NCBI RefSeq assembly: GCF_024721175.1
Contig: NZ_CP099400.1
Span: 186,001-250,000, forward strand
DNA length: 64,000 nt
Direction of reading: 5' to 3'
Origin: Rhizobium sp. Pop5
GTDB lineage: Bacteria > Pseudomonadota > Alphaproteobacteria > Rhizobiales > Rhizobiaceae
A program made the translations under genes and the position numbers. Each line of letters starts with the position of its first letter. Positions within the stretch are counted from its first letter, which is position 1. Below, piece after piece: positions 1-64,000 of the stretch. Under the pieces are notes generated by a model that saw only the letters and a list, made by a program, of their open reading frames with translations, had not been told where the DNA came from and made no database searches.

Positions 1-104
1 ATCAGGAGGGTGAGCCAGGTCAAGGTAAGGCCGAGCGCCATTCCGAAACCCGGAATGACGCTCGGCCGTTTGAACCGCCACCGCGTGGGGCTATGTGCTT
101 TCAT
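1..104 (-). CDS. cysT: Sulfate ABC transporter permease CysT (5' part only)
   Basis: Only the first 34 codons lie in the window; the gene runs off the left edge. It starts MKAHSPTRWRFKRPSVIPGF and continues with a hydrophobic stretch (GMALGLTLTWLTLL). This is the usual opening of CysT/CysU permeases: a short basic cytoplasmic tail, an LPGFG-like turn and the first membrane helix. The start codon lies 8 bases after the stop of the sulfate-binding protein gene, so the two are almost certainly co-transcribed as sbp-cysT and, by analogy, cysW and cysA beyond the edge. Too little is visible to exclude a related tungstate or thiosulfate permease, but the partner gene makes sulfate most likely. Confidence 0.75.
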   Translation of the reverse strand, partial: MKAHSPTRWRFKRPSVIPGFGMALGLTLTWLTLL

Positions 105-112
105 GAAATCTA

Positions 113-1138
113 TTATTGGGCCGGCTTGTAGATTTGGTCAAATACGCCGCCGTCGCCGAAGAATTTCGGCTGCGCCGCCTTCCAGCCGCCGAAGTCGTCG
201 ATGGTTGCGAGCGTCAGCTTCGGGAAACGGGCGATGTCGGCCGGATCGGCGGCCTCGGGCTTGATCGGCCGGTAGAAATGCTTGGCGGCAATCTTCTGGC
301 CTTCATCCGAATAGAGGTAGTTCAGATAGGCTTCGGCGACCTTGCGTGTCCCCTTCTTGTCGACGTTGCCGTCGACGATCGCGACCGGCGGGTCGGCGCG
401 GATGGAAAAGGACGGCGTCACGATCTCGAACTGGTCGGGACCGAGTTCCTCAAGCGAAAGATAGGCTTCGTTTTCCCAGGCGAGCAGCACGTCGCCGAGG
501 CCGCGCTGGACGAAGGTGGTTGTGGCGCCGCGCGCGCCGGTGTCGAGAACCGGAACGTGCTGCAGCAGTTTCGTCACGTATTCCTGTGCCTTGGCGTCGT
601 CGCCGCCATTCGCCTGCTTGGCCCATGCCCAGGCGGCGAGGAAGTTCCAGCGGGCGCCGCCCGAGGTTTTCGGGTTCGGCGTGATGACCTGCACGTCGTC
701 CTTGACGAGATCGCCCCAGTCCTTGATGCCCTTCGGGTTGCCCTTGCGCACGAGGAAGACGATCGTCGAGGTATAAGGCGTCGAATTGTTCGGGAATTTG
801 GTCTTCCAATCGGCCGGGATCTTACCGGTCGCCTTGGCGATGGCGTCGATATCTCCTTCGAGCGCCAGCGTCACGACATCGGCGTCGAGGCCGTCGATGA
901 CGGAGCGAGCCTGGGCGCCGGAGCCGCCGTGCGAAGCCTTGATCGTCACGGTTTCACCGCTGTCCTTCTGCCATTTGGCGGCAAAGGCAGCATTGAAATC
1001 CTTGTACAATTCGCGGGTCGGGTCGTAGGAAACGTTAAGCAGCGTCTGATCCGCGAATGCCGGGGCAATGCTCCCGATCGCGAAGCTGCTTGCCATGACC
1101 GCCGCCGCGAGGAGCCGGGTGAGCCGTTGTGTCTGCAT
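113..1138 (-). CDS. sbp: Sulfate ABC transporter periplasmic binding protein
   Basis: A 341-residue periplasmic protein with a clear Sec signal peptide (residues 1 to about 29, ending PAFA). The mature part starts DQTLLNVSYDPTRELYKDFN, the signature opening of Sbp/CysP sulfate or thiosulfate binding proteins. It also has the family segments SHGGSGAQARSVIDGLDADV and TSGGARWNFLAAWAW. The protein delivers sulfate to the CysTWA importer for cysteine synthesis. A good ribosome site (AGGAGGGTTCC) precedes the ATG. It is the first gene of a minus-strand operon continuing with cysT. Sulfate and thiosulfate cannot be told apart from this sequence. Confidence 0.92.
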   Translation of the reverse strand: MQTQRLTRLLAAAVMASSFAIGSIAPAFADQTLLNVSYDPTRELYKDFNAAFAAKWQKDSGETVTIKASHGGSGAQARSVIDGLDADVVTLALEGDIDAIAKATGKIPADWKTKFPNNSTPYTSTIVFLVRKGNPKGIKDWGDLVKDDVQVITPNPKTSGGARWNFLAAWAWAKQANGGDDAKAQEYVTKLLQHVPVLDTGARGATTTFVQRGLGDVLLAWENEAYLSLEELGPDQFEIVTPSFSIRADPPVAIVDGNVDKKGTRKVAEAYLNYLYSDEGQKIAAKHFYRPIKPEAADPADIARFPKLTLATIDDFGGWKAAQPKFFGDGGVFDQIYKPAQ

Positions 1139-1499
1139 AGGAACCCTCCTGTTTTCTGTCTTAACTCTATCAAGTCAGTCGTATAATGAAACGAAGGTTC
1201 TTCCGGTTCCCCTGATGCTGTTAGAATCTCATTCCATTTCGCGGTCGATTTTGAAATGGACGTGCCGAAGTTGGCCGCGGCCAATCGTCGGGCCGGTCGT
1301 CGTCCTGCCGCAGAACCGTGTTTTTTCTGCCACAGTTTCTCCACAAGCGGCCGAAGCGATGCTGATTTTTGCCAAGATTTTGCCGCGATGACACTTGCCG
1401 ATTCCTATATGGCGTCGGTGCGGCCGTTTCACCGGCCGCTACGTGGGGGCATCCCTTGAAATGCGCCTCGCATTCCAAACCTGTTAAGGGCCATTCAAA
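1139..1499. other. Intergenic region between sbp and the porin gene
   Basis: These 361 bases separate two divergent genes and must carry both promoters. I see no convincing ORF or RNA. A 7-bp inverted repeat (CCATTTC at 1234-1240 and GAAATGG at 1253-1259) lies on the sbp side and could be a regulator site, though that is a guess. The part just before the porin gene is AT-richer than its surroundings. Confidence 0.5.
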
Positions 1500-2516
1500 A
1501 TGAATATCAAAACGATCCTTTTTGCTTCCGTTGCCGCCCTTGCCGCGGCATCCGGAGCCCGCGCGGCCGACGCCATTGTGGCGGCGGAGCCCGAGCCCGT
1601 GGAATATGTTCGCGTTTGCGACGCCTACGGTACCGGCTATTTTTATATTCCGGGGACGGAAACATGCCTTTCGATCGGCGGTTACATCCGGACCGAAGTG
1701 CGCTTCGGTGACAATATCGCCGGTGATTCCGACGTTAATTTCTGGACTCGCGGTCAGGTCACCTTCCAGGCCAAGAACGACACCGAGTACGGCACACTCA
1801 CCGGCGTCATCACGCTGCGTTACAACGTCGACAACGCATCAGATCAGGAAGCCCTCCTGGATGAAGGCTACATCGACATCGCCGGTTTCCGCGTCGGTAA
1901 GCTGTACAGCTGGTGGGACGACGACATGAGTGGCGAGACCGATACGCTCGCCAGCAACGAAACGACCCATAACTCGATCCGTTATCAGTACGAGTCCGGC
2001 GCTTTCGCGGCCGGCATTTCGGTCGACGAACTGGAAGACGACTATGCCACCAAGCCGGGCGAAGGCCCGAACAACTTCGGTGTCGCAGGCCAGGTCTCCT
2101 ATAAGGCCGGCGCCATCAGCGCCTACCTGCTCGCAGGTTATGACACCGACACCAGCGAAGTCGCGGTTCGCGGCATCGTCTATGCCGACATCGGCCCGGG
2201 TACCCTCGGCATTGCCGGCGTATGGGCAAGCGGCGCCAACTACTACTACGAAGAGTCCGAATGGACGATCGCAGCAGAATACGCCTTGAAGATCAACGAC
2301 AAGTGGAAGATCACTCCCGGCTTCCAGTACTTCGAAAACATTGCTCTCGAGGCTGACGGCAATGGCTTCACCGGTGGCAGCGCCTACACGACCGGTGTCA
2401 CCATCGACTACCAGATCGTCGAGGACCTGCGCACCAAGCTCAGCGTGCAATATCACGATGAGGACGAAGGCGACGACGAAGTCTTCGGCTTCCTGCGCTT
2501 CCAGCGCGATTTCTAA
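1500..2516 (+). CDS. RopA-type outer-membrane porin (Porin_2 family)
   Basis: A 338-residue outer-membrane beta-barrel protein. Residues 1-22 form a signal peptide (MNIKTILFASVAALAAASGA, then RA). The mature start AADAIVAAEPEPVEYVRVCD and the CDAYGTGYFYIPGTETCLSI disulfide loop with GGYIRTEV mark the rhizobial/Brucella Porin_2 (RopA/Omp2b) family. The protein ends FGFLRFQRDF, with the terminal Phe expected for BAM-dependent insertion. The usual length of the family is about 340-380, so this is full length. It forms general diffusion pores. A strong terminator follows the stop. Rhizobia carry several ropA paralogues, so the exact paralogue is not assigned. Confidence 0.92.
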   Translation: MNIKTILFASVAALAAASGARAADAIVAAEPEPVEYVRVCDAYGTGYFYIPGTETCLSIGGYIRTEVRFGDNIAGDSDVNFWTRGQVTFQAKNDTEYGTLTGVITLRYNVDNASDQEALLDEGYIDIAGFRVGKLYSWWDDDMSGETDTLASNETTHNSIRYQYESGAFAAGISVDELEDDYATKPGEGPNNFGVAGQVSYKAGAISAYLLAGYDTDTSEVAVRGIVYADIGPGTLGIAGVWASGANYYYEESEWTIAAEYALKINDKWKITPGFQYFENIALEADGNGFTGGSAYTTGVTIDYQIVEDLRTKLSVQYHDEDEGDDEVFGFLRFQRDF

Positions 2517-2540
2517 GGTCGTCTGATTACAGACGAGCGG

Positions 2541-2567
2541 GCGCGGCCTTCGGGCCGCGCCTTTTTC
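2541..2567 (+). terminator. Rho-independent terminator of the porin gene
   Basis: GCGCGGCC-TTCG-GGCCGCGC is a perfect 8-bp stem with a UUCG tetraloop, followed by CTTTTTC. It starts 24 bases after the porin stop. The T-run overlaps the stop codon of the convergent ptsN-like gene. Confidence 0.93.
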
Positions 2568-3021
2568 ATACCCTGGAATCGGCGATGAAATCCGAATAGA
2601 ACTCGTCGACCGTTTTCGCCTTGCGCATGGCGGCAAGCACGCCGTCCGATTGCAGCCGCCGGGCGATGGCGGAAAGCACATTCAGATATTCGCCGCGGTT
2701 GTTTTCCCCGAAGAGCAGCACGACGGCAATGTCGGTCGGGATATCGTCGATCGCTTCGAAATCCAGCGGCTGGGCGAAGCGGATGAGAAGACCGCGGGGG
2801 CTGGTCATGCCGTCGACCGCCGCATGCGGAATGGCGATCCCGTTGCCGATGCCGGTGGAGCCGAGCTTCTCACGCGCTTCGAGCGCCTTGAGGACGGTCT
2901 GGCCGTCGATGGAGAAAGCTTTGGCCGCCTTGTCCGATATGGTTTGCAGCGCGCGCCATTTTGTCGGCGCCGACACGCCGATGAAGGTGTGTTCCGGCCG
3001 GATGATGTTGGGAAGGTTCAT
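2566..3021 (-). CDS. ptsN: PTS IIA-like nitrogen-regulatory protein (second PtsN type)
   Basis: A 151-residue EIIA-Ntr family protein. The start MNLPNIIRPEHTFIGVSAPT is chosen because homology-like sequence begins here; the longer frame upstream overlaps kdpE in another frame. The phosphorylatable His is about residue 66 in STGIGNGIAIPHAAV, and the conserved LLFGENNRGEYLNVLSAIAR segment is present. EIIA-Ntr receives phosphate from PtsP/PtsO and controls partners by protein contact. In E. coli unphosphorylated PtsN binds KdpD and TrkA. This copy lies 56 bases downstream of kdpE on the same strand, so it is probably the last gene of the kdp operon. Rhizobia carry another ptsN next to rpoN; this looks like the kdp-linked paralogue often called ptsN2. 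Confidence 0.85.
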   Translation of the reverse strand: MNLPNIIRPEHTFIGVSAPTKWRALQTISDKAAKAFSIDGQTVLKALEAREKLGSTGIGNGIAIPHAAVDGMTSPRGLLIRFAQPLDFEAIDDIPTDIAVVLLFGENNRGEYLNVLSAIARRLQSDGVLAAMRKAKTVDEFYSDFIADSRV

Positions 3022-3077
3022 GTGATTCTCAATGCTGTTCGGCTCGATGCTGTTCGGGCAGCGGGAGGGGCGGGAGG

Positions 3078-3770
3078 TCAATCCGGTTCCCTGAGCCGGT
3101 AGCCGACGCCGGTCTCGGTGGTGATATAGTGAGGCTGGTCCGGAATCTGTTCGACCTTTTGCCGCAGCTGCCTGACGTAGACGCGCAAATACTGCACGTC
3201 GGCCGCCGGACCCCATATTTGCTTCAAGAGAAACTGGTGCGTCAGCACCTTGCCGGCATGCTGGGCGAGCACGCGCAGGATATCGTATTCCTTCGGCGAC
3301 AATTTTATATCCTTGCCATCGACCTTGACGATGCGCTTGACGAGGTCGATCGACAGCCCGCCGGTCTGGAAGATCGCCTTTTCGCCCTGCTGCTGCAGGC
3401 GGTGGCGCAACGCCACGCGGATGCGGGCGCCGAGTTCGTTGATGCCGAAGGGCTTGGTGACGTAATCGTCCGCGCCGCTTTCGAGCGCCTTGACGATGCC
3501 GGCCTCGTCGGTGCGGCTGGACAGGATGACGACGGGCATGGAAAGGCCCTCGTCACGCCATTCCTGTAAGAGGTCATGGCCTGGTTTGTCGGGCAGTCCG
3601 AGGTCGAGCACGATGAGGTCAGGCATGTCTTCAGCGATGGATTGGGTGGCGGCGGCCGCATTCGGCGCCTCCCGGACTTCGTAGCCCTGCGCGGTGAGGC
3701 CGACGCGGAGTAGCTTACGGATCGGCGGCTCGTCGTCGACGACGAGGATTTTGACGGCTGAACCGGTCAT
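3078..3770 (-). CDS. kdpE: Potassium response regulator KdpE
   Basis: A 230-residue OmpR-family response regulator. The receiver domain (about 1-120) has the acidic pocket VVDDEP, the phospho-acceptor Asp near residue 56 in IVLDLGLPD and the conserved Lys in YVTKPF. The C-terminal winged helix ends ITTETGVGYRLREPD, the usual KdpE ending. It activates the kdp operon when phosphorylated by KdpD. The start overlaps the kdpD stop by four bases (ATGA), so translation is coupled. The ptsN paralogue follows downstream. Confidence 0.95.
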   Translation of the reverse strand: MTGSAVKILVVDDEPPIRKLLRVGLTAQGYEVREAPNAAAATQSIAEDMPDLIVLDLGLPDKPGHDLLQEWRDEGLSMPVVILSSRTDEAGIVKALESGADDYVTKPFGINELGARIRVALRHRLQQQGEKAIFQTGGLSIDLVKRIVKVDGKDIKLSPKEYDILRVLAQHAGKVLTHQFLLKQIWGPAADVQYLRVYVRQLRQKVEQIPDQPHYITTETGVGYRLREPD

Positions 3771-6475
3771 CTGAGTTCATCCAGTTTCGGAATGTCGTGG
3801 GGTTTCGGCAGGCGGATGGTGAAGACGGCGCCGGACCGGCCCCTTCGGTTGCCGGCGGCGATCGTGCCGCTCATCGCTTCGATGAAGCCGCGGCAGATCG
3901 AGAGGCCGAGGCCGGTGCCGGCACGCACCTGATCGCCCTTGCGCACGCGATAGAACGTGTCGAAGACGCGGGTGAGGTCGGCCGGGGGAATACCCGGGCC
4001 TTCGTCCGAAACCTGGATGACGACGCTGTCGGTATCTGCCCAACCTTCGATGTGGATCACCGATCCCTCGGGTGAATATTTCGCGGCATTGTCGAGCAGG
4101 TTGAAGATCACCTGCTCGAACAGGACAGGGTCGACGCGTACCATCGGCAGGTCGGTCGGCATGTTCATTTCGGTCTTGTGATGCTCGAGGATCTTTGTGG
4201 CGCGGCGTAGCGCGCTGCCGATGATGTCGCCGGCATAGTGCAGCGCATAGTTCGGCTCCATCGCGCCGGATTCGATCTTCGTCATGTCGAGCAGGTTGGC
4301 GATGAAGCGATTGAGCCGCTCCGATTCGTCGACGACAGTGGAGAGCAGGTCGCTTCGATCCTCTTCTGGCATGGAAGCGAAATAGTCGCGCAATGTGCCG
4401 GCGGCGCCGAGGATGGCGGCAAGCGGTGTCTTCAGGTCGTGCGAGATCGATGTCAGCAGCGCCGAGCGCAGCCGGTCGGCTTCGGCCGCGAGCCGTGCCC
4501 GGTCGACATCGGCGACAAGCTGGATGCGTTCGATGGCGAGCGCCGCCTGGTCGGCCAGCGCATCGAGCAGCCGCTGCTGTTCCGGCGTCAGCAGAGGCCC
4601 GTCGCGGCGGTCGCTATCGAGGCCGATGACGCCGACGGCGGTGCGCCCGGTTCGGAGCGGCACGTAGAGCCGCTTGGCGCCGGGCAGGGTATCGGCGCCG
4701 CGGCCGGCGGCGTGATTGTGTTCCCAGGCCCAGCGGGCGGCGGCGATATCGGCATCGTCGAGCGTGTCGTCGGGGGGATAACCGGCCTTGACGGCGATGG
4801 TGCCTTCCTCAGGCAGCAGCAGCACGACGCGTACCTTCAGCATCGAGGCGAGCTGGAAAGCGGTCGCCCAGAGCACGTCGTCGAGCGTGCCGGTGCCGGC
4901 GAGTTTCTTGGAGAAGAGATAGAGATCTTCCGTCGTGCGCGCCCGCTGCCGGGCGGCGGCGGCCTGGCGCTGCACCGTCGCGGTCAGATTGCTGGCGATG
5001 ATGGCGACGCCGAGGAAGAAGAACAGCGCAAGCACGCTTTCCGGATCGCTGATCGTCAGCGTGTAGCGCGGTGGCAGGAAAAAGAAATTGAAGGACAGAG
5101 CGCTCAGGATGCAGCTGTAAAGCGCCGGCCGCAGGCCGTGGATCACAGCGGAGGTCAGCACCGCCATCAGGAAGACGAGGGCGAGGTTGCGCACGTCGAG
5201 CACCTGGTCGAGCACGATGCTGACGCCGAGCGCGATGGTGACATAGACGGTCGCCAGCAGATAGGCCCAAAGATCCATTTGCGGCGATGTTGCGGCCGCC
5301 CTGATTCCGCGCGCGGTGGTGCCGTCCTTCTCGTTGCCTGAGATGACGTGGACGCTGATCTCGCCGGTCTTGCGGATCAGCTCATCGGTGATCGAGCGGC
5401 TCCACCAGTCGCGCCATGTCGGCTTCTTCGGGGCGCCGATGACGATATGGGTGACATTGTTGGCGGTGGCGTGCCGGACGAGCTCTTCAGCGACCTCGCG
5501 GCCGGGAATGGTGATCGCCTCGCCGCCGAGCTGTTCTGCAAGACGCAGTGTGTCGGCGACGGTATCGCGTTCGGTTTCCGTCAAATTGATCGAACGGCTG
5601 GTCTCGACATAGACGGCGGCCCAGGGGGCACGCAGCCGCGATGCCATGCGTGAGGCGTAACGCACCAGCGAGGCCGACCGCGGGTGATGGTCGACCGAAA
5701 CGAGGACGCGCTCGCCCGCCGCCCAAGGACCCGATATCGCGTGGGCCTGCATATGGGTGAGCAGCTGATCGTCGACGCGCTGGGCGGTCTTGCGCAGCGC
5801 CAGTTCTCTCAGCGCCGTCAGATTGCCGGGCGTGAAATAGTTGGTCAGCGCCCGCTCCGCCGTTTTCGGCATGTAGACCTTGCCGTCATGCAGGCGCTTG
5901 ATGAGATCGTCGGGCGTCAGGTCGATGATCTCGACGTCGTCGGCAAGGTCGATGATCGAGTCCGGCACCGTTTCGCGCACGCGGATGCGGGTGATCTGCG
6001 AGACGACGTCGTTCAGGCTCTCGACATGCTGGATGTTCAGCGTCGTATAGACGTCGATGCCGCGATCGAGCAGCTCCTTGACGTCGAGATAGCGCTTCGG
6101 GTGCCGGCTGCCCTCGGCATTGGTATGGGCGAGTTCGTCGACCAGCACGAGGTCGGGCCGGCGGGCGAGGATGCCGTCGAGATCCATTTCCTCGAGCGTC
6201 TGGCCGCGATAGGAGACTTTCACGCGTGGAATGATCTCGAAGCCGGCGAGCAGCGCCTCGGTCTCCTTGCGGCCGTGGGTCTCGACGACGCCGATGACGA
6301 CATCGAGACCATCGGAGATCTTGGCGCGGCCGGAGATCAGCATCTCATAGGTCTTGCCGACGCCCGGGGCGGCGCCCAGAAAGATCTTCAGACGGCCGCG
6401 CGTTTCTGCCCGGGCTTTTTCGAGAAGCGCATCGGGCGATGGCCTGCCGGCCTGGTCGCGATTGTCGTCTGGCAT
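3767..6475 (-). CDS. kdpD: Potassium sensor histidine kinase KdpD
   Basis: About 902 residues from the ATG used here (MPDDNRDQAG). A longer frame from a GTG at 6538, overlapping the kdpC stop as GTGA, is possible but adds a sequence unlike KdpD. Domains in order: KdpD N-terminal ATP-binding domain with Walker A GAAPGVGKTYEML (about 34-46); a universal-stress-like domain (VDHHPRSASLVRYASR); four membrane helices of the DUF4118 type; a GAF-like region; HisKA with the phospho-His in SISHDLKTPLAAILGAAGTL (about 675); and HATPase with DNAAKYSPEG, DEGPGIP and GTGLGLSICRG. It senses low K+ or turgor and phosphorylates KdpE. Full length for the family. Confidence 0.95.
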   Translation of the reverse strand: MPDDNRDQAGRPSPDALLEKARAETRGRLKIFLGAAPGVGKTYEMLISGRAKISDGLDVVIGVVETHGRKETEALLAGFEIIPRVKVSYRGQTLEEMDLDGILARRPDLVLVDELAHTNAEGSRHPKRYLDVKELLDRGIDVYTTLNIQHVESLNDVVSQITRIRVRETVPDSIIDLADDVEIIDLTPDDLIKRLHDGKVYMPKTAERALTNYFTPGNLTALRELALRKTAQRVDDQLLTHMQAHAISGPWAAGERVLVSVDHHPRSASLVRYASRMASRLRAPWAAVYVETSRSINLTETERDTVADTLRLAEQLGGEAITIPGREVAEELVRHATANNVTHIVIGAPKKPTWRDWWSRSITDELIRKTGEISVHVISGNEKDGTTARGIRAAATSPQMDLWAYLLATVYVTIALGVSIVLDQVLDVRNLALVFLMAVLTSAVIHGLRPALYSCILSALSFNFFFLPPRYTLTISDPESVLALFFFLGVAIIASNLTATVQRQAAAARQRARTTEDLYLFSKKLAGTGTLDDVLWATAFQLASMLKVRVVLLLPEEGTIAVKAGYPPDDTLDDADIAAARWAWEHNHAAGRGADTLPGAKRLYVPLRTGRTAVGVIGLDSDRRDGPLLTPEQQRLLDALADQAALAIERIQLVADVDRARLAAEADRLRSALLTSISHDLKTPLAAILGAAGTLRDYFASMPEEDRSDLLSTVVDESERLNRFIANLLDMTKIESGAMEPNYALHYAGDIIGSALRRATKILEHHKTEMNMPTDLPMVRVDPVLFEQVIFNLLDNAAKYSPEGSVIHIEGWADTDSVVIQVSDEGPGIPPADLTRVFDTFYRVRKGDQVRAGTGLGLSICRGFIEAMSGTIAAGNRRGRSGAVFTIRLPKPHDIPKLDELR

Positions 6476-6534
6476 GCGTATGGTCTTTCTGCAGGTGCGG
6501 GCATAGGGGACGGCGTGCGCCCAGCCTGCCAAAC

Positions 6535-7104
6535 TCACTCAGTCATAGAAGCATCAAGGCTCTGGTTCAACGCCAGAACATTGACCGTGGGTTCGCCGAG
6601 AATGCCGAGTTCTCGGGGCTGAACTGCACCGTCGACCAGGGCCTTGACCTTGGCCTCATCGATATTGCGTGCCTTGGCGACGCGCGGTACCTGGAAATAA
6701 GCTGCCTCTGGCGAGATGTGGGGATCGAGGCCGCTGCCCGAGGCGGTAACGAGATCGGCGGGCACGTCCGCATTCGGGTTCGAGGCTTTCGCAGCATCGT
6801 AATCGCCCTTGACCCTGTCGATCAGCTTCTGGCTGGTCGGGCCGAGGTTCGAGCCGCTGGAGGAGGCCGCATTGTAGCCGTCGCCGGCGGCCGAGGGGCG
6901 GCCGTGGAAATACTTGTCACTGGTGAAGGCCTGGCCGATCAGCGTCGAACCGATCACCTGGCCGTTCTTCTCGATCAGGCTGCCGTTCGCTTGGGTGGGG
7001 AAGAGCGCCTGGGCAGCGCCGGTCATGGCGAGCGGATAAAGAAGGCCTGTGATGGCCGTGGTGGCAACGATCATGACGAACGCCGGGCGAAATTCTTTCA
7101 ACAT
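6535..7104 (-). CDS. kdpC: K+-transporting ATPase subunit KdpC
   Basis: A 189-residue KdpC. The start [20 protein letters not shown] has a strong ribosome site (AAGGAGTAAGAACA) directly upstream; a longer in-frame extension overlaps kdpB and is not needed. One N-terminal membrane anchor is followed by the periplasmic domain with [20 protein letters not shown] and [14 protein letters not shown], both family signatures, and DPHISPEAA. KdpC stabilises the KdpFABC complex and supports high-affinity K+ uptake. It sits between kdpB and kdpD in the conserved order. Confidence 0.95.
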
Positions 7105-7153
7105 TGTTCTTACTCCTTGAAGTGTTTCCGCGGGAACCGGAACCGGTTCTCCG

Positions 7154-9214
7154 CTAAGCGAGGCCGAGGGCCGCGACAGCCATGTCGATCGCCTTGATGC
7201 CGATGAAGGGGACGATGATGCCGCCCAAACCGTAGATAAGCAGGTTGCGCGATAGGAGCGCGCCTGCGCCGATCGGACGATAGCGAACACCCTTCAGCGA
7301 CAGCGGGATCAGCGCGATGATGATCAGCGCGTTGAAGATGATCGCCGAGAGGATGGCGCTTTGCGGCGTCGATAGTCCCATGACGTTCAGGACGCCGAGC
7401 TGCGGATAGAAGGTCAGGAACATCGCCGGGATGATGGCGAAATACTTGGCGATGTCGTTGGCGATCGAGAAGGTCGTCAGCGCGCCGCGCGTCATCAGCA
7501 GCTGCTTGCCGATTTCGACGATCTCGATGAGTTTCGTCGGGTCCGAGTCGAGATCGACCATGTTGCCGGCCTCGCGGGCGGCGACCGTGCCGGTGTTCAT
7601 GGCAACGCCGACATCGGCCTGGGCGAGGGCGGGTGCGTCGTTGGTGCCGTCGCCGCACATGGCGACGAGCTTGCCCTTGGATTGTTCCTCGCGCATCAGC
7701 GCCAGCTTCATCTCCGGCGTCGCCTGGGCAAGGAAGTCGTCGACGCCGGCTTCGGCAGCTATGGCCGCAGCCGTCAGCGGATTGTCGCCCGTGATCATCA
7801 CGGTGCGGATGCCCATCCGACGCAGCTCGGTGAAGCGTTCGCGGATGCCGCCCTTGACGATATCCTTCAGCTGGATGACGCCAAGCAGTTTTCCATCGCG
7901 GGCAACGGCAAGCGGCGTACCGCCCGATTTGGCGACCTCGTCGGCGATCGACTGCAGGTCGCGCATGACTTCGCTGCCGTTCTTCGAAGGCGCGTCCCCG
8001 TTGACGTGAGCCAGCACCGCGTCGACCGCACCTTTGCGGATCGAGGCGCCCTCGAGATCGACGCCGCTCATCCGGCTTTGAGCGGTGAAAGGCACGAAGG
8101 TGGCCTTGAGGCTTGCCATATCGCGGCCGCGGATCGCGTATTTTTCCTTGGCGAGCACGACGATCGAGCGGCCTTCCGGCGTTTCGTCGGCAAGCGAGGC
8201 GAGCTGGGCGGCATCGGCAAGATCCTGTTCGGAAATGCCGCGCACTGGGCGGAAGGCCGTCGCCTGGCGATTGCCGAGGGTGATCGTGCCCGTTTTATCG
8301 AGCAGCAGCGTATCGACGTCGCCGGCGGCTTCGACGGCGCGGCCGGACATGGCAAGCACGTTGAAACGGACGAGGCGGTCCATGCCGGCAATGCCGATCG
8401 CCGACAGCAGCGCGCCGATCGTCGTCGGGATCAGGGTGACGAACAGGGCGACGAGCACGATGATCGGGATCGAGCCGCCGGCATAGATGGCAAAGCTCGG
8501 GATCGTCGCGGTGGCGAGCACGAAGATCAGCGTCATGCCGGCAAGCAGGATGTTGAGCGCGATCTCGTTCGGCGTCTTCTGGCGTTCCGCACCTTCGACA
8601 AGGGAGATCATCCGGTCGAGGAAGGTGGAGCCTGCGGCGGCGGTGATGCGCACGCGGATCCAGTCGGAGAGCACCTGCGTGCCGCCTGTCACCGCCGAGC
8701 GGTCGCCGCCGGATTCGCGGATGACGGGGGCGGATTCGCCAGTGATTGCCGCCTCGTTGACGGAGGCGACACCTTCGATGACTTCACCATCCGAAGGGAT
8801 GATGTCGCCGGCCTCGACGAGCACGATGTCGCCGACCTTGAGGCTGGTGCCCGGCACCATGCGGTAGCCGCTGCCATTATCAGCGGTCAGCAGCTTCGCC
8901 TGCGTTTCGGTGCGTGCCTTGCGCAGCGAATCCGCCTGCGCCTTGCCCCGGCCTTCGGCGACGGCTTCGGCGAAATTGGCGAAAAGCACGGTGAACCAGA
9001 GCCAGAGATTGATCTGGAAGGAGAAGCCGAGATTGCCGTTGCCGGCGATGAGGTCGCGCAGGAAGAGCACGGTGGTGAGCACCGAGACCGTGGCGACCAC
9101 GAACATGACCGGGTTTCTGGCGAGCGCGCGCGGGTCGAGCTTCTTGAAAGCGGCGCCCACGGCCGGAATGAGGATGCGAGAATCCATGATGCTCGCGGAT
9201 TTTGCCTGGCTCAT
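7154..9214 (-). CDS. kdpB: K+-transporting P-type ATPase subunit KdpB
   Basis: A 686-residue P-type ATPase catalytic subunit. The start [20 protein letters not shown] is preceded by CTGGAGTC; an upstream extension of this frame runs through the small ORF region and is not supported. It contains TGES ([14 protein letters not shown]), the phosphorylation motif [28 protein letters not shown], and the hinge [20 protein letters not shown]. It hydrolyses ATP to drive K+ from KdpA into the cytoplasm. Length and motifs are complete, so the subunit should be active. Confidence 0.96.
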
Positions 9215-9255
9215 AAGAGACTCCAGCTTGAAACGAGGATGGCGAACCTGTGCGG

Positions 9256-9411
9256 TCAGCCCTGTAAAATCTTGAGGATCGCCACAGCGACGAGCAGACC
9301 TGCCATCATCACCAGGATGATGTCGGAGGCTTGGGGTCCCGGGCCATGTCCACGTCCCGGCGCACCGGGACGTGGATGACAAGCGTGGCGAAGCCTGTGA
9401 CGGAGGATCAT
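9256..9411 (-). CDS. Small putative membrane protein between kdpA and kdpB
   Basis: A 51-codon ORF in the unusually long (206-base) kdpA-kdpB gap. The ATG lies 9 bases after the kdpA stop and has a good ribosome site formed by the stop itself (TGAGGTGATGCG then ATG). The first half is basic and rich in His, Pro and Gly ([13 protein letters not shown]), and part of it is encoded by a 12-bp inverted repeat. The second half, [20 protein letters not shown], is a good single transmembrane helix. It is not KdpF, which is found upstream of kdpA. I do not recognise a family. It may be a new accessory peptide of the K+ pump or a chance ORF used to couple kdpA to kdpB. Confidence 0.5.
9349..9376. repeat. 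Perfect 12-bp inverted repeat inside the kdpA-kdpB gap
   Basis: TCCACGTCCCGG-CGCA-CCGGGACGTGGA forms a strong hairpin with a 4-base loop. It lies within the small ORF, in mRNA between kdpA and kdpB. It could tune the relative amounts of the two subunits or protect mRNA ends, or be a remnant of an inserted palindromic repeat. Confidence 0.8.
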
Positions 9412-9420
9412 CGCATCACC

Positions 9421-11124
9421 TCAGAAGGTCTGGCCGGCGATCATGACCAGGTGCTCGACGACGGGGCCGAGTGCTAAGGCCGGGAAGAAGGTCAGGCCGC
9501 CGACGATCAGGATCGTGCCGACGAGCAAGCCGACGAAGAGCGGACCGTCCGTCGGGAAGGTGCCCGCCGAGGCCGGAACTGCCTTCTTGGCGATCAGCGA
9601 GCCGGCGATGGCAAGGGCCGGGATGATGACCAGGAAACGGCCGGCGAGCATGCCGATGCCGAGGGTCACGTTGTACCAGGGCGTGTTACCTGTCAGGCCG
9701 CCGAAAGCCGAGCCGTTGTTGGCCGCAGCCGACGTATAGGCATAGAGGATTTCGGAGAAGCCGTGCGGTCCCGCAGTGCCGATCGAGGCGACGGCGGAGG
9801 GCAGCACGGTGGCGATCGCGGTGAAGACAAGCATGGCGAGCGGCAGGCAGAGAATGGCGAGAACGGCCATCTTCATCTCCTTCGCTTCGATCTTCTTGCC
9901 GAGATATTCCGGCGTGCGGCCGACCATCAGGCCGGCGACGAAGACGGCGACGATGATGAAGAGCAGAATGCCGTAGAAGCCCGCGCCGACACCGCCGACG
10001 ATGATTTCGCCGAGCTGCATGTTGATCAGCGGAACCAGACCGCCGAGAGCGGTGAAGCTGCCATGCATGGCGTTGACAGCACCGCAGGAGGCGGCCGTCG
10101 TGATGACCGCAAAGAGCGAGGACAGCGCGACGCCGAAGCGGACTTCCTTGCCCTCCATGTTGCCGCCTGCGAGACCGAAGGCATGCATCAGCGGGTTGCC
10201 GGCGGCTTCCGCCCAATAGGTGACAATGACGCCCGCGACGAAGAGAACGCCCATCGTGGCGAGGATCGCCCAGCCCTGGCGCTGGTTGCCGACCATGCGG
10301 CCGAAGACATTGGTGAGAGCCGCGCCGATGGCAAAGATCGAGACCATCTGGATGAGGTTCGAGATCGCATCCGGGTTTTCGAACGGATGGGCGGAGTTGG
10401 CGTTGAAGAAGCCGCCGCCGTTGGTGCCGAGCATCTTAATGGCAAGCTGCGAGGCGACGGGGCCGACGGCAATCGTCTGCTGTGCGCCTTCGAGCGTCGT
10501 CGCATTGACATAGGCTCCGAGCGTCTGCGGCACGCCGAGATAGACATAGACGAGCGTCAGCACGACGCAGATCGGCAGCAGTACGTAAAAGGTCGCCCTC
10601 GTCATATCGACCCAGAAATTGCCGATGGCCTTGCCCGAAGAGCGTGCGAAGGCGCGGATAAAGGCAAGGGCGATGGCAATGCCGGTCGCGGCAGAGACGA
10701 AGTTCTGCACGGTGAAGCCGGCCATCTGAGTGAGATAGGACATCGTGCTTTCACCGCCGTAGTTCTGCCAGTTGGTGTTGCTGACAAAGCTGACGGCAGT
10801 GTTGAAAGAAAGCTCGGGCGGAACGGCCGCCATGCCGGCCGGATTATAGGGAAGGCCGGCCTGCAGGCGCTGCAACGCGTAAAGGACGATGACGCCGAGC
10901 AGGTTGAAGAGCAGCATGGCGAAGGCATACGAGGTCCAATGCTGCTCCTCCCGTTCACTGGTGCCGGCAAGTCGGTAAAGTCCCCGTTCGATCGGAACGA
11001 GGACGGGTGAGAGGAGCGTGCGCTCGCCGCTGAAGACGCGCGTCATATAGGCACCGAGCGGTTTGACGAGCACGAGGACGATCCCGCAGAAAAGCAGGAT
11101 CTGAAGCCATCCGTTGAGGGTCAT
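9421..11124 (-). CDS. kdpA: K+-transporting ATPase subunit KdpA
   Basis: A 567-residue polytopic membrane protein that forms the K+ channel-like pore of KdpFABC. The selectivity-filter region is visible, for example [20 protein letters not shown], and [20 protein letters not shown] near residue 470. The N-terminal segment [20 protein letters not shown] is typical. Length is normal (about 560). KdpF is encoded 50 bases upstream and the small ORF plus kdpB follow. Confidence 0.96.
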
Positions 11125-11174
11125 GGAGTTAAACTTTCAATACCCGACTGTTTCCCGGTCGCGCATGCGCGACC

Positions 11175-11264
11175 TCAGAAGCGTTCCGGGCGAAGGAGAG
11201 CGTAGGTGAGGTAAACGGTGAGAAACACGGTCACTCCACCGCTCAAGACATAGTCGAAGGTCAT
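11175..11264 (-). CDS. kdpF: KdpF, small subunit of the K+-transporting ATPase
   Basis: A 29-codon ORF reading MTFDYVLSGGVTVFLTVYLT then YALLRPERF. It is one transmembrane helix ending in the ERF motif that closes KdpF in many bacteria (LLxPERF). A ribosome site (AAGGGAA) precedes the ATG. It lies in the canonical place just before kdpA. KdpF binds KdpA and stabilises the complex. Too short for usual gene finders. Confidence 0.88.
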   Translation of the reverse strand: MTFDYVLSGGVTVFLTVYLTYALLRPERF

Positions 11265-11277
11265 TGTCGGTGTTCCC

Positions 11278-11361
11278 TTAGAGCCTGTCGCAGGCACTGA
11301 CGTAGGCAAAGCACAGCGCGAAGAATAAGATCGCCGTGCCGAGTAGAATGATATCCATCAT
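11278..11361 (-). CDS. Single-helix microprotein upstream of kdpF
   Basis: A 27-codon ORF: MMDIILLGTAILFFALCFAY then VSACDRL. One transmembrane helix is followed by a short polar tail ACDRL. Three in-frame ATGs exist (11367, 11361, 11358); the AGGAG at about 8 bases favours 11361. The stop is 13 bases before the kdpF start. I have the impression that very similar tiny ORFs ending in Y-x3-CDRL or CERL occur before kdpF in other bacteria, but I cannot check this here. It is the first gene of the kdp transcript. No function is known to me; a regulatory or stabilising peptide of the pump is an inference from position. Confidence 0.65.
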   Translation of the reverse strand: MMDIILLGTAILFFALCFAYVSACDRL

Positions 11362-11527
11362 GATCATGACTCCTGTTGTTCTTCTTGGAGTCAGACAAGA
11401 CAAAGGGCGCCGTCCTGAAGGAGGTCGCCTTTCATGCTTTCTGGCGTGGAGATGATCTTTTCGATCTCTCGGACATCAATATGGAGCCGGAGGGCATAAA
11501 GGTTCGAGACGGGCCGACAGCCATCAA

Positions 11528-11544
11528 TATAAAAATCTTATAAA
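11528..11544 (-). promoter_or_regulatory. Candidate KdpE binding site / kdp promoter region
   Basis: Two TATAAA hexamers on the plus strand (11528-11533 and 11539-11544; TTTATA on the coding strand) are spaced 11 bp start to start, about one helical turn. This matches the direct-repeat layout that OmpR-family regulators bind and resembles the T/A-rich KdpE site of E. coli. It lies about 170 bases upstream of the first kdp ORF, in the AT-richest part of the gap. No promoter boxes are certain. Confidence 0.4.
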
Positions 11545-11571
11545 TGCTTTTATCGGCCCGAAGCGGTGGCT

Positions 11572-11934
11572 CTACGGATCGACTCGGAACTGATATCGGC
11601 CTTCGGCGCTGCGGCCGTCCATCGAGAGGACGCGCCAGTCGAGAGTATAGAGGCCCGGTGCCATCGAGGGATCGAGCGGGATCTTGAATATGGAGCCTTC
11701 GGGGCCGGAGAGAAAGGGCCTGCCTGTCGGAAGCGCCGTGCCCTTCGCATCCAGCAGGACAGCCGTCGAGCGGGCAAGATCGACAGGGCCGGTGAATGTG
11801 AGTTCGAGATTGACCGGCACCAGCCCTTCTTCCTGCTGCTGCGGCGGAAGCGATGCCTCCTCGATCGCGGCAGACGCTCCGGTTGCGGCAAGGAGAAGGG
11901 ATGCGAACAGGCAAAATGACGCGATCGACTTCAT
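11572..11934 (-). CDS. CopC-like periplasmic protein lacking the usual copper ligands
   Basis: A 120-residue secreted protein with a signal peptide MKSIASFCLFASLLLAATGA-SAA. The start used has a ribosome site GGAAG. The mature part is a short Ig-like CopC domain: LELTFTGPVDLARSTAVLLD, PLDPSMAPGLYTLDWRVLS and the closing SMDGRSAEGRYQFRV, equivalent to the CopC signature S-x-DGH-x3-G-x3-F-x-V. The N-terminal His of mature CopC is absent, and the His of DGH is Arg here. Copper binding of the classical type is therefore doubtful. It lies alone upstream of kdp on the same strand, with no CopD nearby. Confidence 0.7.
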   Translation of the reverse strand: MKSIASFCLFASLLLAATGASAAIEEASLPPQQQEEGLVPVNLELTFTGPVDLARSTAVLLDAKGTALPTGRPFLSGPEGSIFKIPLDPSMAPGLYTLDWRVLSMDGRSAEGRYQFRVDP

Positions 11935-12012
11935 GATGGTCTTCCTTCTCTTGCCGATCCGCGCGGTGCCGGGAGCCGTCATGTCCCCGCGACGCCATGC
12001 CGGCGCCTGCTA

Positions 12013-12216
12013 TTAACGCTGTATGGGACGATTTCGATCCATTGGCTTGACAATAACGCGCACCGGCTTCGGCGAGCGGTCTTCTTCGAACGCGGCGATA
12101 CAATTGTCCACGAGCCGGCGCCAGAGATCCCGGAATTGCTTTGGTATCGTCGCGCCGCGAGAGATATTCCTGACGATATTATCGTTATCGTGGTTCATAT
12201 CTTTATCTTTCTTCAT
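12013..12216 (-). CDS. Small hypothetical protein
   Basis: An ORF of 67 codons from the ATG at 12216 (MKKDKDMNHDNDNIVRNISR). Longer (12270) and shorter (12198) in-frame ATGs exist, and none has a clear ribosome site. The middle, IPKQFRDLWRRLVDNCIAAF, could be an amphipathic helix and the end (VRVIVKPMDRNRPIQR) is basic. A TATATT box lies just upstream of the start. I do not recognise a family. The coding claim is moderate; it could be a chance ORF before the CopC-like gene. Confidence 0.4.
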   Translation of the reverse strand: MKKDKDMNHDNDNIVRNISRGATIPKQFRDLWRRLVDNCIAAFEEDRSPKPVRVIVKPMDRNRPIQR

Positions 12217-12436
12217 TGATGGCGATCTAGACTTGAGAATATACTCCCCGATAGCCTCGGCTGGAATCATCCAGAGGTCTTGGGACGGGAATCTTTCGGG
12301 TTATGGAAAATGGGCATTTCATCGCATGATGAGCAAAAGCTTGATTGGTGCGATTGAATTGCTGCCCCTTACGGTCTTATAGTCCCGTCAACGGCGCTCC
12401 ATGAATCGCGGGAGGCCATAGGGAAGGAAACCGATC

Positions 12437-13480
12437 ATGACCAAAGTCCGTGCGCTGGTGCTGGAGCGCCAGCATGAGCTCGCGCTTCGCGATATCGATC
12501 TGCCTCTGGAAACGGGACCGGGGCAGGTGAAGATCAAGATTCATACAGTCGGCGTCTGCGGTTCGGACGTGCATTATTATACCCACGGCAAGATCGGTCC
12601 CTTCGTCGTCAATGCGCCGATGGTGCTCGGCCACGAGGCGGCGGGCACGGTGGTCGAGGTCGGACCTGATGTCGCGCATCTGAAAGTTGGCGACCGCGTC
12701 TGCATGGAACCGGGAATTCCCGATCCGAATTCGAAGGCAAGCCGCCTCGGCCTGTACAATATCGATCCCGATGTCACCTTCTGGGCAACGCCGCCGATCC
12801 ATGGCGTACTGACGCCTGAGGTCGTGCACCCTGCCAACTATACCTTCAAGCTGCCCGACAATGTCAGTTTCGCCGAAGGCGCCATGGTCGAACCTTTCGC
12901 GGTCGGCATGCAGGCGGCTCACAAGGCGAAGATCGCGCCTGGCGATACCGCTGTCGTTCTCGGCGCCGGGCCGATCGGCACGATGGTGGCGATCGCCGCC
13001 CTTGCCGGCGGCTGCGCCCGCGCCATCGTCGCCGATCTCGCCCAGCCGAAGCTCGATATATCAGCGCAATATCAGGGCGTGATCCCCGTCAACATTCGCG
13101 AGAAGAACCTGATCGAGGAAGTCGGTCGGCTGACCGAAGGCTGGGGCGCCGATGTCGTCTTCGAATGCTCCGGTTCGCCGAAGGCCTGGGAAACGATCAT
13201 GGCGCTGCCGCGCCCGGGCGGAGTCATCGTCGCCGTCGGTTTGCCGGTCAATCCGATCGGCTTCGACGTCTCAACGGCGTCCACCAAGGAAATCCGCATC
13301 GAGACGGTATTCCGCTATGCGCATCAGTATGAACGTTCGATCGCGCTCCTGGCATCGGGTCGTGTCGATCTCAAGCCGCTGATATCAGGAACGTTCAAAT
13401 TCGAGGATTCGATCAAGGCGTTCGATCGCGCCGTCGAGGCGCGGCCGAGTGACGTGAAGCTGCAGATCGTGATGGAATAG
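12437..13480 (+). CDS. Zinc-dependent polyol dehydrogenase (xylitol/sorbitol dehydrogenase type)
   Basis: A 347-residue medium-chain dehydrogenase. The catalytic zinc ligands are visible in [13 protein letters not shown] (Cys) and LGHEAAG (His, Glu). The Rossmann motif is [20 protein letters not shown]. The segment [20 protein letters not shown] is characteristic of sorbitol/xylitol dehydrogenases, and the structural-zinc cysteines are missing as in that group. It should oxidise a sugar alcohol (xylitol, sorbitol) to the ketose with NAD+. It is a single gene with a ribosome site GGAAGGAAACCG; the stop is 11 bases before the convergent DedA gene. The exact substrate is not decidable. Confidence 0.85.
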
Positions 13481-13491
13481 GGCGGCGCTCT

Positions 13492-14061
13492 TTATGAGTG
13501 GCTGGCGGTCGCTTTCATCCTGCGAAAGACAAGGACCGCGGCTGCGACGACAGCCGCGGCTGCGACCGCGATCAGCAGATGGCGGTGAAGGGGAAGGTGG
13601 CCCAACGTCTGCTGAATGCCGTGCCCGAAGAGGTAACCGAGCGCGGTGAATAGCTGCCCCCAGACCAGCGCGGCTGCGGCGTTCAGGACGACGAATTTTC
13701 CGGTTGAGATTCGGGTCGTTCCGATGACGATCGGGCTGATCGTCCGCAGTCCCACCAGAAAACGAAACGCAAGGATGAAACCGGTCTGATATTTTTCCAG
13801 AAGCCCGGTTGCACGGGCGAGCGCCGGTTTTTCCATCAGCCGGCGAACGACCCTCCATTGTGCGGCGTAACGGCCGGCGAGGAACCATAGCTGGTCGCCG
13901 GCGAAGGACCCAGCGGTCGCCGCTAGCGATGCCGACCAATAGGGGAGCAGCCCGCGATGGGAAATCACGCCGCCCAGGAAGGCGGCCGTTTCGCCTTCGA
14001 AGGCAGCCCCCAGAAATATCGCCAGCAGACCGTAATTTTCGATCAGCGCTTCGATGGACAT
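13492..14061 (-). CDS. DedA-family membrane protein
   Basis: A 189-residue polytopic inner-membrane protein of the DedA/SNARE-associated family. Family segments: ENYGLLAIFLGAAFEGETAA, the glycine-rich GSFAGDQLWFLAGRYA, and the reentrant FRFLVGLRTISPIVIGTTRI with the conserved Arg pair. DedA proteins act in lipid-carrier flipping and membrane homeostasis. The C-terminus carries a last helix and a basic tail. It is not obviously in an operon with its neighbours. Confidence 0.88.
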   Translation of the reverse strand: MSIEALIENYGLLAIFLGAAFEGETAAFLGGVISHRGLLPYWSASLAATAGSFAGDQLWFLAGRYAAQWRVVRRLMEKPALARATGLLEKYQTGFILAFRFLVGLRTISPIVIGTTRISTGKFVVLNAAAALVWGQLFTALGYLFGHGIQQTLGHLPLHRHLLIAVAAAAVVAAAVLVFRRMKATASHS

Positions 14062-14091
14062 GTCAGCCCGCCTCCAAGCCTTCCCGAAACG

Positions 14092-15467
14092 TCAGGCCGC
14101 GGGCGGAACAGGCTTCAAATCCCCAAGCAGCGTCGGGATCAGTTCCGATACCGTCGGGTGGATCGGCACCGACCATTTCAGCGCGGGATAGGTCGTTCCT
14201 GCATTCATGGCGTCGATGATACCGTGGATCACCTCATCGCCCTCGATGCCCAGGATCGCCGCGCCGAGAATTTCCTTGGTCTCGGCGTCGGCGATCACCT
14301 TCATGAAGCCCTTGGTTTCGCCGCGTTCGTTGGCGCGGCCGACGCGGCTCATCGGCCGGGTCGAGACCATGATCCTGCGCCCTGAGGCGCGCGCCTGCTT
14401 TTCCGTCATGCCGACCCGGCCGAGAGGCGGGTCGATATAGAGAGCATATGCCAGGATGCGGCTCGAAAGCTTGCGGTCGTCGCCGTCGAGCAGGTTGGCG
14501 GCAGCGATTTCGAAGTCGTTGTAAGAGGTATGCGTGAAGGCGCCGTGGCCGTTGCAGTCGCCGAGCGCATAGATGCCCTCGACATTGGTCGCGAGCCGAT
14601 CGTCGACCTTGATGTAGCCGCGTTCATCGGTGGTAACACCGGCGGCGTCGAGGCCGAGATCGTCGGTGTTCGGCTTGCGCCCGGTGGCGATCAGCACATG
14701 GCTCGCATCGATCGTCGCAGAGCCGGCGGTGACGGCCACTCCGCCGCCATTTCTCGCGAAGGCAATGTCGCCGGCATTGGTGTAAACGCCGATGCCTTCC
14801 GAACGCAGGATGTCGGCAATCGCGTCCGATATATCCTCATCCTCGCGCGATGCGACCTTCGGGCCGTGTTCGATGACGCTGACCTCGGCGCCGAAGCGGC
14901 GATACATCTGCGCGAATTCCAGTCCGATATAGCTGCCGCCGATCACGGCCAGATGCCTTGGCAGCGTGTCGAGCTGAATGATCGAGGTGCTGGTGAGATA
15001 GTCGATATCATCAACACCAGGCAGGGCGGGGATGACGGGCCGCGCGCCGACATTGAGGAAAATGCGCGGAGCGGTCAGCGTCTCGCCGTTGACGCTAATG
15101 GTCTTCGGCCCCTCGAAACGGGCATGGCCGTAGATCACGGTCATGCCGTCCATGCCGGCGAACCAGCCGATCAGGCCGTTGCGGGCGTTCATGGTCACGG
15201 CCTCGGCGCGCGCGCCCTGACCACTTTCATGTCGATGGCGATCGCGCCCGGGATATTGACGCCGTAAGCGGCGCCGTTTCTTGCGACATGGGCGGCGCGG
15301 GCGCTGGCGACCAGCGTCTTCGTCGGCATGCAGCCCGCATTGACGCAGGTGCCGCCGAGGAATTTGCGCTCAATGAGCGCCACTTTCATGCCCTTCTCGA
15401 CCATGCGGGCGGCGAGGAACGGTCCGGATTGACCGGCTCCGATGACGATGGCGTCGAAGCTTTTCAT
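14092..15467 (-). pseudogene. FAD-dependent pyridine nucleotide-disulfide oxidoreductase, split by a frameshift
   Basis: Two ORFs together make one class-I flavin disulfide reductase (mercuric reductase / dihydrolipoamide dehydrogenase-like). The first (15467-15195) holds the FAD site VIGAGQSGPFLAARMVEKG and the redox disulfide GGTCVNAGCMPTKTLVASAR. The second (15198-14092) holds the NAD site VIGGSYIGLEFAQMYRRFGA, GDCNGHGAFTH and the dimerisation domain, ending with the His-Pro of VPIHPTVSELIPT. The break lies in GGGCGCGCGCGCC (about 15208-15220): removing one CG unit would join the frames as RARAEAVTMNARNG. The halves overlap as GTGA, so coupled translation of two pieces is conceivable. It could also be a sequencing error. 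It overlaps the upstream DUF4126 gene by four bases. Confidence 0.85.
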
Positions 15468-15925
15468 GCGACAGCCCCCACGATCAACACCGCGCCGATG
15501 ACGGCGACGGCATCTTCGATGAGAGCGGCCGGCAGATCCTTACCGAAGGAGGCGGCAAGCTTGCCGCGGACAGCCGCACCGCCATATGTCCCGATGACCG
15601 CGCCGATCACACCGGCGATCAGCCCGCCGAAGAGCAGACCGCTGGCTGCCCCGATCGTTGCGCCCGAGAGCGCCCCTGAGACGATGCGGGCGCCGAACTG
15701 CATCGGCACTTTTCGCGACGGCGTGGACGGCAGCTGGTCGGCGATCAGTTCGACGACCGCGAGGACCGTGAAGATCCAGGGCGTCCAACGGTAACCCATG
15801 AAGGCAAGCGGCGTCTGCGAGACGTCGAACCAGCCAAGCGCCGCGCCCCAGGCGACGGCGGCCGGCGCGGTCATGGTGCGAAGGCCCGAGATGACACCGA
15901 TCAGCAATCCAAGAAGCAGAAACAT
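15464..15925 (-). CDS. DUF4126-family membrane protein
   Basis: A 153-residue protein with about four hydrophobic segments, starting MFLLLGLLIGVISGLRTMTA. The motifs SGLRTMTAPA and VVELIADQLPSTPSRK are typical of DUF4126 proteins. Glycine-rich helices (SGALSGATIGAASGLLFGGL) fill the middle. The function of the family is unknown. Its stop overlaps the start of the split reductase gene (ATGA), so the two are co-transcribed, a pairing that suggests a shared redox or membrane role. Confidence 0.8.
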   Translation of the reverse strand: MFLLLGLLIGVISGLRTMTAPAAVAWGAALGWFDVSQTPLAFMGYRWTPWIFTVLAVVELIADQLPSTPSRKVPMQFGARIVSGALSGATIGAASGLLFGGLIAGVIGAVIGTYGGAAVRGKLAASFGKDLPAALIEDAVAVIGAVLIVGAVA

Positions 15926-16012
15926 GCGATCCCCTCTTTGCCGGCTTTGGGGCCGTCGTTAAGGAAGGTTGCACATTGTCAGGCGCGTGGCAATTCGCCG
16001 ATACGCACCGGC

Positions 16013-16113
16013 CTAAAGCGCGTCGCGATCTTTCAGATTCGCTCCTCGCGCTTTAGGTCTTTGTTTTACGCATGTCTTGTCGCAAAACCGCTGCACACTT
16101 TTGGGCGACATGC
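16013..16113. repeat. Rhizobial palindromic intergenic repeat
   Basis: Two adjoining palindromes. CTAAAGCGCG (16013-16022) pairs perfectly with CGCGCTTTAG (16047-16056). GCATGTC (16070-16076) pairs with GACATGC (16107-16113) around the core AAAACCGCTGCACACTTTT (16084-16102). Elements of this kind are abundant between rhizobial genes. A relative with the same core lies at 55738-55810. It ends just before the stop of the glutaryl-CoA dehydrogenase gene. Confidence 0.8.
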
Positions 16114-16114
16114 A

Positions 16115-17302
16115 TTAGTTCGCAAACGCGGCGATGCCGGTGATGGCGCGGCCGACGATCAGCGCGTGGATGTCATGCGTGCCCTCATAGGTGTTGACCA
16201 CTTCGAGGTTGACGAGATGACGGGCGATGCCGAATTCGTCGGAGATGCCGTTGCCGCCGAGCATGTCGCGGGCCGCACGCGCGATGTCAAGCGCCTTGCC
16301 GCAGCTGTTGCGCTTGAGGATCGAGGTCAGTTCCACCGGCGGATGGCCCTCCTCCTTCATGCGGCCGAGCCGCAGGCAGCCCTGCAGGCCGAGCGAAATT
16401 TCCGCCGCCATGTCGGCGAGCTTCTTCTGAATCAGCTGGTTGGCGGCAAGCGGGCGACCGAACTGCTTGCGCTCGAGCGTATATTGCCGCGCCCGGGCAT
16501 AACAATCCTCGGCCGCGCCGAGCGCGCCCCAGGCAATGCCGAAGCGGGCCGAGTTGAGGCAGGTGAATGGACCTTTAAGGCCGGTAACGCCGGGCAGAAG
16601 GTTTTCCTCGGGCACGAAGACCCCGTCCATCACCACTTCGCCTGTTATCGAGGCGCGCAATCCCACCTTGCCGTGGATCGCGGGAGCCGATAGCCCTTTC
16701 CAGCCCTTTTCGAGGATGAAGCCGCGGATGAGCCCGTCCTCGGTCTTTGCCCAGACGACGAAGACATCGGCGATCGGCGCGTTGGAGATCCAGGTCTTGG
16801 AGCCGGTGAGGCTGTAGCCGCCATCGACCTTTTTGGCGCGTGTCGCCATCGAGCCGGGATCGGAGCCGTGATCGGGCTCGGTCAGGCCAAAACAACCGAT
16901 CCATTCGCCGCTCGCAAGCTTCGGCAGATATTTCAGTTTCTGCGCCTCGGAGCCGAAGGTTTCGATCGGCAGCATGACGAGCGAGGACTGGACGCTCATC
17001 ATCGAGCGATAGCCGCTGTCGACCCGTTCGACTTCGCGAGCGATCAGGCCGTAGGCGACGTAGCCGAGCCCTGAACCGCCGTAGTCGGCGGAGATCGTCG
17101 GGCCGAGCAGCCCGAGTTCGCCCATTTCGCGGAAAATCTCAGGATCGGTCTTTTCCTTGCGGAAGGCCTCAAGAACGCGGGGAGCGAGCTTCTCTTGCGC
17201 ATAGGCGTGGGCGGTCTCCTGCACCATGCGCTCTTCACCGGTCAGCTGCTCCACCAGCCGGAAGGGATCGGTCCAGTCGAAAAGCTCGCGTGTGCGCTGC
17301 AT
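16115..17302 (-). CDS. gcdH: Glutaryl-CoA dehydrogenase
   Basis: A 395-residue acyl-CoA dehydrogenase. The opening [20 protein letters not shown] and the central [17 protein letters not shown] mark the glutaryl-CoA branch. The catalytic Glu is in [20 protein letters not shown], and [20 protein letters not shown] is also diagnostic. It oxidises and decarboxylates glutaryl-CoA to crotonyl-CoA in lysine, hydroxylysine and tryptophan breakdown, passing electrons to ETF. It is a single gene. Divergent to it lies a small cupin gene. Confidence 0.93.
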
Positions 17303-17473
17303 GGGGGTCTCCTCGCCTCAAGTTCAGGCTTTCCTCGTCAAGGTCGCCATAGACCCGCCAGCCGACCGCGTCAACCGAGGGCGATCCGGCGAAAAGACGA
17401 GACGCGCCATCTTTTCAAAAGCGGCGGCATGATCCACCTTGCCCACGTTCGATTCTGGAAAGAGGAGGCGGAA

Positions 17474-17812
17474 ATGTCGTCAAGCGATCTGTTCGTATCG
17501 GGTGAAGGCGCTGAGTGGGTCAATCCCGAGCCCGGTGTGGTCAGGCGCATCATGACCTATCTGCCCGAAATGATGATGGTGGAAGTGGCTTTCGAAAGCG
17601 GCGCCGTCGGCGCTGCCCATTCGCATCCGCACATTCAGGCAAGTTATGTCGCCGAGGGCAGCTTCGAGGTGACGATCGACGGCCGGACCGAGGTGCTCAA
17701 GCAGGGCGGCAGTTTCATCGTGCCGCCCAATCTCATCCACGGCGTCAAGGCTCTGGAAAAGGGCCGGCTGATCGATACTTTCACCCCACACCGGGCCGAA
17801 TTCCTGAAATAG
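17474..17812 (+). CDS. Small cupin-domain protein
   Basis: A 112-residue single-domain cupin. The start MSSSDLFVSGEGAEWVNPEP has a very good ribosome site (AGAGGAGGCGGAA); a longer frame upstream is not used. Cupin motif 1 is G-x5-HSHPHIQASYVAEG and motif 2 is GGSFIVPPNLIHGVKAL, giving three His and a possible metal site. Such proteins are often annotated as pectin-degradation KdgF-like cupins, and KdgF handles unsaturated uronates, but no pectin genes are near. Its stop abuts the stop of the convergent LysR gene. Confidence 0.8.
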   Translation: MSSSDLFVSGEGAEWVNPEPGVVRRIMTYLPEMMMVEVAFESGAVGAAHSHPHIQASYVAEGSFEVTIDGRTEVLKQGGSFIVPPNLIHGVKALEKGRLIDTFTPHRAEFLK

Positions 17813-18766
17813 CTAGCTTTCCGTCTTTCCCCGGCGCACCGGGCCGGCGGCTGTGACGTAAGGCGGCACGAAGCGCGCATCCTCGCCGCGCACCGCCTCA
17901 CGCAGGAAGTCGATGACGGCGCGCACGCGCGGCGCCTGTTTCAGGTCGCGGTGGCAGGTGATCCAGTAATGGCGCTTGAGGTCGATCTCGTCGGGCAGAA
18001 CGCGCACGAGTTCGGGGTAGCGGCTGGCAAAGAAATAGGGCAGGATGCAGAGGCCGAGGCCGTTTCGGGTGGCAGTGAGCTGCGCGAAGATGCTGGAGCT
18101 CTGGAACTGCGGCTTGATGCGCGGATGCACGTCGCCGAGATAGTCCAGGCCCGGTGCGAAAATCATTTCCTCGATATAGCTGACGAAGGGATGGCCGAGC
18201 AGGTCGTCGCGGCAGGTGATCTCAGGAGCCTTCGCCAGATAATCGCGCGAGCCATAGATCTGTAGATGGTAGTCCGTCAGCTTCTCGGCGAAATAAGGCC
18301 CGCCCTTCGGCTCGTCGAGCACGACTGAGATATCGGCTTCCTTGCGCGACAGCGACATGATCTGCTGGATCGTCACCAGCTCGAGCGAGAGATGCGGATG
18401 CTGGGCGGCAAATCGCGGCAGCACGGTCGCGAAGAAGAAATTGGCAAAACCCTCCGGCGCGCTGAGCCGCACCAGGCCGCGCTGCGCCATCGAGCCGTCG
18501 GCGAGGTCGGCGCGCAGCCGCTCGGTCTCCTGCTCCATCCTCTCGGCCGTCTCGATGAAGCGCGTGCCCATGGCGGTCAGCACATACCCGCGCGGATTGC
18601 GCTCGAAAAGTTTGACCTTGAGGGTGAATTCCAGCCGGTCGATGCGCCGGGAAACGGTGGCATGGCTGGAGCGCAGCTGCCGGGCCGCGGTCGAAAGCTG
18701 TCCGGTGCGGGCGACGGCTAGAAAAAACTGAAGATCGTCCCAAGTAAACTGCGGTGGGTTGGTCAT
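17813..18766 (-). CDS. LysR-family transcriptional regulator
   Basis: A 317-residue LysR regulator from the start MTNPPQFTWDDLQFFLAVAR (an ATG four codons upstream is possible). The helix-turn-helix is TGQLSTAARQLRSSHATVSR, and the effector domain follows from about residue 90. It is divergent from the branched-chain-type ABC operon at 18942, and a palindrome lies just before its start, so it probably controls itself and that operon. The effector cannot be deduced. Confidence 0.88.
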   Translation of the reverse strand: MTNPPQFTWDDLQFFLAVARTGQLSTAARQLRSSHATVSRRIDRLEFTLKVKLFERNPRGYVLTAMGTRFIETAERMEQETERLRADLADGSMAQRGLVRLSAPEGFANFFFATVLPRFAAQHPHLSLELVTIQQIMSLSRKEADISVVLDEPKGGPYFAEKLTDYHLQIYGSRDYLAKAPEITCRDDLLGHPFVSYIEEMIFAPGLDYLGDVHPRIKPQFQSSSIFAQLTATRNGLGLCILPYFFASRYPELVRVLPDEIDLKRHYWITCHRDLKQAPRVRAVIDFLREAVRGEDARFVPPYVTAAGPVRRGKTES

Positions 18767-18778
18767 CGTTATCCCCAT

Positions 18779-18796
18779 CTGTTCAAAATCGAACAG
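18779..18796. promoter_or_regulatory. Candidate operator of the LysR regulator
   Basis: CTGTTC-AAAATC-GAACAG is a perfect 6-bp inverted repeat starting 13 bases upstream of the LysR start codon, in the gap shared with the ABC transporter operon. Position and symmetry suit autoregulation or repression of the divergent genes. Confidence 0.5.
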
Positions 18797-18941
18797 ATAC
18801 TGTTTGGAATTAGTTGTAAACCACCCGTTGCTTCAAGGCGAAATTTCCTTGATCGTAAGGCAAGGGTCTGCCGCTCTGAGGAGTGCGGCTGGCCAAATCT
18901 GAACAGAACCGTAATCTGGCTAATCTCTGGGAGGAGAGAGT

Positions 18942-20147
18942 ATGCGAAAGAATCTCGTTGCATCCGTTGCATTTCTGCTTGCAAGCAGCACGGCGGTGTT
19001 CGCGCAGAGCGCGACTGACGGCAAGGTCAAGATCGGCATTCTCAACGATCAGTCGGGCGTCTACGCCGACTTCGGCGGCAAGTCTTCCGTCGAGGCCGCC
19101 AAGATGGCGGTCGAGGATTTCGGCGGCAAGGTGCTCGGCGTGCCGGTCGAGATCGTCGATGCCGACCACCAGAACAAGGCGGATATCGCCTCCAACATCG
19201 CGCGCCAGTGGTATGATACCGAGCAGGTCGATGCGATCATGGAACTGACGACTTCTTCCGTCGCGCTCGCCGTCCAGGCCATCGCCAAGGAAAAGAAGAA
19301 GATCGACATCGTCACTGGCGCTGCAACGACTGATCTCACCGGCAAGGCCTGTTCGCCCTATGGCTTCCATTGGGCTTACGACACGCATGCGCTCGCCGTC
19401 GGCACCGGCGGCGCGCTCGTCAAGCAGGGCGGCGACACCTGGTTCTTCCTGACGGCAGACTATGCCTTCGGCTATTCGCTGGAACAGCAGACGACAGACT
19501 ATGTCAAGGCGAGCGGCGGCACGGTCGTCGGCTCGGTTCGTCACCCGCTGTCGACGCAGGATTTCTCATCCTTCCTGCTGCAGGCGCAATCCTCCGGCGC
19601 CAAGGTGATCGGCCTTGCCAATGCCGGCCTCGACACTTCGAACGCCATCAAGCAGGCGGCTGAATTCGGCATCACCCAGGGCGGCCAGCATCTGGCGGCG
19701 CTGCTCTTCACGCTCGCCGAAGTCCATGGTCTCGGCCTTGAAGCGGCTCAAGGTCTGACCCTGACGGAAGGTTTTTACTGGAACCGCGACGACGAAAGCC
19801 GCGCCTTCGCAAAGAAATTCTTCGCCCGCACCGGCAAGATGCCGAACATGATCCACACCGGCACCTATTCGGCGGTGACGCAATATCTGAAGGCGGTGCA
19901 GAAGGCCGGCACCGACGATACGGAAGCCGTCGCCAAGCTGCTGCATGAAATGCCGGTCGACGACGTCTTCGGCCGCGGCGGCTCGGTCGGCGCCAACGGC
20001 CGCATGATCCACGACATGTACCTCCTGCAGGTCAAGAAGCCTGCCGAAAGTAAGGAGCCGTGGGACTACTTCAATGTTCTCGCTACCATTCCCGGCAAGG
20101 AAGCCTATATCGATCCCGCCAAGAGCGGCTGCGATCTGGTGAAGTAA
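18942..20147 (+). CDS. ABC transporter substrate-binding protein (branched-chain amino acid / amide type)
   Basis: A 401-residue periplasmic binding protein with a signal peptide (MRKNLVASVAFLLASSTAVF, cut after AQS). The mature start KVKIGILNDQSGVYADFGGK is the type I fold of LivK/urea-binding-like proteins (Peripla_BP_6). Further signatures are DADHQNKADIASNIARQWYD and FFLTADYAFGYSLEQQTTDY. A strong ribosome site (GGGAGGAGAG) precedes it. It is the first gene of a five-gene transporter operon. Proteins of this subgroup can bind amino acids, amides, aromatic acids or short alcohols, so the ligand stays open; the oxidoreductases downstream suggest a compound that is then oxidised. Confidence 0.88.
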   Translation: MRKNLVASVAFLLASSTAVFAQSATDGKVKIGILNDQSGVYADFGGKSSVEAAKMAVEDFGGKVLGVPVEIVDADHQNKADIASNIARQWYDTEQVDAIMELTTSSVALAVQAIAKEKKKIDIVTGAATTDLTGKACSPYGFHWAYDTHALAVGTGGALVKQGGDTWFFLTADYAFGYSLEQQTTDYVKASGGTVVGSVRHPLSTQDFSSFLLQAQSSGAKVIGLANAGLDTSNAIKQAAEFGITQGGQHLAALLFTLAEVHGLGLEAAQGLTLTEGFYWNRDDESRAFAKKFFARTGKMPNMIHTGTYSAVTQYLKAVQKAGTDDTEAVAKLLHEMPVDDVFGRGGSVGANGRMIHDMYLLQVKKPAESKEPWDYFNVLATIPGKEAYIDPAKSGCDLVK

Positions 20148-20152
20148 TCATC

Positions 20153-20935
20153 ATGGCGGTTTCCGCGATTGAAACTCAGGCAAAGCCGCGGGTGGTGCTG
20201 TCCGCCCGCGGCCTGCGCCGCGATTTCGGCGGCTTCACGGCCGTCAAGAACGTCGATCTCGACGTGCATGATGCAAGCGTGCATGCGCTGATCGGCCCGA
20301 ACGGCGCCGGCAAGACGACCGTCTTCAACCTCTTGACGAAGTTCCTGCAGCCGACGGCAGGCACGATCACCCTGATGGGCACCGACATTACCGGGACGGC
20401 GCCCGACAGGGTGGCGCGCATGGGGCTGGTGCGCTCCTTCCAGATCTCGGCGGTCTTCCCGCACCTCTCGGTTCTCGACAATGTGCGCGTGGCGCTGCAG
20501 CGGCCGAACAATCTCTCCACGCAGTTCTGGCGGCCGCTTTCCGCACTCGACCGGCTGAACGAGCGCGCCGAACAACTGCTTGCCAGTGTCGGACTGTCCA
20601 AGGAGCGCGATCATATCGCCGCCGATCTTTCCTATGGCCGCAAGCGCGTGCTGGAGATCGCCACCACGCTGGCGCTCGACCCGAAAGTGCTGCTGCTCGA
20701 CGAACCGATGGCCGGCATGGGGCATGAGGATGTCGGCGTCGTTTCCTCGATCATCCGCGACGTCGCCCGCGACCGGGCGGTGCTGATGGTCGAGCACAAT
20801 CTCTCGGTCGTCGCCAACATCTGCCAGCATGTCACGGTGCTGCAGCGCGGCGAGATCCTCGCCGAGGGCGACTATGCCACCGTCAGCCAGGACGAGCGCG
20901 TGCGCGTCGCCTATATGGGCACGGAGGAGCATTGA
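20153..20935 (+). CDS. ABC transporter ATP-binding protein (LivG type)
   Basis: A 260-residue ATPase from the start MAVSAIETQAKPRVVLSARG. Walker A is GPNGAGKTT; the family's degenerate signature is LSYGRKRVLEIATTLALDPK; Walker B is VLLLDEPMAGM, followed by the His switch in LMVEHNLSVV. The VRSFQISAVFPHLSVLDNVR segment is typical of LivG. It starts five bases after the binding-protein gene and overlaps the next ATPase by one base (TGATG). Confidence 0.92.
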   Translation: MAVSAIETQAKPRVVLSARGLRRDFGGFTAVKNVDLDVHDASVHALIGPNGAGKTTVFNLLTKFLQPTAGTITLMGTDITGTAPDRVARMGLVRSFQISAVFPHLSVLDNVRVALQRPNNLSTQFWRPLSALDRLNERAEQLLASVGLSKERDHIAADLSYGRKRVLEIATTLALDPKVLLLDEPMAGMGHEDVGVVSSIIRDVARDRAVLMVEHNLSVVANICQHVTVLQRGEILAEGDYATVSQDERVRVAYMGTEEH

Positions 20936-21636
20936 TGGCCGCTCTCCTCGAAGTTCAGGGCCTCAATGCCTGGTACGGCGAAAGTCACATATTGCACGGC
21001 GTCGACATGCACGTCGGCGAAGGCGAGACGATTACCATTCTCGGCCGCAACGGCGTCGGCAAGACGACGACGCTGCGCACCATCACCGGCATCGTGCGCG
21101 CCCGCAAGGGCAGGATCAGCTTTGCCGGCAGCGACATGATGCAGGTGCCGCTGCACAAGACCGCGCACCGGGGCATCGGCTTCGTGCCGGAGGAGCGCGG
21201 CATTTTTTCCACGCTCACCGTTTCTGAAAACCTGCTGCTGCCGCCTGTCGTGGCCGCAGGCGGCATGACGCTCGACGAAATCTACGAGCTCTTCCCCAAT
21301 CTCTACGAACGCCGCGGCAGCCCGGGCACCAAACTTTCCGGTGGTGAGCAGCAGATGCTGGCGATCGCCCGGATTCTCCGCACCGGCGTCAGGCTGCTCA
21401 TCCTCGACGAACCGACCGAGGGGCTTGCTCCCGTCATCGTCCAGCGCATCGGCGAGGTGCTGAAGAAACTCAAGGAGCGTGGCATGACGATCCTGCTCGT
21501 CGAGCAGAATTTCCGTTTCGCCAGCCGTATTGCCGATCGCTTCTATCTGATGGATCATGGGCAGATGGTGTCGGAATTCCCGGTCGGTGAACTGCCGCAG
21601 CGCATGGATACGCTGCACAAGGTTCTGGGAGTGTGA
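20935..21636 (+). CDS. ABC transporter ATP-binding protein (LivF type)
   Basis: A 233-residue ATPase with Walker A GRNGVGKTT, signature LSGGEQQMLAIARIL, Walker B LLILDEPTEGLAP and LLVEQNFRFA. The opening LLEVQGLNAWYGESHILHGV is LivF-like. It pairs with the preceding LivG-type subunit in the transporter. Translation is coupled through the TGATG overlap. Confidence 0.92.
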   Translation: MAALLEVQGLNAWYGESHILHGVDMHVGEGETITILGRNGVGKTTTLRTITGIVRARKGRISFAGSDMMQVPLHKTAHRGIGFVPEERGIFSTLTVSENLLLPPVVAAGGMTLDEIYELFPNLYERRGSPGTKLSGGEQQMLAIARILRTGVRLLILDEPTEGLAPVIVQRIGEVLKKLKERGMTILLVEQNFRFASRIADRFYLMDHGQMVSEFPVGELPQRMDTLHKVLGV

Positions 21637-21640
21637 CCAG

Positions 21641-22528
21641 ATGACGATGATCTTCGGCATTCCCTTGCAGGCGCTGCTCGGTCAGCTCTTGATCGGGCTG
21701 ATCAACGGCTCCTTCTATGCGCTGCTCAGCCTCGGCCTCGCCATCATCTTCGGCCTGCTCCGGGTGATCAACTTCGCCCATGGCGCGCAATATATGCTCG
21801 GCGCCTTCGTCGCCTATCTGCTGTTGACCTATGCCGGCATCGGCTATTGGCCGTCGCTGATCCTGGCGCCCGTCATCGTCGGCCTTGCCGGCGCCGTCAT
21901 CGAGCGGTTGTTCCTGCGCCGGCTCTACGATCTCGATCCGCTTTACGGCCTGCTCTTCACCTTCGGTCTGGCGCTCGCGGTCGAGGGAACCTTCCGCTAT
22001 CTCTACGGCTCCTCCGGCCAGCCCTACGCGACGCCGGCGGCCCTTGCAGGCGGGGCCAATCTCGGCTTCATGTTCCTGCCGATCTATCGCGGCTGGGTGG
22101 TCGTCGTCTCGCTCGTCATTTGCCTCGGCACATGGCTGCTGATCGAGAGGACCAAGCTCGGCGCCTATCTCAGAGCCGCCACCGAAAACGCCGTGCTGGT
22201 GCAGGTCTTCGGCGTCAACGTGCCGGTGCTCCTGACGTTCACCTATGCGCTCGGTGCGGCCCTTGCAGCCTTTGCCGGCGTGCTGGCGGCGCCGATCTAT
22301 CAGGTCTCGCCGCTGATGGGCTCGAACATGATCATCGTCGTCTTCGCCGTGGTCGTCGTCGGCGGCATGGGATCGATCATGGGCGCAATCATCACCGGCT
22401 ATGTGCTGGGGATCGCCGAGGGGCTGACCAAAGTCTTCTATCCCGAGGCCTCCAACATCGTGATCTTCGTCATCATGGCGATCGTGCTTCTCATCAGGCC
22501 CGCGGGCCTCTTCGGCCGGGATGCTTGA
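21641..22528 (+). CDS. ABC transporter permease (LivH type)
   Basis: A 295-residue membrane protein with about eight helices. The LivH motif LINGSFYALLSLGLAIIFGL plus RVINFAHGAQYMLGAF is present, and VVVGGMGSIMGAIITGYVLG closes the EAA-like loop. The start MTMIFGIPLQALLGQLLIGL lies four bases after the LivF-type stop. Confidence 0.9.
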   Translation: MTMIFGIPLQALLGQLLIGLINGSFYALLSLGLAIIFGLLRVINFAHGAQYMLGAFVAYLLLTYAGIGYWPSLILAPVIVGLAGAVIERLFLRRLYDLDPLYGLLFTFGLALAVEGTFRYLYGSSGQPYATPAALAGGANLGFMFLPIYRGWVVVVSLVICLGTWLLIERTKLGAYLRAATENAVLVQVFGVNVPVLLTFTYALGAALAAFAGVLAAPIYQVSPLMGSNMIIVVFAVVVVGGMGSIMGAIITGYVLGIAEGLTKVFYPEASNIVIFVIMAIVLLIRPAGLFGRDA

Positions 22529-22529
22529 T

Positions 22530-23519
22530 ATGGCGGACATCACCGAAACCATCCGAACGGAAAAAAGCCGAACCGCTCTTTCGGTGCAGGCGGGCTTTCT
22601 TCTCGTAGGGCTGCTGCTCCTGCTCCTGGCGCCGTTCTTCTTCTATCCGATCTTCCTGATGAAGCTGCTCTGCTTCGCGCTCTTTGCCTGCGCCTTCAAC
22701 CTGCTGCTCGGCTATACCGGCCTGCTTTCCTTCGGTCATGCCACCTTCTTCGGCGGTGCCGCCTATTTCACCGCCTATACGGTGAAGGCATGGGGCTTGC
22801 CGCCCGAACTTGGCATCCTGATCGGCGTGGCGGGCGCGGCGTTTCTGGGCCTCGTCATGGGTTTCTTCGCGATCCGCCGCCAGGGCATCTATTTCGCGAT
22901 GATCACGCTGGCGCTGTCGCAGATGTTCTTCTTCTTCTGCCTTCAAGCCAAGTTTACCGAGGGCGAGGACGGCATCCAATCGGTGCCGCGCGGCCATCTC
23001 TTCGGCTTCATCGATCTCAGCAGCTCGACCAATATGTACTATTTCGTGCTGGTTGTTTTCATCATCGGCGTGCTGATCATCTGGCGGTTCATCAATTCGC
23101 CCTTCGGCATGATCCTGAAATCGATCCGCGAAAACGAGCAACGGGCGATCTCGCTCGGCTATTCCGTGGCGCGCTACAAGCTCGGCGCCTTCGTCATGTC
23201 GGCCGCACTTGCCGGGCTCGCGGGCGCGGTGAAATCGATCGTCTTCCAATTTGCAACGCTGACCGATGTCGCCTGGCAGATGTCGGGCGAAGTGATCCTG
23301 ATGACGCTGCTCGGCGGTATCGGCACGCTGATCGGCCCGCTCTTCGGCGCCGGTCTGGTGGTGGCGCTGGAAAACTACCTCGCCACGTCGGAATTCCCGG
23401 TGACGATCATCACCGGCATCGTCTTCATGGTCTGCGTGCTGATCTTCCGTCGCGGCGTCATCGGCGAATTCTACGCCTCGCGGCTGGGGCGCAAACTGGG
23501 CTTCGTCTATCGCCGCTGA
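22530..23519 (+). CDS. ABC transporter permease (LivM type)
   Basis: A 329-residue membrane protein. LivM signatures are NLLLGYTGLLSFGHATFFGG, the EAA region MILKSIRENEQRAISLGYSV, and ILMTLLGGIGTLIGPLFGAG. The hydrophilic start (MADITETIRTEKSR) precedes about nine helices. It is the last transporter gene; the next gene follows after a 132-base gap containing a palindromic repeat, so the operon may end or be attenuated here. Confidence 0.9.
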   Translation: MADITETIRTEKSRTALSVQAGFLLVGLLLLLLAPFFFYPIFLMKLLCFALFACAFNLLLGYTGLLSFGHATFFGGAAYFTAYTVKAWGLPPELGILIGVAGAAFLGLVMGFFAIRRQGIYFAMITLALSQMFFFFCLQAKFTEGEDGIQSVPRGHLFGFIDLSSSTNMYYFVLVVFIIGVLIIWRFINSPFGMILKSIRENEQRAISLGYSVARYKLGAFVMSAALAGLAGAVKSIVFQFATLTDVAWQMSGEVILMTLLGGIGTLIGPLFGAGLVVALENYLATSEFPVTIITGIVFMVCVLIFRRGVIGEFYASRLGRKLGFVYRR

Positions 23520-23589
23520 ACGGGCGGACCTTTCTCCCTGGGGAAGCTTTCTTCTCCGGAAAGAGAGACGGCGGCGGCACTGCGACTGT

Positions 23590-23616
23590 CCCTCTCCCCG
23601 TCCCGCGGGGAGAGGG
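23590..23616. repeat. Palindromic GC-rich repeat (11-bp stem)
   Basis: CCCTCTCCCCG-TCCCG-CGGGGAGAGGG is a perfect 11-bp inverted repeat in the gap between the LivM-type permease and the GMC oxidoreductase. Short palindromes of this CCTCTCCCC type are widespread between rhizobial genes. It could act as an mRNA processing or stability hairpin. Confidence 0.75.
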
Positions 23617-23651
23617 AAGCGGCAAGCATCTGGAGTTCGTGCGGGGCGCAC

Positions 23652-25247
23652 ATGGATCGTTACGACTACATCATTATCGGGGCGGGCAGCGCCGGCTGCG
23701 TGCTCGCCAATCGGCTGTCGGCGGATGGCCGAAGCCGCGTGCTGCTGCTGGAAGCCGGCGGCAGAGACAACTACCACTGGATCCATATTCCTGTGGGTTA
23801 TCTCTATTGCATCAACAATCCTCGTACCGACTGGTGCTTCACCACGGCGCCGGAAGCGGGGCTGAACGGCAGGGCGCTCAGCTATCCCCGCGGCAAGGTT
23901 CTCGGCGGCTGTTCGTCGATCAACGGCATGATCTACATGCGCGGCCAGGCGCGCGACTACGACCTCTGGCGGCAGATGGGCTGCTCCGGCTGGGGCTGGG
24001 ACGATATTCTGCCCTTCTTTCGCAAGTCCGAGGATTTCTATCGCGGCGCCGATGAGATGCATGGTGCGGGCGGAGAATGGCGCATCGAGAAGGCGCGCGT
24101 ACGCTGGGCCGTACTCGATGCCTTCCAGCAGGCGGCAAAGGAGGCGGGCATCCCAGAAACTGTGGATTTCAACCGCGGCAGCAATGAAGGCTCCGGCTAC
24201 TTCGACGTCAACCAGCGTTCCGGCATTCGCTGGAATACCTCGAAGGCCTTCCTGCGCCCGGCGATGAAGCGCTCCAACCTCACCGTTCTCACCAAGGCGC
24301 AGGTCCGGCGGCTCCTGGTGGAGGAGGGCACTGTTGCCGGCGTCGAATTCCAGCATGATGGCGTCGCCAAACGCGCCTATGCGGCCAGGGAAACCGTCCT
24401 TTCCGCCGGTTCGATTGGCTCGCCGCATATTCTGGAGCTGTCGGGCATCGGCAAGGGCGAGGTGCTGCGCCAGGCGGGTGTCGATGTCGTCGCTGAGGTG
24501 AAGGGTGTTGGTGAAAACCTGCAGGACCATCTGCAGCTGCGTCTGGCCTACAAGGTGACGGGCGTTCCGACGCTGAACGAGAAGGCGACCAAGCTGATCG
24601 GCAAGGCGGCGATCGGGCTCGAATACCTCGTCCGCCGCTCCGGCCCGATGGCGATGGCGCCGAGCCAGCTCGGCATCTTCACCCGCTCAGGTCCCGACCG
24701 GGAGACGCCCGATCTGCAGTATCATGTGCAGCCGGTCTCGCTGGAAAAGTTCGGTGACCCCGTCCATCCTTTCCCGGCGATTACCGCGAGCGTCTGCAAT
24801 CTGAGACCCGAAAGCCGGGGTTCGGTGCATATTTCGAGCCCGGATTTCGCCGTCCAGCCGGCGATCAGCCCGAAATACCTCTCGACGCAGCGCGATCGTG
24901 ACATAGCTGTCCGTTCCATACGGTTGACGCGCAGGATCGTGGCGCAGCCTTCCTTCGCCCGGTTCCGGCCGGAGGAATTCAAGCCGGGGCCTTCCTATCA
25001 GACGGAGGCCGATCTGGAGCGGGCGGCGGGCGATATCGGCACGACGATCTTCCATCCCGTCGGCACCTGCCGCATGGGCGCCGACAGGGACAGCGTCGTC
25101 GATCCCCGGCTGAAACTTCGGGCGCTCGGCAAGCTTAGAATCGCCGATGCCTCGGTGATGCCGTCGATCACCTCTGGCAACACCAATTCGCCGACGATCA
25201 TGATCGCCGAAAAGGCGGCCGCGATGATCCTCGAAGACAATCGATAG
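23652..25247 (+). CDS. GMC-family flavin oxidoreductase (alcohol/choline dehydrogenase-like)
   Basis: A 531-residue FAD enzyme. The ADP-binding motif is DYIIIGAGSAGCVLANRLSA, then LLEAGG. GMC signature 1 is PRGKVLGGCSSINGMIYMRG and signature 2 is ETVLSAGSIGSPHILELSGI. The catalytic His-Asn pair is in HPVGTCRMG and MPSITSGNTNSPTIMIAEKA. It oxidises an alcohol to an aldehyde; choline and long-chain or aromatic alcohols are all possible. It lies between a transporter and a hydroxyacid-type dehydrogenase, so the three probably serve one catabolic route. Confidence 0.88.
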   Translation: MDRYDYIIIGAGSAGCVLANRLSADGRSRVLLLEAGGRDNYHWIHIPVGYLYCINNPRTDWCFTTAPEAGLNGRALSYPRGKVLGGCSSINGMIYMRGQARDYDLWRQMGCSGWGWDDILPFFRKSEDFYRGADEMHGAGGEWRIEKARVRWAVLDAFQQAAKEAGIPETVDFNRGSNEGSGYFDVNQRSGIRWNTSKAFLRPAMKRSNLTVLTKAQVRRLLVEEGTVAGVEFQHDGVAKRAYAARETVLSAGSIGSPHILELSGIGKGEVLRQAGVDVVAEVKGVGENLQDHLQLRLAYKVTGVPTLNEKATKLIGKAAIGLEYLVRRSGPMAMAPSQLGIFTRSGPDRETPDLQYHVQPVSLEKFGDPVHPFPAITASVCNLRPESRGSVHISSPDFAVQPAISPKYLSTQRDRDIAVRSIRLTRRIVAQPSFARFRPEEFKPGPSYQTEADLERAAGDIGTTIFHPVGTCRMGADRDSVVDPRLKLRALGKLRIADASVMPSITSGNTNSPTIMIAEKAAAMILEDNR

Positions 25248-25256
25248 GAGAAGACC

Positions 25257-26138
25257 ATGGCAAGGATCGCATTCATCGGATTGGGCAATATGGGCGGGCC
25301 GATGGCGGCCAATCTCGTCAAAGCAGGTCACGAGGTTCTTGGCTTCGATCTCGCCGCTCCCGTGCTGAAGGCGGCCGAGGAGAGCGGCGTCAAGCCGGCG
25401 AGCCATGCCAGCCAGGCCGTGAAGGACGCCGAAATCGTCATCACGATGCTGCCGCAGGGCAAACACGTGCTGACGGCCTGGACCGACATCCTGCAGACCG
25501 CGGCGCAAGACACGCTTGTTATCGATTGCTCGACCATCGATGTCGAAAGCAGCCGCAAGGCGCATGAGATGGCCAAGGCCGCAAGTTGCCTGTCGCTCGA
25601 TGCGCCCGTCTCCGGCGGCACGGGCGGGGCGACCGCAGGTACACTCACCTTCATGGCAGGCGGCTCTGATGAGGCTTTCGCCAAGGCAAAGCCCATCCTC
25701 GAGGCGATGGGCAAGAAGATCGTCCATTGCGGCGAGGCGGGAGCCGGCCAGGCGGCCAAGATCTGCAACAACATGATCCTCGGCATTTCGATGATTGGCG
25801 TCTGCGAAGGCTTCGTGCTCGCCGAAAAACTCGGCCTCTCGCATCAGGCGCTGTTCGACGTCGCCTCCACCTCATCCGGTCAATGCTGGGCGATCAATAC
25901 CTATTGCCCGGTGCCGGGACCCGTGCCGACCTCGCCTGCGAACAACGGCTACAAGCCAGGTTTTGCCGCGGCGCTGATGCTGAAAGATCTCAGGCTCTCG
26001 CAGGAAGCAGCGCTCGCAAGCGGCGCTTCCACGCCGCTCGGCGCCGAAGCGGCTCAGCTTTTCGCGCTTTTCGAAAAGCTGGGTAATGGCGGAAGGGATT
26101 TCTCGGCCATCATCGAGATGTTCCGCGAAAAGGCGTGA
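25257..26138 (+). CDS. mmsB: NAD-binding beta-hydroxyacid dehydrogenase (3-hydroxyisobutyrate dehydrogenase type)
   Basis: A 293-residue enzyme. The N-terminal Rossmann motif is IAFIGLGNMGGPMAANLVKA. The substrate-binding motif DAPVSGGTGGATAGTLTFM and the catalytic Lys in CGEAGAGQAAKICNNMILGI are intact. The segment GQCWAINTYCPVPGPVPTSP is typical of MmsB rather than of tartronate semialdehyde reductase. It oxidises 3-hydroxyisobutyrate to methylmalonate semialdehyde in valine breakdown. The start lies nine bases after the GMC gene with an AGGAG site, so the two are co-transcribed. Confidence 0.85.
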   Translation: MARIAFIGLGNMGGPMAANLVKAGHEVLGFDLAAPVLKAAEESGVKPASHASQAVKDAEIVITMLPQGKHVLTAWTDILQTAAQDTLVIDCSTIDVESSRKAHEMAKAASCLSLDAPVSGGTGGATAGTLTFMAGGSDEAFAKAKPILEAMGKKIVHCGEAGAGQAAKICNNMILGISMIGVCEGFVLAEKLGLSHQALFDVASTSSGQCWAINTYCPVPGPVPTSPANNGYKPGFAAALMLKDLRLSQEAALASGASTPLGAEAAQLFALFEKLGNGGRDFSAIIEMFREKA

Positions 26139-26174
26139 GCGAATGCCGAGAAGAGATGACTGACCAGGCTGGCG

Positions 26175-26936
26175 TCAATCGACCTTGGACACCGAAAAAT
26201 CGAGCCTGACGTCGCCGAACAGGATGTCGATCTCGCCGGGTCCGGTCAGTTCGATCGCGCCGCTCAACGTGCCCGTCGTGATGAGCGCGCCTGCCTTCAG
26301 CGATGTCTCGGGGCGCTGCCCGTCATTGGCGTAGTCGACGAGCCAGGCGAGAACGTCGCCTTTCGGATGCTGCGCCGGACCATCATAGATGGTGCGGCCG
26401 GCATGGGTGACTTTGAGAGGCGTGCCGCCGGCGGTGTCGACGACGCTTTTGTCGACCTTGGGCCCAAGCACATAGCCGCTATTGCCGAGCCGGTCGGCGA
26501 GAAACAGCAGAAAGGAGACGCTGCCGCTTTCCTTGACGGCGCTGACCAGCAGTTCGGCGCCAAGATGGACGGCTGAGATCGCCTCGACAATTTCGGCGCG
26601 GCTGTATGGAGCGCCGGTGCGGACCGGCAGATCCGTGCCGAGGCGCACGGCGATCTCGGTTTCGAATTTCAGGCCGGGATACCAGGGAATGCTGGCGGCT
26701 GAGACGGCTTCGACATAGGGATGAAGCGGCCCGGCAACCCCCTGGCCCAGCGGCGAGACCGTTACCTTCCAGGCATTGCTGGAGATGCCATCTGCGGCGG
26801 CGAGGAAATTCTGCGTCTCCATCGCCTGATGCAGATCGGCCGGCAGGGCGAAGGTGCTCGTCGTCTCTTGCCTGCCGGTCTGACGCAGGCTGTGCAGCCT
26901 CGCGGCAAGGCCGCGCGGATCGAATGTCTCTGTCAT
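26175..26936 (-). CDS. Hydratase/FAA-hydrolase-family enzyme (2-keto-4-pentenoate hydratase type)
   Basis: A 253-residue protein from the start MTETFDPRGLAARLHSLRQT (ribosome site GGAGATATC). The fold is recognised from the sequence GLKFETEIAVRLGTDLPVRT, with its acidic E-x-E metal ligands, and AGALITTGTLSGAIELTGPG, the C-terminal signature of MhpD/HpaH-like hydratases. It would add water to a 2-oxo-4-enoate or act as a related decarboxylase. It is convergent with the MmsB-type gene and separate from rhaK by 77 bases on the same strand; no aromatic pathway is near. Confidence 0.75.
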   Translation of the reverse strand: MTETFDPRGLAARLHSLRQTGRQETTSTFALPADLHQAMETQNFLAAADGISSNAWKVTVSPLGQGVAGPLHPYVEAVSAASIPWYPGLKFETEIAVRLGTDLPVRTGAPYSRAEIVEAISAVHLGAELLVSAVKESGSVSFLLFLADRLGNSGYVLGPKVDKSVVDTAGGTPLKVTHAGRTIYDGPAQHPKGDVLAWLVDYANDGQRPETSLKAGALITTGTLSGAIELTGPGEIDILFGDVRLDFSVSKVD

Positions 26937-27013
26937 GATATCTCCTCGAATGATTTTCGAGGTGCACACTAACCGCAAGGCCGCGGCGAACAAGACCGTT
27001 CTTGGAAAGAGAC

Positions 27014-28381
27014 CTATTCCATCGCCGCGTACCAGCGATCGCGATAGGCGGCCAATCCATGGACATCGGCCGGCGGAAAGTGCTTCTCGGCGCCCGATAC
27101 CGGGCGGATGCCGGTGAGGAGCGCCGCACCCTGGCTGGTGCCGGTCGAGCCGGGAACGGCTAGCACCTCGCGACCGGCAAGGGCGGCAAGCAGCTTCAGA
27201 TAGGTCTCATTCAGGGCGAAAGGTCCTTCGACGATCACCGGGCCTTTCGCGCCAATCAGCCCGAGGCAGGCGTCGGTCATCAGCGCGAGATAGAGGCAGG
27301 CGCTAGCATGGCGTTCGTCGCGGCTTGCTTCCTCCGCACCGATCCAGCGGCTTGCCTTATCGGAAAAGGGACCGGAACCGGAGGCGATGTTCGGCAGCAG
27401 CATCACGCCCTTGTCGATGACGGGACCGATCGCCGCCTGGGCGGCCTTGTCGTCGATATTGCCGATCTCGGCAGAGAGAATCTCGAATTCCCGCCCGCCC
27501 ATGAAGCGGGAAGAGGGAACGGCTCGACCGTAGGCATCGACATTGGCGAGCGCATCGCGCTTGGGATCGAGATGATCGAGATCGCCGCCGACGCCGAAGC
27601 TTATGACCCATGTGCCTGTCGAGACGACGACGAAGGGAGCTTCACGATGAACGAGATGCGGCAGTAGCGAGGCGTTGGAATCGTGGATGCCGCAATAGAC
27701 GGGCACGGAAGTGCCGATTTCGTCTGCAATGTCAGGCAGAACAGGACCGAGCGCATCGAAAGCCGAACGGATCGGCGCCATCAGATCGCGGATTGCGAGC
27801 CTGTCGACAAGCGAGGAATAGCTTGATGTTTTCGGGTTCCAGAGGTCCGTATGACAGCCGAGAGAGGTCAGTTCGTTGGTGGCGACCCCGGTCAGCCGCA
27901 TCGCCCAATATTGCGCATAGGTCAGGATGGTTGCGACCCGGGAAAATTCCTGGGGAAAGGCGGTCTTTTGGTAATGCAGCTGCGCGCCGACATTCAGCCC
28001 CATCGGCAGGCGCGGCGAGAAGGTTTCGTCGAAGGCGGGACGCAGCCGCGTATAGGCGTCGCGGATTTCCTGCGGATATTCATGCTCGTAGTCGATCACG
28101 GGCATGGCAAGCATTCCGTCTTCGCCGATGAGCGCGGCGGCGGCGCCATGGGTGGTGATCGAAAGGGCGTCGAAACCCGGCTCCTGCGCCAGGCTCTTCA
28201 ACGCATCGAGCGCGAAGGACCAGAGCGCCTCTATGTCGTAATGCGGGTAGGGGCCGGTCTTGATCGCAATGTTCGGCCGTTTCAGGACAGCGATCTCGGC
28301 GCCGGTTGCGCTGTCGAGCACGACCACCTTGGCATTGGTCTTGCCGATGTCGAGGACGGCGATGCGGCGATAATTGCTCAT
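27014..28381 (-). CDS. rhaK: Rhamnulokinase-type sugar kinase RhaK
   Basis: A 455-residue FGGY-type kinase. The phosphate-1 loop is [20 protein letters not shown] and a second nucleotide loop is [16 protein letters not shown]. The C-terminal part holds [16 protein letters not shown]. It phosphorylates rhamnulose. In R. leguminosarum the kinase of this locus is also needed for rhamnose uptake by the RhaSTPQ transporter (literature knowledge). The start overlaps the rhaU stop by four bases, so it ends the rhaRSTPQUK operon. Confidence 0.92.
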
Positions 28382-28698
28382 GGCATATGGAAGAGGGTGA
28401 CGAGGTCGCTCTGGACGGGCGAATTATCAGGATTGGTCGCCATGATATCGGCCATGTGGGTCCACCATTTTTTCATGACCGGATGTTCCGGCAGGCTTGC
28501 CATTGTGTGGTCGGCAGGCCGCGTCAGCACGCCGAACAGCGTGTTGGTCTCGCGGTCGAGATGGATGGAATAGTCGCTGGCGCCCGACTGGTGCAGGAGA
28601 ACGACCAGCTCCGGCCAAATCTCGTCATGCCGCTTGCGGTATTCGGCTTCCATGCCGGGATTGAGCTGCATCTTGAAGGCGTGTTTTTCTGAGGTCAT
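28378..28698 (-). CDS. rhaU: L-rhamnose mutarotase RhaU
   Basis: A 106-residue protein of the RhaM/RhaU family. The active-site pattern is visible: [12 protein letters not shown] (His), [20 protein letters not shown], and the paired Trp in [13 protein letters not shown]. It interconverts alpha and beta rhamnose for the isomerase. The ATG chosen ([16 protein letters not shown]) overlaps the rhaQ stop, and the gene overlaps rhaK as ATGA, so expression is tightly coupled. Confidence 0.93.
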
Positions 28699-29705
28699 CG
28701 GGAGCTCATGATCTTGATGCGGCGGGCGATGATCGGGATGGCGATGGTGATGATCAGCAGCAGCCCGATGAAGATCGACATGACGATGCCGGGCACGTTC
28801 AACAGGCCGAGACCGAAGGTGACGAGGCCCATGACGAAGGCGGCAATGACAACGCCGCCGATCGTGCCGGAGCCGCCGAGGATCGAGATGCCGCCGAGCA
28901 CGACCATGGTGACGACTTCGAGTTCCCACCCTTGAGCGATCGACGGTCGGGTCGAGCCGAGGCGCGAGGTCAGGCAGACGGCGGCAACGCCGCTCATGAT
29001 ACCGGTCAGCAGGAAGAGGATGAATTTGACGCGCTCGACCGGAATGCCGGAAAAGCGGGCGGCGAAGTCATTGTTGCCGATCGCATAGACCTGCCGGCCG
29101 AAGTTCGTCGCATGCAGCAGGATCGCAAAGAGGATCGCCAGCACGATGAACAGCACGAATTCGAAGGAGAAGACCCAGACGACATAACCCTGGCCGAAAT
29201 AGGCGAAATCCGTGGGGTATTTGCCATAGGCCTGGTCGCCGAGCACGATGTAGGAGATGCCGCGGAAGAGGCTCATCGTGCCGATGGTGACGACGATCGA
29301 CGGCAGTTTCAGCACCGAGACGAGGACGCCGTTGAAGATGCCGCAGAGAAGGCCGGTGCCGATGCCGATCAGCACGAGGCCCGGCGTGCCGACGCCGAGC
29401 TGTGCTGCCGCGCCCATCGCCGTCGAGGCGAGCGCGATGATCGCAGCGACTGAGAGGTCGATTTCGCCTGATATGACGAGCAGCGCCATGGCGAAAGCGA
29501 TCATCGCCTTTTCGGTGAAATTGAAGGTCGCGTCCGAGAGGTTCCAGGCATCGAGGAAATAGGGCGAGGCCACGGAGTTGAAGATAAAGATCAGCACGGC
29601 CACACAGAATAGCAGCACTTCCCAGCTCGACATGATGCGTTTGAACGGCGTGCCGAGGCGGTCGGGAATGACCCGCTTTTCGGGCTGCGTCGAAACGGTG
29701 CTCAT
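28695..29705 (-). CDS. rhaQ: Rhamnose ABC transporter permease RhaQ
   Basis: A 336-residue permease of the ribose/rhamnose (RbsC-like) family with about nine helices. The family segment is [20 protein letters not shown]; the EAA-like region is [20 protein letters not shown]. It forms the channel with RhaP. It overlaps rhaP and rhaU by four bases each. The P/Q names follow the order in R. leguminosarum. Confidence 0.9.
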
Positions 29706-30691
29706 GCTGCGACCTCCGCTGCTGCGCGATCACGCAGAATGATGCGGCCGCGATTGCGCTCTCGCCTTGCATTAAAGACGACGGCGAGAATGATGACGGT
29801 TCCAGAGATCGCCATCTGGGTGAAAGGCGAAATGCCGATGACCGGCAGCGCGTTCTTGATGACGCCGAGGAAGAGCGCTCCGAGGACGGTGCCGGCGACC
29901 GAGCCGACGCCACCGGCAATCGAAATGCCGCCGATCACGCAGGCAGCGACGCTATCGAGTTCGAAACCGTTGGCAATATCGACATAGGCGACCGCATAAC
30001 GCGAAACCCAGAGATAGCTGGAAAGGCCAGCGAGCGCGCCCGAGAGCACGAAGGCGAGGAATTTCGTCTTGCCCGTATCGATACCGGCATAGACGGCGGC
30101 CGTCGGATTGCCGCCGGTCGCATAGGCTGAGCGGCCGAACGGGCTGTAGCGCAGCAGCATGTACATCAGCGCGACGATGATGATTGCAACCCAGCTCAAG
30201 ACAGGCAGGCCGAGGATCGGCGTGCGAGGAACGGAGAGGAAGATCGGCGTCATCTGATGGGCATTGACCCAGGCGCCGCCCGAGAGCACGAAGGCCATGC
30301 CACGATAGATGGTGAGCGTGCCGAGCGTCACGACGATCGGCGGGATTTCGAGGCGCCAGACGAGGAAGCCGTTGATCGTGCCGAGGGCGGCGCCGATCAT
30401 GATCGCAGCAAGGATCAGCACGACGAGCGGCAGGTCGGGATAGGCCGCATTCATCATCGCAATGGCCATGCCGGTAAAGGCGAGGTTGGCGGCAACCGAG
30501 AGATCGATCGATTTCGTCAGGATGACTGTCATCTGGGCAAGCGCCAGGATGATCAGGATCGCCGTGTCGTTGAAGATGCCGGCGAGATTGTCAGGTGTGG
30601 CGAAATCGGCGGCGCGCGTCGAGAAGACGACGATCATCGCCACGATGATGGCAAAGAGCAGGGTTTCGCGTTTTCTAATCAGTTTGGCCAT
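29702..30691 (-). CDS. rhaP: Rhamnose ABC transporter permease RhaP
   Basis: A 329-residue permease. The start MAKLIRKRETLLFAIIVAMI is chosen because GAGG lies eight bases before this ATG; two ATGs further upstream sit too close to the ribosome site. The segment QMTVILTKSIDLSVAANLAF and the region IGGISIAGGVGSVAGTVLGA mirror RhaQ. It is the second channel subunit of the rhamnose importer. Confidence 0.9.
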   Translation of the reverse strand: MAKLIRKRETLLFAIIVAMIVVFSTRAADFATPDNLAGIFNDTAILIILALAQMTVILTKSIDLSVAANLAFTGMAIAMMNAAYPDLPLVVLILAAIMIGAALGTINGFLVWRLEIPPIVVTLGTLTIYRGMAFVLSGGAWVNAHQMTPIFLSVPRTPILGLPVLSWVAIIIVALMYMLLRYSPFGRSAYATGGNPTAAVYAGIDTGKTKFLAFVLSGALAGLSSYLWVSRYAVAYVDIANGFELDSVAACVIGGISIAGGVGSVAGTVLGALFLGVIKNALPVIGISPFTQMAISGTVIILAVVFNARRERNRGRIILRDRAAAEVAA

Positions 30692-30701
30692 GCCCATTAC
30701 C

Positions 30702-32237
30702 TCATGCATTTCCGGTCGCCGCGCGCACCAGCGCTTCCGGCGTAAGCTGATCGCGCTCGAAAAACCCGGCCGACAGGCCTTCCTTCATAACCAGCACCCG
30801 GTCCGACATGCCGATGATTTCGGGCAGTTCGGACGAGATCATGATGATGGAAAGGCCCTCGGCAGCAAGCTCGCTGATGAAGCCGTGAACGGCGGCCTTC
30901 GAGCCTATGTCGATACCCTTTGTGGGTTCATCGAGGATGATGACCTTGGGCATGGTGGCAAGCCATTTGCCGATGACGACCTTCTGCTGGTTACCGCCCG
31001 ACAGCGTCCCGACCGGCACGGAGAGGGCCGCGGCGCGCAGATCCAGCCGCTCGGCATATTTGCGGGCGAGCGCGAATTCTTGCGCCGCCTGCAGGAAGCC
31101 CTTGCGTGAGGTGCGCGTCAGGGATGGCAGCGTCATGTTCTGATAGATCGGCATCGGCAGCGCCAGGCCATGGCGGCCGCGCTCTTCCGGCACGTAAACG
31201 ATGCCGGCTCTAATGGCGTCATGCGGCGAGTTGATCGAAATTTCCCGGCCTTCGAGCGTCAGCCTGCCGGAGAGCGGCTTCGTGATGCCGAAGAGCGATT
31301 GCGCGAGCTCCGAGCGTCCGGCGCCGATCAGGCCGTAGATGCCGAGGATCTCGCCCTTGCGCAGCGTCAGCGAAATATCGCGGAATTCCGTGCGGTGACT
31401 GTATTTTGCGACTTCGAGCACCGGGCCGCCGATGGCGACATCGATCTTCGGAAAGACGTTCTCGACGTCGCGGCCGACCATCATGCGGACGATCTCGTCC
31501 TGCGGCGTTTCCTTGAGCCGGCCCTGGCCGACAGCGCGGCCGTCGCGGAAGACGACGAAATCGTCGGCGATCTCATAAAGTTCGTCGAACTTGTGGCTGA
31601 TGAACAGGATCGCCTTGCCCTGTTCCTTCAGCCCCCGGACGATGCGGAAGAGGTCGTCGATCTCCTTGCGGGAAAGGGCCGCCGTCGGCTCGTCCATGAT
31701 GACGATACGGGCCTCGATCGACAGTGCGCGCGCGATCGCCACCAGATGGCGCTGCGCGATCGAGAGGTCCTTCAGGCGGATCGTCGGGTCGATATTGCTT
31801 TCGAGCGCGGTCAGCAACGTCTTCGATCGGCTGTTCATTGCCTGCCAGTCGATGGTGCGAAAGCGCGTGCGCGGCGCGTGGCCGAGGAAGATGTTTTCGG
31901 CAACCGTCAGCTCATCGAAAAGCACGGTTTCCTGGTGGATGGCGGTAACGCCAGCATCGATCGCGGCCTGGGCGCTGGCAAAGCTCGTCGGTTTGCCATC
32001 GACTAGGATCTCGCCCTCGTTCGGCCTGTAGATGCCTGTCAGGATCTTGACGAGGGTCGACTTGCCGGCGCCGTTTTCGCCGATCAGCGCCGTCACCGTG
32101 CCGGGGTGGAGCGCGATGCTGACATTGTCGAGCGCCTTCACGCCAGGAAAGATCTGGGAGATGCCGCGCATTTCCAGAATGGCGGGCGCATCGCCGGTTT
32201 TGCTGTCCGTGACGGGTTGTTGAAAGGCGGCGTTCAT
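30702..32237 (-). CDS. rhaT: Rhamnose ABC transporter ATP-binding protein RhaT
   Basis: A 511-residue tandem ATPase of the sugar (RbsA/MglA) type. The N-terminal domain has Walker [10 protein letters not shown] and signature [16 protein letters not shown]. The C-terminal domain has the usual degenerate Walker [10 protein letters not shown] and a good signature [16 protein letters not shown] with [14 protein letters not shown]. It powers rhamnose import through RhaPQ. Not to be confused with the enteric RhaT symporter. Confidence 0.93.
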
Positions 32238-32310
32238 CAGCTTCTACCAGTGTCGAATGGGAAATCCCGGCGGCTGCAAGACCGCCGGGCTCTGACGCGT
32301 TGGCTCCGGA

Positions 32311-33306
32311 TCAGAAGACCTTGGAGAACTGGTCGATGTTCGAGGCATTATAGACGAAGGGATCGGCCATGGCGGCTTCACTGTTATCGCCGACCTTGAT
32401 CTTGCCCATGCGGCCGGCAGCGATCTCGCTGCCCGGCTTGCCGTCGGTCTCGCCCTTGACGAGGCGATAGGCGATTTGGGTTGCGGAATAGCCGAGGTCG
32501 ATCGGGTTCCAGATGGCAAATTCCTTCGTGGCGCCCGACTTGATCGCGCCGGCCATTTCGGACGGCAGGCCGAGACCGGTGACGTAGACCTTGCCGACCA
32601 GGCCCTTGTCTTCGACGACCTTGGAAGCGGCGAGAACGCCGACCGTCGTCGGAGCGACGATGACCTTGACGTTCGGGTTCGACTTCAACAGGCCTTCGGC
32701 TTCACGATAGGACTTGTCCGAGAGGTCGTCGCCGTAAACCGTGGTGACGAGGTTGAGGCCCGGGAAGTCCTTGAGCTGCTTCTTCATCTGGTCGATCCAG
32801 ATGTTCTGGTTGGTCGAGGTGGTCGTCGCCGACAGGATGGCGAAGTCACCCTTGCCGCCATCGAGATGGTCCTTGGCGAGCGTCAGGCACATCTTGCCGA
32901 TCAATTCGTTGGACGACGGATTGAGCTGCAGGATGCGGCCCTCGGGTGCGACGCCGGAATCCCAGGAGATGACCTTGATGCCGCGCTGGGTGGCCTTCTT
33001 GAGAGCCGGAACGAGCGCGTCCGGATCGTTGGCCGAAACGGCGATGGCGTCGACGCCCTGCGCGATCAGCGAGTTGATGACTTCGATCTGGCCTTCGGCC
33101 GTCGTCGTCGTCGGACCGGTGTAGATCACCTCCACGCCGCCGAGTTCCTTGGCGGCTTCCTGTGCGCCCTTGTTGGCGGCGTCGAAGAAGCCGTTGCCGA
33201 GCGACTTCACGACGAGGCCGATCTTGATGTCCTTGGCGCTTGCGGTGCCGGCCATCATGGCGACGGCGAGCGCTACGCCGAGCGCAAGTGTCTTTGCGAG
33301 TTTCAT
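32311..33306 (-). CDS. rhaS: Rhamnose-binding periplasmic protein RhaS
   Basis: A 331-residue periplasmic protein with signal peptide MKLAKTLALGVALAVAMMAG-TASA. The mature KDIKIGLVVKSLGNGFFDAA is a Peripla_BP_4 start, followed by GVDAIAVSANDPDALVPALK and VISWDSGVAPEGRILQLNPS. It captures rhamnose for RhaPQT. It follows rhaR by 47 bases, which is enough for a separate ribosome site but argues for one transcript. Not related to the enteric RhaS activator. Confidence 0.93.
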   Translation of the reverse strand: MKLAKTLALGVALAVAMMAGTASAKDIKIGLVVKSLGNGFFDAANKGAQEAAKELGGVEVIYTGPTTTTAEGQIEVINSLIAQGVDAIAVSANDPDALVPALKKATQRGIKVISWDSGVAPEGRILQLNPSSNELIGKMCLTLAKDHLDGGKGDFAILSATTTSTNQNIWIDQMKKQLKDFPGLNLVTTVYGDDLSDKSYREAEGLLKSNPNVKVIVAPTTVGVLAASKVVEDKGLVGKVYVTGLGLPSEMAGAIKSGATKEFAIWNPIDLGYSATQIAYRLVKGETDGKPGSEIAAGRMGKIKVGDNSEAAMADPFVYNASNIDQFSKVF

Positions 33307-33353
33307 GTCACTTTCCTCCCATTAAGATTAGACTGCCACACCTCGGCGGCGCT

Positions 33354-34166
33354 TCATGCGACCGACGAGGAATCCTCCTTCACAAGCTGGGCCACCGGGC
33401 TTGCGACGACGAGCCGGACGCCGGCATTCTCGACCATGCGAGCTGCCTCGTCCGAGATTGCGTCATCGGTGATGACCACAGAAACACGGTCGAGCGCGCA
33501 GAGAATGAGGCTCGACCGGCGATTGAATTTGCTTGAATCCACCATGACGACGAGTTCTTCGGCCTGGTGCATCAGCTTCTGCTCGCTCTGAATGATGAGG
33601 GCATCCGCCTCCATGATGCCGAGCGGGCCGACGCCCTGCGCGCCGATGAACATGCGCCGCGCATAGAAATTGCGGATCGCGTCATTGTCGAAAGGCGACA
33701 GGATGAGGCTCTGCTCGCGATAGATCGCGCCGCCTGGCACCGTCACAGTGTTTTTGGAATGCTTCACCAGATGTTCGGCGATCGCAAAAGAATTGGTCAT
33801 GACCTGCAGGCGGTGGCCGGCCATATAATGCACCATCTGGAAGGTCGTCGTGCCGCCATTGATGATGATGGCGTCGCCCGCTTCGCAGAGATCCACGGCT
33901 GCGCGAGCGATTGCGCGCTTTTTATCGATATTGACCGATTCTGAAACGCGGAACGGCCGGCCGGCAAGATTGCCGAGCTGCGGCGGGTGAACGGCTTCCG
34001 CCCCGCCGCGCACGCGACGGATCTTGCCCTGCACGTGAAGAGCCGCAATATCCCGCCGGATCGTGGCTTCAGAGGCTTCCGTCAGTTCGGAAATGTCCTG
34101 GATCGTGACGACCGACTTTTCCTGAACGGCGCTTAGGATGATGCGATGGCGTTCACGTTCGTGCAT
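33354..34166 (-). CDS. rhaR: DeoR-family regulator RhaR of the rhamnose locus
   Basis: A 270-residue DeoR-type repressor. The N-terminal helix-turn-helix is ISELTEASEATIRRDIAALH, and the sugar-phosphate sensing domain has DAIIINGGTTTFQMVHYM and VVMVDSSKFNRRSS. It is the first gene of the minus-strand operon and divergent from rhaD. Two mirrored 18-bp sites lie in the shared gap and are the obvious targets. In R. leguminosarum this protein controls rhamnose genes (literature knowledge). Confidence 0.92.
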   Translation of the reverse strand: MHERERHRIILSAVQEKSVVTIQDISELTEASEATIRRDIAALHVQGKIRRVRGGAEAVHPPQLGNLAGRPFRVSESVNIDKKRAIARAAVDLCEAGDAIIINGGTTTFQMVHYMAGHRLQVMTNSFAIAEHLVKHSKNTVTVPGGAIYREQSLILSPFDNDAIRNFYARRMFIGAQGVGPLGIMEADALIIQSEQKLMHQAEELVVMVDSSKFNRRSSLILCALDRVSVVITDDAISDEAARMVENAGVRLVVASPVAQLVKEDSSSVA

Positions 34167-34211
34167 TGAGCTCCTCCTCTTGTCATGTTTATTTCGTATC
34201 CGTTAAAAGCT

Positions 34212-34229
34212 GTCAATCACAAACGATCA
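34212..34229 (-). promoter_or_regulatory. Candidate RhaR operator, left copy
   Basis: On the minus strand this reads TGATCGTTTGTGATTGAC. It matches the right copy (34265-34282) at 16 of 18 positions in opposite orientation. It lies 45 bases upstream of the rhaR start, where it could overlap the rhaR promoter. DeoR-family proteins often bind paired sites and can loop DNA between them. Confidence 0.7.
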
Positions 34230-34264
34230 TAAATTTTCATATTGCGCTGCACAATAATCGAATT

Positions 34265-34282
34265 TGATCGTTTTCGATTGAC
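34265..34282 (+). promoter_or_regulatory. Candidate RhaR operator, right copy
   Basis: TGATCGTTTTCGATTGAC on the plus strand, 84 bases before rhaD. Together with the left copy it gives a mirror-symmetric pair whose centres are 53 bp apart, about five helical turns. The following TTGACAAG (34278-34285) also resembles a -35 box for rhaD, so binding here would block that promoter. Confidence 0.7.
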
Positions 34283-34366
34283 AAGTTTGGTTTTGATGAG
34301 CGATATCGTCTGTGAAAAGGGGGCGCCGACTCGCGTCCCCATTGATGATTTATATGGGAGGATGAC

Positions 34367-36463
34367 ATGGCGGCGAACGTCCGGCTTCTGGAAAACCGGT
34401 GGGATGATGGTTACGCGGCAGGCCTCGACGAGCCCGGCAAACTTCTCTATCGCTCCAATCTGCTCGGCGCCGACAAGCGCATCACCAATTACGGCGGCGG
34501 CAACACCTCGGCGAAGGTGATGGAAACCGATCCGCTGACCGGTGAGAAAGTCAAGGTTCTCTGGGTCAAGGGCTCCGGCGGTGATGTCGGCACCATCAAG
34601 CTCGACGGTTTTGCGACGCTTTACCAGGACAAGTTGGAAGCGCTGAAGGGCATCTATAGAGGTGTCGAGGATGAGGACCGAATGGTCGGCTTCCTGCCGC
34701 ATTGCACCTTCAACCTGAATGCTCGCGCCGCCTCGATCGACACGCCGTTGCACGGCTTCGTGCCTTTCACCCATGTCGACCATATGCATCCCGACGCGAT
34801 CATCGCGATCGCCGCGTCGAAGAATTCCAGGGAACTGACGAAACAGATCTTCGGCGAGGAGATCGGCTGGCTTCCCTGGCGCCGTCCGGGCTTCCAGCTC
34901 GGTCTCGATCTCGAAGCCTTCGTCAAGGCGAATCCGAATGCCAAGGGCGTCGTGCTTGAAAGCCATGGCCTCTTCACCTGGGCTGATGACGCCAAGGCCT
35001 GCTATGAGCTGACGCTCGATATCATCAACAAGGCGATCGAATGGTTCGCCGGCCAGACCGAAGGCAAGACGATCTTCGGCGGCACGATTGTGCAGAGCCT
35101 GCCGATGGCCGAACGGCGCGCCATCGCCGCCCGCCTGATGCCCGAGATTCGTGGCCGCATCGGCGGGCAGGAGCGCAAGCTCGGCCATTTCGATGATCAG
35201 GATGCGGTTCTGGAATTCGTCAATTCGAAGGAGTTGCGTCCGCTTGGCGCGCTCGGCACCAGCTGCCCGGACCATTTCCTGCGCACCAAGATCCGGCCGC
35301 TGATCGTCGAATTCGATCCGGCCAAGCCGGATGTCGATGCCATCGTTGCCGGTCTCGACCAGGCGCTGGAGGATTACCGCGCTGATTATGCCCGCTATTA
35401 CAACGACTGCAAGCATGACAATTCGCCCGCCATGCGCGACGCCAATCCCGTCATCTTCCTGGTGCCTGGTGTCGGCATGCTGTCCTTCGCCCGCGACAAG
35501 GCGACAGCCCGCATCGCCAGCGAATTCTACGTCAACGCCATCAACGTGATGCGCGGGGCCTCGACGGTCTCGGAATATCAGGGCCTGCCAGAGCAGGAAG
35601 CCTTCGACATCGAATACTGGCTGCTCGAAGAGGCGAAGCTCCAGCGCATGCCGAAGCCGAAGAGCCTTGCCGGCAAGGTCGCCTTCGTCACCGGTGGCGC
35701 CGGCGGCATCGGCCGCGCGACGGCCGCGCGCCTCGTCGGCGAGGGCGCCTGCGTGGTGCTCGCCGATATTGATCAGGCAGCGCTCGAGGGCACCGAAGCC
35801 GATTTCGTCAAGAAGTATGGCGCTGACGCTGTGCGCAGCCTGCGGCTCGACGTCACCAAGGAAGATGCGGTGATCGCCTCCTTCGCGGAAGCTTGCATTG
35901 AATTCGGCGGCATCGATATCCTCGTTTCGAATGCTGGCATTGCCTCCTCCGCGCCGATCGAAGCAACCGAGCTTTCGACGTGGAATCGCAATATCGATAT
36001 CCTGGCGACCGGCTATTTCCTCGTCTCGCGCGAAGCGTTCCGCCTGTTCCGCCGTCAGGCGCTCGGCGGCAACGTCATCTTCGTCGCCTCGAAAAACGGC
36101 CTTGCGGCTTCGCCGAATGCGTCGGCCTATTGCACGGCCAAGGCCGCCGAAATCCATCTTGCCCGCTGCCTGGCGCTCGAAGGCGCAGATGCCGGCATCC
36201 GCGTCAACACGGTCAATCCGGACGCTGTTTTGCGCGGCTCCAAGATCTGGAGCGGGGAATGGCGCGAACAGCGCGCCGCCTCGTCGAAGATCGAGGTGGA
36301 CGATCTCGAGGAACACTACCGCAAGCGTTCGATGCTGAAGCTCAACGTGTTTCCGGAGGATATCGCCGAGGCGATCTATTTCTTCGCTTCGGACCTTTCG
36401 GCGAAATCGACTGGCAACATTATCAACGTCGACGCCGGCAACGTGCAGAGTTTTACGCGGTAA
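34367..36463 (+). CDS. rhaD: Bifunctional rhamnulose-1-phosphate aldolase / alcohol dehydrogenase RhaD
   Basis: A 698-residue fusion. Residues 1 to about 420 are a class II aldolase/adducin domain with NYGGGNTSAKV, TPLHGFVPFTHVDHMHPDAI (metal His residues) and VVLESHGLFTWADDAK. Residues about 435-698 are a short-chain dehydrogenase with VAFVTGGAGGIGRATAARLV, NAGIASSAPIE and the catalytic SKNGLAASPNASAYCTAKAA. It cleaves rhamnulose (phosphate) to dihydroxyacetone phosphate and lactaldehyde and can convert the latter. A ribosome site GGGAGGATGAC precedes it. It starts the divergent rhaDI operon. Confidence 0.95.
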   Translation: MAANVRLLENRWDDGYAAGLDEPGKLLYRSNLLGADKRITNYGGGNTSAKVMETDPLTGEKVKVLWVKGSGGDVGTIKLDGFATLYQDKLEALKGIYRGVEDEDRMVGFLPHCTFNLNARAASIDTPLHGFVPFTHVDHMHPDAIIAIAASKNSRELTKQIFGEEIGWLPWRRPGFQLGLDLEAFVKANPNAKGVVLESHGLFTWADDAKACYELTLDIINKAIEWFAGQTEGKTIFGGTIVQSLPMAERRAIAARLMPEIRGRIGGQERKLGHFDDQDAVLEFVNSKELRPLGALGTSCPDHFLRTKIRPLIVEFDPAKPDVDAIVAGLDQALEDYRADYARYYNDCKHDNSPAMRDANPVIFLVPGVGMLSFARDKATARIASEFYVNAINVMRGASTVSEYQGLPEQEAFDIEYWLLEEAKLQRMPKPKSLAGKVAFVTGGAGGIGRATAARLVGEGACVVLADIDQAALEGTEADFVKKYGADAVRSLRLDVTKEDAVIASFAEACIEFGGIDILVSNAGIASSAPIEATELSTWNRNIDILATGYFLVSREAFRLFRRQALGGNVIFVASKNGLAASPNASAYCTAKAAEIHLARCLALEGADAGIRVNTVNPDAVLRGSKIWSGEWREQRAASSKIEVDDLEEHYRKRSMLKLNVFPEDIAEAIYFFASDLSAKSTGNIINVDAGNVQSFTR

Positions 36464-36505
36464 CTGCTGCGTCAACGGGAGTGCTGCGGGGACGCTATTC
36501 TCCTC

Positions 36506-36643
36506 CCTCATTCCTGTGCTTGTCACAGGAATCCAGTGCGCCCAAGTCCTTGGGCGCGGGAGAACATCGCCCTCGCTATGTATGAGTCATTCACGGCGCG
36601 GACGCGCCGTGGCTGGATTCCTGTGGCAAGCACAGGAATGAGG
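36506..36643. repeat. 138-bp MITE-like palindromic element between rhaD and rhaI
   Basis: The 31-bp ends (36506-36536 and 36613-36643) are inverted repeats of each other with 30 of 31 matches; the right end starts CTGGATTCCTGTGGCAAGCA. The inside holds two more hairpins: CGCCCAAGTCCTTGGGCG (about 36540-36557) and ACGGCGCGGACGCGCCGT (36593-36610). There is no ORF that would encode a transposase. The layout is that of a small non-autonomous element or a rhizobial intergenic mosaic repeat. It lies within the rhaDI transcript. Confidence 0.85.
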
Positions 36644-36691
36644 AATGCAATAGCGGACGTCCAAGACCGCGATGTAGGTTGGGAGGAAAGA

Positions 36692-37984
36692 ATGGCCGAG
36701 TTCAGGATCGCGCAGGATCTCATCGCGACAGAAAATGAAAAGCGGGCTGCGGCCTTGAAAGCCGATTACGAGGCGCTCGGCGCGACGCTCGCGCGCCGTG
36801 ACGTCGATATCGAAGCAATCACCCGCAACGTGGCGGAGTTTTTCGTTGCCGTTCCCTCCTGGGGCGTCGGCACCGGGGGCACGCGCTTTGCCCGCTTTCC
36901 CGGCACCGGCGAACCGCGCGGCATCTTCGACAAGCTCGACGATTGCGCCGTCATCAACCAGCTGACGCGGGCGACCCCGAATGTCTCGCTGCATATTCCC
37001 TGGGACAAGGCGGATGCGCGGGAATTGAAGGCCAAGGGCGATGCGCTCGGACTCGGTTTCGATGCGATGAATTCGAACACCTTCTCCGATACGCCGGGAC
37101 AGGCTCATTCCTACAAATACGGCTCGCTCAGCCACACCGATGCGGCAACGCGCGCGCAGGCGGTGGAGCACAATCTCGAATGCATCGAGATCGGCAAGGC
37201 GATCGGTTCCAAGGCGCTGACGGTCTGGATCGGCGACGGTTCGAACTTCCCGGGACAGAGCAATTTCACCAAGGCTTTCGAGCGCTACCTCGCCTCGATG
37301 GCTGACATTTACAAGGCGCTGCCCGATGATTGGAAGCTCTACTCCGAGCACAAGATGTACGAGCCGGCCTTCTATTCGACGATCGTACAGGATTGGGGTA
37401 CCAACTACCTGATCGCCCAGACGCTCGGACCCAAGGCCTATTGCCTCGTCGACCTCGGTCATCATGCGCCGAACACCAACATCGAGATGATCGTCGCCCG
37501 CCTGATCCAGTTCGGCAAGCTCGGCGGATTCCACTTCAACGATTCCAAATATGGCGATGACGATCTCGATGCCGGCGCGATCGATCCCTACCGGCTGTTC
37601 CTCGTCTTCAACGAACTGGTGGATGCCGAACAGCGCGGCGTCAACGACTTCAATCCGGCCCATATGATCGACCAGTCGCACAATGTCACCGACCCGATCG
37701 AGAGCCTGATCAACAGCGCCAACGAAATCCGCCGCGCCTATGCGCAGGCGCTGCTCGTCGACCGCAAGGCGCTCGAGGGTTATCAGCAGGACAATGATGC
37801 ATTGATGGCGTCGGAAACACTGAAGCGTGCCTATCGCGCCGATGTCGAGCCAATCCTGGCCGAAGCGCGCCGCCGCGCGGGTGGCGCGATCGATCCGATC
37901 GCTGCTTATCGCGCCAGCGGCTACCGCAGACAGGTCGCGGCCGAGCGCCCGGCTTCCGTTGCCGGTGGCGGCGGTATCATCTGA
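36692..37984 (+). CDS. rhaI: L-rhamnose isomerase RhaI
   Basis: A 430-residue TIM-barrel isomerase of the RhaI type found in rhizobia and Pseudomonas stutzeri, not the enteric RhaA. The start MAEFRIAQDLIATENEKRAA has a strong site GGGAGGAAAGA. Metal-site segments: KLYSEHKMYEPAFYSTIVQD (Glu), CLVDLGHHAPNTNIEMIVAR (Asp, His) and GFHFNDSKYGDDDLDAGAID. It converts rhamnose to rhamnulose, feeding RhaK and RhaD. The upstream frame extension runs through the repeat element and is not coding. Confidence 0.93.
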   Translation: MAEFRIAQDLIATENEKRAAALKADYEALGATLARRDVDIEAITRNVAEFFVAVPSWGVGTGGTRFARFPGTGEPRGIFDKLDDCAVINQLTRATPNVSLHIPWDKADARELKAKGDALGLGFDAMNSNTFSDTPGQAHSYKYGSLSHTDAATRAQAVEHNLECIEIGKAIGSKALTVWIGDGSNFPGQSNFTKAFERYLASMADIYKALPDDWKLYSEHKMYEPAFYSTIVQDWGTNYLIAQTLGPKAYCLVDLGHHAPNTNIEMIVARLIQFGKLGGFHFNDSKYGDDDLDAGAIDPYRLFLVFNELVDAEQRGVNDFNPAHMIDQSHNVTDPIESLINSANEIRRAYAQALLVDRKALEGYQQDNDALMASETLKRAYRADVEPILAEARRRAGGAIDPIAAYRASGYRRQVAAERPASVAGGGGII

Positions 37985-38036
37985 GCTATGAATATGATGC
38001 CGGCAGCGCGGAGTGAACCGCTGCCGGCATCGCCGC

Positions 38037-38513
38037 TCACGGTTTCCAGGCGCCGGCGATCTGGCGGGTGGCGATGTTCAGCCGGTTCCAGACATTGATA
38101 TTGGCGATAGCGATGACGAGCGCGGCAAGACTCCTGCCGTCATAATGCCGGGTTGCTTCGTCCCAGATTTCGTCCGACACCGGGTCGGCGCGGTCGCTGA
38201 GGCGGGTCACCGCTTCGGTCAAGGCAAGGGCTGCCCGTTCGGCGTCGCTGAAATAGGGCGTGTCGCGCCAGGCGCTGACCGCGAAAAGCCTTTCATCCGT
38301 CTCTCCGAGCTTCTTTGCGATGCGGGGATGTCCGTCGATGCAGACGCTGCAGCCGTTGATCTGGCTGGCGCGCAGATTGACGAGTTCGAGCAGCTTGGGC
38401 GACAGGCCGGTGTCGGCCGGTATTTTGCTGAGGGCAGCCAGCGCCTGCATCGCCTCGGGGATGACGAGGGCAGGATTTCCCATTCTTTCCTGCATGACCA
38501 TTCTCTCCTGCAT
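38037..38513 (-). CDS. Carboxymuconolactone-decarboxylase/AhpD-family protein
   Basis: A 158-residue alkylhydroperoxidase-like protein. The catalytic pattern is NLRASQINGCSVCIDGHPRI with the CxxC and downstream His. The start at 38513 has AAGGAG eight bases before; the first 36 bases are a tandem duplication of an 18-bp unit encoding MQERM-V/G, so two alternative starts follow. Family members reduce peroxides or related electrophiles. It is divergent from an ECF sigma factor gene; in ECF41-type systems a protein of just this family is the linked target gene (literature knowledge). Confidence 0.88.
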   Translation of the reverse strand: MQERMVMQERMGNPALVIPEAMQALAALSKIPADTGLSPKLLELVNLRASQINGCSVCIDGHPRIAKKLGETDERLFAVSAWRDTPYFSDAERAALALTEAVTRLSDRADPVSDEIWDEATRHYDGRSLAALVIAIANINVWNRLNIATRQIAGAWKP

Positions 38514-38558
38514 GATATGTCTCCTTGATACGTTTGTCGTTTGACGATCTGCCGGCGC

Positions 38559-38585
38559 TGTCACATCGGCCGGTTTTCGTTCGTC
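38559..38585 (+). promoter_or_regulatory. ECF41-type promoter facing the sigma factor gene
   Basis: TGTCACA (38559-38565), 16 bases, then CGTC (38582-38585). This is exactly the published ECF41 consensus TGTCACA-N16-CGTC. It points at the sigma factor start at 38622 and leaves a 5' leader of about 30 bases. It suggests that the sigma factor activates its own gene. Confidence 0.75.
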
Positions 38586-38593
38586 ATGGTCTT

Positions 38594-38620
38594 GACGGAT
38601 CGCAGCGGAGGAATGTGACG
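38594..38620 (-). promoter_or_regulatory. ECF41-type promoter facing the AhpD-like gene
   Basis: On the minus strand CGTCACA (38620-38614), 16 bases, then CGTC (38597-38594). It differs from the consensus only in the first base. It faces the AhpD-family gene whose ATG is at 38513. Its -35 part overlaps the ribosome-site spacer of the sigma factor gene. Confidence 0.65.
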
Positions 38621-38621
38621 G

Positions 38622-39491
38622 ATGGACGAGGAAAAATGGCTGGCCGATGAATTCGAAGCAAACAGGGCGCATCTGAAAGCGGCCGCCTATCGCATGCTCG
38701 GCTCGCGCAGCGAGGCTGACGATGCCGTTCAGGAGGCCTGGCTGCGGCTCAACCGCACGGACGCGACCGGTGTCTGCAATCTTGGCGGCTGGCTGACGAC
38801 TGTGGTGGCGCGCATCTGCCTCGACATGCTGCGAGCGCGCAAGACCCGTCGCGAGGAGCCGCTGGAATTGCCCGTCCATGGCGGGATCACCGATCCGGCC
38901 AAGGATCCGGAGCGCGAGGCGGCCTTTGCCGATTCGGTCGGCCTCGCGCTGCTCGTCGTGCTGCAGACGCTGGCGCCCGCCGAACGTGTCGCCTTCGTGC
39001 TGCACGACATGTTCGATCTGCCATTCGACGAGATTGCAGCGATCATCGGCCGTTCATCCGTCGCCACACGGCAGCTCGCAAGCCGCGCCCGCCGCCGGGT
39101 GCAGGGCACGGACGAGACGCCGGATGTCGATTTCGAGCGCAAGCGGATGATCGCCGAGGCCTTTCTCGCCGCATCGCGCAGAGGCGATCTCGAGGCGCTC
39201 GTCGCCGTGCTGGCTCCCGATGTCGTCTTCCGGCCCGATGCGACGGCGGCGCAATTTGGAAGAGGCGGCGAACTCCGCGGCGCTCACGAGGTCGCCGAAC
39301 TTTTCAAGGGTCGTGCACAGACCGCGGTAACCGCTCTCGTCGACGGCGAACTCGGTTACATCGTGCGTGTCGCGGGCGAGATCCGTGTCGTCGTGGCGCT
39401 CACCATTGCCGACGGCAAGATCCTGGCGATCGATGCCTTCGCCGATCCGGACCATCTCGCTCGGGTCGACTATTCAGTTCTTTCCCATTGA
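38622..39491 (+). CDS. ECF sigma factor with C-terminal SnoaL-like domain (ECF41-like)
   Basis: A 289-residue sigma factor. Sigma-2 (about 15-80) has AAYRMLGSRSEADDAVQEAW; sigma-4 (about 105-165) has LAPAERVAFVLHDMFDLPFD and IAAIIGRSSVATRQLASRAR. The C-terminal 120 residues (AFLAASRRGDLEALVAVLAP onward) are a SnoaL/NTF2-like regulatory domain ending DAFADPDHLARVDYS, close to the NPDKL box of ECF41 factors. No anti-sigma gene is adjacent; the fused domain takes that role in ECF41. The WLPEP linker motif of typical ECF41 is not visible, so a sister group is possible. Confidence 0.88.
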   Translation: MDEEKWLADEFEANRAHLKAAAYRMLGSRSEADDAVQEAWLRLNRTDATGVCNLGGWLTTVVARICLDMLRARKTRREEPLELPVHGGITDPAKDPEREAAFADSVGLALLVVLQTLAPAERVAFVLHDMFDLPFDEIAAIIGRSSVATRQLASRARRRVQGTDETPDVDFERKRMIAEAFLAASRRGDLEALVAVLAPDVVFRPDATAAQFGRGGELRGAHEVAELFKGRAQTAVTALVDGELGYIVRVAGEIRVVVALTIADGKILAIDAFADPDHLARVDYSVLSH

Positions 39492-39508
39492 AAACAAAAG
39501 GATCTGAA

Positions 39509-39540
39509 GGCGGACGCGCTTTGTAGAGAGCGCGTCCGCC
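39509..39540. terminator. Hairpin downstream of the sigma factor gene
   Basis: GGCGGACGCGCT-TTGTAGAG-AGCGCGTCCGCC is a perfect 12-bp stem starting 18 bases after the sigma factor stop. No T-run follows, so it may act as a factor-assisted terminator or a 3'-end stabiliser. Confidence 0.6.
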
Positions 39541-39617
39541 GGCGTCTTCCGCCTATCGTCGCAGCGTCATTAGTCTTGACAGCGACGCCATCACCCTTAT
39601 TCTATTATAAGGACTTT

Positions 39618-39632
39618 CATAACGTAATTATG
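39618..39632. promoter_or_regulatory. Candidate operator upstream of the amidohydrolase gene
   Basis: CATAA-CGTAA-TTATG is a perfect 5-bp inverted repeat within an AT-rich, promoter-like stretch (TTATTCTATTATAAGG just before it). The length and AT-rich arms fit an IclR-type site; an IclR regulator is encoded just beyond the amidohydrolase gene. The start codon is 110 bases downstream. Confidence 0.45.
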
Positions 39633-39742
39633 GAATTGCGGGGGAGCGGTTGACGTTCCTTCATCCTCCATAACGGCCAGCAGACGGATCGCCGCCGGGC
39701 GCGGAACGATTCACCTCTAAGACGTCGAAAGGAATGCATATC

Positions 39743-40951
39743 ATGTCCGGGGACCAGGCGAAGAAACCGCTCCTGCTCACCAATGTCAGGCCCATGGCTT
39801 TCGGCGCCGGCACGCCTGATGGAACGGTCGATATTCTCGTCGGTGGCGACGGCAGGATTATCGAGATCGGTCCTTCGCTCAGTGTTCAACGTGACGTCAC
39901 ACGCATCGACGGCAAGGGTGCCTTCATTTCGCCCGGCTGGATCGATCTGCATGTGCATATCTGGCATGGCGGCACGGATATTTCCATTCGCCCCTCCGAA
40001 TGCGGCGTCGAGCGCGGCGTGACCACGCTGGTCGATGCCGGTTCGGCCGGCGAGGCGAATTTCCATGGTTTCCGGGAATATATCATCGAAACCTCGCGCG
40101 AACGCATCAAGGCCTTCCTGAACCTCGGCTCGATCGGTCTCGTCGCCTGCAACCGCGTTGCCGAACTCAGGGATATTAGAGATATCGACCTCGACCGCAT
40201 CCTCGAAGTCTATGCCGCAAACAGCGACCATATCGTCGGCATCAAGGTGCGCGCCAGCCATGTCATCACCGGGTCCTGGGGTGTCACCCCCGTCAAGCTC
40301 GGCAAGAAAATCGCCAAGATCCTGAAAGTGCCGATGATGGTGCATGTCGGCGAGCCACCGGCGCTCTATGACGAGGTGCTGGAGATTCTCGGCCCCGGCG
40401 ACGTCGTCACCCACTGCTTCAATGGCAAGGCGGGTTCGAGCATCATGGAAGACGAAGACCTCTTCTATCTCGCCGAGCGCTGCGCCTCCGAGGGCATCCG
40501 CCTCGACATCGGCCATGGCGGCGCCTCCTTCTCCTTCAAGGTCGCCGAAGCGGCGATCGCGCGCGGGCTTCTGCCCTTCTCGATCTCCACCGACCTGCAC
40601 GGCCATTCGATGAACTTCCCGGTCTGGGACCTCGCGACGACGATGTCGAAGCTACTGAGCGTCGGCATGCCCTTCGACAAGGTGGTCGAAGCCGTCACCC
40701 ATGCGCCGGCATCCGTCATCAAGCTGTCGATGGAAAACCGGCTTGCGGTCGGCTCGCAAGCCGAATTCACCATTTTCGATCTCGTCGACTCCGAACTCGA
40801 AGCCACGGATTCCAACGGTGATGTCTCGGTTCTCAACAAGCTGTTCGAGCCGCGCTACGCGGTAATCGGTGCCGACGCCTTCGCTGCAAGCCGGTACGTG
40901 CCGCGAGCGCGCAAGCTTGTGCGCCACAGCCATGGTTATTCTTACAGATAG
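39743..40951 (+). CDS. Amidohydrolase-superfamily metal enzyme (Atu3266/EF_0837-like deacetylase group)
   Basis: A 402-residue enzyme from the start MSGDQAKKPLLLTNVRPMAF (GAAAGG ten bases before). Metal-site motifs: GWIDLHVHIWHGG (His-x-His), GIKVRASHVITGSWG (Lys at the carboxylated-Lys position), MMVHVGEPP and THCFNG (His), and the final Asp in SISTDLHGHSMNFPVWDL. This is the dihydroorotase-like subgroup usually annotated as amidohydrolase/deacetylase. The best-studied relative, Atu3266 of Agrobacterium, cleaves acetyl-(R)-mandelate in vitro (from memory), and natural substrates are unknown. It is next to a convergent IclR regulator. Confidence 0.85.
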   Translation: MSGDQAKKPLLLTNVRPMAFGAGTPDGTVDILVGGDGRIIEIGPSLSVQRDVTRIDGKGAFISPGWIDLHVHIWHGGTDISIRPSECGVERGVTTLVDAGSAGEANFHGFREYIIETSRERIKAFLNLGSIGLVACNRVAELRDIRDIDLDRILEVYAANSDHIVGIKVRASHVITGSWGVTPVKLGKKIAKILKVPMMVHVGEPPALYDEVLEILGPGDVVTHCFNGKAGSSIMEDEDLFYLAERCASEGIRLDIGHGGASFSFKVAEAAIARGLLPFSISTDLHGHSMNFPVWDLATTMSKLLSVGMPFDKVVEAVTHAPASVIKLSMENRLAVGSQAEFTIFDLVDSELEATDSNGDVSVLNKLFEPRYAVIGADAFAASRYVPRARKLVRHSHGYSYR

Positions 40952-41017
40952 GATCACGCGCCGGGCTTGGTTCGATCAAGAATCCGCCGGAGAGCCGTCT
41001 GAAGCAAGGCGGGGCAT

Positions 41018-41881
41018 TCAGCGGTTTCGCCACCCCATCAGCTTTTCGATATGTTCCGCCGAACTGCGCACGTGGGCAGTATAGTGGTTTTCATCGGAAA
41101 ACGCCTTCTGCTCCGGCAATACTATGGAGATGGTAGCGACGCATTGGCCGTCGCGATCGCAGATCGGCGAGGCGATGCAGGCCACCGCATAGTCCGATTC
41201 ACCGGCCTGGATCGACAGGCGCGCCCCGAAGGCCTTGCCGGCGGCTTCCGACAGCGTGCCCGGGTCGATCTCTGCGCGGCCGGTCGGCGAGGAGCGAGCG
41301 CAGCGCTTGAAGAGTTCGATGCGCTCTTCCTCGGGCAGGTGGCCGACGAGCAGGCGGCCGGACGCCGTCCAGTTGAGCGGCACACGGGTGCCGACGCGCG
41401 ACGCCACCTGGAAATGACTGGGGCCGTCAGCCATGGCAAGCACCAGCATATAATCGCCGTCGCGGCCGCAGACCTGCACGGTCTCGCCGGCTTGGCGGCA
41501 GAGATCGTGCATTTCGTGTGTGGCGATGCTCATGAAATCCAGCGATCGGGCATAGGCGAGGCCGTAGTGGTAGAGCCGCGCGCCGAGCCAGATCGAGCCG
41601 TCGGCCTGGCGCGTCAGCATGTTCTTTTCGACGAGGTCGTCGACGATGACGTAAACGGTCGACAGCGGCGCCTTGACTGCCTTGGCAATGGCATAGACGC
41701 CGGCCGGCGAGCCGGTCTCATAGAGATGATCGATTACCTGAAGCGCCCGGTCGATGCCGCTGACGCGCGCACGCCGTGCGCCCTTGCCGCCGCTTTCGGC
41801 GGCAAGGGCTTCATCGTCGGAGTAAACTTCGGGCGATGTCTTTCCGTCCAATTCCACGCACCTCATGAAAACTGCGGTCAT
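41018..41881 (-). CDS. IclR-family transcriptional regulator
   Basis: A 287-residue IclR regulator. An N-terminal tail of about 40 residues precedes the winged helix (SGIDRALQVIDHLYETGSPA, IAKAVKAPLSTVYVIVDDLV). The effector domain spans about 110-285 (LNWTASGRLLVGHLPEEERI; ACIASPICDRDGQCVATISI). The start could also be the ATG five codons later (41866); neither has a clear ribosome site. It is convergent with the amidohydrolase gene and is its likely regulator. Confidence 0.88.
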   Translation of the reverse strand: MTAVFMRCVELDGKTSPEVYSDDEALAAESGGKGARRARVSGIDRALQVIDHLYETGSPAGVYAIAKAVKAPLSTVYVIVDDLVEKNMLTRQADGSIWLGARLYHYGLAYARSLDFMSIATHEMHDLCRQAGETVQVCGRDGDYMLVLAMADGPSHFQVASRVGTRVPLNWTASGRLLVGHLPEEERIELFKRCARSSPTGRAEIDPGTLSEAAGKAFGARLSIQAGESDYAVACIASPICDRDGQCVATISIVLPEQKAFSDENHYTAHVRSSAEHIEKLMGWRNR

Positions 41882-42100
41882 GTTACATTACTATGGCATA
41901 GCGGTCGCTGCGGCAAATCGCAACATTTTGTAGGTTGATCGTGTGGTCAGATCCGGCGTGGTGGAGCCTGGAGGGATCCGTGATGGGACTTTAAAAACTC
42001 AGGGATTGGTCTTCAGCCACCACCATCTCCTAACCCGCTCACCACAAGAAGACCCGCCAGCAGTTGCGCAGCGATGTGGTAATTCCGTCGTCATCCGCTT

Positions 42101-42125
42101 GGAACAACAAGCCCCAGCCTGAGTT
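42101..42125 (+). promoter_or_regulatory. EcfG (general stress) type promoter of the SDR gene
   Basis: GGAAC (42101-42105), 17 bases, then GTT (42123-42125). The alphaproteobacterial EcfG/RpoE2 consensus is GGAAC-N16/17-cGTT; here an A replaces the C. It is 26 bases upstream of the start of a dehydrogenase of a stress-linked group, so the leader is very short. Confidence 0.6.
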
Positions 42126-42150
42126 TGACCCCCGAACCCAGGAGGTCATG

Positions 42151-43008
42151 ATGACAAATTACCCGACACCGCCTTTCCCGTCCCAGAAGCAGCCGATGCC
42201 GGGTTTCACGGCGCAAATGGACCCGGTTCCCGATCACGGCGAGGAGAGTTATCGCGGCGCAGACCGGCTCAAGGGCAAGCGGGCGATCATCACCGGCGGC
42301 GATAGCGGCATCGGCCGGGCGGTGGCGATCGCTTATGCCAGGGAAGGCGCCGATCTGGTGATTTCCTATCTCGATGAAGACGAGGACGCCGACGAGACGA
42401 AGCGGCTCGTCGAGCGGGCGGGACGCAAGGCCGTCCTCGTCAGCGGCGATATCCAGGATCCTGCCCAGTGCCGACAGATCGTCGAAACCGCGGTCAAGGA
42501 GCTCGGCGGCATCGATATTCTCGTCAACAACGCCGCCCATCAGGCAAGTTTCAAGAGCATCGACGAGATCAGTGACGAAGAGTGGGAACTGACCTTCAAG
42601 GTCAATATCCACGCGATGTTCTACCTGACCAAGGCAGCCGTCGCCCACATGAAGCCCGGCAGCGCCATCATCAACACGGCCTCGATCAATTCCGACAGCC
42701 CGAACCCGACGCTGCTCGCCTATGCGACGACCAAGGGCGCGATCCAGAATTTCACCGCCGGCCTTGCCCAACTACTGGCTGAGAAGGGCATTCGCGCCAA
42801 TGCCGTGGCTCCAGGTCCGATCTGGACGCCGCTCATTCCTTCGACGTTGCCCGAGGAAAGCGTCAGCAATTTCGGCAAGCAGGTGCCGATGAAACGGCCC
42901 GGCCAGCCGGCCGAGCTTGCGACAGCCTATGTAATGCTGGCCGATCCCCTGTCGAGCTATGTCTCCGGCACGACAATCGCGGTCACAGGTGGCAAACCGA
43001 TCCTTTGA
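42151..43008 (+). CDS. Short-chain dehydrogenase of the general-stress type
   Basis: A 285-residue SDR from the start MTNYPTPPFPSQKQPMPGFT (GGAGG six bases before; the ATG directly in front is too close). The long Pro-rich N-terminal tail PMPGFTAQMDPVPDHGEESY is characteristic of the YghA/GS39-like stress dehydrogenases. Cofactor motif ITGGDSGIGRAVAIAYAREG, then NNAAHQ, catalytic Ser in NTASINSD and YATTKGA. It uses NAD(P)H on an unknown carbonyl. The EcfG-type promoter agrees with a stress role. Confidence 0.9.
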   Translation: MTNYPTPPFPSQKQPMPGFTAQMDPVPDHGEESYRGADRLKGKRAIITGGDSGIGRAVAIAYAREGADLVISYLDEDEDADETKRLVERAGRKAVLVSGDIQDPAQCRQIVETAVKELGGIDILVNNAAHQASFKSIDEISDEEWELTFKVNIHAMFYLTKAAVAHMKPGSAIINTASINSDSPNPTLLAYATTKGAIQNFTAGLAQLLAEKGIRANAVAPGPIWTPLIPSTLPEESVSNFGKQVPMKRPGQPAELATAYVMLADPLSSYVSGTTIAVTGGKPIL

Positions 43009-43115
43009 TGCATGTCGCCCGCCGGGGTGCCGGAAACGACAAAGGCCGCCGCTTCTTACGGCGGCAGCCCTTGGCGGGGGCAGGGAGAGATCCCCAAGCT
43101 GTTCAGGCGGCGCTA

Positions 43116-43331
43116 TCAACCGAAGCAGGGCATCGCCGGCAGATTGGCGCGGCTCGCAAGCGCGCCGATCATGTTGCCCACCGAAGTCGCACGCGGTTCG
43201 CGTTTGCCGGCGGCCGTCTCCAGGAGTTGCTTGAAGTCTTCAAGCTTCACGCCGTCGGCGCGCAACACCATGGCGATCAGGGGGTCGCGAAGGGCTTCGG
43301 ATATCGTCAGGTCGTCTCTGGTCTTTCTCAT
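43116..43331 (-). CDS. Small conserved-looking hypothetical protein
   Basis: A 71-residue protein with a strong ribosome site (GAAAGGAGGACAAGCC) before the ATG. It reads MRKTRDDLTISEALRDPLIA then MVLRADGVKLEDFKQLLETA. It looks soluble and helical, with no membrane segment. It is convergent with the SDR gene and divergent from the TetR gene, with palindromes in the shared gap, so it may be a TetR target. No family is recognised. Confidence 0.7.
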   Translation of the reverse strand: MRKTRDDLTISEALRDPLIAMVLRADGVKLEDFKQLLETAAGKREPRATSVGNMIGALASRANLPAMPCFG

Positions 43332-43424
43332 GGCTTGTCCTCCTTTCGTGGGCGGTCGCCCGTGTTCCACATCCGCCGCCATACCCTCGGCGTTGACTTT
43401 CGCGGTCTGTGGTGTTACCGGTAA

Positions 43425-43443
43425 GTAACAGTACGTTTGTTAC
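43425..43443. promoter_or_regulatory. Candidate TetR operator
   Basis: GTAACA-GTACGTT-TGTTAC is a 6-bp inverted repeat with a 7-base spacer, 15 bases before the TetR start. A second palindrome, TTACCGGTAA, lies directly upstream (43415-43424). Both sit between the TetR gene and the divergent small gene, as expected of an autoregulated TetR pair. Confidence 0.6.
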
Positions 43444-43458
43444 CGATCGGTCACATTG

Positions 43459-44082
43459 ATGTCAAGGACTTCGTCCGCAAAAAAATCAGAAACTTCGAAT
43501 GAAATCTCCGCAGTCGCTCCAGAAGATCGCATCCCGCCGCGGGAGCGTATTGTCTCGACTGCCTTGGAGCTTTTCCGCGAGCACGGTATCCGCGGCATCG
43601 GCGTCGATGCCATCGCCGACGCGGCTCTCACCAACAAAATGACGCTTTATCGGCATTTTGGCTCGAAGGATGAACTCGTCTGCGAAACACTGCGCCGGGC
43701 CTCTGAAAAGGCGAGCGTCATCTGGCGTGAGCTGGAGGTGGAGCATCCCGGCGATCCGCGTGCCCAGCTGGATGCCTGGGTGGATATGCGGGCGCAGTGT
43801 CTCAACGGCGAGCCCGCCGGTTGCGATCTCGCCAACGCCGCTATCGAACTCAAGGGCGAGGGCCATCCCGCTCATGAGATGATCGAACGGCACAAGGCAG
43901 AGCAGCGCGATCGCCTGGTCGGACTCTGTTCGGCGGCCGGTGCGCGCGAGCCCCAGTTGCTTGCCGATACGCTGACGCTGCTTCTCGAAGGTGCGCGTGT
44001 CAGCCGCCAGGCCATGGGCGCCGATGGATGCTGCGGCCATTTCGCCAAGGCCTGCAGGGCAGCGATCGCCTCCTTCGCCTGA
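43459..44082 (+). CDS. TetR-family transcriptional regulator
   Basis: A 207-residue TetR regulator from the ATG at 43459 (MSRTSSAKKSETSNEISAVA). The DNA-binding domain is IVSTALELFREHGIRGIGVD followed by IADAALTNKMTLYRHFGSKD. The ligand domain is Cys-rich near the end (ADGCCGHFAKACRAA). It may control the divergent 71-residue gene and itself. The ligand is unknown. Confidence 0.9.
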   Translation: MSRTSSAKKSETSNEISAVAPEDRIPPRERIVSTALELFREHGIRGIGVDAIADAALTNKMTLYRHFGSKDELVCETLRRASEKASVIWRELEVEHPGDPRAQLDAWVDMRAQCLNGEPAGCDLANAAIELKGEGHPAHEMIERHKAEQRDRLVGLCSAAGAREPQLLADTLTLLLEGARVSRQAMGADGCCGHFAKACRAAIASFA

Positions 44083-44091
44083 ACCATCCCG

Positions 44092-44116
44092 GGAACCTTA
44101 CTGCTTCGGTGTCGTT
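44092..44116 (+). promoter_or_regulatory. EcfG (general stress) type promoter, full consensus
   Basis: GGAAC (44092-44096), 16 bases, then CGTT (44113-44116). This is a full match to the alphaproteobacterial general stress promoter. It points at the 62-residue ORF starting at 44151. Confidence 0.75.
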
Positions 44117-44150
44117 CTTCCACGAGGGAGGATGACGCGGAGGCAGAGAC

Positions 44151-44339
44151 ATGAACTATGTCTATCTCAAGCGCCTGTATGCCAAACGCGCGGAGCTCGA
44201 AGCCAAGCTGGAGCTTCATGATGCGCGTTATTGCTTCGGCGATGAGGAAGTTGATGACGGCACCGACAACGATCTGCGCCAGCGGTTGAGTGAGATTTCC
44301 GAGGAAATTGACGCGCTGGAAAGCAGGCCGGGCCGTTAG
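44151..44339 (+). CDS. Small coiled-coil hypothetical protein
   Basis: A 62-residue acidic protein: MNYVYLKRLYAKRAELEAKL and, further on, LRQRLSEISEEIDALESRPG. The heptad-like pattern in both halves suggests a helical hairpin. A Cys lies in ARYCFGDEE. It is preceded by an EcfG-type promoter with a leader of about 28 bases. No family is recognised; a stress-induced small protein is an inference. Confidence 0.7.
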   Translation: MNYVYLKRLYAKRAELEAKLELHDARYCFGDEEVDDGTDNDLRQRLSEISEEIDALESRPGR

Positions 44340-44363
44340 CTAGAGCCCTTGCAGCGAAAGGCC

Positions 44364-44801
44364 CTAATCGCCGGCGCCGAGGATCGTCGTCGTGCGCTCG
44401 TCGAATTTTCCCTGATAGAAATGCTCGATTGCCCGGTGGAAGGGCGAGCCGTGGTCGCTGACTGCCGCAAACAAGGTCATCGACGAGCGTAATTTGAGGT
44501 CGTCGGGTGAGCCGAGGATCTCATGGGCGGATCGGCCCTTGACGGACAGGATCGCTTCGACGCAGCGCAGCAGCCGGCTCGAGAGAATGGGATCGGCGAG
44601 ATAGGCGGCGGCTTCCTCGGCCGAACGGATAGCATATTTCTCGGCCATGACAGAGGTGCCGAGACCAGCGATCTGCGGGAAGATGAACCACATCCAATGA
44701 GAGGTCTTGCGCCCGGCTTTCAGCTCGGAGAGCGCCTTTTCATAGACGCCGTTCTGGGCGTCGATGAAGCGGTGAAGATTGTAGTCGATCTCGCCGGCCA
44801 T
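44364..44801 (-). CDS. DUF1810-family protein
   Basis: A 145-residue protein from the start MAGEIDYNLHRFIDAQNGVY with a good ribosome site (GGGAAGGACC). The family signature is GRKTSHWMWFIFPQIAGLGT followed by AEKYAI, and DDLKLRSSMTLFAAV later. The fold is small and soluble, and no biochemical role is established. It is on the minus strand, downstream of the small membrane-anchored protein at 44870. Confidence 0.88.
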   Translation of the reverse strand: MAGEIDYNLHRFIDAQNGVYEKALSELKAGRKTSHWMWFIFPQIAGLGTSVMAEKYAIRSAEEAAAYLADPILSSRLLRCVEAILSVKGRSAHEILGSPDDLKLRSSMTLFAAVSDHGSPFHRAIEHFYQGKFDERTTTILGAGD

Positions 44802-44869
44802 GGTCCTTCCCTTTCTGCTGTCGAGGCAGCCTGGGCCAAGGTTGCCATGCCCGGCGATGTATTTTTCGG

Positions 44870-45184
44870 TCAGCAGACCCTTTCGGCGTAAGGGCTGCTC
44901 TCGCGGCAATGGCCGTAGGCCGGATGATGCGGCGCGCTGTCGCCTGATGTGGCGGCGATGGCTGACGTCGTCATCGGGTCTGTATTGCCGGAAGAATATG
45001 CGGCAAACCCTGCAAAGCTCAAGACAACAAGCGCTCCGACCACGACAATGCGTTCGAAGCCCGAAAGTTTCTGCGCGCTGACATGATCCACATAGTCGCG
45101 CTCGCCCAAGCCGATGGTTTCATCCTCTTTCGCATGAAGGGTCACCATATCCTGGCGGCGGCTTAAAGTTTCACTATCTGTCAT
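44870..45184 (-). CDS. Small single-pass membrane protein
   Basis: A 104-residue protein: a polar N-terminal half (MTDSETLSRRQDMVTLHAKE), one transmembrane helix (IVVVGALVVLSFAGFAAYSS, about 45-65), and a Ser/Thr/His-rich tail ending ESSPYAERVC with two Cys. The ribosome site GCAGGAGTAATTAA supports the ATG. No family is recognised. It is 68 bases upstream of the DUF1810 gene on the same strand and may share its transcript. Confidence 0.65.
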   Translation of the reverse strand: MTDSETLSRRQDMVTLHAKEDETIGLGERDYVDHVSAQKLSGFERIVVVGALVVLSFAGFAAYSSGNTDPMTTSAIAATSGDSAPHHPAYGHCRESSPYAERVC

Positions 45185-45421
45185 TTAATTACTCCTGCAA
45201 CACATGCGGAGTCGGTTCTTTAAGAGCAAACCTCTTACCCTCATGCCGAGCCCACTCCTCACGCGAGCAGCATGTGTGTCTTCAATCGTGGTAATTGAAG
45301 GGGCAATCTGCAAACTCAGTGTTCAAAAAATCGTTCTAATAATCGCAAAAAATCGTGAAGCTCTGGCTCGCTGGAACGATCCGGGGTAGTCGTCAGGTCC
45401 ATCTTTCTTTTGGATCGTCCC

Positions 45422-46792
45422 ATGAGCAAATCCTTCGGTGCGATGTCGATCGCGCAGCTTTCCGTTCTCATTCAAGGTGGCGCGGCCGATCCGGTTGAAG
45501 TGGCTGAGGCGATCTTCGGATCCATCGCCGACTATGCCGACAAGGCCGTTTTCACGGTGCTCACCGAAAGCCGGGCGATGGAAGAGGCACTCGCCTCCTC
45601 GAAGCGTCTGCGGGAGGGGCGTTCGCTCGGATTGCTGGACGGCGTTCCAATCGCCTGGAAGGATCTTTTCGACATTGAAGGCCTGGCGACCACGGCCGGT
45701 TCCGTCCTCTTGGCCGCGGATGCACCAGCCGAGCGCGATGCTGCCGTCGTCGCCTTTCTCCGACAGGCTGGCATGGTTGCCGTCGGTCGCACCAATATGA
45801 GCGAATTCGCTTTCTCTGGCCTTGGTATCAATCCGCATTACGGTACGCCCGTCAATCCGCGAAGCGCTGATCTTCCGCGCATTCCCGGCGGTTCATCCTC
45901 GGGTGCCGGCGTCGCGGTTGCAGCCGGGCTGGTGCCGGTTGCGATGGGCACGGATACCGGCGGCTCGGTTCGTATTCCCGCCGCTTTAAACGGCATCGTC
46001 GGCTATAAGGCGACCCGTGGCCGCTATGCGATGGAGGGTGTCTATCCCTTGGCAAAAAGCCTGGACTCGCTGGGGCCGCTATGCCGCACCGTGAAGGACG
46101 CGGTCTGGATCGATGCTGCCATGCGGGGGCTGACGGCGCCTGAGATCGTCGAGCGTCCGTTGCATGGAGTGGAACTGCTCGTGCCAGAAAATATCGTCTT
46201 CGATGGAGTGGAGCCCGGCGTCGTCGCCGCGTTCGAGGCGGCTTTGGAACGTCTTCAAAAGGCCGGCGCCGGTGTTTCCCGCATCATCATTCCCGCTTTC
46301 TCCGAGATATTCGATCTGATGGCGAGATATGGTCCCTTGGTAACGGCGGAAGCTTTCGCGCTTCACCACGAACGTTTGGCGGGAGCCGATGCGGACCGAA
46401 TGGACCGCCGGGTCGTCATGCGCACCCGCTTGGGAAGCAAGACAACGCTGCCTGACTATATCGCGATCCTCGATGCCCGCAACCGCCTTATCGCCGACAC
46501 TGAGCGCCTTGTCGGCAACCGGCTGATCGCTTTTCCCACGGTCGCCCATGTCGCTCCGCCGATAGGACCGCTGGAACAGGATGACGATCTGTTTTTCGCA
46601 ACGAACAACAAGACACTGCGCAACACCGCGCTCGGCAATTTCCTCGATTGGTGTGGCGTCTCCATTCCTTGCGGCGCCGGGGAGGCCGGCATGCCGGTCG
46701 CACTGCTGCTTTCGGCGACGGCCCGCCGCGACGAGGCGCTGCTCGGGACAAGCCTTGCCGCCGAGGCGTTCATCCGCGGCGATTTTACCTGA
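45422..46792 (+). CDS. Amidase (amidase-signature family)
   Basis: A 456-residue amidase-signature enzyme. The Ser-cisSer-Lys triad is in GVPIAWKDLFDIEG (Lys), PGGSSSGAGVAVAAG (cis-Ser) and GTDTGGSVRIPAALNG (nucleophile Ser). The ATG at 45422 has only a weak ribosome site. It hydrolyses an amide or carbamoyl bond; GatA is less likely because no gatB or gatC is near. The next gene is a TIM-barrel isomerase on the same strand, 66 bases later. Confidence 0.88.
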   Translation: MSKSFGAMSIAQLSVLIQGGAADPVEVAEAIFGSIADYADKAVFTVLTESRAMEEALASSKRLREGRSLGLLDGVPIAWKDLFDIEGLATTAGSVLLAADAPAERDAAVVAFLRQAGMVAVGRTNMSEFAFSGLGINPHYGTPVNPRSADLPRIPGGSSSGAGVAVAAGLVPVAMGTDTGGSVRIPAALNGIVGYKATRGRYAMEGVYPLAKSLDSLGPLCRTVKDAVWIDAAMRGLTAPEIVERPLHGVELLVPENIVFDGVEPGVVAAFEAALERLQKAGAGVSRIIIPAFSEIFDLMARYGPLVTAEAFALHHERLAGADADRMDRRVVMRTRLGSKTTLPDYIAILDARNRLIADTERLVGNRLIAFPTVAHVAPPIGPLEQDDDLFFATNNKTLRNTALGNFLDWCGVSIPCGAGEAGMPVALLLSATARRDEALLGTSLAAEAFIRGDFT

Positions 46793-46858
46793 ATTCTTAA
46801 TTGAACCGCCGGGAGTTTGTTGCCATTGATGGCATGAGGAGATCCTGGAGGAAGACAT

Positions 46859-47719
46859 ATGCAGGTTTTGCAGAACGGACGCTTCGCGGTTTCGACTTGG
46901 TCGCTGCATCGGCTGCTTGGCGCCGTCCATGCCTATAGTCCCGATCCCGACAAAAATGCTGCGCCGAAGGAGCCCTACGGTCCCGGTGCCGCGGCGCTGA
47001 TCGACATGCCGGCGGCGCTCGCGGTACGCGGCATCCACCGGCTGGAGATTTGTTCCTTCCATCTGCCGAGCCTTGACTCCGCCTATCTCCATGAACTGCG
47101 CGACGCGATGGCGGCGTCGAACGTGCTGTTCCAGACGCTGCTCGTCGAAGACGGCGATCCCAGCCATGCCGAAACGGCCCAACGCGACGTCGAATGGATG
47201 GCAGAGTGGAGCGGCATTGCCGCTGCCCTCGGCGCGCAGAGAATGCGGGTCATTGCCGGCAAGCAGAAGCCGACGGAGGAAAACCTCGCCCGCGCCGCCC
47301 GTCACCTGAACTGGCTCGCCGAAAAGGCGGAAGGCAGCGGCGTGCGCGTCGTCGTCGAGAATTGGTTCGACCTGCTGCCATCGCCGGTCGAAATGAACTG
47401 GCTGCTGGACCGGCTGGACGGCAAGGTCGGGCTCAACGGCGATCTTGGCAATTGGGCCGCGCCGGCAAAATATCAGGGCCTCGCCGATATCATGCACCGC
47501 GCTGAAATCTGCCACGCCAAGGCCGATTACGGCGCTGCCGGCCTCGATGCCGAGGATTACCGCAAGTGCCTGGAGATGTGCGAGCAGGCTGGTTACGCAG
47601 GTCCTTTCACGCTGATTTACGACTCGCCCTTCTTCGCCGACGAATGGGACGGCATCCTGCTGCAAAAACAGTTCATCGAGGATTTCCTGTGCGAGGCGCC
47701 GGCGCGCAGGACGGCTTGA
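46859..47719 (+). CDS. Sugar phosphate isomerase/epimerase-family TIM-barrel protein
   Basis: A 286-residue protein of the AP-endonuclease-2-like superfamily. Metal-site segments: VVVENWFDLL (Glu), LNGDLGNWAAPAKYQG (Asp), CHAKADYG (His), and TLIYDSPFFADEWDGI near the end. It starts with a ribosome site CTGGAGGAAGACAT. Family members isomerise keto sugars or inositol derivatives. The substrate is unknown. It follows the amidase gene and is convergent with choline sulfatase. Confidence 0.8.
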   Translation: MQVLQNGRFAVSTWSLHRLLGAVHAYSPDPDKNAAPKEPYGPGAAALIDMPAALAVRGIHRLEICSFHLPSLDSAYLHELRDAMAASNVLFQTLLVEDGDPSHAETAQRDVEWMAEWSGIAAALGAQRMRVIAGKQKPTEENLARAARHLNWLAEKAEGSGVRVVVENWFDLLPSPVEMNWLLDRLDGKVGLNGDLGNWAAPAKYQGLADIMHRAEICHAKADYGAAGLDAEDYRKCLEMCEQAGYAGPFTLIYDSPFFADEWDGILLQKQFIEDFLCEAPARRTA

Positions 47720-47725
47720 TCAGGC

Positions 47726-49240
47726 TCACTCCTGGCGCGGGAACCTCTGGCTTTCCTCGAGTATGTTCAGGTCCATGTGATTGCGCATGTAACGCTCCGA
47801 GGCTTTCTGCAGCGGCTGATAATCCCATGGATAATAGGCGCCGTTGCGAAGCGCTGCGTAAACCACCCAGCGGCGCGCCTGGCTTTCGCGCACGGCCGCG
47901 TCGAAATCGGCAAGGTTCCAGCGCCGTTTGGCCTGTTCGGTGAGCCGCGCCAAGGTCTCGGCGTGCGAGGGATCGCTCGCCAGATTAGTTAGTTCATCTG
48001 GATCGGCTTCGAGGTCGAACAGCAGCGGCGGGTCCTTCTCGCAGAGCGATAGCTTGTATCGACCGTCCCTGATGCAGATGAGCGGGGCTTCGGAACCTTC
48101 GGCCGCATATTCCATCGGCACGGGTCCGCGGCTGCCGGTGCCTTCGGCAAGCGCTGCGAGATCCTCACCTTCGGTCCATGGCTTCAACGCGGCGATATCG
48201 ATCCCGGCAAGGCCAGCGAGCGTCGGCGTCACGTCGAGTGTCGAGACTGGCTGATCGATGCGCTTGGGCTGCCAGCCCGGGACCGAGATCATCAGCGGAA
48301 CGCGGGCCGAGCCTTCGAAGAAGTTCATCTTGAACCAGAGGCCGCGATCGCCAAGCATATCGCCATGGTCGGAAGCAAAGAGGATGATCGTGTTTTCGGC
48401 CATGCGGGTCCGCTCCAGGATGCCGAGGATTTCGCCGATCTTCTCGTCGACATAGGAGATATTGGCGAAGTAACCCCGCCTTGCCCGCCTGATCTGCTCG
48501 CGGCTGATGTCGAAGGCCTCATGGTCGCAGGCCTTCATCAGGCGCTGTGAGTGCGGATCCTGCTCTTCGAAGGCGATTGGCGCGACACCGGGGTCGAGGG
48601 CAGGGCAGTCCTCATAGAGATCCCAGAATTTGCGGCGCGCAACATAAGGGTCGTGCGGATGGGTGAAGCTGACGGTCAGGCACCAGGGGCGCCCGTCCTG
48701 GCCACGCGAGAGATCGAAGAGCTTGCGGGTGGCGTGATAGGCGACCTCGTCGTCATATTCCATCTGGTTGGTGATTTCGGCCACACCTGCGCCGGTCACC
48801 GAACCGAGATTGTGATACCACCAGTCGATGCGTTCGCCTGGCTTGGTATAGTCGGGCGTCCAGCCGAAGTCGGCGGGATAAATGTCCGTCGTCAGCCGCT
48901 CCTCGAAGCCGTGAAGCTGATCGGGGCCGACGAAATGCATCTTGCCGGAAAGCGCCGTCTGATATCCGGCGGCGCGCAGATGATGCGCATAGGTCGGGAT
49001 GTCGGAGGCGAATTCCGCAGCATTGTCGTAGACGCGAGTCCGGCTCGGCAATTGTCCGGACATGAAGGAGGCCCGCGCCGGCGCGCAGAGTGGGCTCGCC
49101 GTATAGGTATTGGCGAAACGTACCGAGCGCTCGGCCAATGATTTCAGATGCGGCGCATGCAGGAAATCGGCGGGACCATCGGGAAACAAGGTCCCGTTCA
49201 ACTGATCCACCATCAGGATGAGAATATTCGGGCGGGCCAT
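47726..49240 (-). CDS. betC: Choline sulfatase BetC
   Basis: A 504-residue sulfatase. The formylglycine motif is SPLCAPARASFMSGQLPSRT (C-x-P-x-R). Metal-site residues are in ILMVDQLNG and LFASDHGDMLGDRGLWFKMN. The segments DIYPADFGWTPDY and VTGAGVAEITNQMEYDDEVA, and the C-terminal AFDAAVRESQARRWVVYAAL-like tail (here DFDAAV...), match choline sulfatases of rhizobia. It releases choline and sulfate from choline-O-sulfate, for use as osmoprotectant and nutrient. Here it is not in a betICBA operon but divergent from a LysR regulator. Confidence 0.93.
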   Translation of the reverse strand: MARPNILILMVDQLNGTLFPDGPADFLHAPHLKSLAERSVRFANTYTASPLCAPARASFMSGQLPSRTRVYDNAAEFASDIPTYAHHLRAAGYQTALSGKMHFVGPDQLHGFEERLTTDIYPADFGWTPDYTKPGERIDWWYHNLGSVTGAGVAEITNQMEYDDEVAYHATRKLFDLSRGQDGRPWCLTVSFTHPHDPYVARRKFWDLYEDCPALDPGVAPIAFEEQDPHSQRLMKACDHEAFDISREQIRRARRGYFANISYVDEKIGEILGILERTRMAENTIILFASDHGDMLGDRGLWFKMNFFEGSARVPLMISVPGWQPKRIDQPVSTLDVTPTLAGLAGIDIAALKPWTEGEDLAALAEGTGSRGPVPMEYAAEGSEAPLICIRDGRYKLSLCEKDPPLLFDLEADPDELTNLASDPSHAETLARLTEQAKRRWNLADFDAAVRESQARRWVVYAALRNGAYYPWDYQPLQKASERYMRNHMDLNILEESQRFPRQE

Positions 49241-49310
49241 GTGAATTGCCTTTTGCTATTTGAAGATTTTATTGAAGCGCCTATCATCTCGCCTGTAAAG
49301 TCGGCTTTTA

Positions 49311-49325
49311 TTGATATCTGATCAA
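49311..49325. promoter_or_regulatory. LysR-type operator between betC and its regulator
   Basis: TTGAT-ATCTG-ATCAA is a perfect 5-bp inverted repeat containing the T-N11-A pattern of LysR sites. It lies 10 bases before the LysR start and 70 bases before betC, in a divergent gap of 95 bases. Confidence 0.65.
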
Positions 49326-49335
49326 AGAGATTTTT

Positions 49336-50241
49336 ATGTCAGAGCGCCCGCCTGAACTTGGATGGATGCGCCTCTTCGTCGAGGTCGCAGCACTCGGGAG
49401 CTTTTCGTCTGCGGCAGCGCGTCTCGGGCTGACCCAGCCTGCCGTCAGCTATCAGATCCGCCGGCTCGAAGAACAGTTCGGTGTCAGCCTGCTGCGGCGC
49501 CAGCATCGTGGCGTCGAACTGACCGCTGAAGGCGAGCGGCTTCTGGAGGTGGCCGCCAAGGCGGTCGGCGACATCGATGCACTCGCCCGCAGTTTCCGGG
49601 CCGAGGCCGAGAGGCCGGTGATCAGGCTCAGAACCGACTATGCCTTTTCAGCGCTTTGGCTGATCCCGCGTATGGAGAGCTTTCGCCTTCTGCATCCGGA
49701 AACGGATATACAGATCGTCGCGACGCAAAGGGTCGAGGCCGGTCTGCGCGACGATGCGGATCCCGCGATCGTTTTCGGGTCGGGGGCGGAATTCAGCGCC
49801 GTTGGAACGCTTCTGCTGCCGGAAAAGGTCGTGCCTATCTGCACGCAGCGTTTTCTCGACCGCAACGGGCCGTTCGAAAATCCGGGGCAGCTCGCCAAGG
49901 CGAGACTGATCCATCTCGACACGCCGATGCCGCCGCCCTGGTTCGACTGGCGCCGCTATTTCACCGAATTCTCCGCTGTCCGGGACGCGCATGCCGGGCA
50001 AGGTGATATTAGTTTTAATACCTATTCGCTGGTCGTCCAGGCTGCCTTGAGCGAGCAGGGCGTGGCGCTCGGCTGGATGGGGCTTGTCGATACGCTTCTA
50101 TCGGCGCGCATGCTGGTCGAGGCCGGCCCGCCACTAGAGGCGCCCGACCGTGGTTACTGGCTGATACCGGCGCGATCTCCAAGCGCTCACAACGAAAGGC
50201 TGAGCGCATGGCTGGTCGATGAGGTGCGAGGGAACGTTTAG
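49336..50241 (+). CDS. LysR-family regulator, probable choline-sulfate utilisation regulator
   Basis: A 301-residue LysR protein. The helix-turn-helix is GSFSSAAARLGLTQPAVSYQ followed by IRRLEEQFGVSLLRRQHRGV. It resembles GcvA-type LysR proteins, the branch to which the choline-sulfatase-linked regulators belong. Divergent position next to betC and the palindrome in the gap point to control of betC by choline sulfate or choline. Confidence 0.88.
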   Translation: MSERPPELGWMRLFVEVAALGSFSSAAARLGLTQPAVSYQIRRLEEQFGVSLLRRQHRGVELTAEGERLLEVAAKAVGDIDALARSFRAEAERPVIRLRTDYAFSALWLIPRMESFRLLHPETDIQIVATQRVEAGLRDDADPAIVFGSGAEFSAVGTLLLPEKVVPICTQRFLDRNGPFENPGQLAKARLIHLDTPMPPPWFDWRRYFTEFSAVRDAHAGQGDISFNTYSLVVQAALSEQGVALGWMGLVDTLLSARMLVEAGPPLEAPDRGYWLIPARSPSAHNERLSAWLVDEVRGNV

Positions 50242-50331
50242 CGCCAGCTCCATTTACCGGCAGAAGAAGCCTTGTCAGCAACGACAGTGATCGACATTGT
50301 GAAGCGAATCTCCAGCGAAGGCGGCTTCAAT

Positions 50332-50532
50332 ATGCGAACGACCGGCTATGTCATCGGACTGCTTATGATCGTCCTTGGACTGATCTGGATCGGGCAGGGA
50401 AGCGGCTATTTCCCCTATCCAGCCTCGTCTTTCATGATCGCCCAAACGATCTGGGTGCTTTGGGGAGCGATTCTGGCGGCGGTGGGCATCGCTGTGGTGG
50501 TCATTGTCTCGCGGCTGCGCCGGAGAGGATGA
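50332..50532 (+). CDS. Small membrane protein with two helices
   Basis: A 66-residue protein from the ATG at 50332: MRTTGYVIGLLMIVLGLIWI, then GQGSGYFPYPASSFMIAQTI and a second helix WVLWGAILAAVGIAVVVIVS with a basic end RLRRRG. The upstream in-frame extension has no ATG. Small proteins with the GxIWIGQGxGYF pattern are common in rhizobia, by my recollection. The function is unknown. Confidence 0.75.
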   Translation: MRTTGYVIGLLMIVLGLIWIGQGSGYFPYPASSFMIAQTIWVLWGAILAAVGIAVVVIVSRLRRRG

Positions 50533-50593
50533 ATGTTGTTGCTATCTGGCAACAACCCGGCCGTTGATGGCCTGTCGAATTGAGGAGAACGAC

Positions 50594-51388
50594 ATGAGCG
50601 CAGGTGAAATCGACGGCTTTGCCGACCGGATCAGGAAGCATCAGGGCGGCATGATCTCGGCCTGGGTGGGCATTCCCGACGCCATGCTCGTCAACCATCT
50701 GGCGCAGGAGGCTTTCGACGCGGTCGTGCTGGATATGCAGCACGGCATGTGGGACATGCCGGCGGCGGCAAATGCCGTCGCTCAGACGCGCCTTGCCGGC
50801 AAGCCGGCCATCGCGCGCATTCCCGTCGGTGATTTTGCATCCGCTTCGCGTCTGCTCGATGCCGGGGCCTCCGGCATTATCGCGCCGATGATCAATTCGG
50901 CGGAAGATGCGAGGGCGCTCGTCAGGACCACGAAATATCCGCCTCTCGGCGAGCGCAGCTGGGGACCGTCTTTGGCGCTGAACCATATGGGCCTTTCGGC
51001 CGACGACTATCTCAGGAGCGCCAATGACCTCACCGTCGCTATCGCCATGGTCGAAACCCGCGCCGCTCTCGACGCGATCGACGGCATCCTCGGCGTGACC
51101 GGCATCGACGGCATTTTCATTGGCCCCTCCGATCTTTCGATCGCACTGTCGAACGGCGATCAGGTGGCGCCGAACGCGGCGGAAATCGACAGCGCCATGC
51201 AGCATGCCGTCGCGCGTTGCCGGGCGCATGGCAAGTTCGCCTGTGCCTATGCCGGCGACGGCGAGCGGGCCGGCGAATTGCTGAAATACGGCTTCGATCT
51301 GGTCATCGCCGGTGCCGAGACCGTGCAACTGCGCGCCGGCGCCCGCCGCGCCATCAATGCGGCCCGGAGGATCGCTTCGGGCAGCTAG
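50594..51388 (+). CDS. HpcH/HpaI-family aldolase
   Basis: A 264-residue class II pyruvate-type aldolase. The start MSAGEIDGFADRIRKHQGGM has the ribosome site GAGGAGAACGAC. Family motifs: AFDAVVLDMQHGMWD (metal-site region), IARIPVGDFASASRLLDAGA with the conserved Arg, GIIAPMINSAEDARALV, ERSWGPSLA, and the metal-binding VETRAALDAIDGILGV and GIFIGPSDLSIALS. It cleaves 4-hydroxy-2-oxoacids into pyruvate and an aldehyde. No matching pathway genes lie next to it. Confidence 0.88.
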   Translation: MSAGEIDGFADRIRKHQGGMISAWVGIPDAMLVNHLAQEAFDAVVLDMQHGMWDMPAAANAVAQTRLAGKPAIARIPVGDFASASRLLDAGASGIIAPMINSAEDARALVRTTKYPPLGERSWGPSLALNHMGLSADDYLRSANDLTVAIAMVETRAALDAIDGILGVTGIDGIFIGPSDLSIALSNGDQVAPNAAEIDSAMQHAVARCRAHGKFACAYAGDGERAGELLKYGFDLVIAGAETVQLRAGARRAINAARRIASGS

Positions 51389-51395
51389 GCGCGTT

Positions 51396-52076
51396 TCAGC
51401 GGGTCGGTTTGAGCGCCAGCCAAATGACGTGGCGGGCACCGCCGCGTTTGCCGTTGGCGCGGGTGTTGGCTACATCCACGGAAAAGCCGCTGTCCTTGAG
51501 GCGTCGCGTGAAATCGGGGTCCGGACCGGACGACCAGACGGCGAGCACGCCGCCGGGGCGCAGCGCGTCGCGAGCGGCGCGAAGGCCGTTAGAATCATAG
51601 AGCCGGTCATTGGATTTGCGGGTCAGCCCGTCCGGGCCGTTGTCGACATCGAGTAGGATCGCGTCATAGGCGCCCTTCCCGGCGCGGATCGCCTCGCCGA
51701 CATCGCCCTGATAAATGCCGGCACGAGGATCGTCGAGACAGCCCTTGAAGACCTCCGCCATCGGCCCGCGCGCCCAGGCGACGACGGCCGGCACGAGTTC
51801 GGCGACGGTGACGCCTGCATCTTCGGGAAGGACGGCGAGGGCGGCGCGCAGGGTAAAGCCCATGCCGAGCCCGCCGATCAGGATCTTCGGCTTGGGATGT
51901 GCCTTGATCCGTTCCCAGGAAAGGGTCGCAAGCGCTTCCTCCGAGCCGCTGAGGCGGCTGTTCATCAACTCGTTGGCGCCGAGCATGATCGAGAATTCGC
52001 TGCCGCGTTGCTTCAGCCTGAGTTCGCCGCCTTCGCCGGGAATGGTTGCGGAATCGAGCTGGATCCAGGGCAGCAT
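51396..52076 (-). CDS. Spermidine-synthase-like methyltransferase-fold protein
   Basis: A 226-residue protein with the SAM-type motif ILIGGLGMGFTLRAALAVLP, an acidic loop VTVAELVPAVVAWARGP, and YDAILLDVDNGPDGL followed by LRPGGVLAVWSSGPDPDFTR. It matches small spermidine-synthase-like proteins that lack the catalytic aminopropyl-transfer surroundings. The enzymatic role is unknown. It sits downstream of the ABC operon with a 70-base gap. Confidence 0.8.
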   Translation of the reverse strand: MLPWIQLDSATIPGEGGELRLKQRGSEFSIMLGANELMNSRLSGSEEALATLSWERIKAHPKPKILIGGLGMGFTLRAALAVLPEDAGVTVAELVPAVVAWARGPMAEVFKGCLDDPRAGIYQGDVGEAIRAGKGAYDAILLDVDNGPDGLTRKSNDRLYDSNGLRAARDALRPGGVLAVWSSGPDPDFTRRLKDSGFSVDVANTRANGKRGGARHVIWLALKPTR

Positions 52077-52146
52077 GACGGTCTCGCCTCACATGAAAGG
52101 GACCGTCCCCTAGCATAGGGCGAAGAACGAGGCCAGCAAGCCGGCC

Positions 52147-53046
52147 TCATACCATCCGCATGAAGTGATCCGGCTCCACTTCGACGATTTCGTCCTGCGG
52201 CGCGGCTGAACGGCGGCGGATATCCTCTACCTCGTCGGGCCTCAGCCGGGCTTTCGGGTCGTCGAAGCGGATATCGGGATCGGGCACCGCCGAGAGCAGC
52301 AGTCTTGTATAGGGATGCAGCGGACTGTCGATCACCCGAGCGGTGCTGCCCCATTCGACGATCTGGCCGGCATACATCACGGCGATGTCTTCGGCGACGT
52401 AACGGGCGGTGGCGATATCATGGGTGATATAGAGCAGGCCGAGGTTCATCTGCTGCTTCATCTCGTTCAACAGGTTCAGCACGCCGAGGCGCACCGAGAC
52501 GTCGAGCATCGACGTCGGCTCGTCGGCGACGATCACCTCGGGTTTGACGGCGAGCGCGCGGGCGATGTTGACGCGCTGGCGCTGGCCGCCGGAGAGTTCA
52601 TGCGGATATTTCGGCGCGACGAGATCGGGATCGAGCCTGACGCGCTGGAGCAGTTCACGGATTGTCGCGTCGATCTCAGTTCCCTTGATGTCAGGGCGAT
52701 GAAGCTTCAGCGGCCGCTTGAGATGGTGAGCGATCGTATGCGCCGGGTTGAGCGAGGCGAAGGGGTCCTGGAAGATCATCTGCATCGAACGGCGATAGCG
52801 GGCGATCTCGTCCGCCTTGGCGCCTTCGACCGGGCGGCCCTTGTAGAGGATCTGCCCTGATGTCGGCTGATATTCGCGCATTGCCATGCGGGCGCAGGTG
52901 GTCTTGCCGCTGCCGGATTCGCCGACGAGGGCGAGCGCCCGGCCGGCCCGTAGCGAAAAGGAGATGGAGCGAGCGGCGTGGACGGCGGATGCGCCGTGGC
53001 CGAAGGTCTTGGTCACCTTGTCGAGGGCGAGGATGGTTTCGCTCAT
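52147..53046 (-). CDS. Oligopeptide/oligosaccharide ABC transporter ATP-binding protein (DppF type)
   Basis: A 299-residue ATPase with Walker A GESGSGKTT, signature LSGGQRQRVNIARAL, Walker B VIVADEPTSMLDV and the C-terminal extension HPYTRLLLSAVPDPD that marks the Opp/Dpp class. It overlaps the DppD-type gene by four bases. It is the last gene of the importer operon. Confidence 0.92.
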   Translation of the reverse strand: MSETILALDKVTKTFGHGASAVHAARSISFSLRAGRALALVGESGSGKTTCARMAMREYQPTSGQILYKGRPVEGAKADEIARYRRSMQMIFQDPFASLNPAHTIAHHLKRPLKLHRPDIKGTEIDATIRELLQRVRLDPDLVAPKYPHELSGGQRQRVNIARALAVKPEVIVADEPTSMLDVSVRLGVLNLLNEMKQQMNLGLLYITHDIATARYVAEDIAVMYAGQIVEWGSTARVIDSPLHPYTRLLLSAVPDPDIRFDDPKARLRPDEVEDIRRRSAAPQDEIVEVEPDHFMRMV

Positions 53047-53846
53047 AGCAGCACGCCTCCGTGAAGCGACGGGAAGGAGGCCCAGAGCCTTTTCGTGTAG
53101 GTGTGCTGCGGTGTCCGGTAGATCGCCTCGGCGCTGTTTTGCTCGACGAGCTGGCCAGCGAGCATGATGCCGATGCGATCGCAGAACTGCACCATCAGTC
53201 CGAGATCGTGGGTGATGAACAGCACGGAAAAGCCGAAGCTGCGGCGCAGCTCGTTGATGCGCTGCAGGATCTCGCGCTGAACGACGACATCGAGCGCCGT
53301 CGTCGGCTCGTCCATGACGACGAGCTTCGGGTCGAGCGCCATGCAGATGGCGATGACGATGCGCTGGCGCATGCCGCCGGAAAACTGGTGCGGATAGTCG
53401 CGCATGCGGTCCGGCGCGATATCGACGAGCTTCAGCATCTCGGCGGTGCGCTCGCGGGCTTGCGCGCGGCCCATATTCTTGTGGGCGCGCAGCACGTCAT
53501 AGAATTGCCTTTCGATGCGCAGCACCGGGTTTAGCGAGTTCATAGCGCTCTGGAAGACCATGGCGACTTCGCGCCAGCGGAAGGCGCTGAGCGCCTGCTG
53601 GTCGAGGCCGAGCACGTCGCGGCCGTCGAGCAGGATGCGGCTCTCCTTCCGGATCAGTGCCGGCGGCTTGTGCAGTCGGCTGATGGCGAAGGCGATGGTG
53701 CTCTTCCCGCAGCCGGACTCGCCGGCAAGGCCAAAGACTTCGCCGGGCGCGACATCGAAGCTGACGTCGTCGACGGCGCGGAAATCCTTCTCTTCGCCGA
53801 TATAATCGATGGTGAGGTTCCTCACCGAAAGCAGCGGCTGGGTCAC
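53043..53846 (-). CDS. Oligopeptide/oligosaccharide ABC transporter ATP-binding protein (DppD type)
   Basis: A 267-residue ATPase. The GTG start at 53846 overlaps the permease stop as GTGA and gives [20 protein letters not shown] as residues 2-21; a longer frame upstream is an artefact. Walker A is GESGCGKST, signature [17 protein letters not shown], Walker [14 protein letters not shown]. The end [17 protein letters not shown] is of the Opp/Dpp type. Confidence 0.9.
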
Positions 53847-54721
53847 AGGCGGCCCTCCCCGGAACGGACGAGCAGCGACCAGCGCTTCAGGTGATTGCCG
53901 GTGCGCAGACGCGGATTGGCGATCTCGTCGACGGCGAAGTTGAGCAGCGACATGCCGATGCCGAGGAAGGCAAGCGCGAAGCAGGGCGTGAGGATATCCC
54001 ACCATGCGCCGACCGAAAGGGCGGAAGCCTTCTGCGCATTGTAGAGCATCGTGCCCCAGGAGATCGCTTTGGGATCGCCGAGGCCGAGAAATTCCAGCGT
54101 CGCCTCGGTGATGATAGCGAAGATGACGCTGCCGATGAAATTGATGCCGACGATCGAAATCACGTTGGGGAAGATCTCTGATGTCATGATGCGCCATTGC
54201 GGCTCCCCCATCATTTCGGCCGATTTGACGAAATCCTTCTGCTTGACGGAAAGCGTCTCGGCGCGCGTGACGCGCGCACCCCAGGCCCAGGAGGTGGCGC
54301 CGAGGATGAGGGCGATGACGACGGGGCTGGCCTGGCCGATGAAGGCGGCAAGCACCAAGAGCAGCGGCAGGTTCGGAACGACCAGCACCATATTGGTGAA
54401 GAAGCTGATCACCTCATCCGTCTTGCCGCCGCGATAGCCGGAAATGATGCCGAGCGCGGTGCCGACGAGCGTGATCAGCAAGCCGGCGCCGAAGCCGACG
54501 GCGAGCGAGGTGCGGGCGCCATAGATCAGCCGGGCAAAGACGTCCTGACCGATGCGCGTCGTGCCGAGAATATGGTCGAGTGACGGCGCCTGGTGGGGTC
54601 GTCCAGTGCGGGCGGCGGGATCGTACTGCGTCAATAGCGGGGCTGCGATCGCGACGATGAGGATGAAGGCGATAATGGCGAGGCCGGTGAGCGCCTTGCG
54701 GTTTCGAAGCAGGGTCTTCAT
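53843..54721 (-). CDS. Oligopeptide/oligosaccharide ABC transporter permease (DppC type)
   Basis: A 292-residue permease with about six helices. Family segments: TDHILGT-like DHILGTTRIGQDVFARLIYG, ARTSLAVGFGAGLLITLVGT, and the EAA loop VKSAEMMGEPQWRIMTSEIF. The last helix is CFALAFLGIGMSLLNFAVDE. It sits one base from the DppB-type gene. Confidence 0.9.
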   Translation of the reverse strand: MKTLLRNRKALTGLAIIAFILIVAIAAPLLTQYDPAARTGRPHQAPSLDHILGTTRIGQDVFARLIYGARTSLAVGFGAGLLITLVGTALGIISGYRGGKTDEVISFFTNMVLVVPNLPLLLVLAAFIGQASPVVIALILGATSWAWGARVTRAETLSVKQKDFVKSAEMMGEPQWRIMTSEIFPNVISIVGINFIGSVIFAIITEATLEFLGLGDPKAISWGTMLYNAQKASALSVGAWWDILTPCFALAFLGIGMSLLNFAVDEIANPRLRTGNHLKRWSLLVRSGEGRL

Positions 54722-54722
54722 C

Positions 54723-55700
54723 TCATGCTCCCTTCAGCCGCGGGTCGAGCAAGACATAGCTGACGTCGACGATGAAATTGGCGATCAACATGGTCGCGGT
54801 CATGATGAGGAGCTGGCCCTGGATGACGGGATAGTCGCGGGCGAGGATCGCCTGATAGAGAATGTTGCCGAGGCCGGGATAGTTATAGACGACCTCCGTC
54901 ACCAGCGAGCCGCCGAGAATGGTGCCGATGGCGATGGCAAGGCTGGAAACGGTCGGCAGCAGCGCGTTGCGCGCCGCATACCAGAGCATCACGTTCCGGT
55001 CAGAGAGGCCTTTGGCGCGGGCCATGACGATATAGTCCTCGCCGAGCAGGTTGATCATATTGTTGCGCATGGTGACGGTGAAGCCGCCGATCAGCACGGT
55101 GCAGAGGGTCACCATTGGCAGGATGCCGTGATAGGCCACACTGCCGATATATTGCAGGCTGAAGGCCGGATCGAGCGACGGGTCGGCGGCATAACCGTTC
55201 GGAAACCAGCCGAGCGTGAAGCCGAAGATGAAGAGCACGATCAGCGAGGTGACGACTGCTGGTACCGAGGTCGCGAAAATCGCGCCGACGGAGACGACGA
55301 CATCGAACCTGCTGCCGCGCCGCCAGGCGGCGACGATGCCGAGGAAGGTGCCGAGCGCGAAGCTCACGATCGTCGCTGTGCCCATCAGGGCGATGGTCCA
55401 GACGAGAGCATGGCCGAGCACGGAGGTGACCGGCAGCGGAAAATATTTGACCGAGCGGCCGAGATCGCCGGTGAAGATGCTGCCGAGATAGGTGAGATAC
55501 TGCTGCCAGAGCGGGCCGTCGACGAAGCCGAAGGTGAGTTTCAACGCCTGCAGGCTTTCCGGCGGCAATTCGGTGCCGGCGCTCGAAAACATGATCTGCA
55601 CGGGATCGCCCGGCATCAGCCGGGGCAGGAAGAAATTGATCGTCGCTGCCGCGATGAAGGCTGCCATGTAGAAGACGAGGCGGCGAAGCAGAAAAGCCAT
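54723..55700 (-). CDS. Oligopeptide/oligosaccharide ABC transporter permease (DppB type)
   Basis: A 325-residue permease. The start MAFLLRRLVFYMAAFIAAAT and PRLMPGDPVQIMF are typical of DppB-like proteins. The EAA loop is IVMARAKGLSDRNVMLWYAA, and ALLPTVSSLAIAIGTILGGS plus VVYNYPGLGNILYQAIL follow. The ribosome site is preceded by a palindromic repeat that separates it from the binding-protein gene. Confidence 0.9.
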   Translation of the reverse strand: MAFLLRRLVFYMAAFIAAATINFFLPRLMPGDPVQIMFSSAGTELPPESLQALKLTFGFVDGPLWQQYLTYLGSIFTGDLGRSVKYFPLPVTSVLGHALVWTIALMGTATIVSFALGTFLGIVAAWRRGSRFDVVVSVGAIFATSVPAVVTSLIVLFIFGFTLGWFPNGYAADPSLDPAFSLQYIGSVAYHGILPMVTLCTVLIGGFTVTMRNNMINLLGEDYIVMARAKGLSDRNVMLWYAARNALLPTVSSLAIAIGTILGGSLVTEVVYNYPGLGNILYQAILARDYPVIQGQLLIMTATMLIANFIVDVSYVLLDPRLKGA

Positions 55701-55737
55701 GGGAACTCCGTCGTGACGGGAGCGGCGCTTTTAGATG

Positions 55738-55810
55738 AGCGTGATGTCATCCGAAAACCGCTTACACTTTTCGGCATCATGTTCTGACACCGCTCCCGAG
55801 AGCATGATGC
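55738..55810. repeat. Rhizobial palindromic intergenic repeat
   Basis: CCGAAAA (55751-55757) pairs with TTTTCGG (55768-55774); the core AAAACCGCTTACACTTTT (55754-55771) is nearly that of the element at 16013-16113. GATG and CATC extend the stem outside, and AGCATGATGC closes the right end next to the binding-protein stop. The hairpin lies between the binding-protein gene and the permease genes, a usual place for mRNA-stabilising repeats. Confidence 0.75.
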
Positions 55811-57457
55811 TTATTTCACCGGTTCCAGGGCGAGCAGGTTCAGCAGGCGTGCCGGATTGGTGCGCGAAATCGACGGATTGACGAAGGGATTTTCCTTGGT
55901 CGACCAGCCGGTGAAGCGCTTGGTGTTGTACTGATACCAGTTCGGATTGTTGAAGACCGGAATCATCGGCATGTTTTCAGCGACGATGCGCTGCGCCTTG
56001 TTCATCGCTTCCTTCTGCTTGGCAAGGTCGGCGGTCTGGGTGAACTCGGTGACGAGTTTCTCGACCTCGGGGTTGAACCAGCGCTGCGCGGTGAAGCGGG
56101 TCTTGCCCTTGTCGGAAGCGCTGAAGGCACGCTTGTAGGGATAGTAAGGCGAGGCAGAGGCCGGCAGGCTGTTGATCGCCGCATCGAACTTGCCGCCGAT
56201 GAGGTTGCCGGTCCAGACGGCTTCCTCGGGCGTTTCGATCTTGGCGTCGATCCCGACCGCCTGCATGCCTTCGACGGCGATGTTGACGGTATCGACCCAG
56301 TCCGTCCAGGAGTTCGGAACAATGATGGAGAAGGAGATCTTGCTGCCGTCGGGATTGTCGCGGAAGCCGTCGCCATCCTTGTCCTTGTAGCCGGCCTCGT
56401 CGAGCAGCACCTTGGCGGCGCCGGCGTCATAGGTCGCGTACTTGCCGAAGTCGGCCTTGATGGAAGGGTCCGCCCAGCTCTTGTAGAGCTCGCCCATCAA
56501 GCCGGGGTCTTCGTTCAGCGTCGGGTAGCCGTAGCCGGCGACGTCGATCATCGTCTTGCGGTCGAGCGCCATGCCGACGGCGCGGCGGAACTTCACGTCG
56601 TTGAAGGCCTTCTTGTTGTTCTCGTTTGCTGTTTCCAAGTTGAACAGGAAGGCGACCATGCTGCTCGGCGAATACCAATAGTGGAAATGCGCCGAGTCCT
56701 TGGAGACATAGACATTGTCGATGTCGGGAATGAAGGAGACACCCCAGTCGAGTGTGCCGTCGGCGGTTGCCGTCAGGATCTGGTTGTTGTCGGCAAGCTG
56801 CGGAAAGCGCATGCAGTCGACCTTGAGATGCGCGTTGTCCCAGTAGTTCGGGTTGCGGCACTGGTCGTAAGTCTGGCCGGTGAAGCGCGGCACTTCCGTC
56901 AGCGGGCCGCTGCCGACCGGGTCTTCGTTGGCGAAGGTGACGGGATCGGCGACATCCTTCCAGACATGTTCGGGAACGATTGGCAGTTGCGAGATCTGCT
57001 CGGCGGCAAGCGAGCTCGGATTGGCCAGCGTGAAGCGCACCGTCTGGGCGTCGACGGCTTGCACATCGGTGACGAAGGTCCAGATGCTGACGAAGTCGAG
57101 CGCCGGGAATTTCTTCAGGTAATCATAGGTGAACTTGACGTCGGCTGCGGTCAGCGGCTTGCCATCAGACCATTTCAGGTTCGGGCGCAGCTGGAATTCG
57201 ATGCTCTTCAGATCGTCGGAGAGCTTGAAGCTTTCGGCCAGACGATAGACCGGCTTGTTGCTGTCGAAGCGATTGAAGATGACGAGAGGTTCATAGATAA
57301 AGTCGAGCGTCGACTGGCGCGACGAGGTCTGGTTGAACGGATTGAAGTTGCGCACCCAGGTCGTCGCCGGTTCGATATTCGCGGTCAGGATCGTCTGCGC
57401 CATGGCGGATCCCGAAAGAAGCGTCAGTGCAGCGGCTGCAAGAAGATATTTTTTCAT
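55811..57457 (-). CDS. ABC transporter substrate-binding protein, family 5 (oligosaccharide/peptide)
   Basis: A 548-residue periplasmic protein with signal peptide MKKYLLAAAALTLLSGSAMA. It has the SBP_bac_5 hallmarks IYEPLVIFNRFD, LKWSDGKPLTAADVKFTYDY and LLDEAGYKDKDGDGFRDNPD. The opening TWVRNFNPFNQTSSRQSTLD is like that of binding proteins for cellobiose or chitobiose in this family. The NagZ-type glycosidase encoded upstream supports an amino-sugar oligomer as ligand. Peptides remain possible. Confidence 0.88.
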   Translation of the reverse strand: MKKYLLAAAALTLLSGSAMAQTILTANIEPATTWVRNFNPFNQTSSRQSTLDFIYEPLVIFNRFDSNKPVYRLAESFKLSDDLKSIEFQLRPNLKWSDGKPLTAADVKFTYDYLKKFPALDFVSIWTFVTDVQAVDAQTVRFTLANPSSLAAEQISQLPIVPEHVWKDVADPVTFANEDPVGSGPLTEVPRFTGQTYDQCRNPNYWDNAHLKVDCMRFPQLADNNQILTATADGTLDWGVSFIPDIDNVYVSKDSAHFHYWYSPSSMVAFLFNLETANENNKKAFNDVKFRRAVGMALDRKTMIDVAGYGYPTLNEDPGLMGELYKSWADPSIKADFGKYATYDAGAAKVLLDEAGYKDKDGDGFRDNPDGSKISFSIIVPNSWTDWVDTVNIAVEGMQAVGIDAKIETPEEAVWTGNLIGGKFDAAINSLPASASPYYPYKRAFSASDKGKTRFTAQRWFNPEVEKLVTEFTQTADLAKQKEAMNKAQRIVAENMPMIPVFNNPNWYQYNTKRFTGWSTKENPFVNPSISRTNPARLLNLLALEPVK

Positions 57458-57495
57458 GTTCTATTCCCCTTTTTCTTATGAGTGAGATATGACGG

Positions 57496-58518
57496 TCAGG
57501 CGGTCGACACGCTGGCAAACATGTCTTCGACTTGCCGGTGGGCGGCGCGATAATCGATCTTGAGATTGCCCAGACGGGCCTGGCCGGCGGCGATGCGCTT
57601 CAGGGCGGCGTCCGTCAGCGGGCGGGCGGCCTTGGCGGCAGCTTCGCTTTCGGGAATGTCGCCATGGCTGTGGAGCGCGATGTCGAAGCCGGCGTCGAGC
57701 ACTTGTCTGACGCGTTCCGGCAGGGTGCCCGCGAGCGATTCCATGAAAATGCAGTCGGAGACCAGCACGCCCTCATAGCCCATGTCCTTGCGGATCACGT
57801 CGTGCATAACAGGCGAGATCGACGCCGGCAGCTCGGCGTCGTAAGCCGAATAGACGACATGGGCGACCATCGCCCAAGGCGTGTCCTTCAGCGCGACGAA
57901 GGGTTTGAAATCGGTGGCGGCGAGCGTCTCGCGGCTGGCGTCGACGACCGGGCGCTCCTTGTGGGAATCAAGCGTCGCGCGGCCATGGCCGGGAATATGC
58001 TTCATGACAGGCATGTTGCCGGTCTCGAGCAGGCCGTCGACCACCTCGCGGCCGAGGGCTGCGATGAAGTCGGGATCAGGGCCGAAGGAGCGGGCGCCGA
58101 TGACCGCGCTCGTCGTCTCGAAAACGAGATCGAGAACCGGCGAGCAGCCGCTGGAAAGGCCGAGTTCCGTCATCATCGCGCCCATGGCCCGGGAGGAAAG
58201 GCGCAGCGCTTTTTTGCCGAGATCGAAATCGCGGCGCGCAAGTTCGGCGAATTGGCCGAAGCTGCGGAAGAGCGGCCAGGGGCCAGCATCGAGATGCTGC
58301 ACACGGCCGCCTTCCTGGTCGGTGAAAACAGGCGCATCATCGCGGCCGACGGCTTCGCGGAATCGTTCGATCAGGCGCTTCGTCTGCTCCGGCTCGCGTT
58401 GATTGCGCCGGCCGACGAAGAGGCCGAGCGGATTTGTCTCGCGGAAGAGGGCGAATTCATCATCCGAAATGACGGGGTTCGGAAGGCCGACGAAAAGGGC
58501 GAGCGGGGTCGAGGACAA
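57496..58518 (-). CDS. Glycoside hydrolase family 3 beta-N-acetylhexosaminidase (NagZ-like)
   Basis: A 340-residue GH3 enzyme without a signal peptide. The NagZ loop motif KHIPGHGRATLDSHKERPVV, holding the catalytic His-Asp dyad, is intact. The nucleophile Asp lies in YEGVLVSDCIFMESL, and FTDQEGGRVQHLDAGPW matches the family. It removes terminal GlcNAc from muropeptides or chitooligomers in the cytoplasm. It is encoded in one operon with an importer and an acetyltransferase, which favours a nutrient or recycling role over the house-keeping nagZ. Confidence 0.88.
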   Translation of the reverse strand: MSSTPLALFVGLPNPVISDDEFALFRETNPLGLFVGRRNQREPEQTKRLIERFREAVGRDDAPVFTDQEGGRVQHLDAGPWPLFRSFGQFAELARRDFDLGKKALRLSSRAMGAMMTELGLSSGCSPVLDLVFETTSAVIGARSFGPDPDFIAALGREVVDGLLETGNMPVMKHIPGHGRATLDSHKERPVVDASRETLAATDFKPFVALKDTPWAMVAHVVYSAYDAELPASISPVMHDVIRKDMGYEGVLVSDCIFMESLAGTLPERVRQVLDAGFDIALHSHGDIPESEAAAKAARPLTDAALKRIAAGQARLGNLKIDYRAAHRQVEDMFASVSTA

Positions 58519-58542
58519 TTCTGTAACTCCGGTATCAGATGG

Positions 58543-59022
58543 TCATTTCGGCGCGCTTCTCAGCATGCCTTCGTAAATGCCCTTGTCGGGGGCGGGGATG
58601 ACAATTGCGCCTGCCGTTTTGGCGTAGAAATCGACCGGGCCGGCATCGCCGATGAAGGCATAGGCATGACCTGACGTTTTCATGGTCTGAAGGCAGGCGG
58701 AAAAGAGGGCGAGCCCGATACCCTTGCCACGCGCCTCCGGGGCGACGCCCGTTGGGCCGAAGAAACCTCGCGCGGTGGTGTCATAACAGGCAAAGCCGAG
58801 CAGTTTGCCCGCTTCCACGGCGATCAGGCAGGCAACTGGCTGGCGGGAGAAGGCGACCGAGACTTCACTTGCCCAATTCTCGCTGAACTGTTCGCGAACC
58901 CAGTTGACGACGAGATGAAGTTCCGGGGGAAGGGCCGGACGGATGGAGGCAGCGACATCGTCGGCCTTTTGTTTCAGTTCGGCGAGCTTGGTGGAATATA
59001 AGCTCACAAGCAGGTCTGGCAC
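58543..59022 (-). CDS. GNAT-family N-acetyltransferase
   Basis: A 159-residue acetyltransferase. It starts with GTG (valine codon, PDLLVSLYSTKLAELKQKAD following) because GGGAGGAATAACAG lies directly before it. The acetyl-CoA loop is FGPTGVAPEARGKGIGLALF. It is the first gene of the minus-strand operon that continues with the NagZ-like enzyme and the ABC importer, so an amino sugar is a plausible acceptor; this is inference. Confidence 0.85.
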   Translation of the reverse strand: MPDLLVSLYSTKLAELKQKADDVAASIRPALPPELHLVVNWVREQFSENWASEVSVAFSRQPVACLIAVEAGKLLGFACYDTTARGFFGPTGVAPEARGKGIGLALFSACLQTMKTSGHAYAFIGDAGPVDFYAKTAGAIVIPAPDKGIYEGMLRSAPK

Positions 59023-59039
59023 CTGTTATTCCTCCCAAT

Positions 59040-59057
59040 ATTCCGCTATTACGGAAT
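59040..59057. promoter_or_regulatory. Candidate operator of the GNAT-NagZ-ABC operon
   Basis: ATTCCG-CTATTA-CGGAAT is a perfect 6-bp inverted repeat, 18 bases upstream of the GTG start. On the coding strand a TATACAT box lies just before it, so a bound protein would block transcription. No regulator gene is adjacent. Confidence 0.6.
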
Positions 59058-59181
59058 GTATACCCTTTTAATGTTATAGACTTGGCCATCTGGCCGAGCT
59101 TGTCAACAGGGTTTTTCAAATGGGCCGGGTGCGGTCTCCCGCTCCGAAGCCGGCGTTCAACGCAAGGTGGATGACGAACGG

Positions 59182-59211
59182 AAAACGGCCCGGGGAGGGC
59201 CGGGCCGTTTT
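59182..59211. terminator. Bidirectional terminator-like hairpin downstream of thiD
   Basis: AAAACGGCCCGG-GGAGGG-CCGGGCCGTTTT is a perfect 12-bp inverted repeat with A- and T-runs on the two sides. On the minus strand it ends the thiMED operon 37 bases after the thiD stop. Confidence 0.85.
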
Positions 59212-59248
59212 CTTGTTGCGCTTTTTGACGGGATTACCGGATAGCCGG

Positions 59249-60058
59249 TTATTCGCCGTGTTTCCAAAGTTCATGAAAATGCTGCACCGGACCATGGCCG
59301 GAGCCGACGCTGAGACTTCCGGCAGCTGCGACAGCGCCGGCGAGGTATTCCTTGGCGATGGCGACGGCCCGCTGAACCGGGGCACCCTTGGCAAGTTCGG
59401 CCGCCAGCGCGCTGGAGAGCGTGCAGCCGGTGCCGTGCGTGTTCTTGGTCGGCACGCGCGGAGCTTCAAACCAGTGGAGGCCATCGGCCGTGGCCAGCAC
59501 GTCGGGGCTTTCATCGCTGTCGAGGTGGCCGCCCTTGACCAGTACGGCGGCCGGGCCAAGTGTGCGAAGCCTCTCGGCCTGTTCCGACATTTCCGCTCGG
59601 TTGGTCGCGACGGCCTGGTGCAACAGGGCGGCGGCTTCGGGCAGGTTCGGGGTCAGCAGGGTTGCAATCGGCAGCAATCGGCGGGTCAGCACGTCGATCG
59701 CCTCAGGCGCGAGCAGGGCCGCGCCCCCTTTGGCGATCATCACGGGATCGATGACAATGGGAATGCCGCGCCGGTCGGAGAGCGCTGCGGCGACGGCTTC
59801 GGCGATTCCCGCATTGGCAATCATGCCGATCTTGACGGCGTCGACGCGCACATCGGCAAAGACGGCATTGATCTGATCGGCGACGAATTGCGGTGGGACC
59901 AGATGCACGCCGGTGACGCCTTGTGTGTTCTGCGCCGTCAATGCGGTCAGCACCGCCATGCCATAGACGCCGCGGGCGGAAAGAGCCTTGAGATCGGCCT
60001 GGATGCCGGCGCCGCCCGAGGGATCGGAGCCGGCGATGGAGAGAACGTTGCGGATCAT
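59249..60058 (-). CDS. thiD: Hydroxymethylpyrimidine/phosphomethylpyrimidine kinase ThiD
   Basis: A 269-residue ribokinase-fold kinase. The start IRNVLSIAGSDPSGGAGIQA (after Met) is the ThiD signature, with DLKALSARGVYGMAVLTALT next and the catalytic TKNTHGTGCTLSSALAAELA near the end. It phosphorylates HMP and HMP-P for thiamine synthesis. It overlaps thiE by four bases. Confidence 0.95.
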   Translation of the reverse strand: MIRNVLSIAGSDPSGGAGIQADLKALSARGVYGMAVLTALTAQNTQGVTGVHLVPPQFVADQINAVFADVRVDAVKIGMIANAGIAEAVAAALSDRRGIPIVIDPVMIAKGGAALLAPEAIDVLTRRLLPIATLLTPNLPEAAALLHQAVATNRAEMSEQAERLRTLGPAAVLVKGGHLDSDESPDVLATADGLHWFEAPRVPTKNTHGTGCTLSSALAAELAKGAPVQRAVAIAKEYLAGAVAAAGSLSVGSGHGPVQHFHELWKHGE

Positions 60059-60690
60059 GGACGGACCTTTCGGATTTCGGCGGCGATGCGGCGCGTGGCT
60101 GCCTTAGGGTCCGAAGTGCCGCAGATTGCAGAGACGACAGCAAGCCCCTTGGCGCCGGCTGCGAATACTTCGGCCACATGTTCGGCCTTGAGCCCGCCGA
60201 TGGCGACAGATGGCACCGGAGAAGCCTTTACCAGTTTCGCAAGGCCGTCAAAACCGATCGGCTGCTTGTGATCGGCCTTGGTCGGCGTCGCAAAGACAGG
60301 TCCGACGCCGGTATAATCGAGGAGATCGGGATCGACGGCTGCGGCAAGCAGTTCGGTTTCGACCGAAAGGCCGAGGATCATTTCGGGGCCGATAATCATT
60401 CGCGCTTTACGGGCATCCATATCCTCCTGGCCGATATGCAGGCCATCGGCGCCTATGGCAATCGCCGCCTCGACGTCGTCGTTGACGACGAGGAGGGCGC
60501 CGGTTCCAGCTAGCGCTTGTTTCAAGGCGCGGCCGGTCTCGATCATCCCGGCGGTGCCGGCATGTTTGTCGCGCAACTGCACCATCGTTGCGCCACCGGC
60601 AACGGCAAGACGCGCCGTCTCGACCATGCCGATCCCGGCGCAGAGATCGGGATCGAGCACGAGATAGAGCGAAAGGTCGAAACTTTTCAT
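60055..60690 (-). CDS. thiE: Thiamine-phosphate synthase ThiE
   Basis: A 211-residue TIM-barrel enzyme. Motifs: GGATMVQLRDKHAGTAGMIE, LLVNDDVEAAIAIGADGLHI followed by GQEDMD, DYTGVGPVFATPTKAD, and VAIGGLKAEHVAEVFAAGAK. It couples HMP-PP and thiazole phosphate. Translation overlaps thiM and thiD. Confidence 0.94.
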   Translation of the reverse strand: MKSFDLSLYLVLDPDLCAGIGMVETARLAVAGGATMVQLRDKHAGTAGMIETGRALKQALAGTGALLVVNDDVEAAIAIGADGLHIGQEDMDARKARMIIGPEMILGLSVETELLAAAVDPDLLDYTGVGPVFATPTKADHKQPIGFDGLAKLVKASPVPSVAIGGLKAEHVAEVFAAGAKGLAVVSAICGTSDPKAATRRIAAEIRKVRP

Positions 60691-61490
60691 GCGGGCGATA
60701 TCCTTGCCCTGGCATCGAGCGTTTCGGCATCGATCGCGGCCAGCGCATCGAGGAAGCGCCAGGAGAAGGAGCCGGGGCCGGCCGCACCGAGTGCCGCATC
60801 TTCACCGGCGACAGCGAAGGTTGCGAGGGCTGCGACCGTCGCGCCGAAGATATCTTCGGGCGCGGTCGCGGCGAAGGCGCCGACGAGGCAGGTGAGCGAG
60901 CAGCCGAGCGCGGTGACCTGCGGCATCAAGGCCGATCCGCCCGCAATACGCACCGCCTTCTCACCATCGGTCACGAAATCTACCGCGCCGGTGACGGCGA
61001 CGACCGCCTGCTGCCGCCTCGCGAGCCGTCGGGCCGAATCTTCTGCATGCTCGACGGGATCGCGGCTGTCGACACCCTGGCCACGGCTCTCGCCGCCAGC
61101 AAGCGCGATGATTTCGGAAGCATTGCCGCGGATGACGGTGGGGTTGAGCGCCAGGAGATCGGCGACCGCACTGCGGCGGAAGGCCGTGGCGTAGTGGGCG
61201 ACCGGATCGAGCACCCAGGGTTTCCGAGCCGCGTTCGCAGCCTTGGCCGCAGCCCGCATGCCTTCGATCCATTGCGTCGAGAGCGTGCCGATATTGATGG
61301 TCAGTGCGCTCGCGATCCCGGCGAATTCGCCGGCTTCCTCAGCGGCATGCACCATGGCCGGCGAAGCGCCGGCGGCGAGCAGGACGTTCGCGGCGATGTT
61401 CATGGCGACGTAATTCGTGATGCACTGAACGAGCGGCGGCTTTTCCCGCATCGTCTTCAGCATCGTACCCGGCGTGGTCTCGGTCTGCAT
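60687..61490 (-). CDS. thiM: Hydroxyethylthiazole kinase ThiM
   Basis: A 267-residue kinase. Signatures: PLVQCITNYVAMNIAANVLL, AGASPAMVHAAEEAGEFAGI, WVLDPVAHYATAFRR and, near the end, QVTALGCSLTCLVGAFAATA. It phosphorylates salvaged thiazole alcohol. Together with thiE and thiD it forms a salvage operon, controlled by the riboswitch upstream. The ribosome site is AAAGGGG. Confidence 0.95.
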   Translation of the reverse strand: MQTETTPGTMLKTMREKPPLVQCITNYVAMNIAANVLLAAGASPAMVHAAEEAGEFAGIASALTINIGTLSTQWIEGMRAAAKAANAARKPWVLDPVAHYATAFRRSAVADLLALNPTVIRGNASEIIALAGGESRGQGVDSRDPVEHAEDSARRLARRQQAVVAVTGAVDFVTDGEKAVRIAGGSALMPQVTALGCSLTCLVGAFAATAPEDIFGATVAALATFAVAGEDAALGAAGPGSFSWRFLDALAAIDAETLDARARISPA

Positions 61491-61549
61491 ATTGCCCCTT
61501 TCAGGCGGGGGCAGGCACGGGGCGGTTCATGCGGGCAAAGCCCAACCCC

Positions 61550-61632
61550 GAGCGACTCCCTCCGCCGGCATGATCCGGTTCAGGTTCGAAGGGTGCTTCT
61601 CAGCCCGTCTTTCGACGGACGCCCCTGTCTCT
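61550..61632 (-). ncRNA. TPP riboswitch (THI box)
   Basis: On the minus strand the element reads ACAGGGGCGTCC, a variable arm, then GGGCTGAGAAGCACCC, TTCGAACCTGAACCGG, ATCATGCCGGCGGAGGGA. CUGAGA and the ACCUGA/ GGxUCAUGCCxGCG core are the conserved TPP-binding parts. It lies about 60 bases before thiM. TPP binding would reduce expression of thiMED. Confidence 0.95.
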
Positions 61633-61724
61633 CATCAGGCTCTATTTTGCAGAGAACGGGGTGCATGTCACCCCGAAAATGACAATTCTGCGAACGCTGC
61701 CATGCGGCGAATTATCAAAGGCGA

Positions 61725-63050
61725 TCAGCCGACAATGGTTGCCAGCAGTCGGCCGACCTCCTCGTTCGCGACGTTGTTGTGAGCATCCGAGGTGGCTGTC
61801 TTGATGATGTATTTGTCAGCCAGGAAGGTGTTCACCTTGCCTGGCTTCGGCGCGAAGACGGCATCCGTATCGTCTGCGACCGCCTGTCCCGCCTTCAGGT
61901 GCTGCGGACCATTCGCCCCCATCGCGCCGAACGCATCATTCGCATCGCCAATACCCTTTGCGATATCGCGCGACAGGCGCGAGGCCAGCGCATAGGCGAG
62001 CGTGCAGGCAAGATCGTTGTGGGTGTGGGTGACGCAGATTGGCCCGGTCGGCTTGCCCACGACATCAGGAAAGGCGCCGGCGAGGCCCGGCTTGATCTCT
62101 TTGGCAAAGCCATTATGCGAGAAGGCGCCCTGCAGCAAAGTGAGCGAGAAGAATTCCAGCTTGGTCACGGGCGCGAGCTTGTTCGCCGCCGCCGAAACCA
62201 GCCGGGCGCCAAAACTGTGGCCGACGAGATGCAGTCGGATCTGCCGCTGCAACACGAGTTTCGACAGCACGCTTTCGGTCAACGCCTCGCCGACGATGCC
62301 GGCGCGGTTCTTCATCTCGTAGTAGGTCAACTGGTTCAGGAACCGCGCGACGGCTGCTCTCGGCCCGGAGATCAGGCCCGAGACGACGTCGCCGAGACCC
62401 TGCGTCTTGCCGACGGAGCTTTCGATATTGAAGGTCGGCGGCGGGACCAGCCCTTCCATCAGCACCTTGGCGCTGTTGGCATCCTCCGTCGCGAGCGCGA
62501 TGGGCTCGGCATCGGCCTTGAGTTCCGTATCGGCTCCGGGATAGCCAATCGCTTTGTTGCCTTTCCTGACGAGGAAGAGCGATGCCGTTTCATCGAGGGT
62601 CTTGGCCGCGGCGCGCGCTCTTTCGACCGTGGCAGTGCCATCCGAGCCGAAGAGATCCTCGAAATCGGCCAGCACCTCGTCGAAAACCTTGTCATCGATA
62701 TCCCTGATTTCCGCTACCGTTCCACCGGCTGCCTGGGCGCCGCCGCCTGATGTCACCAGCGTCTGCTCATCGAAATTGGTGCGATAGGCCTTGGCCGGCC
62801 AGACGACGCCGGCGACGACAGTGCGGCGCGCCTTGTCCGCAGCAAGCTTCTTGCAGGCATTCGCCCACAGCGTTCCGTAGAGCGTTCGGGCGTCGTCCTT
62901 GGTGTTCTTCCAGCCATGTGACATCACCACGAGATCGGTGATATCGGGCTGGTTCAGCAGCGCGGCGAGCTTTCCCGTCAACGTGGGATCGATCGCACCG
63001 TCCCTGTCGAATTCGAGCCATAGGAATGGCGAGGGGCCAAGCGTGTCCAT
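61725..63050 (-). CDS. Serine-hydrolase-like protein (alpha/beta-hydrolase fold), unrecognised family
   Basis: A 441-residue protein without a signal peptide. It starts MDTLGPSPFLWLEFDRDGAI. Alpha/beta-hydrolase features: LVVMSHGWKNTKDDARTLYG (oxyanion loop HG), nucleophile elbow LHLVGHSFGARLVSAAANKL (G-H-S-F-G), and later HTHNDLACTLAYALASRLSR and SDAHNNVANEEV as possible Asp and His donors. A long insertion (about 100-240) is helical and charged. The start lies nine bases after the subtilisin gene stop, with AAGGAGG overlapping that stop, so the two are translationally coupled. A lipase or esterase activity is likely; the biological role is unknown. Confidence 0.75.
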   Translation of the reverse strand: MDTLGPSPFLWLEFDRDGAIDPTLTGKLAALLNQPDITDLVVMSHGWKNTKDDARTLYGTLWANACKKLAADKARRTVVAGVVWPAKAYRTNFDEQTLVTSGGGAQAAGGTVAEIRDIDDKVFDEVLADFEDLFGSDGTATVERARAAAKTLDETASLFLVRKGNKAIGYPGADTELKADAEPIALATEDANSAKVLMEGLVPPPTFNIESSVGKTQGLGDVVSGLISGPRAAVARFLNQLTYYEMKNRAGIVGEALTESVLSKLVLQRQIRLHLVGHSFGARLVSAAANKLAPVTKLEFFSLTLLQGAFSHNGFAKEIKPGLAGAFPDVVGKPTGPICVTHTHNDLACTLAYALASRLSRDIAKGIGDANDAFGAMGANGPQHLKAGQAVADDTDAVFAPKPGKVNTFLADKYIIKTATSDAHNNVANEEVGRLLATIVG

Positions 63051-63059
63051 GCGTCCTCC

Positions 63060-64000
63060 TTACACAGCTTGCAGCGTTCGCATCAGATCGAGAAGCCCGG
63101 CGCCCTGAAACTCCGGCCGCCGCTTGAGGTCGGTCGCAGCGCCGACGAAGATTTCCTTGACGCGTTCGGGCTGGCCGAGAAATTCGCGCCGGACCGACAG
63201 AAAGGCGGCGATCGCACCGGAGACGTGCGGTGCCGCCATGCTCGTGCCGGTATCCTCCCGGAACGGCGCCTCGTCAGGCTTGTCGGCGTCATAGAGCGCG
63301 CAGGAAATGATGCGCTCGCCGGGGGCGACGAGATCGGGTTTCATGCGCCCGTCCGCTGTCGGCCCCTTCGAGGAGAAATAGGAGACGCCGTAGGTATGCG
63401 GCATGTCGCGATGCGTCGAGCCGACGGTGATGGCGAGCGCGGCATTGCCGGGATCCATGATCGTGCCGCTATGGGCCGCGCGCTCCACCGCGCCGGAAAA
63501 TTGCGCCACTGTACCATAGCCGGCATTACCGGCCGCAACGACGACGCAGACCCCCGAGCGCACCAGCCTGTTGACTTCGACGCAGAGCGGGCTTTGCCCG
63601 GCTGCGAACCAGACCGGATTGAACACATATCCCAGGCTGAGATTGATGCCGTGGATCTTGATGTTGCGCCCATAGTCGTTCGAACGCTGGATGTAGTTGA
63701 TGGCGGCCAGCAGGTTGCTGAGTTTCCCCTGCTTCTCATTGATGAGCACCTTCAGGCTCATCAGCTTGCAATGCGGCGCCATGCCGGAGATCGCGCCCTG
63801 ATGCTCATCGGTCACCTCAGACCTGGTATCATCCTCGTTGCGTATTTCCGAGGTAACCGAGATTTTCGTTACTCTCTCCGTCTTCGGGTCTTCCGATATA
63901 GACGTGCGGCCCGCAATGATGCCGGCGACATGAGTCCCGTGGCCTGCGGCGTCGGTCAGCGCGGTCGCCGGTGCCGAAGCCGGATCGGGATTATCAGATG
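63060..64000 (-). CDS. Subtilisin-family (S8) serine protease, 5' end missing
   Basis: The C-terminal 312 codons or so of a subtilase; the gene runs off the right edge. The catalytic His is in AAGHGTHVAGIIAG (about 63921-63944), the oxyanion Asn in VVVAAGNAGYGTVAQF, and the Ser in GTSMAAPHVSGAIAAFLSV. The catalytic Asp should lie beyond the edge. An insertion rich in charged residues (SEDPKTERVTKISVTSEIRN) follows the His motif. NLSLGYVFNPVWF corresponds to the substrate-binding strand. No export signal can be judged. It is coupled to the downstream hydrolase gene. Confidence 0.88.
   Translation of the reverse strand, partial: SDNPDPASAPATALTDAAGHGTHVAGIIAGRTSISEDPKTERVTKISVTSEIRNEDDTRSEVTDEHQGAISGMAPHCKLMSLKVLINEKQGKLSNLLAAINYIQRSNDYGRNIKIHGINLSLGYVFNPVWFAAGQSPLCVEVNRLVRSGVCVVVAAGNAGYGTVAQFSGAVERAAHSGTIMDPGNAALAITVGSTHRDMPHTYGVSYFSSKGPTADGRMKPDLVAPGERIISCALYDADKPDEAPFREDTGTSMAAPHVSGAIAAFLSVRREFLGQPERVKEIFVGAATDLKRRPEFQGAGLLDLMRTLQAV

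Follow-up and report, generated by a model that had tools for sequence, protein, structure and literature searches.

A conserved microprotein gene in the kdp operon of Rhizobium sp. Pop5 and other bacteria

Results and discussion

The kdp locus

We define the "window" as the whole stretch of 64,000 nucleotides that was analysed (Rhizobium sp. Pop5, contig NZ_CP099400.1, positions 186,001 to 250,000). It carries a complete kdp operon on its minus strand, in the order X, kdpF, kdpA, kdpB, kdpC, kdpD, kdpE, where X denotes a microprotein of 27 residues (MMDIILLGTAILFFALCFAYVSACDRL). The KdpF peptide encoded by the 29 codons that follow is MTFDYVLSGGVTVFLTVYLTYALLRPERF. The features of the locus, in window coordinates, are:

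11370..11374, minus strand: Shine-Dalgarno site of X, AGGAG, read from the sequence
11278..11361, minus strand: X, microprotein of 27 codons with one hydrophobic helix and the tail Y-x3-C-D-R-L; ATG at 11361, TAA at 11280-11278
11274..11279, minus strand: ribosome site of kdpF, AAGGGA, overlapping the X stop codon, read from the sequence
11175..11264, minus strand: kdpF, 29 codons; PF09604 33.7 bits, E 3.3e-8; TIGR02115 33.3 bits; both above cut-off
9421..11124, minus strand: kdpA, 567 codons; PF03814 E 1.7e-248
7154..9214, minus strand: kdpB, ORF, start chosen by us at MSQAKS; used as tblastn query
6535..7104, minus strand: kdpC, ORF, start chosen by us at MLKEFRP; used as tblastn query
3767..6475, minus strand: kdpD, PF02702 E 1.6e-98, start chosen by us at MPDDNRD
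3078..3770, minus strand: kdpE, ORF; used as tblastn query

An initial annotation of this DNA had reported two single-helix ORFs of 27 and 29 codons ahead of kdpA, the second being KdpF and the first having a ribosome site of its own, 13 bases apart. The list above bears this out: both ORFs are in place on the minus strand, both KdpF models recognise the second, and 13 nt (11265-11277) separate the X stop from the kdpF start. Three ATGs, at 11367, 11361 and 11358, are candidate starts for X, and 11361 was adopted because AGGAG (11374..11370) lies 8 nt upstream of it. The X stop codon TAA (11280..11278) overlaps the kdpF site AAGGGA (11279..11274), suggesting that translation of the two genes is coupled at this locus. 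Judged by position, X is probably the first gene of the kdp transcript in this strain. The genome (6.7 Mb, 5 contigs) contains a single clear copy of X (E 3.2e-12), the next best match having an E value of 0.69. The closest named relative of the window kdpA among the best 80 of 588 matches is that of Rhizobium vallis (97%).

An 18-bp perfect palindrome, GGTCGCGCATGCGCGACC, lies at window positions 11157-11174, at the start of the gap between kdpF and kdpA. It is identical in loci L002 and L092, the gap being longer in L092; it is altered in L154 and L197 and absent from L003-L006, L016 and L103. Possibly it folds in RNA as a hairpin that influences how stable the transcript is or whether it terminates after kdpF.

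Conservation and selection

An X-like ORF together with kdpF precedes kdpA in all 80 of the loci nearest to the window by KdpA relationship (two have an identical leader). These are the best 80 of 588 confirmed stretches, nearly all from Alphaproteobacteria by title. In the pooled set L001-L161, X is present at 139 of 161 loci. With a threshold of 9 bits, a profile of X matched 195 of 249 kdpA leaders; counting identical leaders once, the figure is 176 of 229. Because its training set was made up of these same loci, the argument rests on the controls rather than on the raw count: no hits (0/249 each) were obtained in the reverse strand, in dinucleotide-shuffled leaders or in either strand of kdpA-internal sequence, the best control score being 8.6 bits. 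Also, 141 of the 172 distinct X starts have a Shine-Dalgarno core in front of them; among the remaining ATGs of these leaders, 61 of 806 do.

X is a conserved protein gene under purifying selection. Substitution rates were compared in 46 independent pairs. The 107 distinct X genes that supplied the pairs come from 112 loci, most of them in Alphaproteobacteria and 12 in other classes. The pN/pS ratio was 0.36 in the X frame and 1.09 and 1.31 in the shifted frames. When the same changes were placed at random, pN/pS averaged 0.79 with a minimum of 0.63, and none of 500 draws reached 0.36 or less. For comparison, the dN/dS of KdpF is 0.19 (51 pairs). The initial annotation had named two outcomes that would count against the gene, conservation limited to close relatives and equal rates of synonymous and non-synonymous change. 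Neither was seen: the spread of X is wide, as described below, and its dN/dS is 0.30.

Sequence features and annotation

Members of the X family are mostly 26-37 residues long. An acidic residue at the start is followed by one hydrophobic helix, in which a Phe is conserved, and the C-terminal tail is charged. The tail Y-x3-CDRL noted at the outset is present in the window X, but ACDRL is not a fixed signature: in the weighted family (83 effective sequences) C occupies position 24 in 51% and an acidic residue (D or E) position 25 in 71%, and other lineages have FDRLRRR, LSRL, ADRA and other endings. The charge of the tail, with DRLRRR in some lineages, leads us to expect a cytoplasmic C terminus by the positive-inside rule, so that X would be oriented with its N terminus out and its C terminus in. 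Conservation along the helix had no significant 100-degree periodicity (p 0.11), and no protein-facing stripe is claimed.

No Pfam or NCBIfam model matched the window X, and for the family no credible match was found in Pfam, NCBIfam or PHROG. A protein database search with the window X returned one relative, a frame of 72 residues that contains X; the same search with a beta-type X returned none, and there was no credible match to X among PDB chains. Taken at the sequence level, X is a widespread microprotein family that has no Pfam or NCBIfam model and is tied to the Kdp pump.

The suggestion that gene finders miss X is largely borne out in rhizobia and too broad in general. A tblastn search of plasmids with the 27-residue peptide matched 160 records, 138 of them Rhizobium. 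Among 40 records listed of the 160, 34 have no feature under X, two have a "hypothetical protein" and four carry no annotation, in a plasmid gene table that is incomplete by its own description. In Mycetohabitans, however, X is called in 8 of 9 plasmid records, under the name "potassium ABC transporter ATPase". The protein concerned, WP_338861741.1, scores 35.9 bits with the X profile and is encoded directly before kdpF, with the ends overlapping. With 34 residues it is too short to be an ABC transporter protein or an ATPase, and the name is that of the database only.

Distribution

To place X in whole genomes, 200 Pseudomonadota genomes were searched with a profile that includes members from some of them. 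We obtained 49 matches with E <= 1.1e-4 in 48 genomes, all of them in kdp loci: 47 lie directly beside kdpA, and in the other two (genomes G097 and G145) X and kdpF form a pair where the contig ends. A further six, weaker matches (E 0.02-0.04) are embedded in open frames with lengths of 178 to 921 codons and were taken as chance. This search misses weak members, for example L119, which scores 35 bits locally; it indicates where X is rather than every X, and some stray copies away from kdp are therefore possible.

Among 398 sampled genomes, 135 had KdpA, and 135 loci from 134 genomes were taken (G189 was left out and G089 entered twice). In this Pseudomonadota sample X was found in 90 of the 135 kdpA loci, L206 being set by hand, and not in the remaining 45. 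The latter include L134, where an X-like ORF falls below threshold. We classed the X-less loci ourselves, by resemblance: an enterobacteria-like KdpF tail (e.g. NAEAF) is seen in 14, a Pseudomonas-like KdpF (e.g. LLRADRN) in 15 and a KdpA only 36-39% identical to that of the window in 10, with 6 others. The enterobacterial type is seen directly in one E. coli record (L160), in which KdpF is present and X absent. Absence from 45 of 135 loci implies that X is dispensable in some pumps. Genome G089 has two kdpA loci (L147 and L148), both with X and kdpF; one of the KdpA matches is split in two pieces.

Outside Pseudomonadota, X was found in Deinococcus radiodurans, D. psychrotolerans, Bacillus badius and Subdoligranulum (Clostridia). 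The match in Listeria grayi is weak (10-11 bits), and in Niallia taxi an X-like ORF stays under the threshold. X was not found at the kdp loci of Halobacterium, Lactiplantibacillus plantarum, Enterococcus raffinosus and Deinococcus sp. AJ005, nor, within Pseudomonadota, in Acinetobacter nosocomialis. X thus occurs in Pseudomonadota, Deinococcota, Bacilli and Clostridia, and is absent from enterobacteria-like and Pseudomonas-like pumps.

Gene order and inheritance

The order X-kdpF-kdpA is found in most loci, and X is usually the first ORF. The initial annotation made it the first gene of the kdp transcript, which fits the usual arrangement and does not hold as a rule. The order is kdpF-X-kdpA in L139, L142 and L263 (Burkholderia stagnalis), kdpB-X-kdpF-kdpA in two Deinococcus records, and kdpF-kdpB-X-kdpA in G241, where X stands alone before kdpA. 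In the rearranged loci examined, X remains inside the structural operon despite these changes of order. G241 (L267) and G349 (L268) both have rearranged operons, with kdpF before kdpB and kdpA after kdpB; X was not detected in G349. In the 135-locus sample, kdpF is in the operon of all 90 X-bearing loci, a further 41 loci have kdpF without X, and in 4 neither was detected before kdpA. One of these four is G349, with its kdpF before kdpB.

As the usual first ORF of the operon, X could be a leader peptide that controls kdp expression by attenuation or access of Rho, in which case its sequence would matter little; Rho-dependent control of kdp has been proposed in Caulobacter, according to excerpts of PMC8552747. 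Against this, X is internal in Deinococcus and G241 and follows kdpF in L139, L142 and L263, its amino acid sequence is under purifying selection, and no Rfam element was matched at window positions 11000-12500. We rejected a 5' leader peptide or attenuator on the positions of X, which are not always 5', and on the purifying selection, and regard such a role as barely credible.

X is inherited along the KdpA tree. On a tree of 150 rows, 7 changes suffice to explain the presence or absence of X, whereas with shuffled labels the average is 42; the tree is unrooted and does not divide the changes into gains and losses, and three of the X labels were set by hand.

Relationship to KdpF

X and KdpF are alike in several ways. 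Both have about 29 residues (KdpF being the family of PF09604 / TIGR02115), a single hydrophobic helix and neighbouring genes, both are under purifying selection, and both end in an acidic, a basic and a hydrophobic residue ([DE]RL in X, ERF in KdpF). They differ in that KdpF is present in the E. coli record and X is not. These likenesses could mean that X is a tandem duplicate of kdpF acting as a second KdpF. However, the KdpF models (PF09604, TIGR02115 and NF011342) matched neither X itself nor any of 55 members at E <= 0.1, our own profiles of X and KdpF cross-score at no more than about 11 bits, and hhalign aligned the two profiles with a probability of 12.6% over 3 columns, a comparison that is limited by the shortness of the sequences. 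KdpF paralogy was rejected on the failure of the profiles to match despite the similar ends, and a second KdpF is a very improbable identity for X. Homology between X and KdpF is not supported by these comparisons, and distant paralogy is conceivable for so short a sequence.

The KdpF tail itself varies. Of the unique KdpF sequences, 130 of 143 at loci with X have a P ahead of the acidic residue, compared with 12 of 41 at loci without it; the correlation of the tail (P-E versus A-E) with X was not significant on 5 independent pairs.

Proposed role

MgtR, sarcolipin, phospholamban and FXYD are single-span regulators of P-type ATPases, and KdpFABC is a textbook P-type ATPase. X resembles these regulators as a small partner of one helix; the likeness is one of analogy only. 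Our best reading is that X, with its single span, serves the Kdp pump as an accessory subunit or regulator alongside KdpF. An accessory subunit best explains the data because clear copies of X occur only with the Kdp structural genes, X is inherited with KdpA, in one case it is present without KdpD, and its position in the operon is variable. X would be expressed with the pump from the kdp operon, presumably being translated in vivo, and would be placed in the membrane in likely contact with KdpA, KdpB and KdpF. The charged tail, C-[DE]-R-L(-RRR), would lie at the cytoplasmic face, and X might stabilise the complex or tune its activity, as KdpF does. We consider it probable that X is a single-helix accessory subunit of this kind, beside KdpA, KdpB and KdpF with a cytoplasmic tail, stabilising the complex or tuning its activity. 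That it is a stoichiometric fifth Kdp subunit, ancestral and since lost on the line leading to the E. coli pump, is a serious possibility that we hold tentatively. Of the initial proposal, a genuine subunit or regulator of the K+ pump, the part that concerns a real second microprotein under selection stands, and the subunit role is one that we infer from linkage and selection.

The linkage and selection data apply equally to an assembly or turnover factor, which would assist the insertion of KdpA or KdpF, or mark the pump for proteolysis, and would not reside in the finished complex. In most loci X lies close to kdpF or overlaps it, which suggests that their synthesis is coupled and fits such a factor. 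X has no credible match in Pfam, NCBIfam or PHROG that would point to it, and the data do not separate it from a resident subunit; we think it unlikely, with some real chance of being correct.

X could also act outside the pump as a small regulator of the KdpD sensor kinase, reporting the state of the pump, in the manner of MgrB, which acts on PhoQ. Of the long loci with X that were examined, all but L136 and L147, which is truncated, also contain a KdpD domain, and excerpts of PMC3618439 ascribe to membrane peptides such as KdpF a regulatory function and the ability to interact with sensor kinases. However, KdpD is equally present in X-less loci: apart from the two exceptions, it accompanies loci with and without X throughout the 55 long loci. 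L136 comes from genome G175, which is in 20 contigs and has a completeness rating of 100%. This genome contains X but gives no match to PF02702 anywhere, which in this single case disfavours an obligate partnership with KdpD. In Deinococcus X lies among the structural genes, and excerpts of PMC5716572 place the kinase half of D. radiodurans KdpD in a separate, oppositely oriented operon. A KdpD regulator is, in our judgement, distinctly unlikely.

Published work and known systems

Small ORFs ahead of kdpA have precedents. Treuner-Lange et al. reportedly described kdpZ and kdpY of Clostridium acetobutylicum in 1997 as small ORFs for hydrophobic peptides, and the kdp genes of Alicyclobacillus are said to be arranged as kdpZFABC. 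The C. acetobutylicum transcript is cited as kdpZYABCXDE, with two extra genes before kdpA, in excerpts of PMC5401905. kdpZ resembles X in its place, and Subdoligranulum, also of the Clostridia (L261), has X before kdpF there. By its place and its reported description, kdpZ may be a member of the X family. The sighting itself is probably not new, since kdpZ is likely to be on the 1997 map; the family, its distribution and its selection appear to be new.

In other systems X may have been overlooked. For the kdp operon of Caulobacter crescentus, excerpts of PMC8552747 describe a kdpF that had escaped annotation and a 5'UTR, about 100 nt long, with a high degree of predicted structure. On a Phenylobacterium plasmid (Caulobacteraceae), X fills the 83 nt upstream of kdpF, with an overlap of one base at the kdpF start; by analogy, the Caulobacter "UTR" may encode X. 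For Sinorhizobium fredii CCBAU45436, excerpts of PMC9239096 report kdpF, A, B and C in one operon by RT-PCR, and X lies directly before kdpF in this strain. In the available excerpts of the kdp literature we found no function for X and no biochemical, ribosome-profiling or genetic data on it. This holds, as regards function, for the excerpts of PMC8552747, PMC10903887, PMC11364881, PMC9650054, PMC5401905, PMC5716572, PMC11018627, PMC6488665 and PMC9239096. The term "kdp" does not occur in the available main text of a paper on the small proteome of Sinorhizobium meliloti (PMC10117765).

The distribution of X suggests that the textbook E. coli pump is without a part that is common to many other pumps. 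The 25 PDB entries that match KdpA comprise three sequences, each 557 residues long and scoring nearly alike, which we take to be those of E. coli, a pump without X. If X is indeed an ancestral fifth subunit, the complex in the solved KdpFABC structures would be a reduced one, and the membrane space next to KdpA or KdpB that looks empty in the maps would be the place of X. If two thirds of Pseudomonadota pumps (90/135), and some in Bacillota and Deinococcota, carry an X subunit, purified pumps are incompletely described, and kdp constructs that start at kdpF omit a part.

A third ORF between kdpF and kdpA

A third single-helix ORF, of 29-38 codons, lies between kdpF and kdpA in 28 distinct loci, mostly at -109 to -4 from kdpA, and in many of them it ends at the kdpA start. 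Nearly all of these loci are among L039-L065, L100, L102, L114, L201, L203, L204 and L209-L211; they are Bradyrhizobium by title, together with genomes that have like sequences. Examples are MSALCTILLADAVLTGLLLGMFASLLRFVPIRKV in L039 and a peptide ending in LLPARKF in L043. The pN/pS of this ORF is 0.43 in just 5 pairs of one subtype. Perhaps it encodes a second, lineage-specific Kdp microprotein.
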